NCBI GenBank assembly: GCA_946410085.1
Contig: CAMJZA010000009.1
Location: forward strand, 1-64,000
Reading direction: 5' to 3'
DNA from: an uncultured Treponema sp.
GTDB taxonomy: Bacteria > Spirochaetota > Spirochaetia > Treponematales > Treponemataceae
DNA: 64,000 nt
Shown here: positions 1 through 64,000 of the stretch, piece after piece
How positions within the stretch are numbered: position 1 is the stretch's first letter
Layout: each line of letters starts with the position of its first letter
Notes under the pieces: generated by a model
Database searches by the model: none
What the model was told of the DNA's origin: nothing
What the model saw: the letters and a program-made list of their open reading frames with translations, nothing else
Made by a program: the position numbers and the translations under genes

Positions 1-314
1 GCACCAGTTCCGTAAAAAGGTCATAGAAAACCGAGCAGTCCCGGGTGTTGTTTGCGTAGGAGATGGAGCTGCGCTTTATTTCCCTGTCGAGCCCGAGATG
101 ATAGGTTATGCCCCTGTTCCTGCGGAACGCTTCTTCGATACTGCGGAGCCCGTTTGCATCCGTTATCTGGGCGTACAGCATCGCCCCAAACTGCATCCAA
201 GAGGCGTTCCCGTTGCAGTATTTGTCGGATTCATGGCTTTTTACCAGCGCGTCAAACCGAGATCTCCCCACGGCCTCTAGTATTTGTCCGAATAATGTGT
301 TATACTTGTTCATG
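1..314 (-). CDS. IS4-type transposase, N-terminal part (runs off window start)
   Basis: Not in the ORF track because it leaves the window. Reading the minus strand from the ATG at 314 gives an open frame beginning MNKYNTLFGQILEAVGRSRF, followed by the sense of 'QFGAMLYAQIT', 'LRSIEEAFRRNRG', 'YHLGL' and 'RSSISYANNTRD'. This is the pattern of the DUF4372 N-terminal domain of IS4-family DDE transposases, as remembered from the family. An AGGAAT stretch lies 7 nt before the ATG. About 104 residues are present; the catalytic DDE core lies outside the window. Intactness and the insertion-sequence ends cannot be judged here. It marks the edge of the accessory island that continues to about 5.5 kb. 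Confidence 0.8.
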
Positions 315-720
315 TCTGTAATTCCTTATGTGATACAGTCTTGTGTGGTAACTAAACTATATCACGAATTACAGACTTTAAACTATACTAATTCATTTTG
401 GACAGTAGTGAGAAAAAATATATTACACGGGAACGAAAAAACAGTGGGCAGCGGTGATTACAGGCATTGACTGGCATCGAGATATACCAGCAAAAAGTGT
501 AACTATTATCAAACAGAATTAACGTGAATGTGTTCTCAGAAATATGATGTATTTCATGGCTGCACATCCCCTGTTTGAGATTCCAGACTCGATTAAAGAA
601 ATTGGAAGCTGAACTTTTTGTGTTTGTTCTTCATTATGCGATGAAACTAAGGCAAAATTGAAGACACTTGGTTATAACGGATTATTTTAACTAACAGTCA
701 CGATGCTTATCTGTGGGAAA
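315..720. other. Gene-free stretch between transposase and toxin-antitoxin promoter
   Basis: No intact gene is visible. Short protein-like fragments separated by stops occur on the plus strand at about 560-690 (for example LFEIPDSIKEIGS and DETKAKLKTLGYNGLF), suggesting decayed coding sequence. The terminal inverted repeat of the flanking IS should lie close to the left edge, but I could not define it without the other end. Confidence 0.4.
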
Positions 721-772
721 CAATTTGTCAAAAATCAATCTTCTTGACAAATTGACCTGTCTAATCTATTTT
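721..772 (+). promoter_or_regulatory. Promoter with 11-bp inverted-repeat operator of the YefM/YoeB pair
   Basis: CAATTTGTCAA (721-731) and TTGACAAATTG (744-754) form a perfect 11-bp inverted repeat with a 12-nt spacer. The right arm contains a consensus -35 TTGACA (744-749), followed 17 nt later by TATTTT (767-772). The start codon at 794 is preceded by GGAGG. An inverted repeat over the -35 fits conditional autorepression by an antitoxin/toxin complex, as is usual for RelBE-class modules. Assignment as the operator is inference. Confidence 0.7.
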
Positions 773-793
773 TATTGTTGGAGGAATTGATTT

Positions 794-1018
794 ATGACAA
801 GCACTTACACGGTAAGACCTTCAGAGCTTACGCTTGATTTTATACACGCAATCCAAGCCATGTTCAAGGATAAGGAGATTGAAATCAACATACATGAGGT
901 AGCAGATGAAACGGATTATCTCCTTTCATCCCCTGCGAACAAAAAACATCTCCTTGAATCTATCTCTGAATTGAAAAAACGTGAGAATCTCGTCAGTATA
1001 GAGGAAGGGGCACTGTGA
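794..1018 (+). CDS. YefM-type antitoxin
   Basis: A 74-aa protein encoded immediately upstream of, and overlapping, a YoeB-type toxin. Antitoxins of this class bind DNA with the N-terminal half and wrap the RNase toxin with a flexible C-terminal half. Here the C-terminal part (DYLLSSPANKKHLLESISEL) has the usual YefM/Phd look. The start is supported by a GGAGG 7 nt upstream and by the inverted-repeat operator at 721-754. The stop overlaps the GTG start of the toxin (GTGA), giving translational coupling. Family-level call only; the partner makes it secure. Confidence 0.85.
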   Translation: MTSTYTVRPSELTLDFIHAIQAMFKDKEIEINIHEVADETDYLLSSPANKKHLLESISELKKRENLVSIEEGAL

Positions 1019-1272
1019 TTGTTTCGTTTACTCAGCCAGCCTTTGAGGATTACCAGAATTGGGCGAAGGATGACAAGGCCGTTTTTAAGAAGATAAACAG
1101 CCTGATAAAGGAAATCCTGCGGACTCCCTTTACTGGGACTGGGAAACCGGAGCCACTTAAACACGAGCTTTCTGGTTTTTGGTCGCGGAGGATTACAGAA
1201 GAACACCGTCTGGTTTACAAGGTCGAAAAAGATGAGCTTCTGATTATCTCCTGCAAATATCATTATGAGTAA
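1015..1272 (+). CDS. yoeB: YoeB-type mRNA interferase toxin
   Basis: 85 aa, the size of E. coli YoeB (84 aa). The family's catalytic residues fall at the same numbers: Glu46 (in GKPEPL), Arg65 (EEHRL) and His83 in the C-terminal CKYHYE. YoeB cleaves mRNA in the ribosomal A site. The start is GTG, overlapping the antitoxin stop by four bases. All catalytic residues being present suggests an active toxin that needs its antitoxin. It sits between an IS4-type transposase and a wrecked MazEF pair, a typical addiction-module setting. Confidence 0.9.
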   Translation: MIVSFTQPAFEDYQNWAKDDKAVFKKINSLIKEILRTPFTGTGKPEPLKHELSGFWSRRITEEHRLVYKVEKDELLIISCKYHYE

Positions 1273-1318
1273 AGTCGGAAAAAGGGTTCGTTAGAGCCGT
1301 CCATGAACTTTCAACGCC

Positions 1319-1489
1319 TCAAGCATAATCTGCCTGTCTTTTTTTGTGTTCCTCAACAATCCAGACCTTAAACTCTTCGCATTCCTTGTCCAGCTCCGTA
1401 AAGTCGGGCTTAGGCGTGTGAAGGATGTAATTATAAAGAGAATCAGCTTTTTCACGTGCTTCCAGCATTTCTTCGGTAATACAGTGCAT
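1319..1489 (-). CDS. Small acidic hypothetical protein (56 aa)
   Basis: The ORF track shows 72 aa from 1537, but the best start is the ATG at 1489, preceded by GGAGGT 5 nt away. The protein begins MHCITEEMLEAREKADSLY and ends EEHKKRQADYA. It is charged and helical, with no signal peptide or membrane segment. I do not recognise a family. It is convergent with the YoeB toxin and lies between two toxin-antitoxin loci, so a third small addiction or regulatory protein is possible but unsupported. Confidence 0.55.
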   Translation of the reverse strand: MHCITEEMLEAREKADSLYNYILHTPKPDFTELDKECEEFKVWIVEEHKKRQADYA

Positions 1490-1553
1490 ACAAGACCTCC
1501 AGACATTACTATACCACAGTTTTTTTGAAGAAGTCATCGTTCAACTTGTTGGC

Positions 1554-1767
1554 ATGATTACAGTTGGTCTTTCTCTTGACAATCAGGGGAATGCATTGTA
1601 TATATAAAAATATGGGGTACAACCGTGCAGACGTAATCGCAGAAAAGGAGCGGATAATAATCCTACCCCAAAAGAAATCTCTTGACGACATGCTGACTTT
1701 GGTCACTCCTGACAACATCCATTCAGAGACTGCGACAGGGAATTCAGTTGGGAAGGAAGCATGGTAG
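1554..1767 (+). pseudogene. Frameshifted MazE/PemI-type antitoxin
   Basis: The frame from 1606 encodes MGYNRADVIAEKERIIILPQ and ends SETATGNSVGKEAW. This matches the C-terminal half of MazE-like antitoxins (remembered pattern: I-SPQKKSLDDML-VTP-N-H-E--TG--VG-E-W). The expected N-terminal AbrB-like strand appears just upstream in another frame (ATG at 1554: MITVGLSLDNQGNALYI then TAA). A small indel near 1604 therefore separates the two halves. The conserved start is lost, so the product is probably not functional. Confidence 0.6.
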
Positions 1768-1820
1768 GCATGGGGAATGCTCCTAAAGTTGTTGAGAATA
1801 TAAAGTTGCTCATTGAATGA
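1761..1820 (+). pseudogene. Collapsed MazF toxin remnant (20 codons)
   Basis: Overlapping the MazE-like stop, as mazF normally overlaps mazE, is a minute frame MVGMGNAPKVVENIKLLIE. It looks like the first few residues of a MazF joined directly to its last helix, with the catalytic middle deleted. Homology is judged from memory of MazF termini and is tentative. The nitrilase gene begins 28 nt later, so the deletion may have accompanied insertion of the following pair. Confidence 0.4.
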
Positions 1821-1848
1821 ATTCGGTGATACACAAGAGGTGATTGGA

Positions 1849-3195
1849 ATGAACGAAATCAAACCGGTGAAAATGGGCTTATACCTGCAGGGCAGGAGCG
1901 AGGCGTGCCTGCGTGGAGGTTTTGACAGGGCGATGGGAGCGGTGCGCGACTCGGATATAGACATACTGGTGCTTCCGGAGTTCTCGCATGTTCCTTTTGA
2001 AGAGGACTTTCACAAGGCGGATTTGCTGAACAAACAGGCTTTGAATGCCATATACGAAAAGACCTTAGAGTTCAGTCGGAGCCTGGGCCGGGCTGTCGTC
2101 ATCTGCAATTACGATAAAAAAGGAATGATTATGAGCGTCTGGGCCAATGCATTTGCCAGCGATGGTGAGACCACGTGCAAAAGCTATATCAAACACACGA
2201 TGACCGGCTGGTCCGCCTGCCAGCTGGACGACTACCCGGCTTATGCGGAGGAAGCTTTTGCTCCAATACTTTTCAAAGGACATAAAATCGGCATGACGGC
2301 CTGCTTCGACTGCAATCATGCGGTGTTCAGCAGGAAATACGGCCTGAACGGGGCGGACATCCTCATCAACTGCACGGGTGGGGATGTTGAAAAGGATAAG
2401 TGGTACAAGTACAACAAAATCCGCGCCATGGAGAACTCCTGCTTCAGCTTTGTGACAATGGGGCACCTGTGGCAGAAGAGCGGCAGCAAATCTGGAAACT
2501 ACGTTTTTGGCTTTACGCCGACGGGGAAGGAGATGGTTCCCGTCCTGCTCAACGGAAATGACCGGGGGCGGCGGAATTTTCCTGACGGAGTATATGTATA
2601 CGACACGGCGCAGGATGACAGGCAGTTTGAGACTGATCCCCGCGCACGGCAGCAGGAAAAACCTAACAAGAATGAGGACGTGTCCATCTCGACTGACGGA
2701 ATCATGGACTTTTACATGAAGGGGCGGGAAGTCAAGGCGGGACTCCGTATCTTTCAGGTCAATGGTGTCAACCTTGTCATGTGCCTCATCGAAGGGGATG
2801 CCATCCTGAAGCCGGAAAGCGTCCTCAAACTTCTGTATGCACGCGAACTTGCAGACATTCCGAACAAGAAATACCTTATAATCAACAGGTGGAATACGGT
2901 GGACAGAGACTTCTATGAAAAGCAGCTGTCCCTCATATTGAAGGTGCACACCATGCAGAATTTCTGCGCTGTCATACTGACCTCAGACAACATGGTCAAG
3001 TGCTTTCAGGCCACTGATTGCAAGAATGCGCAGGTCATTCCCGCTGTCGCAGGAGAACTGGGGCTTGACCTGAATAGAATGGGCGGGCCAGAGACTATTT
3101 GGAAGAATCGTACGTATGGTGTTAAGGGAACTCTTGAGACGTACATGAAGAAAGCCTGGCGTAAGAATGTCGAATGGCTTGTCGAAAGCTTATGA
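1849..3195 (+). CDS. Nitrilase-superfamily hydrolase with long C-terminal extension
   Basis: 448 aa from the ATG at 1849, which has AGAGGTG upstream; the TTG at 1813 in the track has no better site. The N-terminal ~240 residues are a carbon-nitrogen hydrolase domain with the Glu-Lys-Cys triad visible: Glu44 (LPEFSHVPF), Lys115 (SYIKHTM) and Cys152 (TACFDCNH). Such enzymes hydrolyse or condense amides or nitriles through a thioester; the substrate here is unknown. The last ~200 residues are an additional domain I do not recognise, so the protein is well above the ~270-310 aa of stand-alone nitrilases. It overlaps the next gene by ATGA and lies in an island of toxin-antitoxin genes. A two-gene accessory (possibly defence) module is inference. 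Confidence 0.8.
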   Translation: MNEIKPVKMGLYLQGRSEACLRGGFDRAMGAVRDSDIDILVLPEFSHVPFEEDFHKADLLNKQALNAIYEKTLEFSRSLGRAVVICNYDKKGMIMSVWANAFASDGETTCKSYIKHTMTGWSACQLDDYPAYAEEAFAPILFKGHKIGMTACFDCNHAVFSRKYGLNGADILINCTGGDVEKDKWYKYNKIRAMENSCFSFVTMGHLWQKSGSKSGNYVFGFTPTGKEMVPVLLNGNDRGRRNFPDGVYVYDTAQDDRQFETDPRARQQEKPNKNEDVSISTDGIMDFYMKGREVKAGLRIFQVNGVNLVMCLIEGDAILKPESVLKLLYARELADIPNKKYLIINRWNTVDRDFYEKQLSLILKVHTMQNFCAVILTSDNMVKCFQATDCKNAQVIPAVAGELGLDLNRMGGPETIWKNRTYGVKGTLETYMKKAWRKNVEWLVESL

Positions 3196-3749
3196 CGGAC
3201 TTTTTCATGAAAAGTCAGCTGGGAAAACCGGCACTCCCTGACGAGCTGGAACAGAAAATCCGTAACCTGGTAGATAAATCCCTCCGCCAGCTGGAAGAGA
3301 ACAACCGCTGTCTGGACCTGTATAAAGAATACAGGTCGCTCACGGTCGAGCAGGTTCTCATGCTTAGTTACGGCGTATACGAAGATGCCCTGAATGAGAT
3401 ACGGGGCCGTAACGAAATCCAGTTTGCCGATCTGCTCAGGTCAGCCCGTGATGCTAAAGGTCTGACCGACGTCGAGCTGTACAAATCTGCTGGTCTAAGC
3501 AAGCAAGTCTATTCCAAGATAATGTCTGGTAAGTGCATTCCCAGCCGCGAAAGCGTTATAGCCCTTGCCGTTGCCCTCGGACTGGGGATTTATGAGGTAA
3601 ATGCTTTGCTCAAGACAGCGGGCTACTGCTTCCTGCCCTCCGATACGCTCTCCAAGCTTGCCAGAAACAGCATCCAGATGAAGAAGAATCTGGATGAACT
3701 GAACGACCTTTTGGATCAGGCTGGGCTTCCTGTCCTTGGCAGTAAGTAG
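3192..3749 (+). CDS. XRE-like helix-turn-helix partner of the nitrilase
   Basis: 185 aa using the ATG that overlaps the nitrilase stop (ATGA); the track start at 3174 lies further inside the upstream gene. Residues ~1-80 are a helical charged segment (LDKSLRQLEENNRCLDLY-like, QVLMLSYGVYEDAL). Residues ~85-150 form a Cro/C1-type HTH: FADLLRSARDAKGLTDVELYKSAGLSKQVYSKI, then SRESVIALAVALGLGIYEVNALLKTAGY. The same 'ALGL-E---LL--AGY' HTH tail occurs in regulators beside macrodomain and other accessory enzymes, as recalled. Strict translational coupling implies a stoichiometric partner: a repressor, an adaptor or a neutralising protein for the enzyme. No operator was identified. Confidence 0.75.
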   Translation: MTDFFMKSQLGKPALPDELEQKIRNLVDKSLRQLEENNRCLDLYKEYRSLTVEQVLMLSYGVYEDALNEIRGRNEIQFADLLRSARDAKGLTDVELYKSAGLSKQVYSKIMSGKCIPSRESVIALAVALGLGIYEVNALLKTAGYCFLPSDTLSKLARNSIQMKKNLDELNDLLDQAGLPVLGSK

Positions 3750-3928
3750 CATGTAGGATTATACTTTACGCCCTTTTTAAGAATTCTCATTGTCTCGTTC
3801 GAACCGCTAAAATCTCCGTAAAAGTCGCTTGGCAGTTTACCACAGTAAGCCTTTTTTCCTGTACTATGGCATCAGGCTGTTGAATCTGACAGTTCGCTTA
3901 TAAAATACCTGTTGGCACGGAGGTTTCT

Positions 3929-4276
3929 ATGAAGGTATTGGAAATGCCCGAACAGTTTGGTGGAGAAATGCGTTCCATCGGAGAGTTAATTGCGTTGGCA
4001 AGTTATGAGGGGTCCTGCTATAGTAGACGGAAGAAAAAGAAATGCGGTGGAGAGCAGTGTAAGAATTGCCCCTATGGTGAAGCTCATAGGTTAAAGGGAG
4101 CATTGGACCCCTATCAAAGGGTCTGGGTTGATTATCAGGTTGAGAAGCAGGAAGCAGCCTGTAGAGTTACGGCAGAGGATGTTGCAGATTTTATAGGAGA
4201 TGCAATGGGATTACTTATTCCTGCTGCACTATTGGGTGCATTTGTTTGGTTTATATGGTGGATGTTTACGAGGTAG
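3929..4276 (+). CDS. Cys-rich small membrane protein, unknown function
   Basis: 115 aa, start supported by GGAGGT 6 nt upstream. A basic Cys-rich patch (residues ~30-50: RRKKKKCGGEQCKNCPYGEA) could bind metal. It is followed by an amphipathic middle region and one C-terminal transmembrane helix (LLIPAALLGAFVWFIWWMF). The layout suggests a tail-anchored cytoplasmic protein. No family recognised. It lies in the AT-rich island between the nitrilase/XRE pair and the zinc-ribbon ORF, with 180 nt upstream and no clear promoter. Confidence 0.65.
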   Translation: MKVLEMPEQFGGEMRSIGELIALASYEGSCYSRRKKKKCGGEQCKNCPYGEAHRLKGALDPYQRVWVDYQVEKQEAACRVTAEDVADFIGDAMGLLIPAALLGAFVWFIWWMFTR

Positions 4277-4364
4277 AAGATGAACTTGAGTTCAAAAGCG
4301 GCATTTTTGTACCGCATTTTCTAATATGCTTTAGTATGCTTTTATTTTAGTATGGAGGAAAGCT

Positions 4365-4505
4365 ATGATGTACTGTTCATACTGCGGAAAGTTCCTTGTG
4401 AACGATGCCTTATTTTGCTATGCATGCGGGAAGAAGGTTGTTATACCAGATGCTGATGCTGTCCATTCTGATGAAGTCGTGAAAAAAAGTGTGCGGCCTC
4501 ACTGA
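4365..4505 (+). CDS. Short zinc-ribbon protein (46 aa), possibly the severed N-terminus of the next ORF
   Basis: Too short for the track. The ATG at 4365 has GGAGG six nt upstream. The frame encodes MMYCSYCGKFLVNDALFCYA, then CGKK, a CxxC-x11-CxxC zinc ribbon, followed by an acidic linker and a stop at 4503-4505. The linker crosses a run of seven A (4482-4488). Removing one A would run this frame directly into the sigma region-4 ORF that starts at 4489. It is either a separate zinc-ribbon peptide or half of a homopolymer-interrupted fusion. Confidence 0.65.
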   Translation: MMYCSYCGKFLVNDALFCYACGKKVVIPDADAVHSDEVVKKSVRPH

Positions 4506-4770
4506 AAACATGGCTTTCCCAGTCCTTCAGGAGCAGTTAAGGAAAATTTTAGACAAGCTGCCAGAGTCGGATCAAAAGATTATCAAGATGCGCTTTGGAC
4601 TTGAGGACGACTACACGTATACTCTCGCCGAACTTTCAGAATGTCTCAATGTGACAAGGGACGACATACGCAAGGCCGAGGCAAACGCCTTGAAACTTTT
4701 GAAACCACTAAGCGGCAGCAGGATAAGATGTTTACCTGACAAGAATTGTATTTCCCTGACGAATACGTAA
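4489..4770 (+). CDS. Orphan sigma-70 region 4-like protein
   Basis: The 93-aa track frame contains EQLRKILDKLPESDQKIIKM then RFGL and an HTH (LAELSECLNVTRDDIRKAEANALKLLK). This closely resembles RpoD region 4.2, which contacts the -35 hexamer. Regions 1-3 are absent. Neither the GTG at 4489 nor the ATG at 4510 has a convincing ribosome-binding site, which favours the idea that the frame is normally entered from the zinc-ribbon ORF. The C-terminus (SGSRIRCLPDKNC) departs from RpoD and may be junk after a second lesion. Possible role: transcription regulator or anti-sigma-like competitor; unproven. Confidence 0.6.
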   Translation: MCGLTENMAFPVLQEQLRKILDKLPESDQKIIKMRFGLEDDYTYTLAELSECLNVTRDDIRKAEANALKLLKPLSGSRIRCLPDKNCISLTNT

Positions 4771-4881
4771 AATGATACGTGACAGACGGTAAGCGTTGTT
4801 CTTCAGTTCCGTTTTCTATACAATACAATGGGTACAATGGGTGCAGTGGATAGATTACGAATTCTGCGCTGGAGGTGTGAT

Positions 4882-5457
4882 ATGGGGAGTGTAAAAAGCC
4901 GCTCAGGGAAAAGAACCTTTCTCTTTTTCTGCTTAGCCGTACTGGTGCTGTCCGGCGGTGCGCTGCTCTTTGCGGCGGGCAAGAAGCCGCCTCGGGCCGT
5001 CTATGAAAAGCAGTACGAAGTACAGGTCATAAAGGTCGTTGACGGTGACACGGTGGATGTTGCATTTCTCGGCGAGACACCGCCGGAGTGTGATAAGTCC
5101 TGCCAGCGGATCAGGCTCATCGGCGTTGATACACCCGAATACTACAAGAAGGTCAGACAGCCTTATGCGGATGAGGCGAAGGCATATACGGGCAGATGCC
5201 TTGGAACAAACATGCTGCTGCAGCTTGACCGGGATACGTCATACAAAGACCGCTACGGGAGGCTCCTTGCTTATCTGTTCGCGGAAGACGGCAGCATGCT
5301 CAACTACGAGCTGGTACGGAACGGCTTCGGCAGGTACTACAGCAAATTTAAGTTCAACAAACAGAACATGGATTCTTTCAGTCAGGCGGAAGACTACGCA
5401 CGGGAGTGTCGGCTTGGCTTGTGGGGTCTGGAGGATACCGGCAGCGGTCAGGAATAA
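4882..5457 (+). CDS. Membrane-anchored or secreted staphylococcal-nuclease (TNase) homologue
   Basis: 191 aa from the ATG at 4882, which has GGAGGTG 4 nt upstream; the track start at 4828 adds an unsupported leader. Residues ~10-32 are a signal peptide or anchor (RTFLFFCLAVLVLSGGALLF). The SNase fold follows: VIKVVDGDTVDV, RIRLIGVDTPE, then DRYGRLLAYLF and LVRNGFGRYY. The catalytic Asp, Arg and Glu positions of thermonuclease are represented by DGDT, RIRLIGVDTPE and the RYGR segment. It probably degrades extracellular or periplasmic nucleic acid. It closes the AT-rich island. Confidence 0.85.
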   Translation: MGSVKSRSGKRTFLFFCLAVLVLSGGALLFAAGKKPPRAVYEKQYEVQVIKVVDGDTVDVAFLGETPPECDKSCQRIRLIGVDTPEYYKKVRQPYADEAKAYTGRCLGTNMLLQLDRDTSYKDRYGRLLAYLFAEDGSMLNYELVRNGFGRYYSKFKFNKQNMDSFSQAEDYARECRLGLWGLEDTGSGQE

Positions 5458-5502
5458 AGAACGCTGTCTGGTGTCACAAAAAGTGTATTCGCTGCTTCCC
5501 CG

Positions 5503-5958
5503 TTATTCGTAGCTGATCACGGACTCCAGGGCGCGGACAAATTCTTCCAGTCCGGCTTTGTCCTCCTCAGTGAAGCGGGAGAGCGAAGGGCTGTCAATGT
5601 CCAATACCCCGGCAACTTTCCCGTTATGATGCATGGGGATGACAATTTCCGCATTGGAGGCCCCGTCACAGGCGATGTGCCCGGGGAATTCATGGACGTT
5701 CGCGACGACGATCGTCTCGTCCCTCAGGGCCGCCGTCCCGCACACGCCCTTCCCGAGGGGAATCCGTATGCATGCCACCTTGCCTTGGAACGGCCCCAGC
5801 AGGAGCGAACCTTTGTTCATCAGGTAAAAGCCCGCCCAGTTCAAATCTTCCAGCCCCGCGAAAAGCAGCGCGGATGCGTTCGACAAAAGCGGAATGAAGT
5901 TGCTTTCGTTCTCCGCAAGGGCGAGCAGCTGTTTTTTCAGCAGTGCGTAATCGGCCAT
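5503..5958 (-). CDS. msrC: Free methionine-(R)-sulfoxide reductase (GAF domain)
   Basis: 151 aa, one GAF domain filling the chain. Family signatures are NWAGFYL, then VACIRIPLGKGVCGTAA, and HIACDGASNAEIVIPM, with the three conserved cysteines that form the catalytic/resolving set in YebR/fRMsr. It reduces free Met-R-SO, using thioredoxin, in the cytoplasm. The start has AGGAGGA upstream (ttcctcctgag on the plus strand). It appears monocistronic, with the DUF6544-like gene reading towards it from the same strand. Confidence 0.9.
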   Translation of the reverse strand: MADYALLKKQLLALAENESNFIPLLSNASALLFAGLEDLNWAGFYLMNKGSLLLGPFQGKVACIRIPLGKGVCGTAALRDETIVVANVHEFPGHIACDGASNAEIVIPMHHNGKVAGVLDIDSPSLSRFTEEDKAGLEEFVRALESVISYE

Positions 5959-6009
5959 ATATGTTCCTCCTGAGTCAATTTTTTGTCGGGCTTATTGGGC
6001 AGTGCAGAT

Positions 6010-6885
6010 TCACCGCATTACCTCCGCTCCGTCCACGCTGCTGATGCTTCCGTCAAAGTATATGAAATCCTTTTCCGGGTATTTCCAGACCGCCCGGAAA
6101 AGCGTCGGGCGCTTTATGCCGTCGGAATACAGCCCGTATGATTCGCAGCGGGCTTCCCATGGGATTTGTACTGCGGTCCCGCCGGGGGCGGTCTGGCTCC
6201 GTTCGTCCGTTGAGAAGCAGGTCATCTCGTGCGCGTCGTTGAAGCGGAAGGTGCCGGACGCACTTACGCCCCCGAAGCTTATCCTGGCTTCCAGCGTATG
6301 CCCGTCAATCTGCTTGAAGCTCACGAAATCCTGCAGCAATGCTTCCGGGAGAAAGATTATCTCCGCAAGATAGGTAGCGAGGCAGGCCTTATCCATCTGA
6401 TCCCCGGTCTGATCGAACAGCTGGAAAAGCTTTGCGAGCACCCCCTTCATGCCGCCCCTGCCGTCCATATAATAGTCATAGCCCTGGAAGGGAATGCCGA
6501 ACATCCTGCTGTCAATGAAGGCAAGCCGTGCCGGGGCAGCGGCAAAATCAACCTGCGTGTAGTCGATTGTAAGCTTCGGCTTGCCCTGGCCTAGGGCGAA
6601 AGCGACCTTTTGGTATTCCATCGTCAGGACGGATTTTCTCGGGGTGCCGATGTAGCCGCAGGCCTCGACATAGTCCCGGACAAGCGGCGGAAGGCGGGCA
6701 AAATCCTCCCTTGTGTAAACGCCGGAATCGTGAGCCGGAGCATCCTGTTCTGCCACCCGTGTCCTTTTTTGGACATCTTTCTTGAACTGATTCTTGAGCG
6801 GAGAATATGGAATGGCAAACCATACTGCCGCAAGCAGGGCAATCGCAACAACAACAAACAGAATCATCATCCTCTTTTTCCTCAT
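6010..6885 (-). CDS. DUF6544-like membrane-anchored protein
   Basis: 291 aa with an N-terminal hydrophobic anchor (MILFVVVAIALLAAVWFAIP) and a large extracytoplasmic domain. Recognisable family features are the ARLPPLVRDYVEACG segment, aromatic beta-rich repeats (FDSRMFGIPFQGYDYYMDGRGGM-like) and the 'LATYLAEIIFLPEALL' stretch. I match these from memory to the uncharacterised DUF6544 family. No catalytic residues are known. The C-terminus (YFDGSISSVDGAEV) resembles the close of a lipocalin-like barrel. Function unknown. It starts just upstream of msrC on the same strand, with about 50 nt between them. Confidence 0.7.
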   Translation of the reverse strand: MRKKRMMILFVVVAIALLAAVWFAIPYSPLKNQFKKDVQKRTRVAEQDAPAHDSGVYTREDFARLPPLVRDYVEACGYIGTPRKSVLTMEYQKVAFALGQGKPKLTIDYTQVDFAAAPARLAFIDSRMFGIPFQGYDYYMDGRGGMKGVLAKLFQLFDQTGDQMDKACLATYLAEIIFLPEALLQDFVSFKQIDGHTLEARISFGGVSASGTFRFNDAHEMTCFSTDERSQTAPGGTAVQIPWEARCESYGLYSDGIKRPTLFRAVWKYPEKDFIYFDGSISSVDGAEVMR

Positions 6886-6923
6886 AGTTCATCTCCTGTT
6901 TCCGGCAGGGCCCCGGACGGCAA

Positions 6924-7724
6924 TCAGCAGCCGCTGCCGGCTTCGATGAAGCCGACGATTTTCTCCATGAAGAGTTTTTCCCGCCTGAAATAGTCTTCCT
7001 CTGACTCCGTGTCCTGGCTGCAGGCCTGCGAAATCAGTTCCGCATAATTGCCGGGCAACTCCGGCAAACTGTGCGAGTAATACAGCGCCCGGTCCTCCGC
7101 CGGGGCATAGAAGCCGTTCAGGTAAAATAAAGCCCGGATTCCGGCCCGTATCGCGGTGTTCAGGTTCTCGTGCAGCTGGATGAACGCCTCCCGCCGGTAC
7201 CAGCGGTCTTTCTTGTAATCGGAAATGAGGTAATGGATGTAGCCCAGCGAATCGTCCAGTTTGTCTTGAATCTCTTTTTTTGCAAACTGATGTATTCTGG
7301 CAAGCTCGTTTTTGTAGGAACCATCCGGGTCGTATAAAATCTGGGATTCAAGCACGGAAAACTTCCGTGGCTCCTCAAACTTGGAGAACATGTCCGTGTC
7401 GATAAAATCCGTGAACAGGATGGCAAACCATGTGCAGTCAGCTTTTACGCAATGATACGGAATCGGCGGGTCCTGGTCGGGGCCGAAGATATCCTCTGCC
7501 GTTATGCTGCTTCCCTTCTTACGCATGACGATCAGATCGACCATACCGTCATATTCTCCGTCCTCCTTCCTGCGGGGATAATAATCCGCGCGGGAAAGGC
7601 TCCCGGAAAGGAGGATGCTTTCTATTTCTGATTTGTCGATTGAATTTATAAAAGAGGATGTCCTGTCACGCAGCCCCTGAACAAAAACTTTCTGCCGCGC
7701 AATTACCGCTTCTTTGCTTTTCAT
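6924..7724 (-). CDS. Nucleotidyltransferase-fold protein
   Basis: 266 aa. Residues ~35-65 carry the Pol-beta-type NTase signature 'LLSGSLSRADYY' followed by an acidic pair in 'GMVDLIVM'. The C-terminal half is helical (HENLNTAIRAGIRALFYLNG), like substrate-binding domains of aminoglycoside or tRNA-type NTases and minimal NTases. Substrate unknown. A -10-like TATAAT on the minus strand (plus-strand ATTATA at 7766-7771) lies about 40 nt upstream of the ATG. It lies downstream of the LUD gene, separated by a GC-rich hairpin, so is probably transcribed separately. Confidence 0.75.
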   Translation of the reverse strand: MKSKEAVIARQKVFVQGLRDRTSSFINSIDKSEIESILLSGSLSRADYYPRRKEDGEYDGMVDLIVMRKKGSSITAEDIFGPDQDPPIPYHCVKADCTWFAILFTDFIDTDMFSKFEEPRKFSVLESQILYDPDGSYKNELARIHQFAKKEIQDKLDDSLGYIHYLISDYKKDRWYRREAFIQLHENLNTAIRAGIRALFYLNGFYAPAEDRALYYSHSLPELPGNYAELISQACSQDTESEEDYFRREKLFMEKIVGFIEAGSGC

Positions 7725-7771
7725 CCGTAATCCTTCCCAATACCCAGGCAGCAGGCATCCACAGTATTATA

Positions 7772-7807
7772 CGGCGGGGAAGGCCATATCCTGGCTCCGC
7801 CCCGCCG
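7772..7807. terminator. GC-rich hairpin between LUD and nucleotidyltransferase genes
   Basis: CGGCGGGG (7772-7779) pairs with CCCCGCCG (7800-7807), an 8-bp stem around a 20-nt loop immediately after the LUD stop codon. There is no T-run, so it is a weak terminator candidate. It sits directly upstream of the TATAAT of the next gene. Confidence 0.45.
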
Positions 7808-7814
7808 TGCGACA

Positions 7815-8444
7815 TCAGAAGCCGAGGCAGTCGTTCACCAGAATGACGTGAATCCTGTCCTTGTGGTGGGAGAACCTCGTTATGAGGAACTGGCAGCAGA
7901 TCGTGTCGGGGGACTTGCAGTTCATGCATGCACCGGTCTTGCAGCAGGGCGTGGAAAGGCCGAATCGCTGCGCGTTTATGGGGGCGGCGACGTTCCGTGC
8001 CCGCTTCATCGCGCCGTCAACGTCCGAGCACACCTTGTTCATCCCGACGATGAAGACGACCTTCTTCGGTCCCTGTGCTATGGCGGAAACCCGGTTGGAG
8101 TTCCCGTCGATGTTCACGAGTACGCCGTCCTCGGTCATCGCGTTCACGCTGGCAAGGTACACGTCCGCATCGTAGGCCATGAGCATCGCGGCCCGCTTGT
8201 CCTCATAGGCATCCCTGTCGATGAACTTGTAGTTCCCTTTCTTGAGGAAATCGGTCAGCCCTATCTCATGCACGCTCATGCCGCCGCCCATCGTGACGCT
8301 GCTCCCCTCCGGGATAAGCTCCAGCGCCTTCTTCAGGGCCTCTTCCTTGCTCGCGGCGTAGTAGCCGCTCATGTTCCGTGATTCAAGCCCCTTGATGACC
8401 TTCTTCGCCAGAAGCTCGTTTCTCCTTGTGATGAATTCACTCAT
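7815..8444 (-). CDS. LUD-domain protein from internal start (209 aa)
   Basis: The ATG at 8444 (MSEFITRRNELLAKKVIKGL) is preceded by GGAGAGGTGG and by its own sigma-70 promoter at 8463-8491. Independent expression of the LUD protein is therefore very likely. LUD proteins are related to LutC (lactate utilisation) and often hold a C-terminal Fe-S or metal Cys cluster, here CCKTGACMNC plus CC. The nested arrangement means the exonuclease ORF would produce an additional fused form. The substrate is not deducible. Confidence 0.7.
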   Translation of the reverse strand: MSEFITRRNELLAKKVIKGLESRNMSGYYAASKEEALKKALELIPEGSSVTMGGGMSVHEIGLTDFLKKGNYKFIDRDAYEDKRAAMLMAYDADVYLASVNAMTEDGVLVNIDGNSNRVSAIAQGPKKVVFIVGMNKVCSDVDGAMKRARNVAAPINAQRFGLSTPCCKTGACMNCKSPDTICCQFLITRFSHHKDRIHVILVNDCLGF

Positions 8445-9110
8445 TAAGCCACCTCTCCTTCCATTATATGTATGCCTCCCCGTTCCGTCAACCGGACGCT
8501 TTGTTATTCGGCTGGTGATTTGCGGGCTGCCCCTCCGCGACGGCTGGAAGGGCCTCAGGATTTCCGCGAGGGGCTTCCCCGCGTCCCGGGTAAGTTTCTC
8601 CGTCACTTTCATCGTGAAGATTGCGTCCGCGCGGCTGTCGTGGAACTCCATGCCCTGCGTGTCGATTCCGAGCCGCTCCACGAACGCGCCCAGTCCGCCC
8701 TGCATCCCGTAGAACTTTTCCAGCACCGTGCGGATGTCGTAGCATGCGTATTCGATTTCGGCAAGGCCGTAGCGCCTGCATTCCGCGCCGATCGTCTTGA
8801 GGTCGCCCTTGCAGCCGAAGCCCAGTACGAGCCTGTCCCCCGCGCCGAGGAGCGAGCGGATTCTCTGGTAGTGCTGCGGGAACTTGGGCTTCCCGGCGTA
8901 TTCCTCCCGGCTGTATGCGAGATGGCAGCGCGAGCCTTTCTTGAACAGGTACCAGTCGAAGGGCGCGTCGGGGTTCATCAGGATGTCGTCCGTCTCGATG
9001 ACCGAGAAATCCTGATCGCAGAGGACGTAGCCGAACGAGCAGATCTTCCCCGTCCCGCCGAAGTTGTTCGCGCACTCGATGTCAAAAAAGAGGTAGCTTG
9101 TGCCTGTCAC
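7815..9110 (-). CDS. Read-through ORF: DEDD 3'-5' exonuclease joined to LUD-domain protein
   Basis: 431 aa in one frame, starting at a GTG that overlaps the upstream acetyltransferase stop (GTGA). Residues 1-190 are a DnaQ-like exonuclease: YLFFDIECAN (D, E), then an internal conserved Asp, and FHDSRADAIFTM (the DEDDh His-Asp). Residues ~223-431 are a complete LUD (LutC-like) protein with GSSVTMGGGMSVHEIGL and a Cys-rich C-terminus (CCKTGACMNCKSPDTICCQF). Between them is no stop codon, only a basic, low-quality linker (TKRPVDGTGRHTYNGRRGGL). That linker is really the promoter and Shine-Dalgarno region of the LUD gene. Probably two genes whose intervening stop was lost. Confidence 0.75.
   Translation of the reverse strand: MTGTSYLFFDIECANNFGGTGKICSFGYVLCDQDFSVIETDDILMNPDAPFDWYLFKKGSRCHLAYSREEYAGKPKFPQHYQRIRSLLGAGDRLVLGFGCKGDLKTIGAECRRYGLAEIEYACYDIRTVLEKFYGMQGGLGAFVERLGIDTQGMEFHDSRADAIFTMKVTEKLTRDAGKPLAEILRPFQPSRRGSPQITSRITKRPVDGTGRHTYNGRRGGLMSEFITRRNELLAKKVIKGLESRNMSGYYAASKEEALKKALELIPEGSSVTMGGGMSVHEIGLTDFLKKGNYKFIDRDAYEDKRAAMLMAYDADVYLASVNAMTEDGVLVNIDGNSNRVSAIAQGPKKVVFIVGMNKVCSDVDGAMKRARNVAAPINAQRFGLSTPCCKTGACMNCKSPDTICCQFLITRFSHHKDRIHVILVNDCLGF
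8463..8491 (-). promoter_or_regulatory. Consensus sigma-70 promoter inside the exonuclease-LUD ORF
   Basis: Minus strand: TTGACG (plus 8486-8491), exactly 17 nt, TATAAT (plus 8463-8468), then GGAGAGGTGG and the ATG at 8444. All of it lies inside the open frame of the exonuclease and supplies the linker codons. Confidence 0.85.
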
Positions 9111-9676
9111 TTTCCTACAATCTCCCAGTCGCGCCTGAGGAGGGCCCAGAGCGTGATGTCGATGAGCTTGCCGCGGCAGAGCTCGTAGTCCCGCATCTCT
9201 CCCTCTTTGACGAATCCCAGCCTGCCCGCGAGGGCCTGCGATGCCGTGTTCGGCGGTTCGATGAATGCCTCGATCCTGTTCATATCCGAGCTTGAGAAGG
9301 CGAAGTCCAGCACAAGCGTGAGGGCCTCGCCCATTATCCCCCTGCGCTGGTAGTTTCTGTTCAGCTCATAGCCCATCTCGGCCTTCTTGTCGTCATCGGA
9401 AAATGCGAAGAGGCCGCATGTCCCCACGAGCTTCGCGTTTTCCCGGAGCACGATGCCCCAGCGGATCATCGTCCTGTTTTTGAGGGCCTGCATGAAAAAG
9501 CGGGTCTGCCTCTCTGCCTCCTCCATGCTTTTGAACGGGAGCAGGTCGTAATAGCGCATCACCTCGCCGTCGGAGAAAATCTCGAACACATCCTCCGCGT
9601 CCCTTTCTTCCAGAGGCCGCAGGACAAGCCGCTCCGATTCCAGGACCAGATCCTTCCCGAAAAGTTCGTCCTTCAT
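9107..9676 (-). CDS. GNAT acetyltransferase, RimJ/RimL-type
   Basis: 189 aa from the ATG at 9676 (MKDELFGKDLVLESERLVLR); the 52 residues before it in the track are translated from the neighbouring gene. Signature pieces: ERLVLRPLEERDAEDVF, then MGYELNRNYQRRGIMGEAL (the acetyl-CoA pyrophosphate loop, QRRGIMGEA) and NTASQALAGRLGFVKEGEMRD. RimJ/L-like enzymes acetylate N-termini or small molecules; the substrate is unknown. The ATG overlaps the stop of the preceding methyltransferase remnant, and the stop overlaps the exonuclease GTG. Confidence 0.9.
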   Translation of the reverse strand: MKDELFGKDLVLESERLVLRPLEERDAEDVFEIFSDGEVMRYYDLLPFKSMEEAERQTRFFMQALKNRTMIRWGIVLRENAKLVGTCGLFAFSDDDKKAEMGYELNRNYQRRGIMGEALTLVLDFAFSSSDMNRIEAFIEPPNTASQALAGRLGFVKEGEMRDYELCRGKLIDITLWALLRRDWEIVGK

Positions 9677-9972
9677 TTTACCCCCGTGCTTTTCTTCACG
9701 GCGACTGCCGTGAACTCTCCCGGCAGTTTCCCGTTCTCCCAGGACGGATGCTCGTCGAAGCCCGTGAGCGTGAAGCCGCTCCCGATAATCGAATTGATGA
9801 TCTCGCTTATGGTATACTTCCGGTAGATGCATATCAGCTTGCCGCCCGGCCTGAGGATTGCGTTCATCACCTGCATGAACGCGGCGATGTCATGGAAATA
9901 GTGCAGGACCCCTCCCTCCATGAAGGCATCGTATTCCCACGCCTTTTTGTGCTGCCTGGTATAATCGTCCAT
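9673..9972 (-). pseudogene. SAM-dependent methyltransferase with two in-frame internal deletions
   Basis: Only 99 aa remain of a family normally about 250 aa. The N-terminal hallmark (DYTRQHKKAWEYDAF) runs straight into the post-motif segment MEGGVLHYFHDIAAFMQVMN. 'LRPGGKLIC' then runs straight into 'YRKYTISEIINSIIGSGFTL' and the proper C-terminus (LPGEFTAVAVKK). From memory of the family, the first junction removes the whole SAM-binding Rossmann core and the second removes the 'SDFHPF' region. The reading frame is preserved but the enzyme cannot bind SAM. It overlaps the acetyltransferase start, so the frame may survive only for translational coupling. Confidence 0.7.
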
Positions 9973-10121
9973 GAATCTCCCTCCGTGAGTTAGCTGTGTA
10001 TATAGAGCCGTGACTTCTCCGGCTCCCCGTCGCCCTGTGCCATGCTAGGCAATCCGCTTCCCGTCTATCCCGCACACGAGCATCTGCGAGCCGTCCTTGC
10101 CGGTTCATAGTTGTCATCTCC

Positions 10122-10676
10122 TTATGTCCGTGATAATTCAAGCCTCATATAGACCAGTTCCTGATAGCCACTTATCCGTGAGTTGAAGCCCCTGGGGGTC
10201 CGCCCGAACTCCACAAAGCCCGCGTCCCTGTACAGGGATACTGCCCGCCTGTTTTCGGCGACGACGTTGAGCTCCAGCTGCCCGTATCCGGCTTCCCGCG
10301 CGCACTCTATGCAGGCGGTCGTGAGGGCCTTGCCCAGCCCCAGACCCCAGTATTCCCGCAGGATGCTGATGCCGAATTCCGCCCGGTGCCTCAGCTTGTA
10401 CTTCGACCCGACTGCCTCGATCCCGGCCATACCCGCGAGCTTCCCGTCAACGAAGGCGAGGATTTCTATCTCGTTCGGGCTTGCCGCCTTTCCGTCCAGG
10501 AACTTCGCCTCCTGCTCCGGGTAATAGCTGTTCTCGTCAGGGTATGACAACAGGTAGTCCGTCTCCGCATGGGTTGCGTTGAAGTTCTCGTAGACGGCCT
10601 TCCCGTCCGCCGCCTCCCCGTTCCTGAGCACCGCCTCTTTCCCGTTTTTTAATGTAATTGTTTGATTGTATTTCAT
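10122..10676 (-). CDS. GNAT acetyltransferase
   Basis: 184 aa from the ATG at 10676 (MKYNQTITLKNGKEAVLRNG), with AGGAC upstream; the longer track start at 10730 is not supported. The domain is complete: RHRAEFGISILREYWGLGLGKAL contains the acetyl-CoA loop (WGLGLGKA), and 'LNVVAENRRAVSLYRDAGFVEFG' is the conserved C-terminal motif. It probably acetylates a small molecule or protein N-terminus. It is the second of several acetyltransferases in 9-22 kb. A decayed stretch of ~150 nt lies between it and the methyltransferase remnant. Confidence 0.9.
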   Translation of the reverse strand: MKYNQTITLKNGKEAVLRNGEAADGKAVYENFNATHAETDYLLSYPDENSYYPEQEAKFLDGKAASPNEIEILAFVDGKLAGMAGIEAVGSKYKLRHRAEFGISILREYWGLGLGKALTTACIECAREAGYGQLELNVVAENRRAVSLYRDAGFVEFGRTPRGFNSRISGYQELVYMRLELSRT

Positions 10677-10789
10677 CTGTTTGTCCTCGTTACCGTCCTG
10701 CACTGCAATGGCCGAATTTCTTCCCGGCATAGGCCGTGCCTGTTATGAAATATGTCCTCGACAAATCCATCGTTCCTTATCCTCCCCCC

Positions 10790-11272
10790 TCACTTTGCCG
10801 TTACGTTCACCAGCGCATTGTATTCCCGGAGATATATCCCGCGGCGCATTTCATCGCTGGCGGCATAGTCCTCGTGCCTGGAAAAAATCTCTATGGCCTG
10901 CCCGACGGGAACCCAGTGCGGCTCCATTCCGACCGACCGTTCCCGCTCTGTCAGTTTCCGCCCGCAGCTGCCGGTAACCTCGCACATAAAATACGTGCTG
11001 ATGTATTTCCAGTCCTCATAGTATTTATCTATCTCAAGCACGCATGCCGAAGGCTTTGTGACGACACCAGTCTCTTCCGCAACTTCCCGCACGCAGCATC
11101 CGGCCTCATCCTCACCGTCCTCCATCCCGCCGCCCGGAATCATGTACAGGCCGGTCTGCGTCTCATACGACAAAAGGATGAGCGTGCCATTCATCACGAT
11201 TCCCCTGCACGCCGTGCGGGACTTGTCCCAATTCCCGGAATAGTTCTCCCCGGTAATCTCTATTGTCCTCAT
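10790..11272 (-). CDS. Nudix hydrolase
   Basis: 160 aa. A perfect Nudix box is visible: G-x5-E-x7-REV-x-EE-x-GV within GGMEDGEDEAGCCV and REVAEETGV. It hydrolyses a nucleoside diphosphate linked to an unknown moiety. The N-terminal 'CRGIVMNGTLILLSYETQTG' strand is typical of stand-alone Nudix enzymes of the ADP-ribose/MutT type. The ATG at 11272 follows a duplicated ATATGAGGAC, and the true start could be a few codons either way. No operon partner is evident. Confidence 0.88.
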   Translation of the reverse strand: MRTIEITGENYSGNWDKSRTACRGIVMNGTLILLSYETQTGLYMIPGGGMEDGEDEAGCCVREVAEETGVVTKPSACVLEIDKYYEDWKYISTYFMCEVTGSCGRKLTERERSVGMEPHWVPVGQAIEIFSRHEDYAASDEMRRGIYLREYNALVNVTAK

Positions 11273-11475
11273 ATGTCCTCATATTGTTCGCAATTCACAG
11301 GGGCCGGGCCCGAGCTCCAGCAGAGAGCGTACCACAGATTCCTGTAATCCGCAAGACGGAATCAACCGGACGGAACAGAGGCTTCCATAGACGCCGGTTT
11401 TCCGTGGACAGGCCGGCTGCCCCGCCCGCGCGGAGTGCCGCCCCAATGACAGGGACGGCACAAGCTCCTTCCGGC

Positions 11476-12501
11476 CTACACCTTCCAGCCCCGGTAGCGG
11501 TTCTTCTGGTACTCCCTCGTGAACTTCGCAATCTGCATCATCTTCTCTTTGCCCCACTGGTTCTCGCTGTGGAGCTTAAGATAGGTCTGCCAGCGCTCCT
11601 CACTGAGCGAACCGTCCTGCAAGGCCGCACGGACCGCGCAGCCCGGCTCGCAGGTGTGGGAGCAGTCGCTGAACCTGCACTGGCTGAAAAGCGACGTGAC
11701 ATCCGGGAATGTCTCGTTTATGCCGTCCTCCATGCCGAGCAGGCCGATCTCGCGCAGGCCGGGGGTATCCATGATCCAGACCCCGTTCTGCAGGCGGAAG
11801 AGCTGGCGGTATGTCGTGGTGTGCCGCCCCTTTCCGTCCCCGTCGCGGATGTCGCTCACTTTCATCAGCGGCGAGCCGTTCAGGGTGTTGAGCAAAGTCG
11901 ATTTGCCGACGCCGGAGGATCCGACGAAGGCGATCGTCTTGCCCTCCTGCATATAGGGCGCAAGCTGATCCATGCCGTAGCCGGTCAGCGAGCTGATTGC
12001 GATGACGTCCGCCTTGTCGCAGACCGCCCGCGTGATCTCCAGCTTCAGCCCGACGTCATCGCACAGGTCGGCCTTGGACAGGATTACGACCGGCTTCGCG
12101 CCGGTGTTCAGCGTGATGGAAACGTAGCGGGCAATCCTGTTCTCGCTGTAATCCTGGTTCAGGGACGTGACGATGAACACGTAATCGAAATTTGCGGCGA
12201 GCGTCTCCTCGTGAAGGTGCTTCACGTATGATTCCGCATGTCCGCCCCGGTCAGGGCGTTTGAACGCGCTCGTGCGGGGCAGCACCTCGTCGATGAGCGC
12301 GTCCCCGTACTCATTGGTGATGACCTTCACGTAATCCCCGACGACCGGGCATTCCAGTCCGAGATTGTGAAACTTCCCCTTCAGCGTGCCGGTGAATTCG
12401 GAGTCAGGCCGTACCGTGCCGTCTTCGGCGCAGGGCAGGAGGGTAAACAGATTTTTCTGCACGCATGAGACGCGGGCAGAAATCAGGGTATTTGATTTCA
12501 T
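11476..12501 (-). CDS. rsgA: Ribosome small-subunit-dependent GTPase RsgA
   Basis: 341 aa with the circularly permuted GTPase order of RsgA: OB-fold (1-~80), then G4 SKAD, G1 GSSGVGKST (Walker A) and G3 DTPG. The zinc finger C-x4-C-x-H-x5-C (CRFSDCSHTCEPGC) follows. It acts in late 30S subunit maturation. 'RHTTTYRQLF' is the switch I region. The C-terminal Lys/Arg-rich helix (YQKNRYRGWKV) is usual. It appears monocistronic, with 360 nt of non-coding DNA upstream separating it from phoR. Confidence 0.95.
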   Translation of the reverse strand: MKSNTLISARVSCVQKNLFTLLPCAEDGTVRPDSEFTGTLKGKFHNLGLECPVVGDYVKVITNEYGDALIDEVLPRTSAFKRPDRGGHAESYVKHLHEETLAANFDYVFIVTSLNQDYSENRIARYVSITLNTGAKPVVILSKADLCDDVGLKLEITRAVCDKADVIAISSLTGYGMDQLAPYMQEGKTIAFVGSSGVGKSTLLNTLNGSPLMKVSDIRDGDGKGRHTTTYRQLFRLQNGVWIMDTPGLREIGLLGMEDGINETFPDVTSLFSQCRFSDCSHTCEPGCAVRAALQDGSLSEERWQTYLKLHSENQWGKEKMMQIAKFTREYQKNRYRGWKV

Positions 12502-12862
12502 TTGAATTTCCTAAAAGCGAGAATGCATATCCTGACGGATATTCCAGCGCAGCTCCGCTCCTAGGACAAGGACTGTGTGACAGCTTTTATGCCAGGCAAG
12601 CGGAGGCCGAAACGCAAGAGAAACGAATCATAAATCTATCTCAACCTCCTGAAAACTAAGATAGTTCCCTTATATCACAATTCAAAACTTTATGCAAGCC
12701 ATGAATCAATTTTTTGCCGCCGGCAGTTTTGTCTTCTATATTATCGCACTACAGGGACATCACGTATATCTGGCAGGGATTCTTCTCGTCCGCATCGGCA
12801 ATCTGCTGTATCATAACTGTCCCTGCAGCAAGGATACCCGAGATTCAGATATGTGTAAAGCC
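12502..12862. other. Intergenic region between phoR and rsgA
   Basis: No intact gene. On the minus strand, directly after phoR, a protein-like tail without a start (ILAAGTVMIQQIADADEKN to ...QIYVMSL, stop at 12749) may be the end of a deleted gene. A GGAGG-like CAACCTCC lies near 12645 without a convincing ORF. I see no clear rsgA promoter. Confidence 0.35.
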
Positions 12863-14203
12863 TTATCCCAGCGGGAACAGAAGGCAGAATTCGCTTCCTT
12901 CTCCGGGCTTGCTTCTGACGCTCAGCTTTGCGTTATGATATTTCGCACCGTGTTTTACAATTGAAAGCCCAAGCCCTGTGCCTGTCGTCCTGTTGCCCTG
13001 CGTGTCTTTTGCGCGGCTCTTGTCGATTCTGTAAAAACGCTCGAAGATTCTTTCCTGCTGGTTTTCTGCGATTCCTATCCCCGTGTCTTTGACAGAAAGT
13101 TTCAGATACCGTTTTCCAAGGTCAACATTTTCAATTTTCACGACAACATTCCCGTTTTCTTTGTTATATTTGACTGCGTTTTCGACAAGATTAAAAATCA
13201 TCTCCTGTATGACTGCGGGAACTCCGTGTATACAAACCTGTTCTTTCGTTTTGTTATCAAGTTCAACAGAAACATTTTTTTTCTTTGCATACGATTCAAG
13301 AGACTTGATTGTTTCGGTACAAATTTCTTCAATGCAGATTTCTTCTTTTTCCATCGTGATGGATTCTTCATCCAGCTTTGAAAGCTTCAGGATATCATTT
13401 ACAAGAAGAATCAATCTCTGCGCTTCGTTGTAGATATCTTCGGAAAAACTCAGCATCGTTTTTTCATCAGCTGAACCGCTTTTCATAATTTCCGCAAAAC
13501 CGCTTATACTGGTCAGGGGAGTTTTAAGCTCGTGGCTTACATTCGCGGAAAACTGTCGGCGGATTTCTTCCCGCTGCTTTTTCTCAAAGTTTTCGTCACT
13601 GATACGCTTTATGAAAGGCTTGAACTCTGAAAAAGTTTCATTCGTTTCGGGATTTTCAAAATCAATTTTTTCTATGGAAGCCGTGATTTTTTTTGAAAGT
13701 GCAGCGGCCACAAGACCTGAAATAATAAGGGCAATCACTAAAAGGCACAAAAGTTCCTGGCTTAAACCGAACATCAAAAGTCCCGCTGTATATTGCTGGC
13801 AGGAAACCCTGAGCACAGTGCCGTTTTCAAGCCGCTTGGCAAAATACAGGTTTTTCTGAAGCATGGTCGAAGAATAACGCGACACTTTGGAAGAGCCTTT
13901 TTTCATCGCCTCGATGAACTCACTGCGGGAAGCGTGATTTTCCATTTCGGCAGGATTTGCCTTGTTGTCAAAAATCACCTTTCCCTGAAAATCAATGACC
14001 GTGATTCTGTTGTCAGTCTTTATCCCCTCAAAAGTCGTCAGGAGCGAAAGATAATCGCACTCGTTTTCAAGCTCCGAAAAAATACGGTTTTCAAAATACT
14101 TGTAAAAGGAGTCGATGAAAATCACCGCACAGGCAAAGTAAACCGCCACGCCAACTAGCATTGTGTTTATAAAAATTCGTAAAGTCAATGATTTAATTTT
14201 CAT
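12863..14203 (-). CDS. phoR: Phosphate-regulon sensor histidine kinase PhoR
   Basis: 446 aa: TM1 (residues ~10-30), an extracytoplasmic sensor segment to ~150, TM2 (~155-180), then HisKA with the phosphoacceptor in NVSHELKTPLTSISGF. HATPase_c has its N box (NLVENAVKYNKEN), G1 (DTGIGIAENQQERIFERFYR) and G2 (TGTGLGLSIVKHG). No PAS domain is obvious. It would phosphorylate PhoB (18851-19525) under low phosphate, and the shared Pho box upstream implies autoinduction. It is separated from phoB by the whole pst operon, an unusual split of the pair. Confidence 0.92.
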   Translation of the reverse strand: MKIKSLTLRIFINTMLVGVAVYFACAVIFIDSFYKYFENRIFSELENECDYLSLLTTFEGIKTDNRITVIDFQGKVIFDNKANPAEMENHASRSEFIEAMKKGSSKVSRYSSTMLQKNLYFAKRLENGTVLRVSCQQYTAGLLMFGLSQELLCLLVIALIISGLVAAALSKKITASIEKIDFENPETNETFSEFKPFIKRISDENFEKKQREEIRRQFSANVSHELKTPLTSISGFAEIMKSGSADEKTMLSFSEDIYNEAQRLILLVNDILKLSKLDEESITMEKEEICIEEICTETIKSLESYAKKKNVSVELDNKTKEQVCIHGVPAVIQEMIFNLVENAVKYNKENGNVVVKIENVDLGKRYLKLSVKDTGIGIAENQQERIFERFYRIDKSRAKDTQGNRTTGTGLGLSIVKHGAKYHNAKLSVRSKPGEGSEFCLLFPLG

Positions 14204-14285
14204 TTTCTGTCTCCAATAATCGAAAAAATGGACCGTTCTGCAATAAGACAGAGTATTGGCACCGCTTCATTCTATATCAATACAG

Positions 14286-14341
14286 ATTATAGTTTAAAAA
14301 TATTAGATTTTGGGGATAGAAATGTTAAATCTGAGTTAAAT
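14286..14341 (-). promoter_or_regulatory. Tripartite Pho box and -10 of phoR
   Basis: Read on the minus strand: ATTTAAC (plus 14335-14341), 4 nt, ATTTAAC (14324-14330), 15 nt, ATCTAAT (14302-14308), 10 nt, TATAAT (14286-14291). Spacings are 11 and 22 bp, then a fixed 10-nt gap to the -10. The same arrangement occurs before pstS and nptA. No -35 consensus is present, as expected for an activator replacing it. Confidence 0.85.
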
Positions 14342-14566
14342 TTTTCGGAATGATAGTATAGCAGGGGGGCTACAATCTGCTTGACCGCCCCCAAGGGCAA
14401 AGACCGGAACCGGGAGACCTGAGTGGCTGTTGCTTGTCCAGCCCAGTCCGCACTTTGCATTCAAAACATGCGTGATTGTGATTGTAAGCGGCTCGTAATC
14501 CGTGAGAACAAGCCCGCCGTTTTTGTCGGAACCAAGAGTAGGCTTTTTCCTCCTGAAAAATTTCAT
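14336..14566 (-). pseudogene. C-terminal fragment of alkaline phosphatase (phoA-like)
   Basis: 76 aa, start overlapping the phoU stop (ATGA). After a short basic start (MKFFRRKKPTLGSD) the sequence LTDYEPLTITITHVLNAKCG and GLGWTSNSHSGLPVPVFALG matches the end of bacterial alkaline phosphatases. The His of 'SHSG' corresponds to a zinc ligand (His412 in E. coli, from memory). Everything upstream, including the Ser nucleophile and other metal ligands, is gone, so it cannot be catalytic. Its position as last member of the pst operon fits a former Pho-regulon phosphatase. The final codons overlap the phoR Pho box. Confidence 0.65.
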
Positions 14567-15198
14567 TTCCTTTCCCCCGTCAAAGCATAAATCACCCAGC
14601 CCGCGATGACCGTGGCGTGGTCGCCGATTCGCTCGATATACTTGGCAATCAGAAGGTAGTCAAGGATTGTCTCGCCCTCGTCCGTCTGGCGGATTTTTTC
14701 AACCAGATCCCTTTTGATTGTGCGGTAAAGGCCGTCAATTACATCGTCACGGACAATCACATTCCTTGCCTTGCTGTAATCCCTTTCGATGTAGGAAGTC
14801 ACCGCTTCGTGCAGCATTTGGATAATCTGGTCGGACATTTCGGCAATCTCTTTCATCTTTCCGTATTTGCAGTCCGGTACTTTTAGGACAAGGTCTGCAA
14901 TATCCACCGCATGGTCGCCGATTCGCTCCATGTCCGTAATCATCTTGAGTGCGGCTGTAATATGACGCAGATCCGCGGCTACCGGCTGCTGCTGGAGCAA
15001 AAGCTTCAGGCAGAGGCTTTCAATTTCCCGCTCCATCTCGTTTATCGCCTCGTCGTTCTTTGCAACCTCGCGCGCCGCATCAACATCCCGCCCCATCAAA
15101 GCAATCATGGAACTTTCAATGGCAATTTCAATCATCTTTCCCATGCTGATAATTAAGCTGTTCAATTTCCGCAGTTCTTTCTCATATCTTTCACGCAT
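14563..15198 (-). CDS. phoU: Phosphate transport system regulator PhoU
   Basis: 211 aa from the ATG at 15198, which has GGAGG 5 nt upstream; the track's 15231 start lacks one. Two PhoU three-helix repeats are visible, each with the metal-binding E/DXXXD-type motif (MERIGDHAVDIADLV and YIERIGDHATVIAGWV). PhoU links the Pst transporter to PhoR and restrains kinase activity when phosphate is sufficient. It sits directly downstream of pstB in the pst operon, the conventional position. Confidence 0.95.
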   Translation of the reverse strand: MRERYEKELRKLNSLIISMGKMIEIAIESSMIALMGRDVDAAREVAKNDEAINEMEREIESLCLKLLLQQQPVAADLRHITAALKMITDMERIGDHAVDIADLVLKVPDCKYGKMKEIAEMSDQIIQMLHEAVTSYIERDYSKARNVIVRDDVIDGLYRTIKRDLVEKIRQTDEGETILDYLLIAKYIERIGDHATVIAGWVIYALTGERK

Positions 15199-15234
15199 AT
15201 TTTCCTCCGTTATACAAAGGCGGCTCTCCACCGC

Positions 15235-16053
15235 TCAGCCGAATCTTCCGGTGATATAGTCTTCCGTCTTTTTCATTTTAGGCCTGCTGAAAAGCTGCTG
15301 GGTTTCGCCTTCCTCAATAATTTCTCCAAGCAGGAAGAAAACCGTCCTGTCGCTGATTCTGACCGCCTGCTGCATGTTGTGAGTTACAATCACGATGGTG
15401 TATTTTTCCTTGAGCTTCAAAAGGCAGTCTTCAATTTTTGATGTGGAAATCGGGTCAAGGGCACTTGTCGGCTCGTCCAGCAGAAGCACGTCCGGTTGAA
15501 GTGCAAGTGCACGGGCAATGCACAATCTCTGCTGCTGACCGCCACTAAGTTCCAGAGCGTTTTTTTTCAGCTTGTCCTTAAGCTCTTCCCAGATGGCAGC
15601 ATTCCGCAAGGCTTCTTCTACAATCTGGTCAAGTCTGGCCCGCTTTTTGATTCCGTAAGTTCTGGAGCTGTAGGCAATGTTGTCGTAAATGCTCATGGGA
15701 AAAGGATTAGGCTTCTGGAAAACCATGCCCACATTTTTTCGCAGAAGGTTCACATCGATTTTCGGGTCAAGAATGTTGCAGGAATTAAGCTTGTTCAGCC
15801 GCTCCGTCTTTCCGCCCTTCAACTCAATCAGTTCCTCCTGCCGCAGAAAAATCTCCCCCGTGATGCGGCATCCCTGAACAAAATCGTTCATGCGGTTTAT
15901 GGATTTTAGCAAAGTAGATTTTCCACAGCCGCTTGGCCCGATAAACGAGGTAATCTGCTTCTCCCTGATTTCAAGATTTATGTTTTTGAGGGCGTGGAAA
16001 TCCCCGTAGTATAAATCCAGATTTTGAATTCTGATTTTTTCATTTGCTTCCAT
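15235..16053 (-). CDS. pstB: Phosphate ABC transporter ATP-binding protein PstB
   Basis: 272 aa from the ATG at 16053 (GGGAGG upstream), overlapping pstA by 14 nt. Walker [10 protein letters not shown], signature LSGGQQQRL, Walker [13 protein letters not shown] and switch THNMQQA are intact. Powers phosphate import with PstCA. Odd point: between 'GEIFL' and 'DPKIDV', where PstB usually has a handful of residues, there are ~22 extra ([20 protein letters not shown]), making the protein ~20 aa longer than typical. The insert precedes the conserved [19 protein letters not shown]-loop. Confidence 0.96.
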
Positions 16054-16969
16054 TTTTTCCTCCCATCTTCCCCGCCGCAAAGTCCGCCAGCGCGTTTATC
16101 CCCGCCACCATCACAAGCAGCACGACCGCGGTGGCAAAGGCTTCTCCAGTGTGAAGCCCCTCGGAACTGAGCACATACATGTGAATTGCCAGAGTCCGCC
16201 CCGAGCCAAAAAGATTCTGGGGAATTTGGGCGACCGTTCCGGCTGTGTAAATCAAGGCTGCGGTCTCTCCAACGACACGCCCCGTCGCAAGAATTATTCC
16301 GCTTAAAATTCCGGGAAGAGCGGAAGGCAAGACAATCTTAAAAACCGTGCGTAATTTTCCGGCTCCAAGGCCAAAGCTTCCTTCGCGTAAAGTCAAAGGA
16401 ACTGCAAGCAGGGCTTCTTCCGTTGTCCGCATGATTGTCGGTAAAATCATGATTGCCACCGTTGCCGCTCCTCCCAAAAGTGAATAGCCCCAGTGCAAAA
16501 ATCCTACAAAAAGCAGCATCCCAAAAAGGCCGTATATAATGGAAGGAATGCCGGTTAAAGTTTCAGCTGTCATTCGGACTAGCTTTACAAATCGCTTGCC
16601 TTTTCTTGCATATTCTACAAGATAGATTGCGCTTCCAATCCCCAGCGGGCAGGTAATCAAAAGCGCAAGTAGCGTCATTACCAGAGTATTTACCAAAGCC
16701 GGAATTACCGAGCAGTTTTCTGAAGTGTATTCCCTGCTGAAAAGGCTCGGCGACAAATAAGGAACTCCTTTTACAAGAATGTATCCAATCATAAAAAGCA
16801 GGAGAAGCAATGTAATGCCGGCAGAAAAATAAACTGCGATTCTTACAAAAGGGGCGCCTGCCCCTCGCTCCAGCCTCCTCACTCGGCAAGCCTCGCTCCG
16901 GTGTCTTTCGCTACCCCCTCTAGCGGGCTCAAACGCCGCCCGCAACGCCTGCTCTCTTTTTCCAATCAT
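16040..16969 (-). CDS. pstA: Phosphate ABC transporter permease PstA
   Basis: 309 aa, start overlapping the pstC stop (ATGA). Six membrane segments and the EAA loop ([17 protein letters not shown]) mark a BPD permease, and '[21 protein letters not shown]' is the PstA hallmark. Normal PstA similarity begins at [18 protein letters not shown] (residue ~42). Before that lies an Arg/Glu-rich stretch ([20 protein letters not shown]) that is not typical of the family and is encoded by GC-rich DNA unlike the surrounding pst genes. It is probably a small in-frame insertion. Confidence 0.93.
16850..16950 (-). repeat. GC-rich in-frame insertion at the PstA N-terminus
   Basis: About 100 bp with much higher GC than adjacent pst DNA. 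It contains the palindrome GGGGCAGGCGCCCC at its inner end and purine-rich blocks (GGAGCGAGGC, GAGTGAGGAG). Translated it gives an Arg-rich peptide preceding the normal PstA start. It resembles short mobile palindromic elements that insert in frame. Copy number must be checked genome-wide. Confidence 0.5.
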
Positions 16970-17814
16970 ACAGGCCCCCTGTTTTTTACAAGATTAAAAG
17001 TAAGATTTATCAGAAGGATAAAGGCAAAGAGAACCACACCTGTTGCAATCAGGGCTTCCCTGTGCAAATCTGCGGCATAGCCCATTTCAATTACGATGTT
17101 TGCCGTAAGAGTCCGCACTCCCTTCAAAATTGAATCTGGAAGGCGGACTTGATTTCCCGCGACCATAATCACCGCCATGGTTTCTCCAATTGCCCGTCCG
17201 ATTCCCAAAATGACACCTGCCATAATCCCGCTTTTTGCGGCAGGAACTACAATGGAAAATACGCTCCGTTCATGACTTGCCCCCAAAGCCCTTGCGCCCT
17301 CGTAATAATTTTGAGGAACTGCATTCAGAGAACTTTCTGAAACGCTTACGATTGTCGGCAGAATCATCATGGCAAGCAAAAGAGAGGCTGACAAAATTGA
17401 AGAGCCGTTTCCGCCAAAAATGTCGCGCACAAAGGGCACGATAATCATCAGCGCAAAAAATCCGTAGACAACGCTGGGAATTCCTGCCAAAAGATTTATG
17501 GCCGATTTTAATATTTTATGCAGCCATACAGGACAAAACTTTGAGAGAAAAACGGAAGTCATAAGTCCTACCGGAAGCCCGATTATCAGTGCCCCTGCGG
17601 TAACATAAAGGCTTCCTGCAATCATCGGGAAAATGCCGTACAGATTGTTTGCGGGCTTCCATTTTGTACCTAAGAGAAAGTCTGCAAAACCGATTTTATG
17701 TATTGCAGGCAGTCCATTGACAAACAGGAAAAGACAGATGAGGAGGACGGAGAAAATGCTGAATATTGAGCAGAGAAGAAAAAGATATTTGAAAAGATTC
17801 TCTTTTACTTTCAT
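16966..17814 (-). CDS. pstC: Phosphate ABC transporter permease PstC
   Basis: 282 aa with six predicted TM segments. Family motifs: FADFLLGTKWKPANNLYGIF near the N-terminus, AGIPSVVYGFFAL, the EAA loop (NAVPQNYYEGARALGASHERS) and GRAIGETMAVIMVAGNQVRLP. It pairs with PstA to form the channel. The start is preceded by the GGGGG/CCCCC hairpin of the pstS-pstC spacer and by TGGAG. The stop overlaps pstA. Confidence 0.96.
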   Translation of the reverse strand: MKVKENLFKYLFLLCSIFSIFSVLLICLFLFVNGLPAIHKIGFADFLLGTKWKPANNLYGIFPMIAGSLYVTAGALIIGLPVGLMTSVFLSKFCPVWLHKILKSAINLLAGIPSVVYGFFALMIIVPFVRDIFGGNGSSILSASLLLAMMILPTIVSVSESSLNAVPQNYYEGARALGASHERSVFSIVVPAAKSGIMAGVILGIGRAIGETMAVIMVAGNQVRLPDSILKGVRTLTANIVIEMGYAADLHREALIATGVVLFAFILLINLTFNLVKNRGPV

Positions 17815-17824
17815 AAGAACTCCA

Positions 17825-17839
17825 GGGGGAAATTCCCCC
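17825..17839 (-). promoter_or_regulatory. Hairpin in the pstS-pstC spacer
   Basis: GGGGGAAATTCCCCC is a 15-nt palindrome located 10 nt before pstC. It is preceded by a T/A-rich simple stretch. A hairpin here can stabilise the upstream pstS message or attenuate read-through, giving the excess of binding protein over permease that Pst systems need. Confidence 0.55.
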
Positions 17840-17861
17840 GTTTTGTTTTGTTTAGTTCAGT

Positions 17862-18740
17862 TTAGTTTACTTCATTCCATTTTGTGATTTTTCCGGTGAA
17901 AATCGCCTCAACATTTTCTTTCGTAAGATTTTCCAGAGGATTTGCTTTGTTTACGATAACTGCAATTCCGTCAATTGCAATTGTGATTTCCTTTACGCCT
18001 TTTGCTTTTTCCGAATCCTTTAAGTCACGGCTTGCCATTCCAATATCACAGGTTCCGGCTATGGCATTGGAAACGCCCGTACTTGAATCGCTTGTCTGAA
18101 GCTCAATTTTTGCATTTGGATTAACAGAGCCGTATGCTTCGATGAGTTTTTCCATAAGCGGAGAAACCGAGCTTGAGCCGGAAACCACCACTTTTCCTTC
18201 CACCATATTTGAGTTGTATGCTTTTGACTGAACCTGAATGTATTTATTCCCAGCGACTATTTTCTGTCCGCCATCAGACAAAATAAAGTCCAGAAAATCC
18301 TGTGCGACAGGAGAAATATTTTCTTTTACGGTAACATTGAAGGGCCTGCTGATTTTGTAACTTCCATTGTTGATATTCTCTACGCTGGTCTGGGCTCCGT
18401 CGATTTTCAATGCTTTGACAGATGAGTTCAATGAACCAAGGGAAACATAACCGATAGCGTATTTGTCTCCTGCAACGCTGGTAAGCATTACGGCTGTAGA
18501 ATTGGTGATGGCCGCTTCATCTGTGGTATAGTCAACTTTTTTACCGGAAGCATCTTTCTTTTCGATTTTGAAAAGTTCTACGAAAGCACCACGGGTTCCA
18601 GAACCTTCTTCACGGCTCAATACAGAAATTGCTTTCTTATTGTTGAATCCTGAATTGCCCCAGGGCCAGGCAGATGCTGCTGTAAGGGCAGAAGTAAGGA
18701 TAAGGGCTCCTGCTGCGATTTCCTTAAGATAATTTTTCAT
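17862..18740 (-). CDS. pstS: Phosphate-binding protein PstS, circularly permuted
   Basis: 292 aa with a signal peptide (YLKEIAAGALILTSALTAASA). The domain order is inverted relative to ordinary PstS. The mature protein begins with the normally C-terminal half: ISVLSREEGSGTRGAFVELF, then AIGYVSLGSLNSSVKALKID and SYKISRPFNV. It then continues into the normally N-terminal half (VVSGSSSVSPLMEKLIEAYG, DIGMASRDLKDSE, IAIDGIAVIVNKANPLENL) and ends IFTGKITKWNEVN. In canonical PstS 'FTGKI-WKEV' immediately precedes 'I-VVSREEGSGTR', so the new termini fall exactly at that hinge. All phosphate-binding loops (SGSSS, SREEGSGTR) are present. It is first gene of pstSCAB-phoU. Confidence 0.93.
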   Translation of the reverse strand: MKNYLKEIAAGALILTSALTAASAWPWGNSGFNNKKAISVLSREEGSGTRGAFVELFKIEKKDASGKKVDYTTDEAAITNSTAVMLTSVAGDKYAIGYVSLGSLNSSVKALKIDGAQTSVENINNGSYKISRPFNVTVKENISPVAQDFLDFILSDGGQKIVAGNKYIQVQSKAYNSNMVEGKVVVSGSSSVSPLMEKLIEAYGSVNPNAKIELQTSDSSTGVSNAIAGTCDIGMASRDLKDSEKAKGVKEITIAIDGIAVIVNKANPLENLTKENVEAIFTGKITKWNEVN

Positions 18741-18784
18741 ACTAACTCCTTGAGATTTCTCATCTCTAAACTTAAGATGATTGA

Positions 18785-18840
18785 AATCTATCAGAAGCCG
18801 GTTAAATTCTTATTTTGAAATCGTTAAGTTTCTGTAAAAT
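18785..18840 (-). promoter_or_regulatory. Tripartite Pho box and -10 of the pst operon
   Basis: Minus strand: ATTTTAC (plus 18834-18840), 4 nt, ACTTAAC (18823-18829), 15 nt, ATTTAAC (18801-18807), 10 nt, TAGATT as -10 (18785-18790). The spacing is identical to the phoR and nptA sites. The pstS ATG is at 18740. Confidence 0.85.
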
Positions 18841-18850
18841 TTCGCGGATT

Positions 18851-19525
18851 TCATTTTATCTTGTACCCGACCCCGCGGATTGTTTCGATGATGTTCTCGT
18901 CATGCAGCTTTTTTCTGAGGTAGCGGATATGCACATCGACCGTCCGTGTTTCGACATCAGTATCAGTTTTCCAGATTTTTGAAAGCAGTTGTTCCCTCGT
19001 GAGAATATTTCCCTTGTTTTCCAACAGAATGCATAAAAGGTCAAATTCCTTTACCGTGAGAAAGATTTCGTTTTTCCCGCAAAAAACCTGATGCCTTGCT
19101 TTGTCCAGCTTTACCGCCCCGCTTTCAAGAAGGGGTTCCACTGCGTTTGAGGCAGGGGCGTACCTTCTGAGTACAGCCTTTATCCGCGCGACAAGCTCCA
19201 TAATTCCGAATGGTTTGGGGATGTAATCGTCAGCGCCGGTTTCAAGCCCCAAAACGGTATCGTACTCGGTGGTTTTAGCTGTCAGCATAATTACGGGAAT
19301 GTGCCGGGTCGCCTCGTTTGCCTTCAGTTTTTTCAGGACAGAAATGCCGTCCTCCTCCGGCAGCATAATATCCAGCAGAATCAAATCCGCCCTCGTGCTC
19401 TTTATCTCGCTCCAAAAATCAGAAGGACAGTCAAATCCCCTGCAAGTCATGTTCTGGGAATCCAACGCATATGCAACAAGTTTCCTGATTGAGTCGTCAT
19501 CTTCCAAAAGAAAAATCATGGCCAT
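18851..19525 (-). CDS. phoB: Phosphate-regulon response regulator PhoB
   Basis: 224 aa. Receiver domain with the acidic pocket (LLEDDDS), phosphoacceptor Asp in ADLILLDIMLPEEDG, conserved Thr (MLTAKT) and Lys (IPKPFG). The C-terminal winged helix (TVKEFDLLCILLENKGNILT to VHIRYLRKKL) is of the OmpR/PhoB type and would bind the 11-bp-phased boxes described here. Its ATG (AAGGTG upstream) overlaps the end of nptA by 29 nt, so it is transcribed from the nptA Pho promoter. That makes it autoinduced. Confidence 0.94.
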   Translation of the reverse strand: MAMIFLLEDDDSIRKLVAYALDSQNMTCRGFDCPSDFWSEIKSTRADLILLDIMLPEEDGISVLKKLKANEATRHIPVIMLTAKTTEYDTVLGLETGADDYIPKPFGIMELVARIKAVLRRYAPASNAVEPLLESGAVKLDKARHQVFCGKNEIFLTVKEFDLLCILLENKGNILTREQLLSKIWKTDTDVETRTVDVHIRYLRKKLHDENIIETIRGVGYKIK

Positions 19526-20852
19526 ATTTTACACCTTTTTTGACCGCTTTGTTAAGCTTTTTCTCCGCCTTGTGCAGTTTGATTATCAGCTCCTCGCACA
19601 AGACGGCCTGGTCATCGCTCAAGTTGTTTGTTGCAATCAGTGCGGTTATGTAGTTCATCAGTTTTTCGCTTTCCCTTTGGACGAAAAGGACTTCATCGAA
19701 AAATTCCTGCTCGTCCTCAATTTTATTCTCCGAAACTTTTTCCTTTGTGAGCATTGCAAAATTCAGAACTTTCTCAACCTTTGACTGAATCAGCAAAAGG
19801 GCTGATTCCGGTTCGTTGAGGAGCCTGTAATTCAGAAGGTTTTCTATACCATCCAATGGGGGCATCTTTTGGGGCTCATCATCTTTTACAAGCTTTGTGA
19901 CAATTTTTACCATCACTTTCAGAAGCGGAATCCAGATGATTGTCATAGCGACATTAAAAATTGTGTGGGCGTTCGCAATCTGCCTTGAAATCACTTCGAC
20001 CTCAATTCCCTTCGGGCTGACGGCCTGAACAAACCGTGCGAAAAGCGGGATTATCCAGATGAAAACAAGCGCGCCTGAAATATTGAAGAGGCTGTGCGCG
20101 ATTGCGCTCCGCTTTGCGTTTTTTGACTGACCGACCGCCGCCAAAAGAGCCGTTATTGTCGTCCCGATGTTGTCGCCCAGAAGAATCGGGATTGCGCCGC
20201 CCAGTCCGATTACACTTGTCATTCCGTCGCCTGTGTCTTGCGAAGCAAAGTTTTGGAGAACGGCAATCGTTGCGCTGGAGCTTTGAACGATTACGGTCAT
20301 CAGCGTACCAGTCAGAACTCCGAGAACCGGGATGCCTGAAACTTTTTTCATCATCTGAATGAACACCGCGCTTTTTGCAAGCGGTTTCATTACGCCGCCC
20401 ATTGTCTCGATTCCCAAAAACAAAAGCCCGAACGCAAAAATCGTGATGCCCATGTTTTTCCACCTCTGATTTTTTACGACGAAAGAAATCAGAAATCCGA
20501 TGAAAATAAAAGCATAGATATAATTTGAGAGCTTGAACGCAATGATTTGAGCCGTTATCGTCGTTCCGATATTCGCGCCGAAAATGATTGCGATTGCGAC
20601 AGGAAGGCTCATCACCCCTGCCGAAACAAAGCCGATGACCATGACAGTAGTCGCGCTGGAGCTTTGCAAAATTGCGGTTGAAAAAGCCCCGACCAGAACG
20701 CCGAGCAAGGGGGTCTTTCCGAGCACGGACAGTATCGCCTTGATTCTTGCTCCCGCCGTTTTTTTAAGGCTCTCGCTCATCAGGTTCATTCCGAACAGAA
20801 AAAGTGCAAGCCCGCCCAAAAGTCCGAAAACAATTTTCACGTTTGCATTCAT
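19497..20852 (-). CDS. nptA: Na+/phosphate cotransporter with PhoU-like C-terminal domain
   Basis: 451 aa, NptA/YjbB family. Two inverted membrane repeats, each with the hallmark QSSSAT loop (AILQSSSATTVMVIGF and VIVQSSSATIAVLQNF) and GDNIGTT/GANIGTT segments. The C-terminal ~110 residues (SKVEKVLNFAMLTKEKVSEN onward) form a PhoU-like helical domain in the cytoplasm. It moves inorganic phosphate with Na+; direction depends on gradient. First gene of an nptA-phoB unit under a Pho box, so it belongs to the starvation response, which favours uptake. Confidence 0.92.
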   Translation of the reverse strand: MNANVKIVFGLLGGLALFLFGMNLMSESLKKTAGARIKAILSVLGKTPLLGVLVGAFSTAILQSSSATTVMVIGFVSAGVMSLPVAIAIIFGANIGTTITAQIIAFKLSNYIYAFIFIGFLISFVVKNQRWKNMGITIFAFGLLFLGIETMGGVMKPLAKSAVFIQMMKKVSGIPVLGVLTGTLMTVIVQSSSATIAVLQNFASQDTGDGMTSVIGLGGAIPILLGDNIGTTITALLAAVGQSKNAKRSAIAHSLFNISGALVFIWIIPLFARFVQAVSPKGIEVEVISRQIANAHTIFNVAMTIIWIPLLKVMVKIVTKLVKDDEPQKMPPLDGIENLLNYRLLNEPESALLLIQSKVEKVLNFAMLTKEKVSENKIEDEQEFFDEVLFVQRESEKLMNYITALIATNNLSDDQAVLCEELIIKLHKAEKKLNKAVKKGVKYGHDFSFGR

Positions 20853-20873
20853 AAAACACCTCGTTGGCTTCAG

Positions 20874-20929
20874 AGTGTAGTTTATGAATGTTAGATGTCA
20901 GGGAAGGGAATGTTAAATTCGGGTTAAAT
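20874..20929 (-). promoter_or_regulatory. Tripartite Pho box and -10 of nptA-phoB
   Basis: Minus strand: ATTTAAC (plus 20923-20929), 4 nt, ATTTAAC (20912-20918), 15 nt, ATCTAAC (20890-20896), 10 nt, TACACT as -10 (20874-20879). The ATG of nptA is at 20852. Same geometry as the two other Pho sites. Confidence 0.85.
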
Positions 20930-21065
20930 TATGTTTTGGCTTGCAGCAAAACCCCGCACAATCGCTTTCATTGTTTTATCCCGCCTTCTTGCCCTGTTCT
21001 TGCCCTGCGTATGATACCCCCGAAAAAACGACTGTGTTCCGCCGCCCCGGCTCCGACCGGCAGGC

Positions 21066-21899
21066 TCATCCTTCCAGCAGGTTCCTGACGAGCCTCGTTA
21101 TCCGCGATACCCCGCCCGGCTTATGGTCCCAGTCGAACTGCACGTCGCTCCCCGCGACAGGTTTCCCTGCCGCACCACAGTCAAAGCCGTCCGCGAGGCG
21201 GCAGGGAATCAGAAGCTCCCAATAGCGGACCTCGTAGACACCGTCCTTCACGGACTCGACGACACCGAGGTGCTCCTGGAAAATCTGCATGAAGCCTTCC
21301 TGCACCTTGACCTTGCGATAGGCGGGGAACTCGCGGCTGATCCTCTCAATCGCATCCTTGTCCCCGATCTTCTCAAAATCCGGGCTCTCGGCGAAGTGCC
21401 CCCTGAAGGTCCTGAAGCTGTCGCTCAGCGGGAGGCACATATACGCGTCGTAGCTGTTCCCCTCACCGTCAGTTATGCCGAAGTCCGCGCAGCGCAGGAA
21501 GCCGTACTTGGGGTAGTAGCCCGGCTCGCCGGCAAGGATGATTCCCGCGATTCTGGCGGCCTCCGCAAGCTTGACCGTCTCGCGGATCAGCGTCCCTCCG
21601 ATGCCGTTTCCCTCGTAGGTCGGCTCAACCGCGAGCGGGCCGAGCATCGCGACCTCGTGCCGCCTGTCCCCGTCCACGATCCAGGCCCTCGTGTAATAGA
21701 CTGCCCCGACGATCTTCCCGTCCGCCTCGGCGACGCGGCTGATTTCCGGAAGGTAATCCCCGGATGCCCTGATGACCCGGATCATGTTGTGCTCCGTGCA
21801 GCCCGGATGGTACTTGTTCCAGAAGCTGCGCATCGTCATCAGCTCCGTCTCATGGTAATCCTCCGCCCGCTCTGCGCGGACAGTCAAATCCTCAGGCAT
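21066..21899 (-). CDS. GNAT acetyltransferase with C-terminal extension
   Basis: 277 aa. Residues ~8-150 are an acetyltransferase of the YhbS type: VAMLGPLAVEPTYEGNGIGG contains the acetyl-CoA loop, and 'AGIILAGEPGYYPKYGFLRC' is the usual second motif. Residues ~190-277 are an added domain (REFPAYRKVKVQEGFMQIFQ, VRYWELLIPCRLADGFDCGA) I do not recognise. The family often modifies tRNA/rRNA-associated or small amine substrates; the target is unknown. It has an independent transcription context, divergent from the redox cluster. Confidence 0.85.
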   Translation of the reverse strand: MPEDLTVRAERAEDYHETELMTMRSFWNKYHPGCTEHNMIRVIRASGDYLPEISRVAEADGKIVGAVYYTRAWIVDGDRRHEVAMLGPLAVEPTYEGNGIGGTLIRETVKLAEAARIAGIILAGEPGYYPKYGFLRCADFGITDGEGNSYDAYMCLPLSDSFRTFRGHFAESPDFEKIGDKDAIERISREFPAYRKVKVQEGFMQIFQEHLGVVESVKDGVYEVRYWELLIPCRLADGFDCGAAGKPVAGSDVQFDWDHKPGGVSRITRLVRNLLEG

Positions 21900-22068
21900 G
21901 GGTTCCCTCCGTCAGTTCCTTCATATAATACAGTATACGCAAACGCTCATTATTACAAGGGGGCGGCAGTCTTTTTTTACCCCACGGATACGGTAGGATA
22001 CCCCGTCCTTTCCGCATCTTGCCCCAAAGTGTATTGCGTTTCCGGCCGTTCCGTTTTACCATACAGCT

Positions 22069-22704
22069 ATGGTTTTGGAAGCAATTTTACTGGGTCTTTC
22101 GACCGGAACATACTGCACGATGACCTGCGCCCCGGTTTTGATTCCCTTTCTCACAGGAACAGCAGAGCCGGACTACAAAAGGAACGCTGGACTAATCGGA
22201 GCCTTTCTCGGCGGAAGGCTCGTCATGTACTGCGTGCTCGGTGCCGTCTTTGCCGCCGCCGGACTGCTCGTCCACAGCTACATGGACCCGGTTCTCGCAC
22301 GGCAGCTTTCCTTGTACGCCTACCTTTTCTGCGGGCTGTCGCTCCTGCTGAACTCACTGGGATGCCGGTTCCCCTGGGGCCGCACCTGCAGGCTGCACAC
22401 ACTGCGACAGGCCGGCGGCGACTGGGTCACCGCCGTGTGCACGGGCCTTGCGGTCGGACTGCACGTATGCCCCCCGCTGTGGACTGCGCTCGTACGGTCG
22501 GTCTTCGGCGGGCACGAGCTTCCCGGGCTCTTCTACTTCATCTTTTTTTATGCCGGGACGCTCCCCTTCTTCCTCCCGCTGTTCGGCATTCCGTTCGTGA
22601 CGAAACGGCTTCCTGTCATGAAGCGCATCGCCCGCATCGCGCAGTTTTTCATGAGCCTGTACTTTACCCTGCTTCTGGGACTTGTCCCCATCCTGTTCGG
22701 CTGA
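22069..22704 (+). CDS. TauE/SafE- or CcdA-like membrane protein (UreH_2 type)
   Basis: 211 aa with six hydrophobic segments. The first helix carries a conserved GLSTGTYCTMTCAPVLIPFL, and a later one GLHVCPPLWTAL; paired intramembrane Cys and Pro residues are the hallmark of DsbD/CcdA-like thiol electron conduits and of UreH_2 proteins. The immediate neighbour downstream is a polyferredoxin membrane protein, so an electron-transfer role fits better than metal or sulfite export. This is inference. The ATG at 22069 lacks a strong ribosome-binding site. Confidence 0.75.
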   Translation: MVLEAILLGLSTGTYCTMTCAPVLIPFLTGTAEPDYKRNAGLIGAFLGGRLVMYCVLGAVFAAAGLLVHSYMDPVLARQLSLYAYLFCGLSLLLNSLGCRFPWGRTCRLHTLRQAGGDWVTAVCTGLAVGLHVCPPLWTALVRSVFGGHELPGLFYFIFFYAGTLPFFLPLFGIPFVTKRLPVMKRIARIAQFFMSLYFTLLLGLVPILFG

Positions 22705-22752
22705 GCCGGCCATAAATCGTCTGCTTCAGATTTAAGATTTAAGGAGAATACC

Positions 22753-24003
22753 ATGATTTCAAGTCTGATTCTTTCCGTCATGATGACCTTCATCGTGTTC
22801 ATCTTCGTCGTGTTCGTCGGCAATTTTTCCGCAGGGAGCCTTGTGTACGCCGTGTTCCTGCTCTTCCTTTTTTGCGGGATGACATTTTCTGAACGGAAGA
22901 AAAAAGGGAGCGGGGTCATCTACCGCCGCATCTTCCAGACCGTCTTTGCCGTCGGCTTCTGCATCGCCTTTATCTCCGACCTGTTCGATGAACGCGGAAG
23001 TATGGCCATCACTACCCAGGCAATGAGCAACGCGGAACTGCCCTTCTGCCACATCGCGATTCCGCAGTCCCTGATCCCCCTGCTCATCACCAAATCGATT
23101 ATCTTCCCCGCGCGGATTTCCGGCCACTACGCCGCCGTCGCAAGCATGATCGTCATCTGGTTCGTCTGCACCATTACCATCGGACGCGGCTGGTGCAGCT
23201 GGGTATGTTTTTACGGCGGCTGGGAAGAAGGCTTTTCGCACGTCGCAAGGAAACCCCGCATCCGCCTGCTTCCCAAGAACAAGGAACTGCGGGAGATTCA
23301 CTTCGGCTTTTTCTGTTTCATACTGCTTGCATGCATCTGTCAGATGGCATGCATCTACTGCGAATGGTTCTGCCCCTTCAAGCTGGTCACCGAATACAGC
23401 CCAGTAAACTCAATCCCCAGTTTGATTGCAACGATACTCTTCGTCGGCCTGTTTGTCGCTCTTGTCGTCGTGCTCCCCATCCTGACAAAGAAGCGGACCC
23501 AGTGCAGCAGCCTCTGCCCATTCGGCGCGTTCGCTTCGCTGACGGACCGGCTGAGCATGTTCAGGATACGGATTGACACGCAGAAGTGCACGGGCTGCAT
23601 GCAGTGCGCACGTGCCTGCCCCTTCAGCGCAATCGACATACAGACCATTCAGGCAAAGAAAGGACGACCGGAACTTACCTGCGCAAAGTGCGGGGAGTGC
23701 ATCGCCGTCTGCCCGCAAAAAGCCATCTCCTATGACTTCAGCTTCGGCAAGGCCGGAGCCTGTTCCTCTCGCTCCGCACCCAAGACCGCGTTCGGCCGTG
23801 CGGTCCAGGAGCTCCTGCATCCCGCCCAGCTGTTCCGCTTTGCGGCATTCAGCTTTGCGGTTGTCATGTCATCGGACTTCATGGTAAAAACGCTTAACCT
23901 CCTGTTTTCGTTCATCGGAACCTGTATCGGGACAGCTGCCGGAAGCTCAATCGGAATATCCGTCGGGGCGTTCATCCCCGCTCTACTTGGAGGTGCAGCA
24001 TGA
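22753..24003 (+). CDS. NapH/CcoG-like membrane polyferredoxin
   Basis: 416 aa, start with AAGGAG 6 nt upstream. Multiple TM helices carry 'GRGWCSWVCFYGGWEEGF' and 'CEWFCPFKLVTEYS', and QCSSLCPFGAFASLTD follows; these are the Cys-Pro motifs of NapH/NosR-C/CcoG proteins. Two ferredoxin-type 4Fe-4S sites are clear: CTGCMQCARACPFSAI and CAKCGECIAVCPQKAI. It would relay electrons from a cytoplasmic or quinol donor across the membrane. The C-terminus adds Gly-rich TM segments (GTAAGSSIGISVGAFIPAL). The stop overlaps the next gene (ATGA). Confidence 0.85.
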   Translation: MISSLILSVMMTFIVFIFVVFVGNFSAGSLVYAVFLLFLFCGMTFSERKKKGSGVIYRRIFQTVFAVGFCIAFISDLFDERGSMAITTQAMSNAELPFCHIAIPQSLIPLLITKSIIFPARISGHYAAVASMIVIWFVCTITIGRGWCSWVCFYGGWEEGFSHVARKPRIRLLPKNKELREIHFGFFCFILLACICQMACIYCEWFCPFKLVTEYSPVNSIPSLIATILFVGLFVALVVVLPILTKKRTQCSSLCPFGAFASLTDRLSMFRIRIDTQKCTGCMQCARACPFSAIDIQTIQAKKGRPELTCAKCGECIAVCPQKAISYDFSFGKAGACSSRSAPKTAFGRAVQELLHPAQLFRFAAFSFAVVMSSDFMVKTLNLLFSFIGTCIGTAAGSSIGISVGAFIPALLGGAA

Positions 24004-24701
24004 AAAACAGTATCATACAGAAAATACGGTACACGTGCTCGGTCTGCATCACGGTCTTTGCCTGCTTCTGGGGAATCCCCGCATGCTTCATCTGTTCTTC
24101 GTCGCTGTCAGACCGCATCGGACGTTACCTGCATGTGGATTTGTCCTATACCGGCGGCCCGGTGTCTGCCGTGCTTGCGGACGACAGAGGGGAGACGGAA
24201 GCGCAGTTCGACCTGATTCGTTGCACCGTGCACCAGCCGGTCACCGGCGCACGCTGGCAGCAGTCCGCGGAATACTGGCAGCTGGTCCTTGACTTTGCGG
24301 CCCCGTCCGAAGCACGGAACGTCATCATCTACCTTGACCTCGATACTGTTGAAGGCGGAAGTCCCGCCCCGCTTTTCGACGCAACGCCTGAGGTCCAGTT
24401 TGACCGGGAGTACCCCTGGGACTTTGTGCTTCGGGCGAGCGGAGACGAAGGGAAGGTGTACGACAGCAGGGGAGATTTTGTGTGCAACACGGAAAACTAC
24501 AGCCTGAACGGCGGCACGCAGCTGAAAGTGCGCATCCCCCTGCAGGACAAGCGGGTACAGGAGATTCTCGGTGTTCAGACGGTCCGCCTGTACCTGCTCG
24601 TCTGCGACAGTGGCGGAAACTCCGGCGCGGATGTCATACGGGACACCCTTGGAGAAGGCGGGGTACTTCTTCCGTGCGCGGTGAGCATACGGGAGGAATG
24701 A
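24000..24701 (+). CDS. Extracytoplasmic beta-sandwich protein (glucodextranase-C/SLH-like module), tentative
   Basis: 233 aa, overlapping the polyferredoxin stop. N-terminal signal or anchor with cysteines (SVCITVFACFWGIPACFICS). The mature part is beta-rich: a segment with YWQLVLDFAAPSEARNVIIY, LDLDTVEG, WDFVLRASGDEGKVYDSRGD and LKVRIPLQDKRVQEILG. It recalls the C-terminal binding module of glucodextranases and DOMON-like domains. A soluble electron-acceptor or ligand-binding partner for the NapH-like protein is plausible from tight linkage. I am unsure of the family. Confidence 0.6.
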   Translation: MKNSIIQKIRYTCSVCITVFACFWGIPACFICSSSLSDRIGRYLHVDLSYTGGPVSAVLADDRGETEAQFDLIRCTVHQPVTGARWQQSAEYWQLVLDFAAPSEARNVIIYLDLDTVEGGSPAPLFDATPEVQFDREYPWDFVLRASGDEGKVYDSRGDFVCNTENYSLNGGTQLKVRIPLQDKRVQEILGVQTVRLYLLVCDSGGNSGADVIRDTLGEGGVLLPCAVSIREE

Positions 24702-24750
24702 GCGTGCCACTTTGCAAAAAGATGAAAAGCTGGTACACTGCAGAGGCAAC

Positions 24751-25188
24751 ATGAAGATAACGATTCTGGAAAAGAACGCCGGCGAGGAAGACGAGCTGAT
24801 TGTCAAATGCGATTACCTTGATGAAAGCATGACCCGGCTCATCAATCAGTTCAAGACCGGCAAAGGCAAGTTACGCTTGTACAAGGACGCAAAAATCATC
24901 CTGACCGAACCGTCCGATGTCCTGTATTTTGAATCGGTTGACGACACGGTGTTCGCCTACACGAAGGATTCCGTATACGAGACGAAATCAAAGCTGTACC
25001 AGCTGGAATCGGAATTACCCGCCAACGTCTTTTTCAGGGCAAACAAGGCCGTCATCGTAAACCTTGACAAAATCGACAGCCTTGCACCGGTATTCGGCGG
25101 CCGCTTTGAGGCGGTCCTTGAGAACGGCTATAAGGTTATGATTTCACGGAATTATCTGAATGCATTAAAGGAGTTCTTAGGCTTATGA
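24751..25188 (+). CDS. LytTR DNA-binding regulator
   Basis: 145 aa from the ATG at 24751 (CAGAGG upstream). N-terminal ~45 residues are a small unassigned segment. Residues ~50-145 are LytTR: KDAKIILTEPSDVLYFESVD, YTKDSVYETKSKLYQLESEL, FFRANKAVIVNLDKI and YKVMISRNYLNALKEFLGL. There is no receiver domain, so this is the stand-alone type that is partnered with a DUF3021 membrane protein, which is exactly what follows. A TTGCAA-N16-TACACT promoter lies just upstream (24712-24739). Confidence 0.92.
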   Translation: MKITILEKNAGEEDELIVKCDYLDESMTRLINQFKTGKGKLRLYKDAKIILTEPSDVLYFESVDDTVFAYTKDSVYETKSKLYQLESELPANVFFRANKAVIVNLDKIDSLAPVFGGRFEAVLENGYKVMISRNYLNALKEFLGL

Positions 25189-25619
25189 AACTGTTTTCCG
25201 TCATGCTGAATATCTGCGCGAGGGTCGTCACGTTTATCCTGCTTTTCATCGCAATCCTCAGGAATTTTTTTACCCCGGACGGAACGCTCCTCCTTTCCAT
25301 GCAGGATATCTGGGGCATCCTTTTCATCGGGCTTGTTTCTGGCGTTGCCTTCGGACTCTTTTACCTCAAGAAAAACATGAGCGGACGGGAAGCTCTGCTC
25401 ACACACTGCGCCTATTTCCTGATAGTGAACGCGTCGCTCAGCCTCACCGGATTTCATCTGGGATGGTTCAAGAAGGAACTTCCCTCGATTGCCCTGATGG
25501 AAGCGATGTTCACGGTCATCTATATCCTCGTGACCCTCCTTGTCTACCTGCTGGATTTTAACGAGGCAAAGAAGATAAACGAAAAGCTGCAGGCTCGGAA
25601 GCAAAGGCAGGGGGAATGA
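25185..25619 (+). CDS. DUF3021 membrane partner of the LytTR regulator
   Basis: 144 aa with four TM helices (VTFILLFIAIL, IWGILFIGLVSGVAFGLFYL, CAYFLIVNASLSLTGFHLGW, FTVIYILVTLLVYLLDF) and a short charged C-terminus. Start overlaps the regulator stop (ATGA). DUF3021 proteins with LytTR partners form membrane-inhibitor pairs (LytTR regulatory systems) that hold the regulator inactive. The likely target is a nearby promoter, possibly of the redox cluster or its own. Confidence 0.88.
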   Translation: MKLFSVMLNICARVVTFILLFIAILRNFFTPDGTLLLSMQDIWGILFIGLVSGVAFGLFYLKKNMSGREALLTHCAYFLIVNASLSLTGFHLGWFKKELPSIALMEAMFTVIYILVTLLVYLLDFNEAKKINEKLQARKQRQGE

Positions 25620-25647
25620 ACACCGCAGGATTTTATTCCCCCTCCCG

Positions 25648-26055
25648 TTACTCCAGCTCCCCGGTATAATCGAGGATTCCGCCGAATTCAATGACGTTCG
25701 TGTAGCCCAAATCCACGAGGGACTTGGCCGCAATTTTGCTCCTCCGCCCGCTCCGGCAATACAGCAGTACCAGCTGATTCTTGTCAGGCAAAACTGCTGC
25801 GGCGGATTCCGCGGATATCGACTCCATCGTAAGGAGCACTGCCCCCGGGATATGCCCCGCCGCATACTCGTCCTCGCGGCGCACGTCCACGATGACAGAC
25901 GCGGGATTGGCCCGCGCGATTTCAAGACCTTCCGCCATCTGGACAGATTTGTAGCCCATGGCCGCCCCCTCCTTTTTCCGCGCCATCGCCAGGCATGATG
26001 CTGCCAGCGCAAACGAAAACAAAACAAGTGCCAGAGTCCTTCTCATAATTGGCAT
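25648..26055 (-). CDS. Exported rhodanese-domain protein
   Basis: 135 aa from the ATG at 26055 (GGAGGG 9 nt upstream); the track start adds ~60 unsupported residues read from a repeat. Signal peptide with a spirochaete-like relaxed lipobox (LVLFSFALAASC). The rhodanese domain has VIVDVRREDEYAAGHIPGA and active-site loop LLYCRSGRRSK (Cys nucleophile). It probably transfers sulfane sulfur or reduces thiols in the periplasm. It converges on the LytTR/DUF3021 operon. Confidence 0.88.
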   Translation of the reverse strand: MPIMRRTLALVLFSFALAASCLAMARKKEGAAMGYKSVQMAEGLEIARANPASVIVDVRREDEYAAGHIPGAVLLTMESISAESAAAVLPDKNQLVLLYCRSGRRSKIAAKSLVDLGYTNVIEFGGILDYTGELE

Positions 26056-26131
26056 TATCTCATCCCTCCGAAATAAATCCTCGCGGCTGCTGTGGTTGTC
26101 CGCGAACACAGATCTGTCATCAAGCCCCATC

Positions 26132-26217
26132 GGCACTCTATCGAGTGCCAACGAGCTTGTGCTGCGCAAAAGCCCGCAAATCTGTCTACCGCTTCCCGTA
26201 AGGGATGCGGTAGACAG
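26132..26217. repeat. Double-hairpin intergenic element
   Basis: Two strong inverted repeats lie in the 186-bp spacer between rhodanese and PIN genes. GGCACTC-TATC-GAGTGCC spans 26132-26149. The second, CTGTCTACCGC (26182-26192) with GCGGTAGACAG (26207-26217), has an inner TCCC-GTAA-GGGA, giving an almost fully paired 36-nt hairpin. No T-run follows either. It could be an RNA processing site, a REP/MITE-like element or a transposon footprint. Confidence 0.7.
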
Positions 26218-26241
26218 TCGGGGTTCTGCTGGCAGGGGCAC

Positions 26242-26667
26242 TTACAATTCCTCAACAAGCAGAACCTTGATTTCTTCAACCTGTCGAAGTTGCTTGTCAT
26301 TTGTCAAGAAAACTTCACAGTGATTTTGTATCGCACTTGCAAGTTGCAGAGCGTCCATGGCTTTTATGCCACTGTATTTTGCACGAAGCTCTGCTGCAAG
26401 AAGTCCGATACTGAAATCAATGTTCCGAACAGAAATTTCCATATCAGAAACAAAAGCCCGAAAAGCATGAACGTATTCAAACTTTTTGCTTCTGAAATGA
26501 AAAGAGCTATATTCTTCAACTGTTACAGGAGACGTTACAAGCAATTTACCTTGTTCATAAGCCTCTGAGAACCACAATTTCATCCTGTCGAAATATGCAT
26601 CGCTTCTTTCAATAAAATAGATAAAAGGCGATGTATCTATGAAAGCACTGTTAAATTCGGTCATCAT
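26242..26667 (-). CDS. PIN-domain ribonuclease toxin (VapC-like)
   Basis: 141 aa from the ATG at 26667 (GGAG upstream, overlapping the antitoxin end). The four acidic residues of the PIN active site are visible: FIDTSPFIY, VTVEEYSSF, GIKAMDALQLASAI and FLTNDKQL. PIN toxins cleave RNA, often tRNA. It pairs with the preceding 71-aa protein. Longer start forms in the track (26733) would read through the antitoxin region and are unlikely. Confidence 0.88.
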   Translation of the reverse strand: MMTEFNSAFIDTSPFIYFIERSDAYFDRMKLWFSEAYEQGKLLVTSPVTVEEYSSFHFRSKKFEYVHAFRAFVSDMEISVRNIDFSIGLLAAELRAKYSGIKAMDALQLASAIQNHCEVFLTNDKQLRQVEEIKVLLVEEL

Positions 26668-26866
26668 TCCTAAGCTCCGAAACGTACCGAGTCGCATAAT
26701 TAGCTCGTTCGCAAGGGATGACATACGAGTCAAAATTCAGTTTTTTCCGAGGAGCAGATTCAATCCGGCGGATGGAAATTTTGATTGAATTCAAAAGTTC
26801 CTGTTGCTCATCGTAAGGCAAAGACAATGCTTCGCGAGTTACGGTTGCCAATGCAGTATCATTCAT
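26651..26866 (-). CDS. Antitoxin partner of the PIN toxin
   Basis: 71 aa, start at 26866 with GGAGGT 5 nt upstream. An N-terminal region (TREALSLPYDEQQELLNSIK) resembles small antitoxin DNA-binding segments, and the C-terminal half (FDSYVIPCERANYATRYVSE) would contact the toxin. It overlaps the toxin gene by 17 nt, implying coupling. Promoter TAGACA-N17-TATAAT lies upstream at 26927-26955. Confidence 0.8.
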   Translation of the reverse strand: MNDTALATVTREALSLPYDEQQELLNSIKISIRRIESAPRKKLNFDSYVIPCERANYATRYVSELRNDDRI

Positions 26867-26926
26867 AGCTTACCTCCATGCTGCATGCTTGCTTTTCTTC
26901 TTCTGTGGTTGTGCTTCCTCAGTCAG

Positions 26927-26955
26927 ATTATACAGCTTGCATACCGGCTTGTCTA
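26927..26955 (-). promoter_or_regulatory. Promoter of the PIN toxin-antitoxin operon
   Basis: Minus strand TAGACA (plus 26950-26955), 17 nt, TATAAT (26927-26932). Leader of about 55 nt contains CATGCTGCATGC, whose complement GCATGCAGCATG recurs near 27050. The 12-bp inverted pair could be operator half-sites. Confidence 0.7.
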
Positions 26956-27102
26956 TCCGTGCCCCTGCTACAGGCCGAAGTCCCGCCCGTCCTTCCGGCC
27001 TGCGATGGGGCCTGATCCGCCCGGTCCTTTCCGTATCCGGCAAACGGCATGCAGCATGCTGGTGCAATCCTGCAGGAAACTTGTTTTTATACTGTAAAAG
27101 GT

Positions 27103-27167
27103 CTGTTTACAGACTGAAACTAGTCTAGTTTCAGTCTGTATCTGGACTGTTTTCATGTTGTAAACAG
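27103..27167. repeat. Long perfect palindrome in the TA-yitT spacer
   Basis: ACAGACTGAAACTAG and CTAGTTTCAGTCTGT are 15-bp perfect arms around a single T (27109-27139). An outer pair CTGTTTAC (27103-27110) and GTAAACAG (27160-27167) adds a second level. GTTTCA-type words recur around it to 27200. It lies 160 nt upstream of the yitT promoter and is not a T-tailed terminator. Possible operator, recombination site or plasmid-type iteron relic. Confidence 0.75.
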
Positions 27168-27298
27168 GCTGGTTTCATAGTAAAAGAAGCCTTGTTTCAT
27201 TCTTCCGCCAGGCATGCTGCATTTGTGCAGCAGACTGCCTTTGTTCCTGTGCACTGCTGTGCGGAACAGACGAAAAGCCGTTCTCCGTAACGCTTCCC

Positions 27299-27327
27299 TT
27301 GACAGAAGAGGTCTGTAGGGGTAGGAT
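27299..27327 (+). promoter_or_regulatory. Promoter of yitT
   Basis: TTGACA (27299-27304), 17 nt, TAGGAT (27322-27327). It predicts a leader of about 90 nt before the ATG at 27425. Between 26867 and 27298 I see no gene, only the PIN operon promoter and palindromes. Confidence 0.65.
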
Positions 27328-27424
27328 AGGCAGAGATTCTGCAGGGGAGTGCGGAGCGGATGCTGGCCGGGGAACGGCTGGAACCCGTGCCTGTGCCGGA
27401 AGCAGAGTATATCAGATACACGGT

Positions 27425-28291
27425 ATGAAAAAGTTCGAGAAAAGGCAGCCGGTGCTGCTGCGACTGCTGCTTGTCCTTGCCGCGAGCCTGCTGTTTGCGT
27501 TTAACATAAATAGCTTTGTTCATGCAGCCTCCCTCTTTCCCGGAGGCTTTGCAGGTGTCGCCCTGCTTATCCAGAAGACTTGCAGGAATTTCTGGGGCAT
27601 TTCCCTGCCGTATTCTATCCTGACCTATGCCCTGAATGCAGTTCCCATCATGATCGGCTTCCGCTTTATAGGAAGGAAGTTTACGGTCCTGTCCTGTGTG
27701 CTCATCATCATTTCAGGTCTGGCAACGGATTTTCTCCCGGATATGCCGCTCACGGACGACAAAGTCCTGTGCGCTGTATTCGGGGGCCTGCTGAACGCTC
27801 TGGCGGTGAGCCTCTGTCTCTTTGCAGAAAGCTCTTCCGGCGGAACGGATTTCATAGCCATCTTTCTTGCCGAGAAGACCGGCCGGTCCGCATGGAACAT
27901 CATCCTTGCCTTCAACTGCGTGGTGCTCTGCCTTGCTGGCTTACTGTTCGGCTGGGATGCTGCCCTGTATTCGATTATCTTTCAGTATACGTCAACGCAG
28001 GCGATCGATTTCCTCTACAAGAAATATGCAAAGACAACCCTGCTGATCATTACCTCCCGGCCGGACGAAGTGTATCAGGTTGTCAGGAACCTGACGAACC
28101 ATGATGCGACGCTCTTTACGGGAACGGGCCTGTATTCCGGCAGGGAGCGGAATCTCCTGTACTCCGTCGTGTCAAGCTCCGAGTCCGGTCATCTGGAAAA
28201 GGCAATCCGGCAGACTGACCCTGATGCATTTATAAATGTCCTGCAGTCCAAGGCCATCATCGGTAAATTCTTCAAGCGCTCCAACGACTGA
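27425..28291 (+). CDS. YitT-family membrane protein with DUF2179 domain
   Basis: 288 aa from the ATG at 27425; the upstream track residues are leader. About five N-terminal TM helices (LLLVLAASLLFAFNINSFVH, AVPIMIGFRFIGRKFTVLSC, FNCVVLCLAGLLFGW) with the family motif ESSSGGTDFIAIFLAEKTGR. The C-terminal cytoplasmic domain 'TLLIITSRPDEVYQVV to FINVLQSKAIIGKFFK' is DUF2179. Molecular function of YitT proteins is not established. No obvious ribosome-binding site, so the start could be off by a few codons. Confidence 0.88.
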   Translation: MKKFEKRQPVLLRLLLVLAASLLFAFNINSFVHAASLFPGGFAGVALLIQKTCRNFWGISLPYSILTYALNAVPIMIGFRFIGRKFTVLSCVLIIISGLATDFLPDMPLTDDKVLCAVFGGLLNALAVSLCLFAESSSGGTDFIAIFLAEKTGRSAWNIILAFNCVVLCLAGLLFGWDAALYSIIFQYTSTQAIDFLYKKYAKTTLLIITSRPDEVYQVVRNLTNHDATLFTGTGLYSGRERNLLYSVVSSSESGHLEKAIRQTDPDAFINVLQSKAIIGKFFKRSND

Positions 28292-28338
28292 ATCTGCCGG
28301 GCAAACAGGGCATGCGCTTTTACCGGGCAGTGCTCCCG

Positions 28339-29841
28339 CTACGCATTGCTGTAGCCCATCAGGTAGCTGTCGATTTCACGGGCGCACTCCCGGCCTTCGG
28401 CAATCGCCCAGACGACGAGCGACTGGCCGCGGTGCATGTCCCCGGCGGTAAAGACTTTTTCCACGCTGCTCTGATAGCTGTCTGCCCGGTCCGTGGCAAC
28501 GGTTCCCCGGGGACCGAGTGCAACGCCGAATGCCTGTGCCGTATAGTCTTCTGCACCCAGAAATCCTGCTGCAATGAGAATCAGGTCGCAGGGAAGTTCC
28601 TGCTCGCTGCCCGCAATTTCGCAGAGCGTCCGCTTGCCGCCGGCCATTCGGAACTCGACCTGCACCGTCTGAATGCCGCAGACCCGGCCGTCCTGCTGGT
28701 GGACTTCCTTAATTGTTGTCCTGTATACCCGGGGATCTTTTCCGAACGTATAGATGGATTCTTCTGCGCCGTAGTCAACTTTCAGAACCTTGGGCCATTC
28801 CGGCCAGGGGTTGTCGGGAGTCCGTTCTGCAGGGGGACAGGGCATCATTTCAAGCTGGGTGACGCTCTTACAGCCAAGGCGGATTGCCGTTCCGGTACAG
28901 TCGTTTCCCGTATCGCCGCCGCCGAGTATGACGACGTCCTTGCCTTCCGGGTTAAAAAACTCCCCGTCGGACAGCTTTGAATCCAAAAGGCTCTTCGTGA
29001 CGGACTTGAGCCAGTCGACGGCAAAGAGTATGCCCTGCACAGGTTTTCCGTCGGTTTCGCTTCCTTTGGCGGTGAGCGGACGGGCTTTCTTTGCTCCGCA
29101 GCAGAGGGCGACGGCATCGTATTCTGCCAGGAGCCGGTCTGCATCTTCCCTGTTCCGTATGTCCGCACCCGTGACAAAACTGACCCCTTCGTCCTGCATC
29201 AGCGTGACCCGCCTGTCGATGATGCGTTTGTCCAGCTTCATGTTCGGAATGCCGTACATCAGTAGGCCGCCGATCCGGTCATCGCGCTCGAAGACCGTGA
29301 CCGTATGCCCCCGCCGGTTCAGCAGGTCGGCGACGGCGAGGCCGCTCGGTCCTGAGCCGACGACGGCGACTTTCTTGCCGCTGCGGATCTTCGGAATCTG
29401 AGGCTTCATGTAGCCGGATGCAAAAGCCTGTTCGATGATGAACAGCTCGTTGTCGTGGATGGTGACCGCTTCTGCGGCGTCCCCGCTGTTCCCGCAGTTG
29501 CAGGCTTTTTCGCAGAGGGCAGGGCAAACCCTCCCGGTGAACTCCGGGAAGCTTGAGGTCTTGAGCAGCCGCCATGCTGCCATGTCGAACTGTCCCTTGT
29601 AGAGGGCGTCATTCCACTCCGGGATGAAGTTGTGCAGGGGGCAGCCCGTTACCATGCCCTTGAGGCGGATTGCGCTCTGACACAAGGGGACGCCGCAGTC
29701 CATGCAGCGGGCCGCCTGGCATCTGCGGTCTGCTTCGGCCAGGGGCGTGTGGAATTCCGCAAAATGCTGTATCCGCTCGGCGGGTGCTATGTCTCCGTTT
29801 CCCTGCCGCCTGTACTCTAAAAATCCTGTTGCCTGTCCCAT
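28339..29841 (-). CDS. gltD: Glutamate synthase [NADPH] small subunit GltD
   Basis: 500 aa. The N-terminal Cys motifs ([23 protein letters not shown]) hold Fe-S clusters; '[20 protein letters not shown]' binds FAD; '[20 protein letters not shown]' binds NADPH. It delivers electrons to GltB for conversion of 2-oxoglutarate and glutamine to two glutamates. Last gene of asnB-gltB-gltD, starting 10 nt after gltB. Confidence 0.96.
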
Positions 29842-29851
29842 CGTACTCCTC

Positions 29852-32800
29852 CTAGGCTACCTGCGTGGTTGTTTTGAAAGCTTCCATTACGGCCTCTTCG
29901 TGACTGAATCCCTTTTCTTCATTCCGGGCCGTTTCTGCCAGCATCCGCTTGTAATCATTCGGAATGATTTTCTTGAAGTCTGCAAGTGCACGGTCAAAGT
30001 CGCCGAGCAGGGACTGTGCCAGCGGGGACCCGGTCTTTTCAGCGTGCCGCCGGATCAGGTCTTTCAGGAGATCCTTATCGTGCTGACTTACGATTTCTTC
30101 CATGCTGACCAGCTGCTTGTTCAGCTTTTTGTACAGCTCATGCCGGCTGTCCAGTACGAACGCAATGCCTCCGCTCATACCGGCGGCAAGGTTCCGTCCC
30201 GTCGGTCCGAGGATGACGACGGTACCGCCCGTCATGTATTCAAGCCCGTGGTCTCCGCAGCCTTCGACGACCGCGGCGGCACCCGAGTTGCGGACGGCAA
30301 AGCGTTCTCCCGCAATGCCGTTTATGTAGGCTTCACCGCTTGTCGCACCGAAGAGGGCGACATTGCCGATGATGATGTTTTTGTCTGCCGCCCGTGTGGA
30401 ATTCCTGCCGGGCCTGACAATCAGCTTGCCGCCTGAAAGCCCCTTGCCGAAGTAGTCGTTTGCATCGCCTTCAAGTTCGATGGTCAGTCCCTTGGGTATG
30501 AATGCACCGAATGACTGGCCTCCGCCGCCTTCGGCATGGACGGTATAGCTGTCGTCTGCTATGCTTCCGCCGAAGCTTTTCTGAATCTCGCTTCCCAGAA
30601 TGGTGCCGAAGGACCGGTCGGTACTCTGGACTCTGATGGTCCCGAACTGCGCCTGCTTCCATTTCTTGAGGAGGACCTTTTCATCGAGGGTCTTGTGCAG
30701 GCCAAAGTCATAGACATCCTGAGGATCAAAGTGGCTCTTGACCGCATCAGCGTCTGCAGCTTTTGCAAGGATCCGCGACAGGTCCAGCAGGTCGGCATGG
30801 CCTCCGGCAGGATGCTGTTTTATGCCCAGCAGCTCTGTCCGTCCGACCAGTCCGTCAACCGTGCGGACGCCCAGCTTTGCCATGTACTCCCGCATTTCCT
30901 GCGCGATGAACTTCATGAAGTTTTCGACGTATTCGCTCTTTCCCTTAAAGCGCTTCCTGAGTTCGCTGTTCTGCGTTGCAACGCCGAAGGGGCAGGTGTC
31001 TTTCTGGCAGACCCGCATCATTGCGCATCCCATCGAAATGAGCGGGGCAGTTGCAAAGCCGAATTCCTCCGCGCCGAGCAGGGCTGCTATGATGACGTCA
31101 CGTCCGCTCATCAGCTTTCCGTCCGTCTCTATGCGGACCCGGCTCCTGAGGCCGTTCTGCACGAGCGTCTGCTGGGTCTCCGAAAGTCCCAGCTCCCAGG
31201 GCAGGCCCGCATGATGGATGCTGGAAATCGGTGCGGCGCCGGTTCCTCCGTCATGGCCGGAAATAAGGATGACCTGTGCTCCGGCCTTTGCGACGCCTGC
31301 TGCAATCGTGCCGACGCCCGCCTCACTGACCAGCTTGACGCTGATCCGTGCTGCACGGTTTGCATTTTTCAGGTCATAGATGAGCTGTGCCAGGTCTTCG
31401 ATTGAATAGATGTCGTGGTGGGGCGGCGGTGAAATCAGTGCGACGCCCGGCGTTGCATAGCGGGTTTTTGCAATCCAGGGATAGACTTTCTTACCGGGCA
31501 GGTGGCCGCCTTCTCCGGGTTTTGCTCCCTGTGCCATCTTGATCTGGATTTCCTTCGCGCTCAAAAGGTATGCTTCCGTTACGCCGAAGCGGCCTGATGC
31601 GACCTGCTTGATTGCCGAGTTGTATTCCGTTCCGAGCCGGTCCGGGTTCTCTCCGCCTTCTCCGCTGTTGCTCTTTCCCTTCAGGTGGTTCATCGCCTTT
31701 GCCATGCACTTGTGGGCTTCCTCGCTGATTGAACCGTAGCTCATCGCTCCCGTCTTGAAGCGCTGTACGATGCTTTCGACGGGTTCGACTTCTTCGAGCG
31801 GAATGCCGCCGTCTGAGGCATATTTGAACTCAAAGAGGCTCCGCAGGGTGTGGGGCCTCTTTTCGTCATCGACGAGGGCGGTATACTCCTTGAAGCGCGC
31901 GTAGTCCCCGTTCCGCGTTGCCTGCTGCAGGGCGATGATGGTTTCCGGCGAATAGAGGTGGTCTTCGCAGGTTGGTCCCCGCCTGAGCTTGTGGTTTCCG
32001 ACCGAATCCAGATGGGTGTTGACGGCAAGACCGAGGGGGTCAAATGCCTTGTTGTGGTGGAAGTTCACGTCCTCTTCAATTTCCTTGAGCGTAATGCCTC
32101 CCACCCGGCTGACCGTATTCGTGAAGTAGCGGTCTATGACTTCCGTACTGATGCCGACTGCTTCGAATATCTGGGCGGACTGGTAGGACTGGATGCAGCT
32201 GATGCCCATCTTTGCCGCGATTTTTACGATGCCGTTCAGGAGCGCCTTGTTGTAGTCGTCGATGGCGGTGTGGTAATCCTTGTCCAGCAGCTTCTGATCG
32301 ATGAGCTCGGCGATGCACTCGTGGGCCAGGTAGGGATTGACCGCCCGTGCCCCGTAGCCGAGGACCATCGCTGCCTGATGGACATCGCGGATTTCCGCAC
32401 TCTCAAGGATAATGGAAATCTTTGTCCGCTTTTTGGTCCGTATGAGGTACTGCTCAACGGCAGAAACCGCCAGCAGCGACGGGATGGCGACATGGCTTTC
32501 ATCAACGCCCCGGTCGGAAAGTACCATGATGTTGCTGCCTGCATGATACTGCCGTTCAAGCTCGTTGAAGAGGCTGTCGATTGCCGCTTCAAGCGATGTA
32601 TTCTTGTAGTAGAGGATCGGGAGCGTTGCGGCCCGGTAGCCCGGCTTGTCGAGCGCCTTTATTTTCATCATGTCGACGCCGGTCAGGATGGGGTTGTTTA
32701 TTTCCAGAACCGTGCAGTTTGTGCTGTTCGGTTCCAGGATGTTTCCGTCCGTTCCCACGTAGACGGTCGTATCGGTGACGATTTTTTCGCGCAGGCTGTC

Positions 32801-34360
32801 GATCGGCGGGTTGGTTACCTGGGCGAACAGCTGCTTGAAGTAGCTGAACAGGGGCGGGTGTTTTTCGGACAGGACGGCGAGCGGGGTGTCGACGCCCATC
32901 GAGGCCGTCGGTTCAACACCGTTCTGCGCCATCGGCAGGATCATCTCGTTCACGTCCTCGTAATTCCATCCGAATGCCCGGTACATGATGTCCCGTTCCT
33001 CCTGCGAGTAGACGGGGATTTTCCTGTTCGGAATCGTCAGCTCGTGCAGCTGGAGGAGGTTCTTGTCGAGCCATTCGCCGTAGGGGAACTGGCGGGCAAA
33101 CTGCTGCTTGCACTCTTCATCGGAGATGAGCCGCTTCTGTACGGTATCCACGAGCAGGATCCGGCCCGGCATGAGGCGGGATTTCTGCAGGATCTTTTCT
33201 TCGGGGATGTCAAGGACGCCGACTTCGCTGGAAAGGATGAGCGTATTGTCGCTCGTGATGTAGTAGCGGCTCGGACGCAGGCCGTTCCGGTCGAGTGTTG
33301 CACCCAGCAGGTCGCCGTCGCTGAAGAGGATTGCGGCCGGTCCGTCCCAGCTTTCCATCATGGTTGCCCAGTAATGGTAGAAATCCTTCTTGTCCCGGTC
33401 CATTGCGTCATCATGCTTCCAGGGTTCGGGAATACACATCATTACGGCAAGCGGAAGCGGCGTTCCGTTCATCATCAGGAACTCCAGCGTATTGTCGAGC
33501 ATTGCGGAGTCCGAGCCGCTCGTGTCGACGGCGGGCAGGACCTTCTTCATGTCATCGTCGGACAGGAGGGGCGAGCTGAGCGTTTCTTCCCGGGCCAGCA
33601 TCCGGTCCACGTTGCCCCGGATCGTGTTGATTTCGCCGTTGTGGGCAATGAGCCTGTTGGGGTGCGCCCGCTGCCAGCTCGGCTGGGTGTTCGTGGAAAA
33701 GCGGGAGTGCACGATGGCGAGGGCGGAACTGAATTCCTCGGACTGGAGGTCTTCGTAGAAGGTCCGCAGCTGTCCGACGAGGAACATGCCCTTGTAGACG
33801 ATCGTTCTGCTTGAAAGCGAGACAACGTAGGTTCCCAGCTGGGTTTTTTCGAACTGCCGGCGCAGGACGTAGAGGCGGCGGTCAAAGGCAAGGCCCTTTT
33901 CAACGCCGTCCGGCCGCTCGATGAAGCAGTTCATGATGACCGGCATGCATTCCCGGGCCCTGCACCCCAGAACGTCTTCCCTGACGGGAACCTGCCGCCA
34001 TCCCAAAAAGCGCAGGCCTTCTTTTGTGCTCAGGGATTCGATCATCCGCATTGCCTGTGCGCGGAGCAGCTTGTCGGCAGGGAAAAAGAACATGCCTACG
34101 CCGTAATCGCGTTCTCCTCCCAGCTGTATGCCGCAGTCTGCGGCAGCCTTCAGGAAGAAGGGATGGCAGATCTGCAGCAGAATGCCGACCCCGTCTCCTG
34201 TTTCGCCGCTTGCGTCCTTTCCTGCCCGGTGTTCCAGTTTTTCGACGATGCACAGGGCATTGTCAACGATGGAATGGCTCTTCGTGCCGTCAATGCTGAC
34301 GACTGCGCCGATTCCGCATGAGTCATGTTCAAAAGACTGTTCGTATAAGGTATGTGCCAT
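29852..34360 (-). CDS. gltB: Glutamate synthase large subunit GltB
   Basis: 1502 aa from the ATG at 34360 (GAGGAG upstream). The class II glutaminase domain starts at EHDSCGIGAV, whose Cys becomes the N-terminal nucleophile after propeptide removal. The synthase barrel includes GAKPGEGGHLPGKKV, and the 3Fe-4S ligands lie in MGCAMMRVCQKDTCPFGVAT. The GXGXG beta-helix domain (GNVALFGATSGEAYINGIAG) is C-terminal. It channels ammonia from glutamine to 2-oxoglutarate. Sits between asnB and gltD in one operon, 30 nt after asnB. Confidence 0.97.
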   Translation of the reverse strand: MAHTLYEQSFEHDSCGIGAVVSIDGTKSHSIVDNALCIVEKLEHRAGKDASGETGDGVGILLQICHPFFLKAAADCGIQLGGERDYGVGMFFFPADKLLRAQAMRMIESLSTKEGLRFLGWRQVPVREDVLGCRARECMPVIMNCFIERPDGVEKGLAFDRRLYVLRRQFEKTQLGTYVVSLSSRTIVYKGMFLVGQLRTFYEDLQSEEFSSALAIVHSRFSTNTQPSWQRAHPNRLIAHNGEINTIRGNVDRMLAREETLSSPLLSDDDMKKVLPAVDTSGSDSAMLDNTLEFLMMNGTPLPLAVMMCIPEPWKHDDAMDRDKKDFYHYWATMMESWDGPAAILFSDGDLLGATLDRNGLRPSRYYITSDNTLILSSEVGVLDIPEEKILQKSRLMPGRILLVDTVQKRLISDEECKQQFARQFPYGEWLDKNLLQLHELTIPNRKIPVYSQEERDIMYRAFGWNYEDVNEMILPMAQNGVEPTASMGVDTPLAVLSEKHPPLFSYFKQLFAQVTNPPIDSLREKIVTDTTVYVGTDGNILEPNSTNCTVLEINNPILTGVDMMKIKALDKPGYRAATLPILYYKNTSLEAAIDSLFNELERQYHAGSNIMVLSDRGVDESHVAIPSLLAVSAVEQYLIRTKKRTKISIILESAEIRDVHQAAMVLGYGARAVNPYLAHECIAELIDQKLLDKDYHTAIDDYNKALLNGIVKIAAKMGISCIQSYQSAQIFEAVGISTEVIDRYFTNTVSRVGGITLKEIEEDVNFHHNKAFDPLGLAVNTHLDSVGNHKLRRGPTCEDHLYSPETIIALQQATRNGDYARFKEYTALVDDEKRPHTLRSLFEFKYASDGGIPLEEVEPVESIVQRFKTGAMSYGSISEEAHKCMAKAMNHLKGKSNSGEGGENPDRLGTEYNSAIKQVASGRFGVTEAYLLSAKEIQIKMAQGAKPGEGGHLPGKKVYPWIAKTRYATPGVALISPPPHHDIYSIEDLAQLIYDLKNANRAARISVKLVSEAGVGTIAAGVAKAGAQVILISGHDGGTGAAPISSIHHAGLPWELGLSETQQTLVQNGLRSRVRIETDGKLMSGRDVIIAALLGAEEFGFATAPLISMGCAMMRVCQKDTCPFGVATQNSELRKRFKGKSEYVENFMKFIAQEMREYMAKLGVRTVDGLVGRTELLGIKQHPAGGHADLLDLSRILAKAADADAVKSHFDPQDVYDFGLHKTLDEKVLLKKWKQAQFGTIRVQSTDRSFGTILGSEIQKSFGGSIADDSYTVHAEGGGGQSFGAFIPKGLTIELEGDANDYFGKGLSGGKLIVRPGRNSTRAADKNIIIGNVALFGATSGEAYINGIAGERFAVRNSGAAAVVEGCGDHGLEYMTGGTVVILGPTGRNLAAGMSGGIAFVLDSRHELYKKLNKQLVSMEEIVSQHDKDLLKDLIRRHAEKTGSPLAQSLLGDFDRALADFKKIIPNDYKRMLAETARNEEKGFSHEEAVMEAFKTTTQVA

Positions 34361-34390
34361 GCCGTACTCCTCGCTCAAATGCATTCTGTC

Positions 34391-36025
34391 TTATTTTCCG
34401 CTGTCGCCGTAGTTGCTCAGGACCCGGGCGCTCGGGTCGTTGACGTCGCAGCCCTTCCAGCTCTTGTTCGGCATCCAGAAGTCAACGATCATCTGACTCT
34501 GGCCCGGATAGAATTTCTCAAAGATTTCCCGGTACAGGAGGGATTCTTTCGTAAAAGGACGTGCATGCGCGTACTGACGGCACTTTTCTGCAAATTCTGC
34601 GTCGGTATACGTTGCTTCTGCGTATTCCTTGAGGTCGTCGACCAGGGAGTGACCGACTGCATCACTGAAGGCTGCCTTTTCCCGCATCAAAAGGTCATGG
34701 GGCAGGTAGGGCTTCCCGTCATCGTCAGCTTCAAAGGCGTGGCGCAGGAGGTATTTGCCCTTGCCGTAGCGGTTCAGCTTGAGTTCCGGGTCAATCGACA
34801 TGACGTAGCTGACGAAGTCAAGGTCTCCGAAGGGGACGCGGGCTTCCAGGCTGTTCACGCTGATGCAGCGGTCTGCCCGCAGTACGTCGTACATGTGCAG
34901 TTCCCTGACCCGCTTGACGGCTTCCTGCTGGAAGGCTTCTGCTGACGGTGCGAAATCCGTGTACTTGTAGCCGAACAGCTCATCGCTGATTTCTCCGGTC
35001 AGCAGGACGCGGATGTCGGTCTGTTCATGAATTGCCTTGCACAGGAGGTACATGCCCATGCTGGCGCGGATTGTCGTGATGTCAAAGCTGCCCAGTGCGT
35101 AAATGACGTCTTCGAGGGCGGAAAGGACATCCTCGCGGGTTATGATGATTTCATGGTGGTGAGAGCCGATGAAGTCCGCTACCTGCCTTGCATATTTCAG
35201 GTCAATCGCGTCGGTTTTCATGCCGATGGCAAACGTTTCGATGGGCTTGTGCAGGATGCGGCTGGAAACGGCGCAGACGAGCGAGGAGTCAAGGCCGCCG
35301 CTCAAAAGGAAGCCGAGCGGTGCGTCTGCATCCAGCCGTTTCTGAATGCCTGCAATGAGCCTGTCGCGGATCTGGCGGCAGATGCCGTCCGCTCCGTCGA
35401 GTGCCCCCGCCTGCGTTTCGCTTACCGCTGTTATATCCCGGTAGCAGGTGAAGCTGCCGTCCTTGTAGTAGTGTCCGGGCGGGAAGGGGAGAATTTCTCT
35501 GACCAGACCCTCCAGATTCTTCGGCTCGCTGGCAAAGGCGATGCCTCCTTCCGTATCGTAGCCGTAATAGAGGGGGCGGATGCCGATGGGATCGCGGGCT
35601 GCGACGACGGATTTTGCTGCTTCATCGTAGATGATCAGCGCGTATTCGGCGTCGAGCATCCTGAAGACATCGCAGCCGTATTTTTCGTAGAGGGGCAGGA
35701 GGATTTCACAGTCGGAATCCCCGGCAAAGCGGTAGCCGTCTCCGCAAAGCTGTTCTTTCACCTTTCTCCAGGGAACGGACGTGTTTCCACCCTCAAGGAC
35801 GCCGTATATTTCACCGTTGCAGACCAGACTCCTTTTGTTTCCGGTAAAGGGCTGCATGCCGCTTTCGGCAAGTCCCATGATGGCAAGGCGCTGAAAGCCG
35901 AGAATCGCTCCCTCCTGTTCCAGTATCCGGGAACTGTCAGGTCCGCGGGATGTGGTCCGGTTAAAATTCGTGCGGAAGTCCTTCATTGAAATTACATTGC
36001 CAAAATAACCCATTACGCAGCACAT
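34391..36025 (-). CDS. asnB: Asparagine synthase (glutamine-hydrolysing)
   Basis: 544 aa from the ATG at 36025, chosen because it places Cys at position 2 (MCCVMGYFGN), the glutaminase nucleophile; the track start adds 24 residues read from the leader. Glutaminase: RGPDSSRI, FQRLAIMGL, VCNGEIYG. Synthetase: ATP pyrophosphatase loop FLLSGGLDSSLVCAV and GEISDELFGYKY. It makes asparagine from aspartate with ATP. Heads the nitrogen operon asnB-gltB-gltD. Preceded by an unusual hairpin leader, which probably regulates it. Confidence 0.94.
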   Translation of the reverse strand: MCCVMGYFGNVISMKDFRTNFNRTTSRGPDSSRILEQEGAILGFQRLAIMGLAESGMQPFTGNKRSLVCNGEIYGVLEGGNTSVPWRKVKEQLCGDGYRFAGDSDCEILLPLYEKYGCDVFRMLDAEYALIIYDEAAKSVVAARDPIGIRPLYYGYDTEGGIAFASEPKNLEGLVREILPFPPGHYYKDGSFTCYRDITAVSETQAGALDGADGICRQIRDRLIAGIQKRLDADAPLGFLLSGGLDSSLVCAVSSRILHKPIETFAIGMKTDAIDLKYARQVADFIGSHHHEIIITREDVLSALEDVIYALGSFDITTIRASMGMYLLCKAIHEQTDIRVLLTGEISDELFGYKYTDFAPSAEAFQQEAVKRVRELHMYDVLRADRCISVNSLEARVPFGDLDFVSYVMSIDPELKLNRYGKGKYLLRHAFEADDDGKPYLPHDLLMREKAAFSDAVGHSLVDDLKEYAEATYTDAEFAEKCRQYAHARPFTKESLLYREIFEKFYPGQSQMIVDFWMPNKSWKGCDVNDPSARVLSNYGDSGK

Positions 36026-36070
36026 ATCGTCTCTCACGCGCCCGAAAGCGACCCCCTGAAAAATTGAATT

Positions 36071-36152
36071 TAAAAACAAAAAAGACGCCGTAGACACTAT
36101 CCCTTTCCGGGCCTGTTTACCCGAAAAGAACTGTATCTACGACGTCTTTGCC
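36071..36152 (-). promoter_or_regulatory. Hairpin leader (attenuator-like) of asnB-gltBD
   Basis: On the minus strand AAAGACGTCGTAGA (plus 36136-36149) pairs along all 14 positions (one G-U) with TCTACGGCGTCTTT (36081-36094), which runs into TTTGTTTTT. Inside the loop CTTTTCGGG pairs with CCCGGAAAG (9 bp, one G-U) around an 8-nt loop. The whole is a two-stem intrinsic-terminator-like RNA placed immediately after the predicted transcription start. It ends ~55 nt before the asnB ATG. It could also end transcription of the upstream fliL-like gene. Confidence 0.7.
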
Positions 36153-36162
36153 GTATGTCCTA

Positions 36163-36191
36163 GTAGTACTACTTCACGGAAAAAAAGTCAA
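36163..36191 (-). promoter_or_regulatory. Candidate promoter of asnB-gltB-gltD
   Basis: Minus strand TTGACT (plus 36186-36191), 17 nt, TACTAC (36163-36168); the -10 is weak. The predicted start lies ~8 nt upstream of the leader hairpin, making that hairpin the 5' end of the asnB transcript. Confidence 0.55.
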
Positions 36192-36218
36192 GGGCATCGT
36201 ATCCGCTTTTTATTCGTT

Positions 36219-36803
36219 TTACTCAAAGAACATGTAGTCATCAAAGTAGACGCTCGTAATCTGGCCCATGACCAGCTGCTCATTAATTTTTGCCCGTATG
36301 CCTTCCTTTATCTTCTGTTCACCCATCTCCATCAGTTCGGCCTTTGTATATGACGAGAAGTAGCCGATGATGATGGATTTTTCCTGCTTTTCTTTCTGGG
36401 CCAGCTCTTCATAGAGCTGAATGTCGCTGGCAGGATAGGAGAACCAGGGGGCAACGACGAGCAGGGTACCGCTCTGACCGTCCTGGCCTTTCGTTACGGT
36501 CCGTATCTGGCCGAGATCAGTATAGGCGCTGACGCTCTGCTTTGATTTGAGGCTGGAGTTTACCACCTGCTTCGGACTTGGGTCGACCTTCCGGTATTTG
36601 ACGGAAAGCTCCCCGCCGTTCCTGGCAAGGGCGACTGCCGTGCCCCCGATAAAAATCGTGAACATCACGATGAGGATGATGATGAGCAGCTTATTGAGAA
36701 GCTGCAGGGAAGCATCATCTTCCTTTGCCCGGCCGTAGCGCCGGTCGTCCTGTTCCCGTGCGTAGTATTTTCCGTTGTCATGCCTGAATTTGATTCGTCC
36801 CAT
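36219..36803 (-). CDS. FliL-like single-pass membrane protein
   Basis: 194 aa. A charged, Arg-rich cytoplasmic N-terminus (GRIKFRHDNGKYYAREQDDR) precedes one TM helix (LLIIILIVMFTIFIGGTAVA). The periplasmic domain (LGQIRTVTKGQDGQSGTLLV to EQLVMGQITSVYFDDYMFFE) has the secondary-structure pattern and the terminal 'V-F-D---' of FliL. True FliL tunes flagellar torque; this copy is outside a flagellar operon, so it is called only FliL-like. It lies 2 nt downstream of hflX. Confidence 0.65.
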   Translation of the reverse strand: MGRIKFRHDNGKYYAREQDDRRYGRAKEDDASLQLLNKLLIIILIVMFTIFIGGTAVALARNGGELSVKYRKVDPSPKQVVNSSLKSKQSVSAYTDLGQIRTVTKGQDGQSGTLLVVAPWFSYPASDIQLYEELAQKEKQEKSIIIGYFSSYTKAELMEMGEQKIKEGIRAKINEQLVMGQITSVYFDDYMFFE

Positions 36804-36805
36804 GC

Positions 36806-38122
36806 TTACTCCTCCTGCAGCCTATATTTTGAGAGCAGCGATTTTGTCCGTGTCGTTGCTTTCCCGTCTTCGTCTACTGTTCCGGGAATCCGCGCTTCAA
36901 GTTCAACGCTTCCCTCCAGCCATGCTTCCTGTAAAATGGTGCCGTTCTTCCGGGCAAGTTCCACCAGCCGGCAGTCTTCCATCGGAATCCGGTACCGTTC
37001 AACCCTGCCGAACAGCTGTTCCGTTATTGCCTCGAGCAGCCTGTCAAATCCGGCGCCTGTCCTGGCGCTGATCCTGAGTGCCCCGGGAAAGGCCGCTTCT
37101 CCGAATGCAGCGGCTCCTGCGTCCTCAGCTTGTATATCGGTTTTATTGAGGAGCACGATTCGCTTTATTTTATCGGCTCCTATTTCCTTCAGGACCTGCA
37201 GGACCTGATTATACTGGCGGATGCAGTCTTCGTCGCTTGCGTCCACCGTTATGAGCAGGAGATCGGCATAGGAAGCTTCTTCAAGCGTTGACTTGAATGC
37301 GTCGATCAGCGTGTGGGGCAGGTTGGATATGAAACCGACCGTGTCAGTCAGCAGGACGGAACATCCTTCCGAGAGGGTGAGCTTTCGTGTCGTGGGGTCG
37401 AGCGTCGCAAAGAGCTTGTCTTCGACAAAGGCATCCGCCCCGGTGAGGGCATTGAGCAGGCTTGATTTTCCTGCGTTCGTGTAGCCGACGAGGGCGCAGG
37501 TCGGCGTTGCCGTCCGTTCCCGCTGCTTCCGCTGGATTGCCCGGCTGTTTTCGACGGCAGCAAGTTCCTTCTTTATCTGGACTATCTTGTCTTCAATCTG
37601 CCGCCGGTCAAGTTCCAGCTGGGTCTCTCCCTGTCCTTTGTTGCCGAAGCTGCCGCCCCGCTGACGGGAAAGGTTGCCGTAGCTGTGGCTCAGGCGGGGC
37701 AGGGAGTAGGTCAGCTGTGCCAGCTGCACCTGCAGGACAGCCTCCTTTGTCTGTGCCCGCTGGGCAAAAATGCGGATGATTACTTCATTCCGGTCAAATA
37801 CGGGGATTCCGGTGAGTTTTTCCCAGTTGCGCTGCTTGGTCGGGTCGAGTTCCCAGTCAAATATGATGCAGTCTGCTTCGACTGCTTTTGCACGGTCGGC
37901 TATTTCCTGCGCCTTGCCGCTCCCCATGCCGTAGGCGGGGGTCGGTTCAATTCTCGTCAGCTGGACTATTCCGGCACATTCCATGCCCAGGGTCGAGACC
38001 AGGCCTTCCAGTTCCTTCGTCGGGGAACCGGTGCTTTCTTCTGCCTCTGCCTTTTTTGCCGGCGGTGCACCGATGAGCAGGGCCCGTGCTTTTTTCTCTG
38101 CTTCCTCTTTGACTTCTACCAT
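36806..38122 (-). CDS. hflX: Ribosome-splitting GTPase HflX
   Basis: 438 aa. The N-terminal subdomain has GMGSGKAQEIADRAKAVEAD, the HflX signature 'QLAQLTYSLPRLSHSYGNLS' with 'RQRGGSFGNKGQGETQLELD', then the G domain: VGYTNAGKSSLLNAL (G1), DTVGFISNLPHTLIDAF (G3) and NKTD (G4). It rescues stalled ribosomes by splitting 70S. The final Lys/Arg-rich segment is typical. Operon with the FliL-like gene. A plus-strand promoter overlaps its 5' end. Confidence 0.96.
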   Translation of the reverse strand: MVEVKEEAEKKARALLIGAPPAKKAEAEESTGSPTKELEGLVSTLGMECAGIVQLTRIEPTPAYGMGSGKAQEIADRAKAVEADCIIFDWELDPTKQRNWEKLTGIPVFDRNEVIIRIFAQRAQTKEAVLQVQLAQLTYSLPRLSHSYGNLSRQRGGSFGNKGQGETQLELDRRQIEDKIVQIKKELAAVENSRAIQRKQRERTATPTCALVGYTNAGKSSLLNALTGADAFVEDKLFATLDPTTRKLTLSEGCSVLLTDTVGFISNLPHTLIDAFKSTLEEASYADLLLITVDASDEDCIRQYNQVLQVLKEIGADKIKRIVLLNKTDIQAEDAGAAAFGEAAFPGALRISARTGAGFDRLLEAITEQLFGRVERYRIPMEDCRLVELARKNGTILQEAWLEGSVELEARIPGTVDEDGKATTRTKSLLSKYRLQEE

Positions 38123-38138
38123 AGATTTGTTGTATAAT
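38109..38138 (+). promoter_or_regulatory. Promoter overlapping the hflX start, reading outward
   Basis: TTGACT (38109-38114), 18 nt, TATAAT (38133-38138) on the plus strand, directed at the small ORF at 38180. It overlaps the first codons of hflX on the opposite strand. Confidence 0.6.
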
Positions 38139-38179
38139 ATCCGAAAACGGCAAAAAAGCCAATGGCATGATGCATTGAT

Positions 38180-38389
38180 ATGGATATGGAAAAAGAGACG
38201 CAGCAGCCCTCATCACACGGACTCCTCGCAAAGGCGCTTTCATTCAGCCCCGACCGGCAGGCGATTGTCGAGAGAGACGGCATTTTTTCCATACGTTCAG
38301 ACCTTCCGACGGGAGGAATGCCGCTCGACCCGAATCTCAAGGCCCTGGTCGATGCCGTCCTTGACGGGGGAGATGCTGCACAGTCATAA
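38180..38389 (+). CDS. Small hypothetical protein (69 aa)
   Basis: Encodes MDMEKETQQPSSHGLLAKAL and SFSPDRQAIVERDGIFSIRS, ending VDAVLDGGDAAQS. Acidic, without signal or membrane segment. No family recognised. Supported by the outward promoter at 38109-38138, but the start lacks a clear ribosome-binding site. Alternative: a second ATG two codons later. Confidence 0.5.
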   Translation: MDMEKETQQPSSHGLLAKALSFSPDRQAIVERDGIFSIRSDLPTGGMPLDPNLKALVDAVLDGGDAAQS

Positions 38390-38569
38390 TCTGTTCCGGC
38401 ACGCCGTTTTCCCGTGCGGCAGTTTTCCTGCAGGCTCCTGTTGTATTCCATCTTCCATCGTCTATCTTTCATCTTCCATGCTTCTATCCCCTGCAGCACG
38501 CATTGAACATACTTTCAGTTTGCGTTAGAATCAGAAGAAATTACATACTATACATGCGAGGAGAACGAT

Positions 38570-39319
38570 ATGTCGAGGACACATTATATCGCTGGAAACT
38601 GGAAGATGAACTTGGACAAGGCAGGCTCCGTAAAGCTTGCCCGGGACCTTGTGGCAGCCCTTAAGGGAAAGAGCAACAAATATATGGTGGGCGTTCCCTT
38701 CGTCTATCTGGATGCAGTGGCGCAGGTGCTCAAGGGCAGCAACATCCTGCTCGGTTCCCAGGACATGGCTGCAACCGCAAACGGTGCGCACACGGGAGAA
38801 GTTTCTGCCGAGATGCTCAAGGACATCGGCGTACAGGTCGTCATCCTCGGACACAGCGAGCGGCGGCATGAAATCGGTGAAAGCGACGAGCTCATCAACA
38901 AGAAGGTCCGCCGCGCACTGGAGCAGGGACTGGAAGTTGTCCTCTGCATCGGCGAGCTGCTTGAGGACCGCGAGGCGGGAAATGCGGAGCAGGTCTGTGC
39001 ATTCCAGCTTTCTGCTGACCTTGCCGGCGTGAGCGAGGAGCAGATGAAGAAAGTGACGATAGCCTACGAACCTGTCTGGGCAATCGGAACCGGTAAGACG
39101 GCAACGCCCGCTGATGCCGAGGCGATTCACAAATTCGTGCGCGGCTACATTGCGAAGCTGTACAACCAGAAGGTTGCCGATGAGACGATCATTCAGTACG
39201 GCGGTTCAATGAAGGCGTCCAATGCCGCAGAGCTGCTTGCCCAGCCCGACATTGACGGCGGCCTGATCGGCGGTGCATCGCTCAAGGCTGAAACATTCGA
39301 ACCAATCTGCGTCCTGTAG
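38570..39319 (+). CDS. tpiA: Triosephosphate isomerase
   Basis: 249 aa. N-terminal AGNWKMN, substrate Lys in that loop, His-containing LGHSERR, catalytic Glu in YEPVWAIGTGKTATP, and phosphate loops QYGGSMKASN and DGGLIGGASL. Interconverts DHAP and GAP. GAGGAG precedes the ATG; a TTAGAA-N18-TATACA promoter lies at about 38525-38554. It ends at a strong terminator and appears to be transcribed alone. Confidence 0.97.
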   Translation: MSRTHYIAGNWKMNLDKAGSVKLARDLVAALKGKSNKYMVGVPFVYLDAVAQVLKGSNILLGSQDMAATANGAHTGEVSAEMLKDIGVQVVILGHSERRHEIGESDELINKKVRRALEQGLEVVLCIGELLEDREAGNAEQVCAFQLSADLAGVSEEQMKKVTIAYEPVWAIGTGKTATPADAEAIHKFVRGYIAKLYNQKVADETIIQYGGSMKASNAAELLAQPDIDGGLIGGASLKAETFEPICVL

Positions 39320-39334
39320 GAATTCTGTTTTTAT

Positions 39335-39365
39335 CGCGGGGAATTGCGTATTCCCCGCGTTTTTA
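39335..39365 (+). terminator. Intrinsic terminator after tpiA
   Basis: CGCGGGGAAT (39335-39344), loop TGCGT, ATTCCCCGCG (39350-39359), followed by TTTTT. A perfect 10-bp stem with T-run. Confidence 0.92.
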
Positions 39366-39388
39366 TTTCGAAAAATGCTGTTACTTTG

Positions 39389-39417
39389 TTGACGGCAACT
39401 GAAAGAAAGTTTATACT
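39389..39417 (+). promoter_or_regulatory. Promoter of ppdK
   Basis: TTGACG (39389-39394), 17 nt, TATACT (39412-39417), then ~20 nt of leader and GGAGG before the ATG at 39446. Near-consensus, consistent with a highly expressed central enzyme. Confidence 0.88.
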
Positions 39418-39445
39418 ATCGCTACATATATATATGGAGGACATA

Positions 39446-42352
39446 ATGGCTAAGACCAAGTATGTTTACTTTTTTGGTGATGGCGACGCAGAAGGCGATG
39501 AGACGATGCGCCCCTTGCTCGGAGGAAAAGGTGCCAACCTTGCGCAGATGGCAAAGAAGCCTTTGAGCCTGCCGGTTCCATCAGGATTCACAATTTCCAT
39601 TGACGTTTGTCAGGAGTATTACAAGCTCGGCAAGAAATATCCTGCCGGACTTGACGCTGAGGTTGCGAAATATCTCGGAAAGCTTGAGAAGTCAATGGGC
39701 AAGAAACTGGGTGACGAGAAGGATCCCCTTCTTGTTTCCGTTCGTTCTGGAGCCGCGGAGTCAATGCCCGGCATGATGGATACCATCCTTAATCTTGGTC
39801 TTAATGACAAATCAGTCCTTGGCCTTGCCAACAAGACGAACAATCCCCGTTTCGCGTGGGATGCATACCGCCGTTTCATCCAGATGTTCGGCAACGTCGC
39901 AATGGGCGTTGAGCACGACAAATTTGAGGAAATCATTTCAGAAGTGAAGGCCAAGGCCCACGTAAAGGAAGACACCGAGCTTTCCACCGAGGACCTTCAG
40001 GAGATTGTCTCCAAGTATAAGGCCATGTACAAGAGGGAGAAGGGCGAGGATTTCCCGCAGGATCCCCAGAAGCAGATGTGGGCAGCTATCGGAGCGGTCT
40101 TCGGTTCCTGGATGAACCCCCGCGCGATTACCTACCGCAAGCTCAACAACATCGACGAGCGCGTCATAAAGGGAACCGCCGTTACCGTCATGGCGATGGT
40201 CTTCGGAAACATGGGTGACACCTCCGGAACCGGAGTTGCGTTCAGCCGCGATCCTTCGACCGGAGAGAATCACTTCATGGCAGAGTACCTCATCAACGCA
40301 CAGGGTGAGGACGTTGTTGCCGGTATCCGCACGCCGATGGACATTTCTGCCCTTGAGCAGCAGCAGCCCAAGATTTTTGCCGAGATCACGAAGATCCGCA
40401 ACCGCCTTGAGAAGCACTATCATGACATGCAGGACATGGAGTTCACCGTTCAGGAAGGCAAGCTCTATATGCTCCAGTGCCGCAACGGAAAGCGCACGGG
40501 TCCTGCCGCCGTCAAGATGGCCGTCGATATGGTCGGTGAGAAGCTCATCACCAAGAAAGAGGCCCTGATGCGCGTCAAGCCTGATCAGCTGGATCAGCTC
40601 CTGCACCCGCAGTTTGATGCAAAGGCCCTCAAGGCTGCATCTCCGCTGGCATCCGCACTCAACGCTTCTCCGGGAGCAGGCTGCGGACAGATTGTCTTCA
40701 CCGCTGAGGAAGCAGTCGAGTGGGACAAGGCCGGTAAGAAGGTCATCCTCGTCCGCAAGGAGACTTCTCCTGATGATATCGCCGGAATGTACGTCGCACA
40801 GGGTATCCTCACCTCAACGGGTGGACGCACCTCTCACGCCGCTGTCGTTGCGCGCGGAATGGGAACCCCCTGTGTCTGCGGATGTTCCGAGGTTGTGTTC
40901 ACCGGAAAAGATGAAATTACGATCGGCGGCAGGAAGTTTGTCAAGGGAGATATCATTTCCATCGACGGTTCGACGGGAAATGTGTACGGCGAGGCCATCC
41001 CCGTTACGCCTGCTTCTGTCTCAGGAGACCTTGAGACCTTCCTCGGCTGGGCTGATGAAGTCCGTGCCTCTTCCAAGCGCGTCACTGCTTCAGGAAATAA
41101 GGTCAACGGCTTTGAGGTTCTTGCCAACGCTGAGCAGAACGAGGCCGCTCAGGCATTCCGCTTTGGTGCTGCCGGAATCGGTCTGTGCCGCACTGAGCAC
41201 ATGTTCTTTGAGGAGCCCAAGCTCTCTTCCTTCCAGAAGATGATTCTTTCCGAGACGACCGAGGACCGCAAGAAGAACCTCAAGGAAATCCTCCCGCTCC
41301 AGCAGAAGGATTTCTTCGGCATCATCAAGGCCATGGAGGGACGTCCCGTCACCATCCGTCTGCTTGATCCGCCGCTCAACGAGTTCATCCAGGCTGCAAC
41401 TCCCGCTGAGGCTCAGGCTCTCGCGAGCAAGCTCGGCTACAGCGTTGAAAAGATCAACAAGAAGTACGTGGAGCTCAACGAGCACAACCCGATGCTCGGA
41501 CACCGCGGCTGCCGCCTTGCGATTACCTATCCCGAGATCTACGAGATGCAGGTCGAGGCGATTGCCCTCGCTACGGCAGATGCCGACAGCAAGGGAATTG
41601 CCCACGATGTGCGCATCATGATCCCGAACGTGACCACCTTCGCCGAGCTCAAGCAGATCCGCGCTCAGGCTGAGGCCGTGATCGCTGCCGTCAACGAGCG
41701 GAAGGGAACCAAGCTCAAGTTCCAGATCGGATCCATGATCGAGTTCCCCCGTGCCGCTGCCACTGCGAATCAGATTGCGGAGTATGCGGACTTCTTCTCA
41801 TTCGGTACGAACGACCTTACCCAGACGACGCTCGGCTTCAGCCGCGACGACTACGGCAAGTTCATCGACTCTTACCTGGATCAGAAGGTCCTGGACAACG
41901 ATCCCTTCAAGACGCTCGACGCTGACGGCGTTGGCGCGATGATTGAGATTGCCGAGGAGAAGGGACGTTCCGTCAAGTCTGACCTGCATCTTGGCATCTG
42001 TGGAGAGCACGGTGGAGATCCTGCTTCCATAGAGCTGTGCTACAAGCTCGGACTGAACTACGTTTCCTGCTCACCCTTCCGCGTTCCCGCTGCACGCCTT
42101 GCCGGTGCTCAGGCTGTCATCAAGGCTGAGAAGGCCGGTAAGGAGGAAAAAGCTCCTGCAAAGCGCGGCCGCAAGGTTGCAGAGAAGACTTCTACCCGTG
42201 GACGCAAGGCTGCAGAGAAGACTTCTTCTCGTGGTGCTGCAAAGAAGACCGTAAAGGACTCAAAGCGTGGCGCAACGAAGACTGCCAAGAAGACTGCCGC
42301 CAAGAAGACTGCAAAGACTTCTGCGCGGGGTCGCAAGCCGAAGGCAAAATAA
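39446..42352 (+). CDS. ppdK: Pyruvate phosphate dikinase with histone-H1-like C-terminal tail
   Basis: 968 aa from the ATG at 39446 (GGAGG upstream); typical PPDK is ~875 aa. ATP-grasp N-terminus (LLGGKGANLAQM, VSVRSGAAESMPGMMDTILN), swivelling domain with the phospho-His in GGRTSHAAVVARGMGTPC (His464), and the PEP/pyruvate barrel (LCRTEHMFFE, NPMLGHRGCRL, FSFGTNDLTQTTLGFSRDD). The last ~75 residues are Lys/Ala/Thr-rich repeats: PAKRGRKVAEK, TRGRKAAEK, AKKTAAKKTAK, ARGRKPKAK. These look like an H1-type or AT-hook tail and are foreign to PPDK. It converts PEP, AMP and PPi to pyruvate, ATP and Pi, or the reverse. Codon use stays like the neighbours. Confidence 0.95.
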   Translation: MAKTKYVYFFGDGDAEGDETMRPLLGGKGANLAQMAKKPLSLPVPSGFTISIDVCQEYYKLGKKYPAGLDAEVAKYLGKLEKSMGKKLGDEKDPLLVSVRSGAAESMPGMMDTILNLGLNDKSVLGLANKTNNPRFAWDAYRRFIQMFGNVAMGVEHDKFEEIISEVKAKAHVKEDTELSTEDLQEIVSKYKAMYKREKGEDFPQDPQKQMWAAIGAVFGSWMNPRAITYRKLNNIDERVIKGTAVTVMAMVFGNMGDTSGTGVAFSRDPSTGENHFMAEYLINAQGEDVVAGIRTPMDISALEQQQPKIFAEITKIRNRLEKHYHDMQDMEFTVQEGKLYMLQCRNGKRTGPAAVKMAVDMVGEKLITKKEALMRVKPDQLDQLLHPQFDAKALKAASPLASALNASPGAGCGQIVFTAEEAVEWDKAGKKVILVRKETSPDDIAGMYVAQGILTSTGGRTSHAAVVARGMGTPCVCGCSEVVFTGKDEITIGGRKFVKGDIISIDGSTGNVYGEAIPVTPASVSGDLETFLGWADEVRASSKRVTASGNKVNGFEVLANAEQNEAAQAFRFGAAGIGLCRTEHMFFEEPKLSSFQKMILSETTEDRKKNLKEILPLQQKDFFGIIKAMEGRPVTIRLLDPPLNEFIQAATPAEAQALASKLGYSVEKINKKYVELNEHNPMLGHRGCRLAITYPEIYEMQVEAIALATADADSKGIAHDVRIMIPNVTTFAELKQIRAQAEAVIAAVNERKGTKLKFQIGSMIEFPRAAATANQIAEYADFFSFGTNDLTQTTLGFSRDDYGKFIDSYLDQKVLDNDPFKTLDADGVGAMIEIAEEKGRSVKSDLHLGICGEHGGDPASIELCYKLGLNYVSCSPFRVPAARLAGAQAVIKAEKAGKEEKAPAKRGRKVAEKTSTRGRKAAEKTSSRGAAKKTVKDSKRGATKTAKKTAAKKTAKTSARGRKPKAK

Positions 42353-42399
42353 GCTGAGGGGTAAAAAATGACAGGCGGTATGTACCGTCTGTCTCTCTC

Positions 42400-42441
42400 A
42401 AAAAAAAAGCCGGGAGCGTAAGCGCTTCCGGCTTTTTTTTT
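42400..42441. terminator. Bidirectional terminator between ppdK and dnaE
   Basis: AAAAAAAAGCCGGGAGCG pairs with CGCTTCCGGCTTTTTTTT around TAAG, with A-run and T-run on both sides, so it can serve both converging genes. A second small hairpin ACAGGCGGTA-TG-TACCGTCTGT sits at 42371-42392. Confidence 0.92.
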
Positions 42442-42499
42442 GCATCGTGTTGTATCGTATCTGACTTTGTATCTGAACGCTGCCGGCCTGTCCGGGAAT

Positions 42500-45400
42500 C
42501 TATTCCGTCCAGACGGCCTTGACCAGGGGCAGATCCCTGACCTGCTCGATGAACTCTTTGCCGCCGGGTGCAAGCATCTGGGCGTTTCCCTTGATGATAT
42601 AGCCTGTCTCTCCGACGGTAAGGTGGAAGAACACGCTGCAGTTTCCCTGCGCACCAAAGAGAACGTCCTTGAGCGGGCTTATGTCTCCCGGACTGCTGAA
42701 GCTGTTTTCAAGTTCGATGTGCAGCTCGCGTATTGCCCGCTCTCCCAGCGTCTTGGGATCTTCCAGGCTGTCCGCGATGAGGCTCGGCTGCTCCCTGCTG
42801 CCGTCTACCTTGCCCTTCAGTGCGTATACGCCTCCGTCTTCGAGTTTGTCCTTCAGCTCTGCCCATGTCTTCGCAAAGAAGGTAACGTCTATCGTTCCCT
42901 TGAAGTCGGCGAGCTTGGCAAAGGCCATCTGCTCTCCTTTCTTGTTTATGATGGTACGGATGCCCTGCAGCATGCCGATGGCGACATGACTCTTGCCGAC
43001 GTTCTTCATCTGCCAGGGCTTCTGCCCGCTTGCTTCCAGCGCATCCCTGAGTGCCTTGTTCTCCCGTCCGAGCCGCTCGATGTTCTCGCTGTTCACCGTC
43101 GCACACGTTTCGATGAGCTTCCGCCAGCTGTCGAGCGGGTGGCCGGAGACGTAGCAGCCGATGAGTTCTTTCTCCATGTTCAGTTCTTCCATGCGGGGCA
43201 TGGCTTCAACTTCTTCAAACTTGTAGTCTTCAAACTCCTGTATGCCCGCATCCCCGAAGAGGCTTGCCTGCCCGAACTCGGAACCGGCCCGCTTCTGCTC
43301 TTCGTACTTCATGACCGCCTCGTAGTTGGCAAGCAGGGTTGCGCGGTTCTGCCCGAGCCTGTCGAAGGCCCCGGTCTTGATGAGACATTCGAGGACGCGC
43401 TTGTTTATCTCCGTTCCGTCCAGACGGTCCATGAAATCCATGAAGGACTTGTAAGGGCCGTTCTTTGTCCGCTCTGCAACGATCATCTCGGCGGACCCCT
43501 GTCCCATGCCCTTGATTCCCATGAGGCCGAAGACGATCTTGCCGTCAACGACGTCGAACACCTCGTCCGAACGGTTTACGTCCGGCGGGTCAACTTCGAT
43601 GCCCATCTTGCGGGCTTCTTCAATGTATTCGGGGAGCTTGTCGGTGGATGTGATCTCGTTGGTCAGGTTTGCCGCCATGAACTCGGCGGGCCGGTTTGCC
43701 TTGAGCCATGCCGTCCGGTAGGCGAGGACGGAGTATGCAGCCGCGTGCGACTTGTTGAAGCCGTAGCCTGCGAAGGGAACCATTATGTCAAAAATGTCTT
43801 CGGCATGCTGCGCCGTAAAGCCCTGCTTGACGGCGCCTTCTATGAACTCCTTTTTCTTGCCCATGAGGACTTCAGGTTTCTTCTTTCCCATAGCACGGCG
43901 CAGCATGTCAGCACCGCCGAGCGAGAAGCCTGCGATTTTCTGGGCGACCTGCATGACCTGCTCCTGATAGACCATGACGCCGTAGGTTTCCTTGAGGATG
44001 TTTTCAAGGCAGGGGTCGGGATAGTGGATGGTCTCGGGCTTCCACTTGCCGTCGATGTACTGGGGAATGTAGTCCATGGGGCCGGGCCGGTACAGGGCGT
44101 TCAATGCGACGACCTCTTCAAGGCGCCGGGGCTTTGCCTGCCGCAGGATCTTCTGCATGCCAGGGGACTCGAACTGGAAGACTGCGACCGTGTCGCCCCG
44201 GCAGAAGAGGTCAAAGGTCTTCTCGTCTGTTTCGCTCACCTGATCGGCGTGGAACTCGGGTTCGCCTTCCTTCCGGTGCTTGTTGATGATGTTTTCGGCA
44301 TAGCGGATGAGCGAGAGGGTCTTGAGCCCCAGGTAGTCGAACTTGACCAGGCCGCAGGGCTCGATGATGTCCATCGTGTACTGGACGGCGACCTTGCCGG
44401 TCTTGGCGTCCTTGAACACTGGTGCCCAGTTGGGCAGGGCAGTCTTGCCAATGACCATGCCCGAGGCGTGCAGGCCCGTGTTGCGGTTCACGTTTTCCAG
44501 CTTGAAGCAGAGGCGGAAGAGGTCCTGATAGCGCGGGTCGTCCTTGAAGGGAATGAGCTGCCCGTTGTCGGGGTGCTTCTCGTCCGGCGGGGTAAAAGCG
44601 TCCTTGAGCTTTGCCTTGGGGTTGTCGGGGACGCATTTCTTGAGCATGGCGACTTCGTTCAGCGGAATGTCGAGTACGCGGCCGACGTCTGCAATGACCG
44701 CCTTGGGCTTCTCCGTACCGAAGGTGACGATGTGGCCTACCTGCGGCAGGCCGTACCAGTCTTCCGTGTGCTTGATTATCTCTTCGCGGAATTCGAAGTC
44801 CATGTCAACGTCAAAGTCCGGCATGGATACGCGCTCGGGGTTCAGGAAGCGTTCAAAGATAAGGCTGAAGCGGAAGGGGTCAATGTCAGTAATCGTCATT
44901 GCGTAGGCGACGAGGGAGCCTGCACCGGAACCGCGTCCCGGCCCGATGGGTATGTAGTGCTTCGCTTCTTTCTTGCGCTCATCGTACAGGGACTTGGACC
45001 AGTTGATGAACTCCCAGACGATGAGGAAGTAGCCTGAGAAGCCCATCGTGAAGATGACGCCCAGCTCGTACATCGCCCGGTCCACGATCATCTTGCAGTC
45101 CGCAGGATCCTTAAGCCGGTCGCCGTAGCGCTTGCACAGCCCCTCTTCAACGAGGTGCAGGACGAAGGCATCCTGTGAGACGTACTCTTTGGGTATCTGG
45201 TAGACGGGAAGGGTGTCCTTGAGTTCCTGGGTCTTGTACTGGTGTATCGTCAGGTTGCACATCGAGGCGATCTTGAGCGTGTTGTCAACCGCTTCCGGGC
45301 AGTCAGGGAAGAGCTGCCGCATCTCCTCCTCGGTCTTCATGTACCACTGGTCCCCCTGAAAGTGCATGCGGTTGGGATCTTTCAGGAGCTTCTTGGTTCC

Positions 45401-46135
45401 GATGCAGACGAGGACATCCTGTGCTTCCGCGTCGTCCTGCCGGCAGTAGTGGATGTCGTTCGTCACGACGAGGGGTATGTCAAGGTCACGGGCAAGCTTG
45501 ATGAGCTTTGGGGCGACCGCCTTCTGGTCCTCAAGCCCGTGGTCCTGCAGCTCGATGTAGTAGTGGTCTTTGCCGAACAGGTCCCTGTACTTGCGGGCGG
45601 TCTCGTAGGCACGTTCTTCGTCGCCGAAGAGGAGGGCCTTTGGCACCTCGCCCTGTATGCAGGCGGAAAGGCAGATGAGTCCCTCGTTGTAGCGCTGCAG
45701 GAGCTCCCAGTCAATGCGGGGCTTGTAGTACATGCCTTCGGTAAAGGCGATTGAAGACAGCCAGCAGAGGTTTCTGTAGCCCGTGTCGTTCATCGCGATG
45801 AGGATCAGGTGGTAGTACCAGGAACTCTTGCCGTTGCGGGAGTAGGGGACCTCGTTCTTTTCCGTATGGCTGCCTTCTGCAACGTAGAACTCCTCGCCGC
45901 AGATCGGATTGATGCCGTTGGCATGGCAGATGTGCTCAAAGTTCAGCACGCCGAACATGTTGCCGTGGTCGGTCAGGGCGAGGGCCTTCATGTTCAGTTC
46001 CTTGGCACGGGCAATCAGGGTGTCGAGCTTGCTCGCCCCGTCCAGAAGCGAGTAGTCCGAGTGGACGTGCAGGTGCACGAACTTGCTTTCGGGTGTCCCT
46101 TCCGGTGCGTCGGGGAAAACATGAATGTCTGCCAT
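42500..46135 (-). CDS. dnaE: DNA polymerase III alpha subunit
   Basis: 1211 aa. PHP domain at the N-terminus (FVHLHVHSDYSLLDGASKLD), palm with the catalytic acidic motif SMPDFDVDMDF, 'GPGRGSGAGSLVAYAMTITD' fingers motif, a helix-hairpin-helix segment and an OB-fold near the C-terminus. It is the main replicative polymerase. AGGAGGG precedes the ATG. It is followed only by the terminator shared with ppdK; the upstream gene is the rRNA methyltransferase on the same strand. Confidence 0.97.
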   Translation of the reverse strand: MADIHVFPDAPEGTPESKFVHLHVHSDYSLLDGASKLDTLIARAKELNMKALALTDHGNMFGVLNFEHICHANGINPICGEEFYVAEGSHTEKNEVPYSRNGKSSWYYHLILIAMNDTGYRNLCWLSSIAFTEGMYYKPRIDWELLQRYNEGLICLSACIQGEVPKALLFGDEERAYETARKYRDLFGKDHYYIELQDHGLEDQKAVAPKLIKLARDLDIPLVVTNDIHYCRQDDAEAQDVLVCIGTKKLLKDPNRMHFQGDQWYMKTEEEMRQLFPDCPEAVDNTLKIASMCNLTIHQYKTQELKDTLPVYQIPKEYVSQDAFVLHLVEEGLCKRYGDRLKDPADCKMIVDRAMYELGVIFTMGFSGYFLIVWEFINWSKSLYDERKKEAKHYIPIGPGRGSGAGSLVAYAMTITDIDPFRFSLIFERFLNPERVSMPDFDVDMDFEFREEIIKHTEDWYGLPQVGHIVTFGTEKPKAVIADVGRVLDIPLNEVAMLKKCVPDNPKAKLKDAFTPPDEKHPDNGQLIPFKDDPRYQDLFRLCFKLENVNRNTGLHASGMVIGKTALPNWAPVFKDAKTGKVAVQYTMDIIEPCGLVKFDYLGLKTLSLIRYAENIINKHRKEGEPEFHADQVSETDEKTFDLFCRGDTVAVFQFESPGMQKILRQAKPRRLEEVVALNALYRPGPMDYIPQYIDGKWKPETIHYPDPCLENILKETYGVMVYQEQVMQVAQKIAGFSLGGADMLRRAMGKKKPEVLMGKKKEFIEGAVKQGFTAQHAEDIFDIMVPFAGYGFNKSHAAAYSVLAYRTAWLKANRPAEFMAANLTNEITSTDKLPEYIEEARKMGIEVDPPDVNRSDEVFDVVDGKIVFGLMGIKGMGQGSAEMIVAERTKNGPYKSFMDFMDRLDGTEINKRVLECLIKTGAFDRLGQNRATLLANYEAVMKYEEQKRAGSEFGQASLFGDAGIQEFEDYKFEEVEAMPRMEELNMEKELIGCYVSGHPLDSWRKLIETCATVNSENIERLGRENKALRDALEASGQKPWQMKNVGKSHVAIGMLQGIRTIINKKGEQMAFAKLADFKGTIDVTFFAKTWAELKDKLEDGGVYALKGKVDGSREQPSLIADSLEDPKTLGERAIRELHIELENSFSSPGDISPLKDVLFGAQGNCSVFFHLTVGETGYIIKGNAQMLAPGGKEFIEQVRDLPLVKAVWTE

Positions 46136-46177
46136 AGCGGCCCTCCTTTCGGCTGTGCTCAGTTGCCTGAGCTTGTG

Positions 46178-47386
46178 TTATGCTTCCGTGATTTTCCAGA
46201 CCCGGTGGATTTTCTGGTTCCGGTAGTCCTCGCTTATCGTGCGCTGACTGATGTCCTCTGCCCTGTAGCGGCTTGCCCCGTCTGCTGCCTTGGGCAGCCT
46301 GTCTTCTTCGAACTTAAGGCGGCGGCTGTTCGTGGAAAAGTAAAGGCTTCCTCCTTCGTTCAGGAGGGCGAGGGCATCGGCGACCAGTTCGGGCCAGTTC
46401 CGGTTTATGTCGAGTACGGTGTCGGTGTCCTTTGAGTTGCTGAAGGTCGGCGGGTCCAGGATGATGAGGTCAAAGCGGTTTATGCCGTCCTTCGCTTCTT
46501 TCTCCGACCTGCGGGCCTTAAGGTATTTGACCGCGTCCTGGCAGATGAAGCTGTACTTGTATTCGTTCTGCGGATTGAACTCATTGAGTTCCAGATTTTT
46601 CTTTGCCCAGCTGAGGTAGGTTCTGCTCATGTCTACGCTCGTAATCCGCCGGGCCTTGCCCTCGGCGGCGTAAACCGAAAAACTGCCGGTATAGCAGAAG
46701 AGGTTCAGAACGCTCTTGCCGTTGCTCTGCTCCCGTATTTCCCTGCGCAGGAGCCGGTGGTCCAGAAAGAGGCCGGTGTCGATGTAGTCTGTCAGGTTCA
46801 CCTGGAAAAGCTGCCCCTGCTCCTGCATCGTGCCTTGCACCGTGCAAGGCTCACGCCTCCGGGCGGAACTCTCTGCGCTGGCAGGCGATCCCTGCCGTGA
46901 ATCCGATCCGCCCCGTTTTTCGTACTGATTCCTGTGCCGCTGGCCTTCGCGCATCTGCATTTTTTTCCGGGTCTTGATGATGACGTGATCCCGCGCTATG
47001 CCGACTGCTTCGGAAGCAGCCTGCGCCATCGCATCCAGCCAGATTTCCTCTTCTTCCTCGTCCTTTTCGTAGGGGCGTTCATACAAATAGATGTGCAGCC
47101 AGCTGTTCCTGAGCGCGTCGGCAATGTAGGCTGCGGCCTCCGGACCGTTTGCGCTTATTGCGGTTGCTTCCTTTGCAAGGAGGCGTTCAATCTGGAATTT
47201 CGTAAAAATCTCTTCGGGGAGCAGGCGGTACAGCTCCACGGCCAGCGGCACCTCGGGGATGTCGCGGTCATAGAGCCGGTAGCAGGTAATGTCATTCTTC
47301 CGTGCCCACTTTTTGAGCAGGCGGAAGTTTTTGCTGAGCCTGTTTGCGAATATCTGTGCCTGATAGCTTGTCTTGTTTTCAGGCAT
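46178..47386 (-). CDS. Class I rRNA methyltransferase (RlmK/L C-terminal-like)
   Basis: 402 aa from the ATG at 47386, overlapping secA by 8 nt. N-terminal RlmL/RlmI-type region ([38 protein letters not shown]), then the methyltransferase: [38 protein letters not shown] (SAM motif I) and [13 protein letters not shown] (catalytic DPP). It should methylate 23S rRNA. Between KRGG and [10 protein letters not shown] is an extra Ser/Ala/Arg-rich stretch not seen in the family, encoded by palindrome-rich DNA. Translationally coupled to secA. Confidence 0.88.
46823..46920 (-). repeat. Palindrome-rich in-frame insertion in the rRNA methyltransferase
   Basis: About 98 bp containing GCCTTGCACCGTGCAAGGC (9-bp arms around a C) and GGCAGGGATCGCCTGCC. 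Translates to an Arg/Ser/Ala-rich peptide ([19 protein letters not shown]) lying between conserved domains. It resembles the PstA insert in style and could belong to a genome-wide family of in-frame elements. Confidence 0.5.
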
Positions 47387-50261
47387 TTCTTCCGTGGCAG
47401 TTCTTGTACTTCTTGCCGGAACCGCAGGGGCAGGGGTCATTCCGGCCCACTTTGGGCATCGTGCGGATAACCGTAACGCTCTGTCCCTGCCTTCCGCTCT
47501 TCATCGCCGAGTTCTGAGCCCGCATCTGGGCGTCACGGGCATTGAATGCGGATGCTACGCCCGCTGGGCCGCCCGTTGGGCCGCCCGCTGCGGGTGCCTG
47601 TGACGGCGTATTCGGTCCTGCCATCTGTGAACCAAGCTCGTCATGCCGGGTCGTCATGTTCTGCATGATGGGGCGGTGGACGGGCAGTTCATCTGCGGGG
47701 CGGATCTGAATCTTGACCTTAAAGATGCGGCTTGCCACCTGACTCCTGATGTCCGCAAGCAGGCTGTCAAAGGCATTGAAGCCGTCGATCTTGTATTCCG
47801 TCAGCGGGTTCTTGCTGCCGTAGGAGCGCAGGTAGACGGCCTCACGCAGGCCGTCCAGGAACTCCAGCTGATCCAGCCATTTGCGGTCAATGAGCTGAAT
47901 GTACTGGTAGCGGATGAACATGTTGAACTGTTCCTTGCCGACCAGAAGCTCCTTCTGGGTCAGGTCGTCCTGCAGCATTGCGGTAACGCCTTCCACGGTC
48001 AGCCGGTCGTAGGGGACAATCTGGCCGAAGTTGTTCTTTATCTTGTCAATGAGGGCGCTGCGGGCGTTGCCCCCCTTCGTATGCCGCTCTTCATACTCGT
48101 ATTCTTCAAAGAGTTCCTCGACGGTATCCTTTGCATTATTCATGACGCGCTTGTCAAGGTTATCGTCGGCGAGGATTGAATCGCGCTCATCGTAGATGAA
48201 GGACCGCTGCTGATTCAGGACGTCGTCGTAGTCCAGCAGGTTCTTGCGGATTTCGAAGTTGCGCTCTTCGACCTTCTTCTGCGCCTTTTCGATTGACTTG
48301 TTGAGCCAGGGATGGTTGATCGGCTCTCCCGGCTCCATGCCGACGCGGGACATGATCTTCTTCATCCGTTCGCCGCCGAACAGCCGCATGAGGTCGTCAT
48401 CCATTGAAATGTAGAACTTACTGCGGCCCGGGTCGCCCTGACGGCCCGAACGTCCGCGCAGCTGGTTGTCAATGCGGCGGGATTCGTGCCGCTCGCTTCC
48501 GATGACGTAAAGGCCGCCGAGCTGCTTGACCTCTTCGTAATCCTTGAGCCACTGCTCCTTTTCGATTGCAAGTGCGGCGGCGTACTGCTCTTCGCTTGCC
48601 TCTGTGCCTGCCCGCTTCCGTGCCCGCATCTCGGGGTTGCCGCCGAGCTTGATGTCGGTACCGCGGCCTGCCATGTTGGTCGCAACGGTGACGGAGCCTT
48701 TTGCACCGGCTTCCGCTATGATCAGTGCCTCACGGGCATGGTTCTTTGCGTTCAAAACCTCGTGGCGGATGCCGTGGCGGGTCAGCAGGGCGGACAGGTG
48801 CTCCGATTTTTCAACGGAGACTGTTCCGATCAGGACGGGCTGGCCTTTCTTGTGGCATTCATCGACTTCCCTGACAATTGCGTCCCATTTGTCGGACTCG
48901 TTCAGGTAGACCTCATCGTCTTCGTCCTTGCGGGCGACCGGCTTGTTTGTCGGAATCGCTACGACGTCAAGATTGTAAATCTTGTTGAACTCGACCGCTT
49001 CTGTTGCCGCCGTTCCGGTCATGCCGGACAGTTTTTCGTACATGCGGAAGTAGTTCTGAAAGGTGATCGTCGCAAGGGTCCTGTTGCGCTGGGCGATGCG
49101 GATGTGCTCCTTCGCCTCGATTGCCTGATGAAGTCCGTCGCCGTAGCGCCGCCCTTCAAGGATGCGGCCGGTAAACTCGTCGACAATCTGCACCTGATTG
49201 TCCTTGACCACGTAGTCAACGTCGTTGTGGTACAGGACGTGGGCGCGGATCGCCTGGGTAAAGTAGTGGACGAACTCGAAGTTCTGCTCGTCGAAGACCG
49301 TCGTGCCGTCCGCAATCAGCTTGTGCTGGTGGAGAATGTCGTCGATTTTGTTCATGCCCTTGTCGGTGAACGAGATGCGCTTGCTCTTTTCGTCTACCTT
49401 GTAGTCGCCTTCCAGAGCGGCCCGCTGTTCCGGCAGCATGTCAACCTCATCGGGATAGTCACCGGTCTTGGGGTCCTTTTCCATCTCGGTGAACATGCCG
49501 ACGTACTTGTCGACTTCATGGTACTTGTAGGTGTCGTCTTCTCCCTGACCGCTGATGATGAGCGGGGTCCTCGCCTCGTCGATGAGGATGGAGTCTATTT
49601 CGTCGACGACGCAGAAGTTGAAGCCCCGCTGGACTTTCCGCTTCAAGTCTACCTGCATGTTGTCGCGCAGGTAGTCAAAGCCGAACTCGTTGTTCGTACC
49701 GTAGGTTATGTCACAGTCATAGGCGATTTTCCGCTGCTCGTTGTCCATGTTGCCGAGAATGCAGCCGACGCTTTGGCCGAGGAACTTGTAGACCCGTCCC
49801 ATCCACTTGGAGTCGCGCTCTGCCAGGTAGTCGTTGACGGTGACGACGTGGACACCCTTGCCGGAGAGGGAGTTCAGGTAGACGGCGCAGGTACACATGA
49901 GCGTTTTTCCTTCTCCCGTCTTCATTTCCGTTATGCGGCCTGAGTGCAGGACAAGGGAACCCATGATCTGCACGGGGTAGGCACGCTCGCCGAGGACGCG
50001 GTAGGCGGCTTCCCGTGCCAGTGCGAATGCTTCCGGCAATATATCATCGAGCGTCTCGCCCTGAGCGAGCCTGTCTTTCAAAAGCTGTGTCTGCCTGGGG
50101 AAATCCTCGTCGGCAAAAGCCTGTGCCCAGCTTTCCTTTGCCTCAACCTGGGCGAGGAGGGGCTGCAGTGCCTTAACATCCCGTTCATTCTGGGATCCGA
50201 AGAAAAAGGTCAAAATCTTATCGAACATAACATCGAGTACTATATCTTTTTTTTCCATCAT
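47379..50261 (-). CDS. secA: Protein translocase ATPase SecA
   Basis: 960 aa from the ATG at 50261; a second ATG follows at once, and the TTG at 50267 is less likely. DEAD-like motor: [20 protein letters not shown] (Walker A), [20 protein letters not shown] (Walker B), [18 protein letters not shown], and [20 protein letters not shown]. The C-terminal zinc motif [20 protein letters not shown] binds SecB or phospholipid. Drives Sec export. Divergent from the lipoprotein at 50299, with only 37 nt between start codons. Confidence 0.97.
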
Positions 50262-50289
50262 TGACAATAAGACTTTGATTCTTTATTCT
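50261..50289 (+). promoter_or_regulatory. Promoter of the lipoprotein operon, overlapping the secA start
   Basis: TTGACA (50261-50266), 17 nt, TATTCT (50284-50289). The ATG at 50299 is only 10 nt after the -10 and has no Shine-Dalgarno, so the transcript is nearly leaderless. Confidence 0.65.
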
Positions 50290-50298
50290 GGTAATATT

Positions 50299-51543
50299 AT
50301 GAAAAATGCAGCCGCTTGCCGCTTCTTCCAGCATCCCTTCCTTTCCGCGGTCCTGAGCCTGCTTGCGGCCCTTTCCTTTTCTGCCTGTGAACGCTCCGGC
50401 AAGGTGACGTCCCTCGAAGAAAAGACGATTTTTACCCTCGGCTACGGGAACTTTGAAAATCAGCTGAACATCTTTGACCTGACCACCGTCTCCGACGTGG
50501 ACACTTCGCTCGTCATGCGGAACGGCTTTTTCTATATCCTGAATGGAGAATCCCGCAAGATAATGGAGATGAACAACTTCGGGGACCTCATCGTCTACTA
50601 CTATAACCCTGAGTTCAATCCCCGTTCTTCCTATCTGGACCAGAAGTCGAGCAGGGAGACGACGATGAAGGCCGTCGAATACGGTTTCAACGAGCTTTCT
50701 GCCATTACGGTCGACTCCTCCCAGAAACTCTATGCGGTCGACACCCTGCCGCTGGACCGGCAGGAACAGGACGAAAAGAAGCAGCTCGTCCTGAGTCAGA
50801 TCGTCCTCCGCTTTGACGGTAAGGGCAACTTCATCGATTACATCGGTCAGCAGGGGCCGGGAGGCACGCCCTTTCCCTATATCCAGGGCATTTACTCGAA
50901 TAATGCCAATGAGCTGATTGTCGTCTGCTACCTGTCATCGTCCTATACGGTCTACTGGTTTTCATCCTCGGGATACCTGCTGTACCAGCTGCCGATTGCG
51001 AAAGACGGCGTTCCCAACCCGCTCAAGGATGAAGGACTTGATTCCTTTTCTACGATAACGGCAATCATTCCCGACTATACGAGCCGGACCCTCTATCTGG
51101 CGGTCGATTACTACAAAAGCTATGTCGATGAGGCCATCCGCCTGCAGTCAGGGGTAGACTACGATTCATCGCGGGTCTATCCGCTTTCCGTGGAAGACGG
51201 CCGGTACGGGGAGCCGATAGAGGTTCTGAGTGCCAGCGGGGAACTGACGGACGGTTTTTCGGGTGAACAGTACAGCATTCCCTTTGACTTTCTCGGCGTG
51301 ACGGAAAGCGGCTGGCTCTTTTTCATTGTCAGTACGGCGAAGGGCTTTGAAATTCAGATGATTCAGGGCGACGGGCAGCGGATTCTGCGGCGGGACCTGG
51401 ATATTGACCGGACAAAGCTGCTCTATTACAATTTTGACCTGAGCAATTCGGGTATCCTGTCTGCCCTCCTCGTGAAGGATGCCCAGGCAGAAGTTGTCTG
51501 GTGGCGGACGGATTCCCTGATTCAGTCGGTCATAAATAATTAG
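50299..51543 (+). CDS. Spirochaete lipoprotein, beta-propeller-like
   Basis: 414 aa with a lipoprotein signal (VLSLLAALSFSACERS, Cys at ~residue 31). The mature chain has repeated beta-rich segments of the propeller type (FFYILNGESRKIMEMNNFGD, KLYAVDTLPL, IVLRFDGKGNFIDYIGQQGP, YTVYWFSSSGYLLYQL, RTLYLAVDYYKSY). I recall a conserved spirochaete family (LIC_12708-like), function unknown. Probably outer-membrane or periplasmic. It heads a plus-strand run of small envelope genes to 53.7 kb. Confidence 0.7.
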   Translation: MKNAAACRFFQHPFLSAVLSLLAALSFSACERSGKVTSLEEKTIFTLGYGNFENQLNIFDLTTVSDVDTSLVMRNGFFYILNGESRKIMEMNNFGDLIVYYYNPEFNPRSSYLDQKSSRETTMKAVEYGFNELSAITVDSSQKLYAVDTLPLDRQEQDEKKQLVLSQIVLRFDGKGNFIDYIGQQGPGGTPFPYIQGIYSNNANELIVVCYLSSSYTVYWFSSSGYLLYQLPIAKDGVPNPLKDEGLDSFSTITAIIPDYTSRTLYLAVDYYKSYVDEAIRLQSGVDYDSSRVYPLSVEDGRYGEPIEVLSASGELTDGFSGEQYSIPFDFLGVTESGWLFFIVSTAKGFEIQMIQGDGQRILRRDLDIDRTKLLYYNFDLSNSGILSALLVKDAQAEVVWWRTDSLIQSVINN

Positions 51544-51572
51544 GCCGGTCCTTTCCGGGAGGAGGCGTTGGA

Positions 51573-52169
51573 ATGTATATGGAAAACAATTCGATAGACG
51601 GCTATGCCGAAGGCGAAGAGCCGCTTCACTTCTACTACAAGAAGGGGGAGTTCCGCCAGTACTATGACAATGACAAGATGCCCCTCCGTGATCTGGCAGA
51701 AGGAAAGGGACTGCCCAAGCGGGGCCTCTTCCGTGTGCTGGTTTCAACGAAGACAAACCGGGCCATCTTTACGGGGATGATCATGTGCTTCGCCCTCGTG
51801 CTGGCGCTCAATTTTCTGCGGGGGAGTGCGAACTCGGGGACGGTCGGCGGCATGTACTGTGAACTGACGGCCTTTTCCTTTCAGGAGCAGCTCTTTGCAA
51901 GCGTGGAAATACGGCCGTCCTATCTGACAAAGAAGCATCACCGCCCCGGTCCCTACGGGCAGAAGCTGTTTACCGCCGCTTTCAGCGTTACGAACAGTGA
52001 CGGCGAATTGTCGGAAAAGTCTGAACAGGAATTCCTCTATGATTCTGCGGAAGGGGAGAGCCGTTTTCTGCGGGCGACCTTCGGCGACTACGATGCGGGC
52101 AGGGTTTCCTGTACGCTCTCCCTCGGTGGCGAGACGCTCCGCCTGTCTGCTTCCGTGCAGAGGAAATGA
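51573..52169 (+). CDS. Conserved single-pass membrane protein, unknown
   Basis: 198 aa, start with GGGAGGAGG a few nt upstream. The N-terminal ~60 residues are cytoplasmic and charged (EEPLHFYYKKGEFRQYYDND), one TM helix follows (RAIFTGMIMCFALVLALNFL), and then a periplasmic beta-rich domain (YCELTAFSFQEQLFASVEIR, KLFTAAFSVTNSDGELSEKS). No family recognised. It lies 30 nt after the lipoprotein and is probably in the same operon. Confidence 0.7.
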   Translation: MYMENNSIDGYAEGEEPLHFYYKKGEFRQYYDNDKMPLRDLAEGKGLPKRGLFRVLVSTKTNRAIFTGMIMCFALVLALNFLRGSANSGTVGGMYCELTAFSFQEQLFASVEIRPSYLTKKHHRPGPYGQKLFTAAFSVTNSDGELSEKSEQEFLYDSAEGESRFLRATFGDYDAGRVSCTLSLGGETLRLSASVQRK

Positions 52170-52262
52170 CCGCTATACAAAAGTTCTTTCGTGCTGTATA
52201 CTGGAACAACATAGCGTAGCGAATATCAATACGGTATCAATACATAAAGAGAGGTATGGGGA

Positions 52263-52835
52263 ATGGCTCAGTTTTATTTTCTTTCCGTCTTGTTTAATAT
52301 CCTTGTGGGGCTGATACTGATGTACGGCCGTGAACTTACGGCTGTTTCTTCTGATGCGGGGGAAGATGACGGGAATCTTCCTGCCGTCGATTCCTTTGAC
52401 ACTGCGGAGGAAGGGGATTTCGCCGACAATGACGGTTTCGCCGACTTTGAGGGCGATGCTGACGCTCTGTCCGAATCGTCGGGCAGCACCGGTGCCGGCA
52501 CAAGTGCCGTTGCTGCAAAGACCTCACTTGAAAATTTCTCGCTCTTCAATAATAAGGCATTCCGGCTGGTGACCGGTGTACTGAGCATGTTTGTCGCAGT
52601 CATCAAGCTGCTTTCCCCTATGGACATTCCGTTTATCGGAGATTTTATCCCGGCCTTTGCCGGACTGCTCGGCGGTTTTGCCTTCCTGGTTGAGTATTAC
52701 GAGGCTTCTTCCGAGGGCAGTTCCCTGAACGAGACGGTTCAGGCGATATTCATTGACTCCCGCAAATATCTCGGCTTAATCTGTCTTGCTGCCGGAGTCC
52801 TCCATTTCCTGCTCCCCAAGGTTATTCTCCTCTAG
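52263..52835 (+). CDS. Conserved multi-pass membrane protein with acidic loop
   Basis: 190 aa. TM1 (FYFLSVLFNILVGLILMYG) is followed by a very acidic, Ser/Asp-rich loop (residues ~30-75: DAGEDDGNLPAVDSFDTAEE) and three more TM segments (LVTGVLSMFVAVIKLL, DFIPAFAGLLGGFAFLVEYY, YLGLICLAAGVLHFLLPKVI). I recognise no function. It is spaced 10 nt from mutT, so they are co-transcribed. Confidence 0.7.
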   Translation: MAQFYFLSVLFNILVGLILMYGRELTAVSSDAGEDDGNLPAVDSFDTAEEGDFADNDGFADFEGDADALSESSGSTGAGTSAVAAKTSLENFSLFNNKAFRLVTGVLSMFVAVIKLLSPMDIPFIGDFIPAFAGLLGGFAFLVEYYEASSEGSSLNETVQAIFIDSRKYLGLICLAAGVLHFLLPKVILL

Positions 52836-52844
52836 GGTCCTGTC

Positions 52845-53276
52845 ATGCAAAGCGAGTACCGGGGGGGCTCCATCGCCTGCATCGCTGTAAACGGGGGAAA
52901 AGTGCTCATTGCCCGCCGGAATCCGACGGGGCAGATGGGGGGCCGCTGGGAGTTTCCCGGCGGCAAGCTCGAGGCGGGTGAACGCGATGAAGATGCCGTT
53001 ATCCGGGAGTTCCGCGAAGAATTCGGGGTGGATGTCCGGGTCGGCGAAAAGATAGCGGAGGCTTCTTTCGTCCATGACGGAAAGTGTATAGCCCTTCATG
53101 CCTACCGGATCTTCGTGCCCCATGACGGCAGTGTGATTCCCTATCGGCTGACCGAGCACAGCGAATACCGCTGGACGGCGATTTCCGAGCTTGAACAGAT
53201 TCCCTTCGTCGACAGCGACATGAAGCTGTATCCTGCCGTCAGGCAGTATGTTGAGGCATTGCCCGATGAAGCATAG
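52845..53276 (+). CDS. mutT: MutT-like Nudix hydrolase
   Basis: 143 aa. Nudix box G-x5-E-x7-REF-x-EE-F-G-V in FPGGKLEAGERDEDAVIREF and REEFGV. The surrounding pattern (VLIARRNPTGQMGGRWEFPG) is the MutT/8-oxo-dGTPase type, which removes oxidised guanine nucleotides. The following lipoprotein starts inside its last codons. Symbol given on family similarity; substrate not proven. Confidence 0.85.
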   Translation: MQSEYRGGSIACIAVNGGKVLIARRNPTGQMGGRWEFPGGKLEAGERDEDAVIREFREEFGVDVRVGEKIAEASFVHDGKCIALHAYRIFVPHDGSVIPYRLTEHSEYRWTAISELEQIPFVDSDMKLYPAVRQYVEALPDEA

Positions 53277-53670
53277 CCGTTTTTTGTGGAAGCTGGTCTT
53301 TCTTTTCCTCGGGAGTGTGTTTTTTTTTCCGGCCTGCCAGAAAAAAGTAGAGCAGAGCATCGATTTTGATATCCCCGGCGAAGAACCTCTTGCCTACCTG
53401 CCGGGTGTCGAATGGGCCGTCGTTACCGATTCCGTTGCTGCCCTGCGGGAGGATGCCGGGTTTGAGCACAAGGTTTCTCAGCATGCGAGGCGGGGCGACA
53501 TATTCGTGGTGACCGGCAAGCAGCTGCTCAACGTCAAGGCCGCTGACGGAACGGTCCGTACGGTTGTCTGGTACGGCTTTGATCAGGGCTGGCTCATCGA
53601 AGATTCCCTTTCTATCTACGAAAACAGAATGAATGCCCAGAACGCCGCTGAACAGCTTTTAAAGCGCTAG
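53266..53670 (+). CDS. Small lipoprotein with SH3-like region
   Basis: 134 aa from the ATG at 53266, which overlaps the mutT stop. Signal with lipobox FLFLGSVFFFPAC. The mature part (VEWAVVTDSVAALREDAGFE, GDIFVVTGKQLLNVKAADGT, TVVWYGFDQGWLIEDSLSIY) reads like a bacterial SH3 fold. Function unknown, possibly envelope-associated. Ends the lipoprotein operon; 54 nt separate it from the oad promoter. Confidence 0.7.
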   Translation: MKHSRFLWKLVFLFLGSVFFFPACQKKVEQSIDFDIPGEEPLAYLPGVEWAVVTDSVAALREDAGFEHKVSQHARRGDIFVVTGKQLLNVKAADGTVRTVVWYGFDQGWLIEDSLSIYENRMNAQNAAEQLLKR

Positions 53671-53724
53671 AGTCGGTCAATCAGGAAAGCTGCAGTCCTT
53701 CTTTTTTTCTCCCTTCTTTTGCCC

Positions 53725-53753
53725 TTGTATAAATTTCAGCAATCTTCTATAAT
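53725..53753 (+). promoter_or_regulatory. Promoter of oadGAB
   Basis: TTGTAT (53725-53730), 17 nt, TATAAT (53748-53753), followed by GGAGG and the oadG ATG at 53791. Confidence 0.8.
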
Positions 53754-53790
53754 TGGCATAATTTCGCTTTTTTCTTTTTTCGGAGGAATC

Positions 53791-54033
53791 ATGACCATAG
53801 CTCAAATGATTAGCCAGAGTTCATTGCTGACTTTGCTTGGTATGGGTGTCGTTTTTTCCTTCCTTATCATCATGATTATTTCCATGTATGCACTCCATGC
53901 AGTGCTTCATGCTATCGGTGCCGATAAGGAAAGCCCGGACACTTCGAATGCTGCCGGCAGCGCTGCTGTCCCTGCAGCGACAGACACGCAGGCCGTGGTC
54001 GCCGCGATTGCCACTGCGATTCATGCGAAGTAG
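53791..54033 (+). CDS. oadG: Na+-pumping oxaloacetate decarboxylase gamma subunit
   Basis: 80 aa from the ATG at 53791 (GGAGG 5 nt upstream). One TM helix (LLTLLGMGVVFSFLIIMIIS), a Pro/Ala-rich linker and a short C-terminus, as in OadG. It assembles alpha and beta subunits and may bind zinc. First gene of oadG-oadA-oadB. Confidence 0.88.
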   Translation: MTIAQMISQSSLLTLLGMGVVFSFLIIMIISMYALHAVLHAIGADKESPDTSNAAGSAAVPAATDTQAVVAAIATAIHAK

Positions 54034-54115
54034 CCCCGGCTGTCAGTAAGGCTGCGGTTTTCTTCACGATAGAGTACACACAACACACAGAAATAATAGA
54101 GTATACGAGGTTTTT

Positions 54116-56158
54116 ATGTCTAAGGTTGGTATAACTGAGTTGGTGCTGCGCGATGCCCATCAGTCGCTGCATGCGACCCGTATGACCACGGCGGATATGC
54201 TTCCCGCCTGCGGTATGATTGACAAAATCGGCTACTGGGCCGTTGAAGGATGGGGTGGAGCGACCTACGATTCCTGCATCCGCTTCCTGAATGAGGATCC
54301 CTGGGAGCGCCTGCGCAAGCTCCATGCCGCCATGCCGAATTCAAAGATTATGATGCTGCTGCGCGCGCAGAACCTGCTCGGCTACCGCCACTATGCGGAC
54401 GATGTCGTGGAGAAGTTCGTCGAGATTGCTGCGAAGAACGGCATTGACGTGTTCCGCATCTTTGATGCCTGCAACGACCCCCGCAACATGGAGTGCGCTA
54501 CCAAGGCTGCCAAGAAGACGGGAAAGCACGTCCAGATGGCGATTTCTTACGCCGTTACCCCCTACCACACGATTGAAAAATATGCCGAGCTTGCCAAGAC
54601 CTATGCGGACTTCGGTGCGGACTCCATCTGCATCAAGGACATGTCCGGCCTGCTCAAGCCCTATGCCGCCTACGACTTGGTGAAGGCAATCAAGGCGAAG
54701 GTTGACCTTCCCGTCGAAATCCATACCCATGCGACGACCGGCCTTTCCGTCGCAACCCTGCTCAAGGGAGCCGAGGCCGGTGCGGACTACGTTGACACCG
54801 CCATTTCCTCCATGTCCATGGGAACCTCTCATTCGCCCACGGAGACGGTCGTCGAGATGCTCAAGGGAACCGACCTTGACACCCAGCTGGACACGTCCAA
54901 GCTGCTCGAGATAGCCGCCTACTTCCGCGAGGTGCGCAAGCACTATTCTTCGCTTGAGTCCTCCTTCCTGGGAGCTGACACCCGCATCCTGCTGTCCCAG
55001 GTGCCCGGCGGCATGCTTTCCAACTTGGAAAGCCAGCTCAAGCAGCAGAATGCCGGCGACCGCATGGACGAAGTCCTTGCCGAGCTTCCCAAGGTACACA
55101 AGGACGCAGGCTATGTGCCGCTCGTTACGCCGACCAGCCAGATTGTCGGTACCCAGGCCGTCATGAACGTCCTGATGGGCCGCTACAAGACGATGACCCA
55201 GGACTTCCGCAACCTTATTACGGGCCGCTTCGGCAAGCTCCCTGCGGATGCGAACCCTGATCTCGTGAAGAAGGCCCTGGAGCAGAACAAGATGGACGCG
55301 GTCCTCACCTGCCGCCCCGCCGACAAGATTGAGCCCGAGTGGGACAAGATGGTGGAGGAGTCCAAGAAGAACGGCGGAAACGGATCCGACGAGGATACGC
55401 TCACCTATGCGATGTTCCCGAACGTCGCCCCCAAGTTCTTCGCCGAGCGCGCCAAGGGACCGGTCAAGGCAGAGGAAGCCTTTGCCCTCAAGGAGACCCC
55501 GAAGGCCGCTTCTTCCGGCTCTGCCAATGGCAGCTACACGGTCACGGTCAACGGAACCGCCTATGCCGTTACGGCGAACGGAAGCAGCATCACGGTCAAC
55601 GGAACCGCATATAACGTCAACGTCGCCGAGGGAACTGCCGGAGCTGCCGCTCCCGTCGCTACCGGAGGCGCTGAGGTCAAGGCTCCCGTTGCGGGAACCC
55701 TGCTGCGCCAGAGCTGCAAGAACGGCGACCATGTGAGCAAGGGACAGACAATCATCGTCCTTGAGTCCATGAAGATGGAGCTTGAGGTCAAGGCTCCCGA
55801 GTCAGGCACGGTCTCATACATCGTCGCCCCCGGTTCACAGGTCAAAAACGGCGAGGTCCTTGCCAACATCGGCGGTGTTGTCCAGGCTGCTCCGGTGCCT
55901 CAGGCTCCGGTGGCTCCGACTGCCGCCGCCCCTGCTGCAGCTTCTGGAGGGACCATGGTCACCGCGCCTGTCGCAGGAACCTTCCTTCGCACTGCCAAGA
56001 ACGAGGGCGAGCAGGTGAACAAGGGCGACACCGTCGTCATCATCGAGTCCATGAAGATGGAGCTTGAGATCAAGGCTCCCGCAGCCGGCAAGGTCCACTT
56101 CCTCGCCACGGCGGGAACGCAGCTTAAGAACGGCCAGGCCGTTGCACAGATTAACTAA
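54116..56158 (+). CDS. oadA: Oxaloacetate decarboxylase alpha subunit with two biotin domains
   Basis: 680 aa. The carboxyltransferase domain begins [20 protein letters not shown] and includes [31 protein letters not shown] and the metal motif [16 protein letters not shown]. The PYC_OADA segment follows (to ~470). The C-terminus has a repeat-rich linker ([18 protein letters not shown]) and then two biotinyl domains: [17 protein letters not shown] (Lys553) and [17 protein letters not shown] (Lys647), 94 residues apart. One such domain is normal. It transfers the carboxylate of oxaloacetate to biotin for decarboxylation by OadB. Confidence 0.95.
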
Positions 56159-56169
56159 GGAAACGTACC

Positions 56170-57612
56170 ATGCCTCTGAACAGGAAAGCAAATAATACGA
56201 AAATAGCCCTTGTCATGCTGGCAATTATGGCGATGGCCTCCGTTATCTCTTTCGGAACGAAGGCCTTTGCTCAGGATTCCGCCGTGGAAGTTGTCCAGGG
56301 CGGAACCGGCATGGACAAGATTATCAAGGGGACGGAGAACTGGGGTCACTCCAAGGACATCTCCGTCAGCAAGTTCCTGACGAACATCGGCAAGTCCACG
56401 GGAATCTACAAGATGATTCACCAGCAGACGGCTGAAGAAATTGCCCAGGAAAAGGCTGAGGAAGCGGCGAAGGAAGCAGGTGCCCACAACACGTCCGCAT
56501 TTGCCGAGTCCGCTCCCGGCTGGCAGTACCTGCTGATGATTGCGGTGGGATTCCTCATCGTCTACCTCGGTGCAGCAAAAGGCTTTGAGCCGCTGCTCCT
56601 CATTCCGATCGGCTTCGGTACGATACTCGTCAACATTCCCGGCGCAGGGATGGGAAACGCCCCTGACGGTATGCTCCACATCATCTACAGTGCGGGCGTG
56701 GGCAACGAGTTCTTCCCCATGCTTATCTTCATGGGAATCGGTGCAATGACGGACTTTGGCCCGCTTATTGCCAACCCCAAGACCGCCATCCTCGGTGGAG
56801 CCGCCCAGTTCGGCGTGTTCTTTACCCTCTTCGGCGTGTCCCTGATGAACCTGATTCCCGGAATCGACTACAACATGATGCAGGCCTGTGCCATCGGAAT
56901 CATCGGCGGAGCGGACGGCCCCACGTCAATCTACGTGTCCGGCAAGCTCGCCCCTGAGCTGATGGCAGTCATCGCCGTTGCTGCCTATTCATATATGGCG
57001 CTTGTTCCGATGATTCAGCCGCCGATTATGAAGCTGTTGACGACTAAGAAAGAGCGGCTTATCCACATGGATCAGCTGCGCCCCGTCTCAAAGACTGAGC
57101 GCATCCTCTTCCCCATGCTGCTCCTTGTGCTGACGATTCTCCTCCTGCCTCCGGCGGCCCCGCTCATCGGCATGCTCGCCTTCGGCAACTTCGTCCACGA
57201 GGTCGGCTGCGTCCAGCGCCTTTCCAAGACGATGGAGAACGAGCTGATGAACATCGTGTCCATCCTGCTCTCTCTCGGAGTCGGAAGCCAGATGACTCCC
57301 GAGAAGATCATCAACGCGAACTCCTTGGGAATCATCCTGCTGGGACTGGTCGCTTTCGCGGTCGCGACTTCTGCCGGTCTCCTCATGGCAAAGCTGATGA
57401 ACGTGTTCCTGCCCAAGGGCAAGAAGATTAACCCGCTCATCGGTTCTGCCGGTGTTTCCGCTGTTCCTATGGCGGCCCGCGTTGCCAACAAGGTCGGACA
57501 GGAATTTGATCCGTCCAACTTCCTTCTGATGAATGCGATGGGTCCGAACGTTTCCGGCGTTATCGGTACCGCGATTGCCGCTGGTGTCTTCATCGCCACC
57601 TACGGCAGCTGA
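56170..57612 (+). CDS. oadB: Na+-translocating decarboxylase beta subunit
   Basis: 480 aa. An N-terminal signal-like segment ([20 protein letters not shown]) and a ~90-aa Ala/Glu-rich stretch ([19 protein letters not shown]) precede the usual OadB body from [20 protein letters not shown]. OadB motifs: [32 protein letters not shown] (Na+ and carboxybiotin Asp) and [20 protein letters not shown]. It decarboxylates carboxybiotin and exports Na+. The N-terminal extension is unusual. Ends at a terminator. Confidence 0.95.
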
Positions 57613-57633
57613 GTTTGACATAAGGTTGTGAAA

Positions 57634-57673
57634 GGGCAGGGCCGGGTCTTAGAATCCAGCCTTGCCCATTTTT
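57634..57673 (+). terminator. Terminator of oadGAB
   Basis: GGGCAGGGC (57634-57642) with GCCTTGCCC (57659-57667), 9 bp with one G-U, then ATTTTT. Confidence 0.85.
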
Positions 57674-57681
57674 ATTAATGC

Positions 57682-58689
57682 ATGATGAAAACCGTAATAC
57701 TGTACAGCATAACCGAGTCCTACCGGGTCAAACTCGCCGTCGCCCTCAAGAGCTTTCTTGAGGCCCACAAGGACTGCGGCAGGGATGTGGACATAATCAT
57801 CCAGTCTGCGGACATAAGCGATGACACAAGAAAACGACTTTCCGGCATGGTCGCATCCTTTCCCGGCTTCTCCTTGAAATTCCAGAACGGCAACGAGCTG
57901 GTCGCCCGGCTCAAGGCCAAGGGCTTCCTGGAATACCGGGGCAACTACTCCTGCTACAAGTTCTTTGACCTGGACAACGTGCTTGCTGAATATCCCGATG
58001 ATACGGTCTGCCTTATCTGCGATGCGGACACTTACGTGCAGGGGAGCGTGCTCGGGGCTGTGGACGCGCTGCTTGAGTCCGGCAAGATTCTGGCGATGGT
58101 GCGCGAGCCATTCCGCTCGTATTCACTGCTTGCCCGGGAACGCTTCGCGGACTGGAACACGGGCTTTGTCGCAATCAACGTCGGGCTCTGGCGGAAGCAG
58201 GGGGTGGAAAAGCTTTTGTACGAGGCACTGGATGCCGTCAAGGCTCAGGAAGGCGGCCGCATCCGCATTACCGGTGACCAGGCCCTGATGACCATGCTCT
58301 GCTACAAGCACATCGATTTTGTCCTGACCCTGCCCCCGAAATACAACTTCCTGCCCGCCCTGCATCTGTATGATTACGACCTGTTCTGCAGGCTGTTTGG
58401 GGTGAACAATGTCTATGAACGCGAAGCGTACGAGCAGTCGCGGAAAGCTCCCTCGTTTATCCATCTGATAGGCGGCAATACGTTCATCCCGCCCTGGCAC
58501 CGGCACGGCACTGCCCCCTACAGGAGGCTCTGGCTTGACTGCCTGCATTCCACGCCTTTCGCGGACGACTGGCAGGAGGAGGCAACGCCTATTGCTTCCT
58601 ACCTGATGTATCTGCTTGTCCGCCTGGCATATAAGATTCTACCGGCGGGATTGTATGCTTCCCTCTACAAGAAGGCGGCTCATATATAG
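57682..58689 (+). CDS. GT8-like glycosyltransferase
   Basis: 335 aa. Begins KTVILYSITESYRVKLAVAL; the metal-binding DxD is in CLICDADTYVQGSVLGAVDA, and an acceptor-side loop is in 'FVAINVGLWRKQG' and 'ITGDQALMTMLCYKHIDFVL'. This is the pattern of LgtC/glycogenin-like GT8 retaining transferases that add hexoses to lipid or protein acceptors. Target and sugar are unknown. Two adjacent ATGs (57682, 57685) follow the oad terminator. Confidence 0.75.
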   Translation: MMKTVILYSITESYRVKLAVALKSFLEAHKDCGRDVDIIIQSADISDDTRKRLSGMVASFPGFSLKFQNGNELVARLKAKGFLEYRGNYSCYKFFDLDNVLAEYPDDTVCLICDADTYVQGSVLGAVDALLESGKILAMVREPFRSYSLLARERFADWNTGFVAINVGLWRKQGVEKLLYEALDAVKAQEGGRIRITGDQALMTMLCYKHIDFVLTLPPKYNFLPALHLYDYDLFCRLFGVNNVYEREAYEQSRKAPSFIHLIGGNTFIPPWHRHGTAPYRRLWLDCLHSTPFADDWQEEATPIASYLMYLLVRLAYKILPAGLYASLYKKAAHI

Positions 58690-58710
58690 CATGAATAATA
58701 TAGCATGAAT

Positions 58711-58740
58711 AAAAAAACTCCCCGGGCGGGGAGTTTTTTT
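58711..58740. terminator. Bidirectional terminator between GT8 gene and aspS
   Basis: AAAAAAACTCCCCG and CGGGGAGTTTTTTT form a hairpin around GG, A/T-flanked on both sides, between converging genes. Confidence 0.93.
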
Positions 58741-58754
58741 GTCCAGATACGCTC

Positions 58755-60587
58755 TTACGCTTCCTTTTCCGTGCAGACGATGTGCAGCTCCTTGAGCTGG
58801 GCTTCGTCCACTTCTGACGGGCACTCGTCCATCGGGGAGAGGGCGACGTTGTTCTTGGGGAAGGCGATGACCTCGTGGATTGACTCCTCGTGGCACATCA
58901 GCATGACCAGGCGGTCAAGTCCCGGGGCGATGCCGCCGTGGGGCGGGGCGCCGAACTTGAATGCCTGCACGAGGAATCCGAACGCCTTCTGTGCCCGCTC
59001 CTGGCTGTAGCCGACGATCTTGAAGACCCGCTGCTGCAAGTCGGGGTCGTTGATCCTCATGCTGCCCGAAGCAAGCTCGTAGCCGTTCAGGACCAGGTCG
59101 TAGAGGTCTCCCTTGACGGAACCCGGGTCGCTTTCCAGCGTGGGCCAGTACTTCTTCTGGGGCAGGGTGAACATGTGGTGCTCGGTTTCCCACTTGTTCT
59201 CGTCCTCGTTCCAGGCGAAGTAGGGGAAGTCGATGATCCAGACAAAGTGGAACTCGTCCTTGGGGTCATACAGGTTCAGGTCCTTGCCCAGTTGCTTGCG
59301 GACGGCCCCGAGGGCCGTACAGGCGACCTGCCACTTCTCGTCGGAAACGAAGAGCAGGAGGTCGTTCTTCTCTGCGGACAGCTTCTCGCAGATTTCCGCC
59401 TCGTGCCCGGCAAAGAATTTGGAGATGCCGCCCTCAAACTTGCCTTCGGCATCGACCTTCATCCAGGCAAGGCCCTTTGCCTTGTAGGTCTTGGCGACTG
59501 CTTCAAGCTCTTCCACCTTCTTGCGGCTGTACTTGTCGGCAACGTTCTTGACGACGAGGGCCTTGTGGCCGCTCCGTTTGTGCCGCTCAATGTCCTTGCC
59601 TGCGGCCGCAGCCCCTGCCTTGAAGGCGTTGAAGTCCGACAGGCCTGCCATGAAGGCCGCGTCCTGCATCTTGAGGCCAAAGCGGAGGTCAGGCTTGTCG
59701 GTTCCGTAGAAGTCGAAAGCGTCATCCCAGCTCAGGCGGTCAAAGTGAGCGGGCAGGGTGTAGCCCATCGTCTTCTGGAAGATGTGGCCCATCATGCCCT
59801 CCGTCACCTCCAGGACCTCCTCGCGGTTGGTGAAGGACAGCTCCATGTCTATCTGGGTGAACTCAGGCTGCCGGTCGCCGCGAGCGTCCTCGTCGCGGTA
59901 GCAGCGGGCAATCTGGAAGTACTTGTCGAATCCCGAGACCATCAAAAGCTGCTTGTAGAGCTGGGGACTCTGGGGCAGGGAGTAGAACTTGCCGGGGTGG
60001 ACGCGGGAAGGAACCAGATAGTCCCTCGCGCCTTCCGGGGTAGACTTGATGAAAGTCGGGGTCTCTATCTCAAGGAATCCTTTGCCCGTCAGATACTCGC
60101 GCGTTGCGAATGCGACCTGGGAGCGCAGGATGATGTTGTGCTGCATCGGGGCGCGGCGCAGGTCCAGGTAGCGGTACTTGAGGCGGAGGTCTTCGTTGGG
60201 AAGGACTATCGTACCGTCCTTCTGACGTACCTCGTCAATTGCAAAGGGGAGGGCATCGCTTTTGGTGAAAATCTCAATCTCTTCTGCCTCGACCTCAATT
60301 TCGCCGGTCGCCATATCGGGGTTAATGTCCTTCTGCTGGCGGGCAGCAACGCTTCCTGCCACTGCAATGCAGTACTCGCTCTTGAGCGAGGCCGCAGTCT
60401 CCTTAACGGCGGGCGGGGCCTTGTCGCCCACAACGACCTGCGTTATTCCGTAGCGGTCACGGAGCAGTATGAAAGTCAAGCCGCCGAGTTCCCTCGTGCG
60501 GTGAACCCAGCCGTTCAATACAACCTTTTTACCGACATCTGCGGCCTTCAAATCGCCGCATGTCACCGTTCTCTTAGCGTTTTCCAT
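58755..60587 (-). CDS. aspS: Aspartyl-tRNA synthetase
   Basis: 610 aa from the ATG at 60587 (MENAKRTVTCGDLKAADVGK); the 92 residues before it in the track are antisense of the next gene's 5' region. N-terminal OB-fold (VVLNGWVHRTRELGGLTFIL), class II core (EIETPTFIKSTPEGARDYLV, SLPQSPQLYKQLLMVSGFDK, CYRDEDARGDRQPEFTQIDM) and the bacterial GAD insertion (residues ~300-430). Motif 3 is GIAPGLDRLVMLM. Charges tRNA-Asp. The length fits the bacterial type. Confidence 0.97.
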   Translation of the reverse strand: MENAKRTVTCGDLKAADVGKKVVLNGWVHRTRELGGLTFILLRDRYGITQVVVGDKAPPAVKETAASLKSEYCIAVAGSVAARQQKDINPDMATGEIEVEAEEIEIFTKSDALPFAIDEVRQKDGTIVLPNEDLRLKYRYLDLRRAPMQHNIILRSQVAFATREYLTGKGFLEIETPTFIKSTPEGARDYLVPSRVHPGKFYSLPQSPQLYKQLLMVSGFDKYFQIARCYRDEDARGDRQPEFTQIDMELSFTNREEVLEVTEGMMGHIFQKTMGYTLPAHFDRLSWDDAFDFYGTDKPDLRFGLKMQDAAFMAGLSDFNAFKAGAAAAGKDIERHKRSGHKALVVKNVADKYSRKKVEELEAVAKTYKAKGLAWMKVDAEGKFEGGISKFFAGHEAEICEKLSAEKNDLLLFVSDEKWQVACTALGAVRKQLGKDLNLYDPKDEFHFVWIIDFPYFAWNEDENKWETEHHMFTLPQKKYWPTLESDPGSVKGDLYDLVLNGYELASGSMRINDPDLQQRVFKIVGYSQERAQKAFGFLVQAFKFGAPPHGGIAPGLDRLVMLMCHEESIHEVIAFPKNNVALSPMDECPSEVDEAQLKELHIVCTEKEA

Positions 60588-60623
60588 GGTGGCACTATGA
60601 TAGTGCAAAAACAGATTTTGTGC

Positions 60624-60629
60624 TATACT
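60624..60629 (+). promoter_or_regulatory. -10 element immediately before the HAD gene
   Basis: TATACT ends 6 nt before the ATG at 60636. With a start point ~7 nt downstream, transcription would begin at the start codon. No Shine-Dalgarno precedes the ATG; the -35 is poor. Confidence 0.5.
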
Positions 60630-60635
60630 AGCCGC

Positions 60636-61439
60636 ATGAAGATTATCTTTACGGACATAGACGGAACCTTCCTTGACTTCGGCGGCTACATCCCCCCGTC
60701 CGCCGTGGAAGCGGTACACCGGGCCCGGGCGAAGGGAAACAGGGTCTTCGTCAATACCGGCCGGCCCAAGGCGGAGATAACGCCGAACATCAGTAGCGTC
60801 GGCTTTGACGGCTACATCTGCTCGAACGGGATGTATATCGAGGAAGCCGGCAAGCAGCTGCACTATGAGTGCATGGATGCCGCGCTGGTCCGCGAGGTCT
60901 GCGGCTGGATGGACCGCTTTGCAATCGGCTATTTCCTTGAAGGGCAGGAAGCCGTCTATACGAATCCCTTTTTTCTGGACGAGACGGCCCGGGGCCTGGG
61001 GCAGGCGGCGGCGGATGCGCTGGAACGCTCCTTTCCCGGCCTGTTCCGGGTGTGTCCGCTCGTCTACGACGGAATTGCGAAGATAAACCTGGTCAACCGG
61101 GACGGCAAGTACGAGGAACTGAAGCAGCGTTTCGGTGACCGCCTGCAGATTGCCGGCTGGACGCGGACGGGCAGGCCCGACGAGATGGCCGAGATTACGA
61201 AGCTCGGGGCAAGCAAGGCAAAGGGCTGCCGCTTCATGCTGGAACGCTACGGCCTGACCGTGGCGGACAGCTATGCCTTCGGAGATACGGGCGGGGATGC
61301 GGACATGCTGCGCTACTGCGGAACCGGGGTCGCGATGGGCAACGGCACGGACGAGGCCAAGGCCGCCGCCGACTATGTAACCGGCACGGTCCGCGAGGAC
61401 GGGCTTATCCGGGCATTCGAGAAATTCGGCCTTGTATGA
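60636..61439 (+). CDS. HAD-superfamily Cof-type phosphatase
   Basis: 267 aa. Motif I IIFTDIDGTFLD, motif II in FVNTGRPKAEITP, motif III Lys in TKLGASKAKGCRFML, motif IV YAFGDTGGDADMLRYCGTGV. The C2B cap is between I and III. Cof-like enzymes dephosphorylate sugar phosphates or cofactors in the cytoplasm. The ORF track lists a spurious 849-aa frame antisense to aspS that ends here. Probably leaderless. Confidence 0.93.
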   Translation: MKIIFTDIDGTFLDFGGYIPPSAVEAVHRARAKGNRVFVNTGRPKAEITPNISSVGFDGYICSNGMYIEEAGKQLHYECMDAALVREVCGWMDRFAIGYFLEGQEAVYTNPFFLDETARGLGQAAADALERSFPGLFRVCPLVYDGIAKINLVNRDGKYEELKQRFGDRLQIAGWTRTGRPDEMAEITKLGASKAKGCRFMLERYGLTVADSYAFGDTGGDADMLRYCGTGVAMGNGTDEAKAAADYVTGTVREDGLIRAFEKFGLV

Positions 61440-61505
61440 CGGCGGCGTATAAGGCCTATACGGCTTATAAAACTGAGCTTTTTCGGGTCTGCATCCTGTT
61501 TTTTG

Positions 61506-61535
61506 TTGAAGAAACAGGATTTGCTATGGTATAAT
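61506..61535 (+). promoter_or_regulatory. Promoter of the dicarboxylate symporter
   Basis: TTGAAG (61506-61511), 18 nt, TATAAT (61530-61535) with extended TGG before it. The -35 lies inside a hairpin (ATCCTGTTT/AAACAGGAT) that could act as terminator for the HAD gene. Confidence 0.75.
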
Positions 61536-61564
61536 GGGAGCAGCCAAAACGTCTGGAGGTTATT

Positions 61565-62803
61565 TTGAAAGAGAAAAAGATTTCGCTGTCAACGAAGATT
61601 TTCATCGCACTGGTGCTCGCAATCATTGTGGGAATTGCCTTTACGTCCCATGCGGCAATCGCGGTGAAGTACATCAAGCCCTTTGGTACGATATTCCTTA
61701 ATCTCATAAAATGGATTGTCTGCCCCCTTGTGTTCTTCTCGATTATGGCGGGCGTCATTTCAATGAAGGACATCAGGCGGATCGGTTCCGTCGGCGTGAA
61801 GACCGTCGTGTACTACCTGTGTACCACGGCCTTTGCAATCACGATCGGCCTGTGCTTTGCCAGCCTGTTCAAGAACTTTTTCCCGGTGCTTCAGACTTCC
61901 GACCTGTCCTATACGGCAGCATCAAAAGTAAGCTTCATGGATACGCTTGTCGGCCTCTTCCCGTCCAATTTCATCAAGCCCTTTACGGATGCAAACATGC
62001 TGCAGATTATCATCGCTTCGCTGATAATCGGCTTTGCCCTGCTCATGATCAGCAACGGCAAGACGGACAAGGACCTGCTTGATTTTTCTGCCGTAGAAAC
62101 GCTGAATGACATCTTCCTGAAAGTGATGGAAATGATCGTATCCCTTTCTCCCATCGGTGTCTTCTGCCTGCTCTGCCCCGTCGTTGCGGAAAATGGACCG
62201 GCAGTATTGGGTTCGCTGGCTAAGGTCCTGCTGGTTGCCTATATTGCCTATGTGTGCCACATGCTGCTCGTGTATTCGCTTTCGGTCAAGTTTGCGGCGA
62301 ATCTCAACCCCGTCAAGTTCTTTAAGGGCATGTCGCCCGCAATGATATTTGCCTTTTCATCGGCTTCTTCCGTCGGAACCCTTCCGATCAACAAGGACTG
62401 TGCCGAAAAGCTCGGTGCGGACCGGGACATCACTTCCTTCGTCCTGCCGCTCGGTGCAACGATAAACATGGACGGTACGGCAATCTATCAGGGTGTCTGC
62501 TCCATATTCATCGCGTCCTGCTTCGGCATTTCGCTCACCTTCCCGCAGCTGCTCATGATTATCTTGACGGCAACGCTTGCGTCAATCGGAACGGCGGGAG
62601 TTCCCGGTGCCGGTATGGTCATGCTGGCGATGGTCCTGCAGGCGGTCGGTCTTCCCGTCGAAGGCATTGCGCTCGTTGCGGGTGTTGACCGTATTTTTGA
62701 TATGGGCCGGACAGTCGTAAACATCACGGGCGATGCATCCTGCGCCGTCGTCGTTTCTGCGATGGAAAAACGCCGGCTTGCAAAAAAAGCCGCAAAGGCA
62801 TAA
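61565..62803 (+). CDS. Dicarboxylate/amino acid:cation symporter (DAACS family)
   Basis: 412 aa with a TTG start, supported by GGAGG 5 nt upstream. Eight TM helices and the two re-entrant loops: the Ser-rich hairpin (FAFSSASSVGTLPINKDC) and the substrate/cation motif GATINMDGTAIYQGVCSIF. VDRIFDMGRTVVNITGDASC is the C-terminal ligand motif. It takes up glutamate/aspartate or C4-dicarboxylates with Na+ or H+; specificity is not deducible. It complements oxaloacetate decarboxylation in the same window. Confidence 0.92.
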   Translation: MKEKKISLSTKIFIALVLAIIVGIAFTSHAAIAVKYIKPFGTIFLNLIKWIVCPLVFFSIMAGVISMKDIRRIGSVGVKTVVYYLCTTAFAITIGLCFASLFKNFFPVLQTSDLSYTAASKVSFMDTLVGLFPSNFIKPFTDANMLQIIIASLIIGFALLMISNGKTDKDLLDFSAVETLNDIFLKVMEMIVSLSPIGVFCLLCPVVAENGPAVLGSLAKVLLVAYIAYVCHMLLVYSLSVKFAANLNPVKFFKGMSPAMIFAFSSASSVGTLPINKDCAEKLGADRDITSFVLPLGATINMDGTAIYQGVCSIFIASCFGISLTFPQLLMIILTATLASIGTAGVPGAGMVMLAMVLQAVGLPVEGIALVAGVDRIFDMGRTVVNITGDASCAVVVSAMEKRRLAKKAAKA

Positions 62804-62820
62804 GCAGCCTGTTTCTGGTT

Positions 62821-64000
62821 ATGGAAGGGAAAAAGAAAATCCGCATAGTCTTCGCCGGCGGCGGTACCGGCGGTCATATTTATCCCGGTATTGCGGTCGC
62901 AGATGAACTGAAGCGTCTCGCCGCTGACCGGGGACTTGCGCTTGATGTCTGCTGGATCGGAAACAGTGCGGGAATGGACAGGGATATCGTTGCAAAGAAC
63001 CTTGTCAGCTGCGGCGGTTCCATTTCGGAATTCTACGGCATTCCTTCGGGCAAGCTCCGCCGCTATTTTTCCGTTCAGAATTTTCTGGATCTGTTTAAGA
63101 TTGTGGCGGGCTTTTTCAAGTCCCTCGTTCTGCTGGCACGCCTCAGGCCGGACTGCCTCTTTTCGAAGGGCGGTTTCGTAAGCGTTCCGCCCTGCCTGAG
63201 CGCCCGGATCCTGCACATTCCCTTTTATACGCACGAATGCGATTTTACGCCCGGACTGGCAACCCGGCTCAATGCAAGGGGGGCGGCAAAAATCCTCCTG
63301 TCATACGCGGAGACGGCCTCCTGTTTTAAGGGACTGCCAGACGGAAAGTGTTGCGTCACGGGAAATCCGGTCCGTCCGGTTTTCTACGCCGGGGACGGAG
63401 ATGCAGGCGCCGGAGCGGAGGCCGGGCGCCTTTTCCTCGGCATCGGGCCGGGGCCGCACAAGCCCATTCTCCTTGTCCTGGGCGGCAGCCTTGGCGCAAA
63501 GCAGGTCAATGAGCTGGTCCTGGAAAACCTTGACTGGCTGACGGAACGCTTTATCGTCGTTCATCAGACGGGCCGGGCATTTGCAGAAGAGCATCCCGAG
63601 CTGATGCAGGGGAGGGACGGCTACCGTCCCTATCCTTTCATCTATGCAGAAATGCCTTCCGTCATACAGGCTGCCGATATTGTCCTTTCCCGTTCCGGGG
63701 CAAATTCAATCTGGGAGTGCGCCGTGTGCCGCAAGCCCATGCTCCTTGTTCCGCTTTCGGGGAGCGGTACCCGGGGAGATCAGGTGGACAATGCCCGGTA
63801 TTTTGAACGGGCGGGGGCTGCCCTCGTGCTTGCGGGGGCAGATGCCGATGCATTTCACCTGCGGGAGGCCCTGGAAAGCCTGCTTGATGCGGACCGGCGT
63901 ACCAAGATGTCGGAGGCTGCCGGAAAAATCTGCGGCGATTCCCGGCCGGCACGGACGATAGCACAAATCATTTTGGATGGAGTATACGGAGGAGCAGATG
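62821..64000 (+). CDS. murG: MurG, UDP-N-acetylglucosamine transferase (partial, off window end)
   Basis: Starts at the ATG at 62821, 17 nt after the symporter; absent from the track because it runs past the end. 393 codons visible. N-terminal Gly loop VFAGGGTGGHIYPGIAVADE, KGGFVSVP-like motif (LFSKGGFVSVPPCLSARILH), YTHECDFTPGLATRLNARGA, then donor-domain GGSLGAKQVNELVLENLD, MPSVIQAADIVLSRSGANSI and the Glu region SIWECAVCRKPMLLVP. Adds GlcNAc to lipid I on the inner membrane face to give lipid II. GGAGGAGCAG ATG at the very end may be the start of the next gene. Confidence 0.95.
   Translation, partial: MEGKKKIRIVFAGGGTGGHIYPGIAVADELKRLAADRGLALDVCWIGNSAGMDRDIVAKNLVSCGGSISEFYGIPSGKLRRYFSVQNFLDLFKIVAGFFKSLVLLARLRPDCLFSKGGFVSVPPCLSARILHIPFYTHECDFTPGLATRLNARGAAKILLSYAETASCFKGLPDGKCCVTGNPVRPVFYAGDGDAGAGAEAGRLFLGIGPGPHKPILLVLGGSLGAKQVNELVLENLDWLTERFIVVHQTGRAFAEEHPELMQGRDGYRPYPFIYAEMPSVIQAADIVLSRSGANSIWECAVCRKPMLLVPLSGSGTRGDQVDNARYFERAGAALVLAGADADAFHLREALESLLDADRRTKMSEAAGKICGDSRPARTIAQIILDGVYGGAD

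Follow-up and report, generated by a model that had tools for sequence, protein, structure and literature searches.

The window analyzed here is a 64,000-nt stretch of DNA from an uncultured Treponema species. On its minus strand, asnB (asparagine synthase; Asn_synthase, 1.6e-67) is followed 6 nt downstream by gltB, which codes for the 1510-residue large subunit of glutamate synthase, and the two genes presumably form one operon led by asnB (Table 1). An hflX-fliL-like gene pair lies upstream and is outside the switch described below; its last gene stops 28 nt before the -35 element of the leader promoter. The FliL-like protein (PF03748, 31 bits) was found alone, directly after hflX, and no flagellar genes were seen nearby. 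The closest named relatives are Treponema records; apart from these, this kind of asnB is found in Lachnospiraceae and other Clostridia. The window gene was most similar to clostridial asnB (67–72%), and high-identity orthologues were detected in few of 59 same-genus genomes. It is possible that asnB was transferred horizontally along with its leader.

Table 1. Features of the asnB leader, its locus and the related loci of the regulon. Positions refer to the window unless preceded by an L number.
Feature	Position	Strand	Details
-35 element	36186..36191	-	TTGACT; read directly from the sequence; TTGAC recurs at the same distance in leaders of the genus
-10 element	36163..36168	-	TACTAC; 17-nt spacer from -35; weak, 3/6
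Antiterminator hairpin	36138..36155	-	6-bp stem UACGGC/GUCGUA; hexaloop AAAGAC at 36149-36144; A1 = 36149, G4 = 36146
Intrinsic terminator	36072..36149	-	Outer stem 36149-36133 with 36097-36081 (17 bp); inner stem 36130-36119 with 36112-36101 (12 bp)
Terminator T tract	36083-36072	-	TTTTTTGTTTTT
asnB, asparagine synthase	34391..36025	-	ATG at 36025; first gene of the controlled operon
gltB, glutamate synthase large subunit	29852..34384	-	3' of asnB
FliL-like gene	36219..36803	-	Last of the upstream hflX-fliL-like pair
glnA	L121: 8364-9557	minus	
ANTAR gene	L121: 7770-8336	minus	27 nt after glnA
GSIII leader	L121:9620-9800		Two tandem hexaloop-terminator units
amtB-PII leader	L124:4138-4310		Two tandem hexaloop-terminator units
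Leaders at purF, pyrG, urea-type transporter binding protein, PucR regulator, dapF, acyl-ACP thioesterase	L179, L182, L192, L188 (minus), L236, L142		

Transcription from the sigma-70 promoter of the leader would be expected to start near position 36156 on the minus strand. A TTGAC-type promoter was also the best promoter before most matches of R1, a covariance model built from the leader, and the -10 register reads TAGAAC and TATAAG in two relatives, G054 and G033, respectively. An earlier, sequence-only reading of this DNA had placed the start upstream of the hairpin, and the promoter is indeed conserved 5' of the hairpin in relatives. A 12-bp palindrome over the -10 element (AGTAGTACTACT) was considered as an operator and dropped because it is absent from both G054 and G033.

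The same reading had described a promoter-proximal two-stem terminator with a T-run before asnB. This structure is present, with an outer stem of 17 bp that exceeds the 14 bp originally claimed, and the stem ends 55 nt upstream of the asnB ATG, exactly as had been stated. The minimum free energy of the leader is -47.8 kcal/mol compared with -26.8 ± 3.5 kcal/mol for shuffled sequences (z = -5.95), and none of 200 shuffles was as stable. The 5' arm of the terminator starts at A1 of a short hexaloop hairpin and corresponds to the hexaloop and 3' arm of that hairpin. Because these segments are shared, the hexaloop hairpin and the terminator are mutually exclusive. Minimum-free-energy folding of nascent-transcript prefixes gave the hexaloop hairpin alone at lengths of 20–64 nt; at about 68 nt and beyond, the terminator formed instead.

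A single hexaloop of the ANTAR type

ANTAR antitermination proteins with targets of this kind include EutV, AmiR and NasR. The published signature of such targets is a terminator-overlapping hexaloop whose first base is A (A1) and whose fourth is G (G4) (PMC3369931, PMC8934654). The asnB leader has A1 and G4 in its loop (AAAGAC), a stem of 6 bp where at least 3 bp are called for, a conserved closing pair, and a hairpin that overlaps and excludes an intrinsic terminator; one cognate ANTAR protein (59.1 bits) is encoded in the genome. What sets it apart from the class is that each terminator is accompanied by only one A1/G4 hexaloop in place of a P1 and P2 pair joined by a short linker. EutV needs both P1 and P2, at a spacing of 5–12 nt: induction is lost or strongly weakened when either loop is mutated, and likewise with a linker of 3 nt or 14 nt or with a 20-nt extension (PMC3369931, PMC8934654). 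Published catalogues of ANTAR targets also demanded dual stem-loops, with a linker of 2–25 nt (PMC8164766).

The leader could still be a classical dual-hexaloop attenuator if its second site were degenerate, lay in the inner hairpin or came from another copy of the RNA. The inner hairpin of the window does come 7 nt later and its hexaloop, AAACAG, starts with A, and two units are found in the leaders of GSIII (glutamine synthetase III) and amtB-PII (an ammonium transporter fused to PII), though these units lie about 66–69 nt apart and each has its own terminator. However, AAACAG lacks G4 and is not conserved, and the inner hairpin was rejected as a conserved P2. Across 38 leaders extracted from the genus, the apical loops inside the terminators range from 3 to 12 nt, and a second AxxG hexaloop within the terminator was absent from 34 of them even when a stem of 3 bp was accepted. 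An upstream partner is no easier to accommodate. Among the 25 model matches with a located hairpin, the best promoter places the start -1 to +7 nt from the hexaloop stem in 22, and because the stem begins at about the expected start, no room is left for a second hexaloop before it. Several clostridial asnB leaders with near-consensus promoters similarly have the hexaloop at +1 to +10 and no partner inside the transcript. We consider the dual-hexaloop arrangement unlikely on these grounds and infer that one hexaloop suffices here; given the single loop, either the published rule differs in these leaders or a second contact exists that has not been seen. The asnB leader thus falls outside the strict dual-hexaloop definition, would work like the ANTAR target family, and is filed here as a variant of it.

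Conservation of the leader with asnB

The leader is kept in relatives, and it tracks asnB, not the upstream gene. In G033, which belongs to the same genus and has an asnB about 70% identical to that of the window, the promoter, hexaloop and terminator all precede asnB, whereas the upstream gene differs and has a separate terminator of its own upstream of the leader. In G054 (asnB 80–85%) the leader again stands before asnB, and the upstream stretch was read without a fliL-like gene. With different genes upstream, the leader of these closest relatives still accompanies asnB, so it is not simply there to end transcription of the fliL-like gene. The contrary view, in which the hairpin does no more than terminate the hflX-fliL-like operon constitutively and asnB is transcribed from a promoter of its own further downstream, draws on the short distance from the fliL-like stop to the -35 element, on the absence of any other visible terminator between that gene and asnB, and on the fact that strong terminators between operons are common. 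A plain terminator, however, would not be expected to retain a competing second hairpin with a fixed loop, nor would the combination of promoter, hexaloop and terminator recur ahead of many other nitrogen genes as it does. This view is very improbable. The leader terminator may nevertheless also stop read-through arriving from the hflX-fliL-like pair.

Both helices of the leader covary. In the leader alignment the terminator helix is 93.6% paired, with 11 of 17 pairs changed on both sides (0/500 shuffles), and the antiterminator helix is 89.5% paired, with a score of 0.196 versus 0.094 (0/500 shuffles); these pairing percentages lean upward because the alignment was gathered partly by motif. 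The closing C-G pair is present in 27/27 aligned hexaloop hairpins, and the 5' arm of the terminator starts within the hexaloop or immediately after it, at A1 in most leaders. When the loop was left free in a search of the genus (promoter, CGGC-N6-GTCG and a T run), approximately 27 distinct places were found, nearly all of them with A1 and G4. There were two clear exceptions, one in an ANTAR-less genome and one resembling coding sequence, and both look like chance; a reversed-pattern control gave a single match. A further set of 84 asnB loci, mostly clostridial, was picked by protein similarity alone. Upstream of these genes, 15 C-G-closed A1/G4 hexaloops with a stem of at least 5 bp were counted compared with 0.56 in shuffles (maximum 3 in 200). 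The bare pattern CGGCANNGNNGTCG matched the genome 60 times versus 24 in the control, which makes it too loose to be used alone, most matches not being leaders.

Several observations were made alongside these searches. At locus L003, asnB follows the apparent end of gltD, and a model match (G045:C49:70072-70147) lies 1.6 kb upstream, at about the expected start of the operon. Ruminococcus-type asnB genes (L081, L086, L087, L090 and L109) have a 4–8 bp stem with the hexaloop AATGGC or AAAGGC 48–58 nt before asnB; the hexaloops lie near the ribosome-binding site with no T run, and are perhaps ANTAR sites acting on translation. In the window itself, a weak model match on the plus strand (42403-42441, 21.7 bits, E 0.019), located where a long ORF (39344-42352) ends, is probably an ordinary terminator.

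The regulon and its ANTAR protein

With the R1 model, three leader loci and no others came up in the genome, namely those of asnB-gltB, GSIII and amtB-PII. The GSIII leader is divergent from a glnA-ANTAR gene pair. The 38 genus leaders precede asnB-type genes (10), gltB (9), GSIII (8) and amtB (3), with further targets comprising gltD, purF, pyrG, a urea-transporter-like binding protein, a PucR-type regulator, dapF and an acyl-ACP thioesterase, which suggests a broad glutamine/nitrogen regulon. Model matches were present in 46 of 51 ANTAR-bearing genomes of the genus, the other five having none. When only genomes at least 90% complete were considered, matches were found in 22/25 ANTAR-positive genomes (mean 4.3) versus 2/6 ANTAR-negative ones (mean 0.33; p = 0.0015), with one match in each of these two ANTAR-negative genomes. 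Two genomes with no detected ANTAR gene yet six matches each are 65% and 72% complete. As a check of specificity, a sample of 198 genomes from the class outside the genus yielded one match. Co-occurrence is uninformative among the clostridia because ANTAR proteins are nearly universal there (21/22 genomes).

The association with ANTAR genes also bears on whether a small molecule such as glutamine might control the terminator directly, as a riboswitch. A terminator in the leader of a nitrogen gene would suit such a switch, and the regulon includes several glutamine-using enzymes. On the other hand, leader number follows the presence of the ANTAR gene, and what is conserved amounts to a single 18-nt hairpin with few fixed loop bases, which is too small for a usual aptamer and is the ANTAR signature. 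The sequence-only reading could name no riboswitch class for the leader, and none emerged from Rfam: no family matched at its gathering score when the whole window was searched at that threshold and the leader at E values up to 5, and the only hits were at chance level (for example trpB, which scored 18.4 bits where the gathering score is 59). Direct control by a riboswitch is accordingly highly improbable. Operons for amino acids, and asnB, are often regulated by leader peptides or T-box/tRNA, but such attenuation has almost no likelihood here, given that the hairpin stands at the start of the transcript, where no leader ORF precedes it or would fit before it, and that Rfam returned no T-box match.

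The single ANTAR protein of the genome has 188 residues and scores well above the domain cut-off of 27.3 bits. Its gene is linked to a glutamine synthetase gene, as in a NitR-type regulon. The best solved relatives are AmiR (1qo0_D, 8e-9, the closest), Rv1626, NasR and EutV. Pfam matched only the ANTAR domain of the protein and left its receiver-like part unmatched; we propose that it consists of a pseudo-receiver and an ANTAR domain. In EutV, Lys149, Glu160, Tyr164 and Met172 contact or position the hexaloop (PMC8934654). The residues that align with them, K147, E158, H162 and M170, are invariant in 26 relatives, the first three matching the G4 contacts. In the receiver-like part Asp56 is invariant, whereas the Lys before Pro103 is variable, which makes canonical phosphorylation doubtful judging from the sequence. 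The sequence-only reading had offered an antiterminator protein or a nitrogen-state ligand as examples of what might make read-through past the leader conditional. The first of these options is supported by the overlap of an ANTAR hexaloop with the terminator, by the lone ANTAR protein encoded beside glnA, and by the similar leaders at GSIII and amtB-PII.

Proposed mechanism and relation to known systems

Judged from its sequence and that of its relatives, the asnB leader is very probably an ANTAR-protein-dependent transcription attenuator. In the mechanism we propose, the transcript would start near 36156 and its first ~18 nt would fold into the 6-bp hairpin with the hexaloop AAAGAC. With nitrogen plentiful, nothing would hold this hairpin; the 3' arm of the terminator would invade, the 17-bp terminator would form, and RNA polymerase would halt at the T tract, short of asnB. 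Under nitrogen shortage, an ANTAR dimer would bind the hexaloop and keep the hairpin closed, so that the terminator is blocked and asnB-gltB is transcribed. The dimer would have to hold the hairpin over about 45 nt, from its completion to the arrival of the terminator 3' arm, and the leaders of GSIII and amtB-PII would be targets of the same ANTAR protein. A response to nitrogen limitation is assumed here by analogy with the one proposed for NitR of Clostridium saccharobutylicum (PMC6316151).

We further think it likely that these leaders define a class of ANTAR attenuators in which one hexaloop at the 5' end is enough for antitermination, and that this class serves a genus-wide nitrogen/glutamine regulon in Treponema, recurs in gut Clostridia, and was overlooked because earlier searches required two hairpins. 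ANTAR control in Treponema was not described in any paper of the literature searched, which took in only a minority of subscription journals. For nitrogen control in these spirochaetes, the results supply a candidate regulator together with RNA sites and target operons, and they connect the spirochaetes with gut clostridia. By the published rule, ANTAR dimers must contact two hexaloops one after the other; leaders with a single hexaloop offer a natural way of testing that rule, and they suggest that an entire design is absent from the ANTAR target catalogues compiled so far.

The eut leaders of Enterococcus faecalis, controlled by EutV, share with the asnB leader the A1/G4 hexaloop, the conserved closing pair and the overlap with a terminator (PMC3369931, PMC8934654), but they have an essential P1 and P2 with a 5–12 nt linker whereas here there is one 5'-end hexaloop per terminator. 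The loop-contact residues of EutV are conserved in the Treponema protein except that His replaces Tyr164, as in AmiR, and the receiver-like part differs in being unmatched by Pfam and in its non-conserved Lys. AmiR, which acts at amiE in Pseudomonas and is the nearest relative of solved structure, shares the His at the position that stacks on G4. However, AmiR/amiE and NasR/nasF of Klebsiella are single-locus systems with dual hairpins, in contrast to the multi-operon regulon with single hairpins described here. ANTAR RNAs have been predicted at the glutamate synthase genes of Desulfotomaculum reducens and across actinobacteria (PMC3369931, PMC8164766). These are also ANTAR-type hairpins in nitrogen-gene leaders, but the searches that found them required two stem-loops (linker 2–25 nt, PMC8164766) and would miss single-hexaloop leaders. 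A functional parallel is offered by NitR, an ANTAR regulator of nitrogen-assimilation genes that is proposed to act as an antiterminator inducing GS/GOGAT genes under nitrogen limitation (PMC6316151, citing Stutz 2007). The likeness lies in the regulator and in the kind of genes it controls; the present system differs in belonging to a spirochaete and in covering many operons (asnB, gltB, gltD, GSIII, amtB-PII, purF and pyrG). The kind of attenuator is therefore known from other ANTAR systems, while its form here, with one hexaloop at +1, and its regulon in a spirochaete set this one apart.
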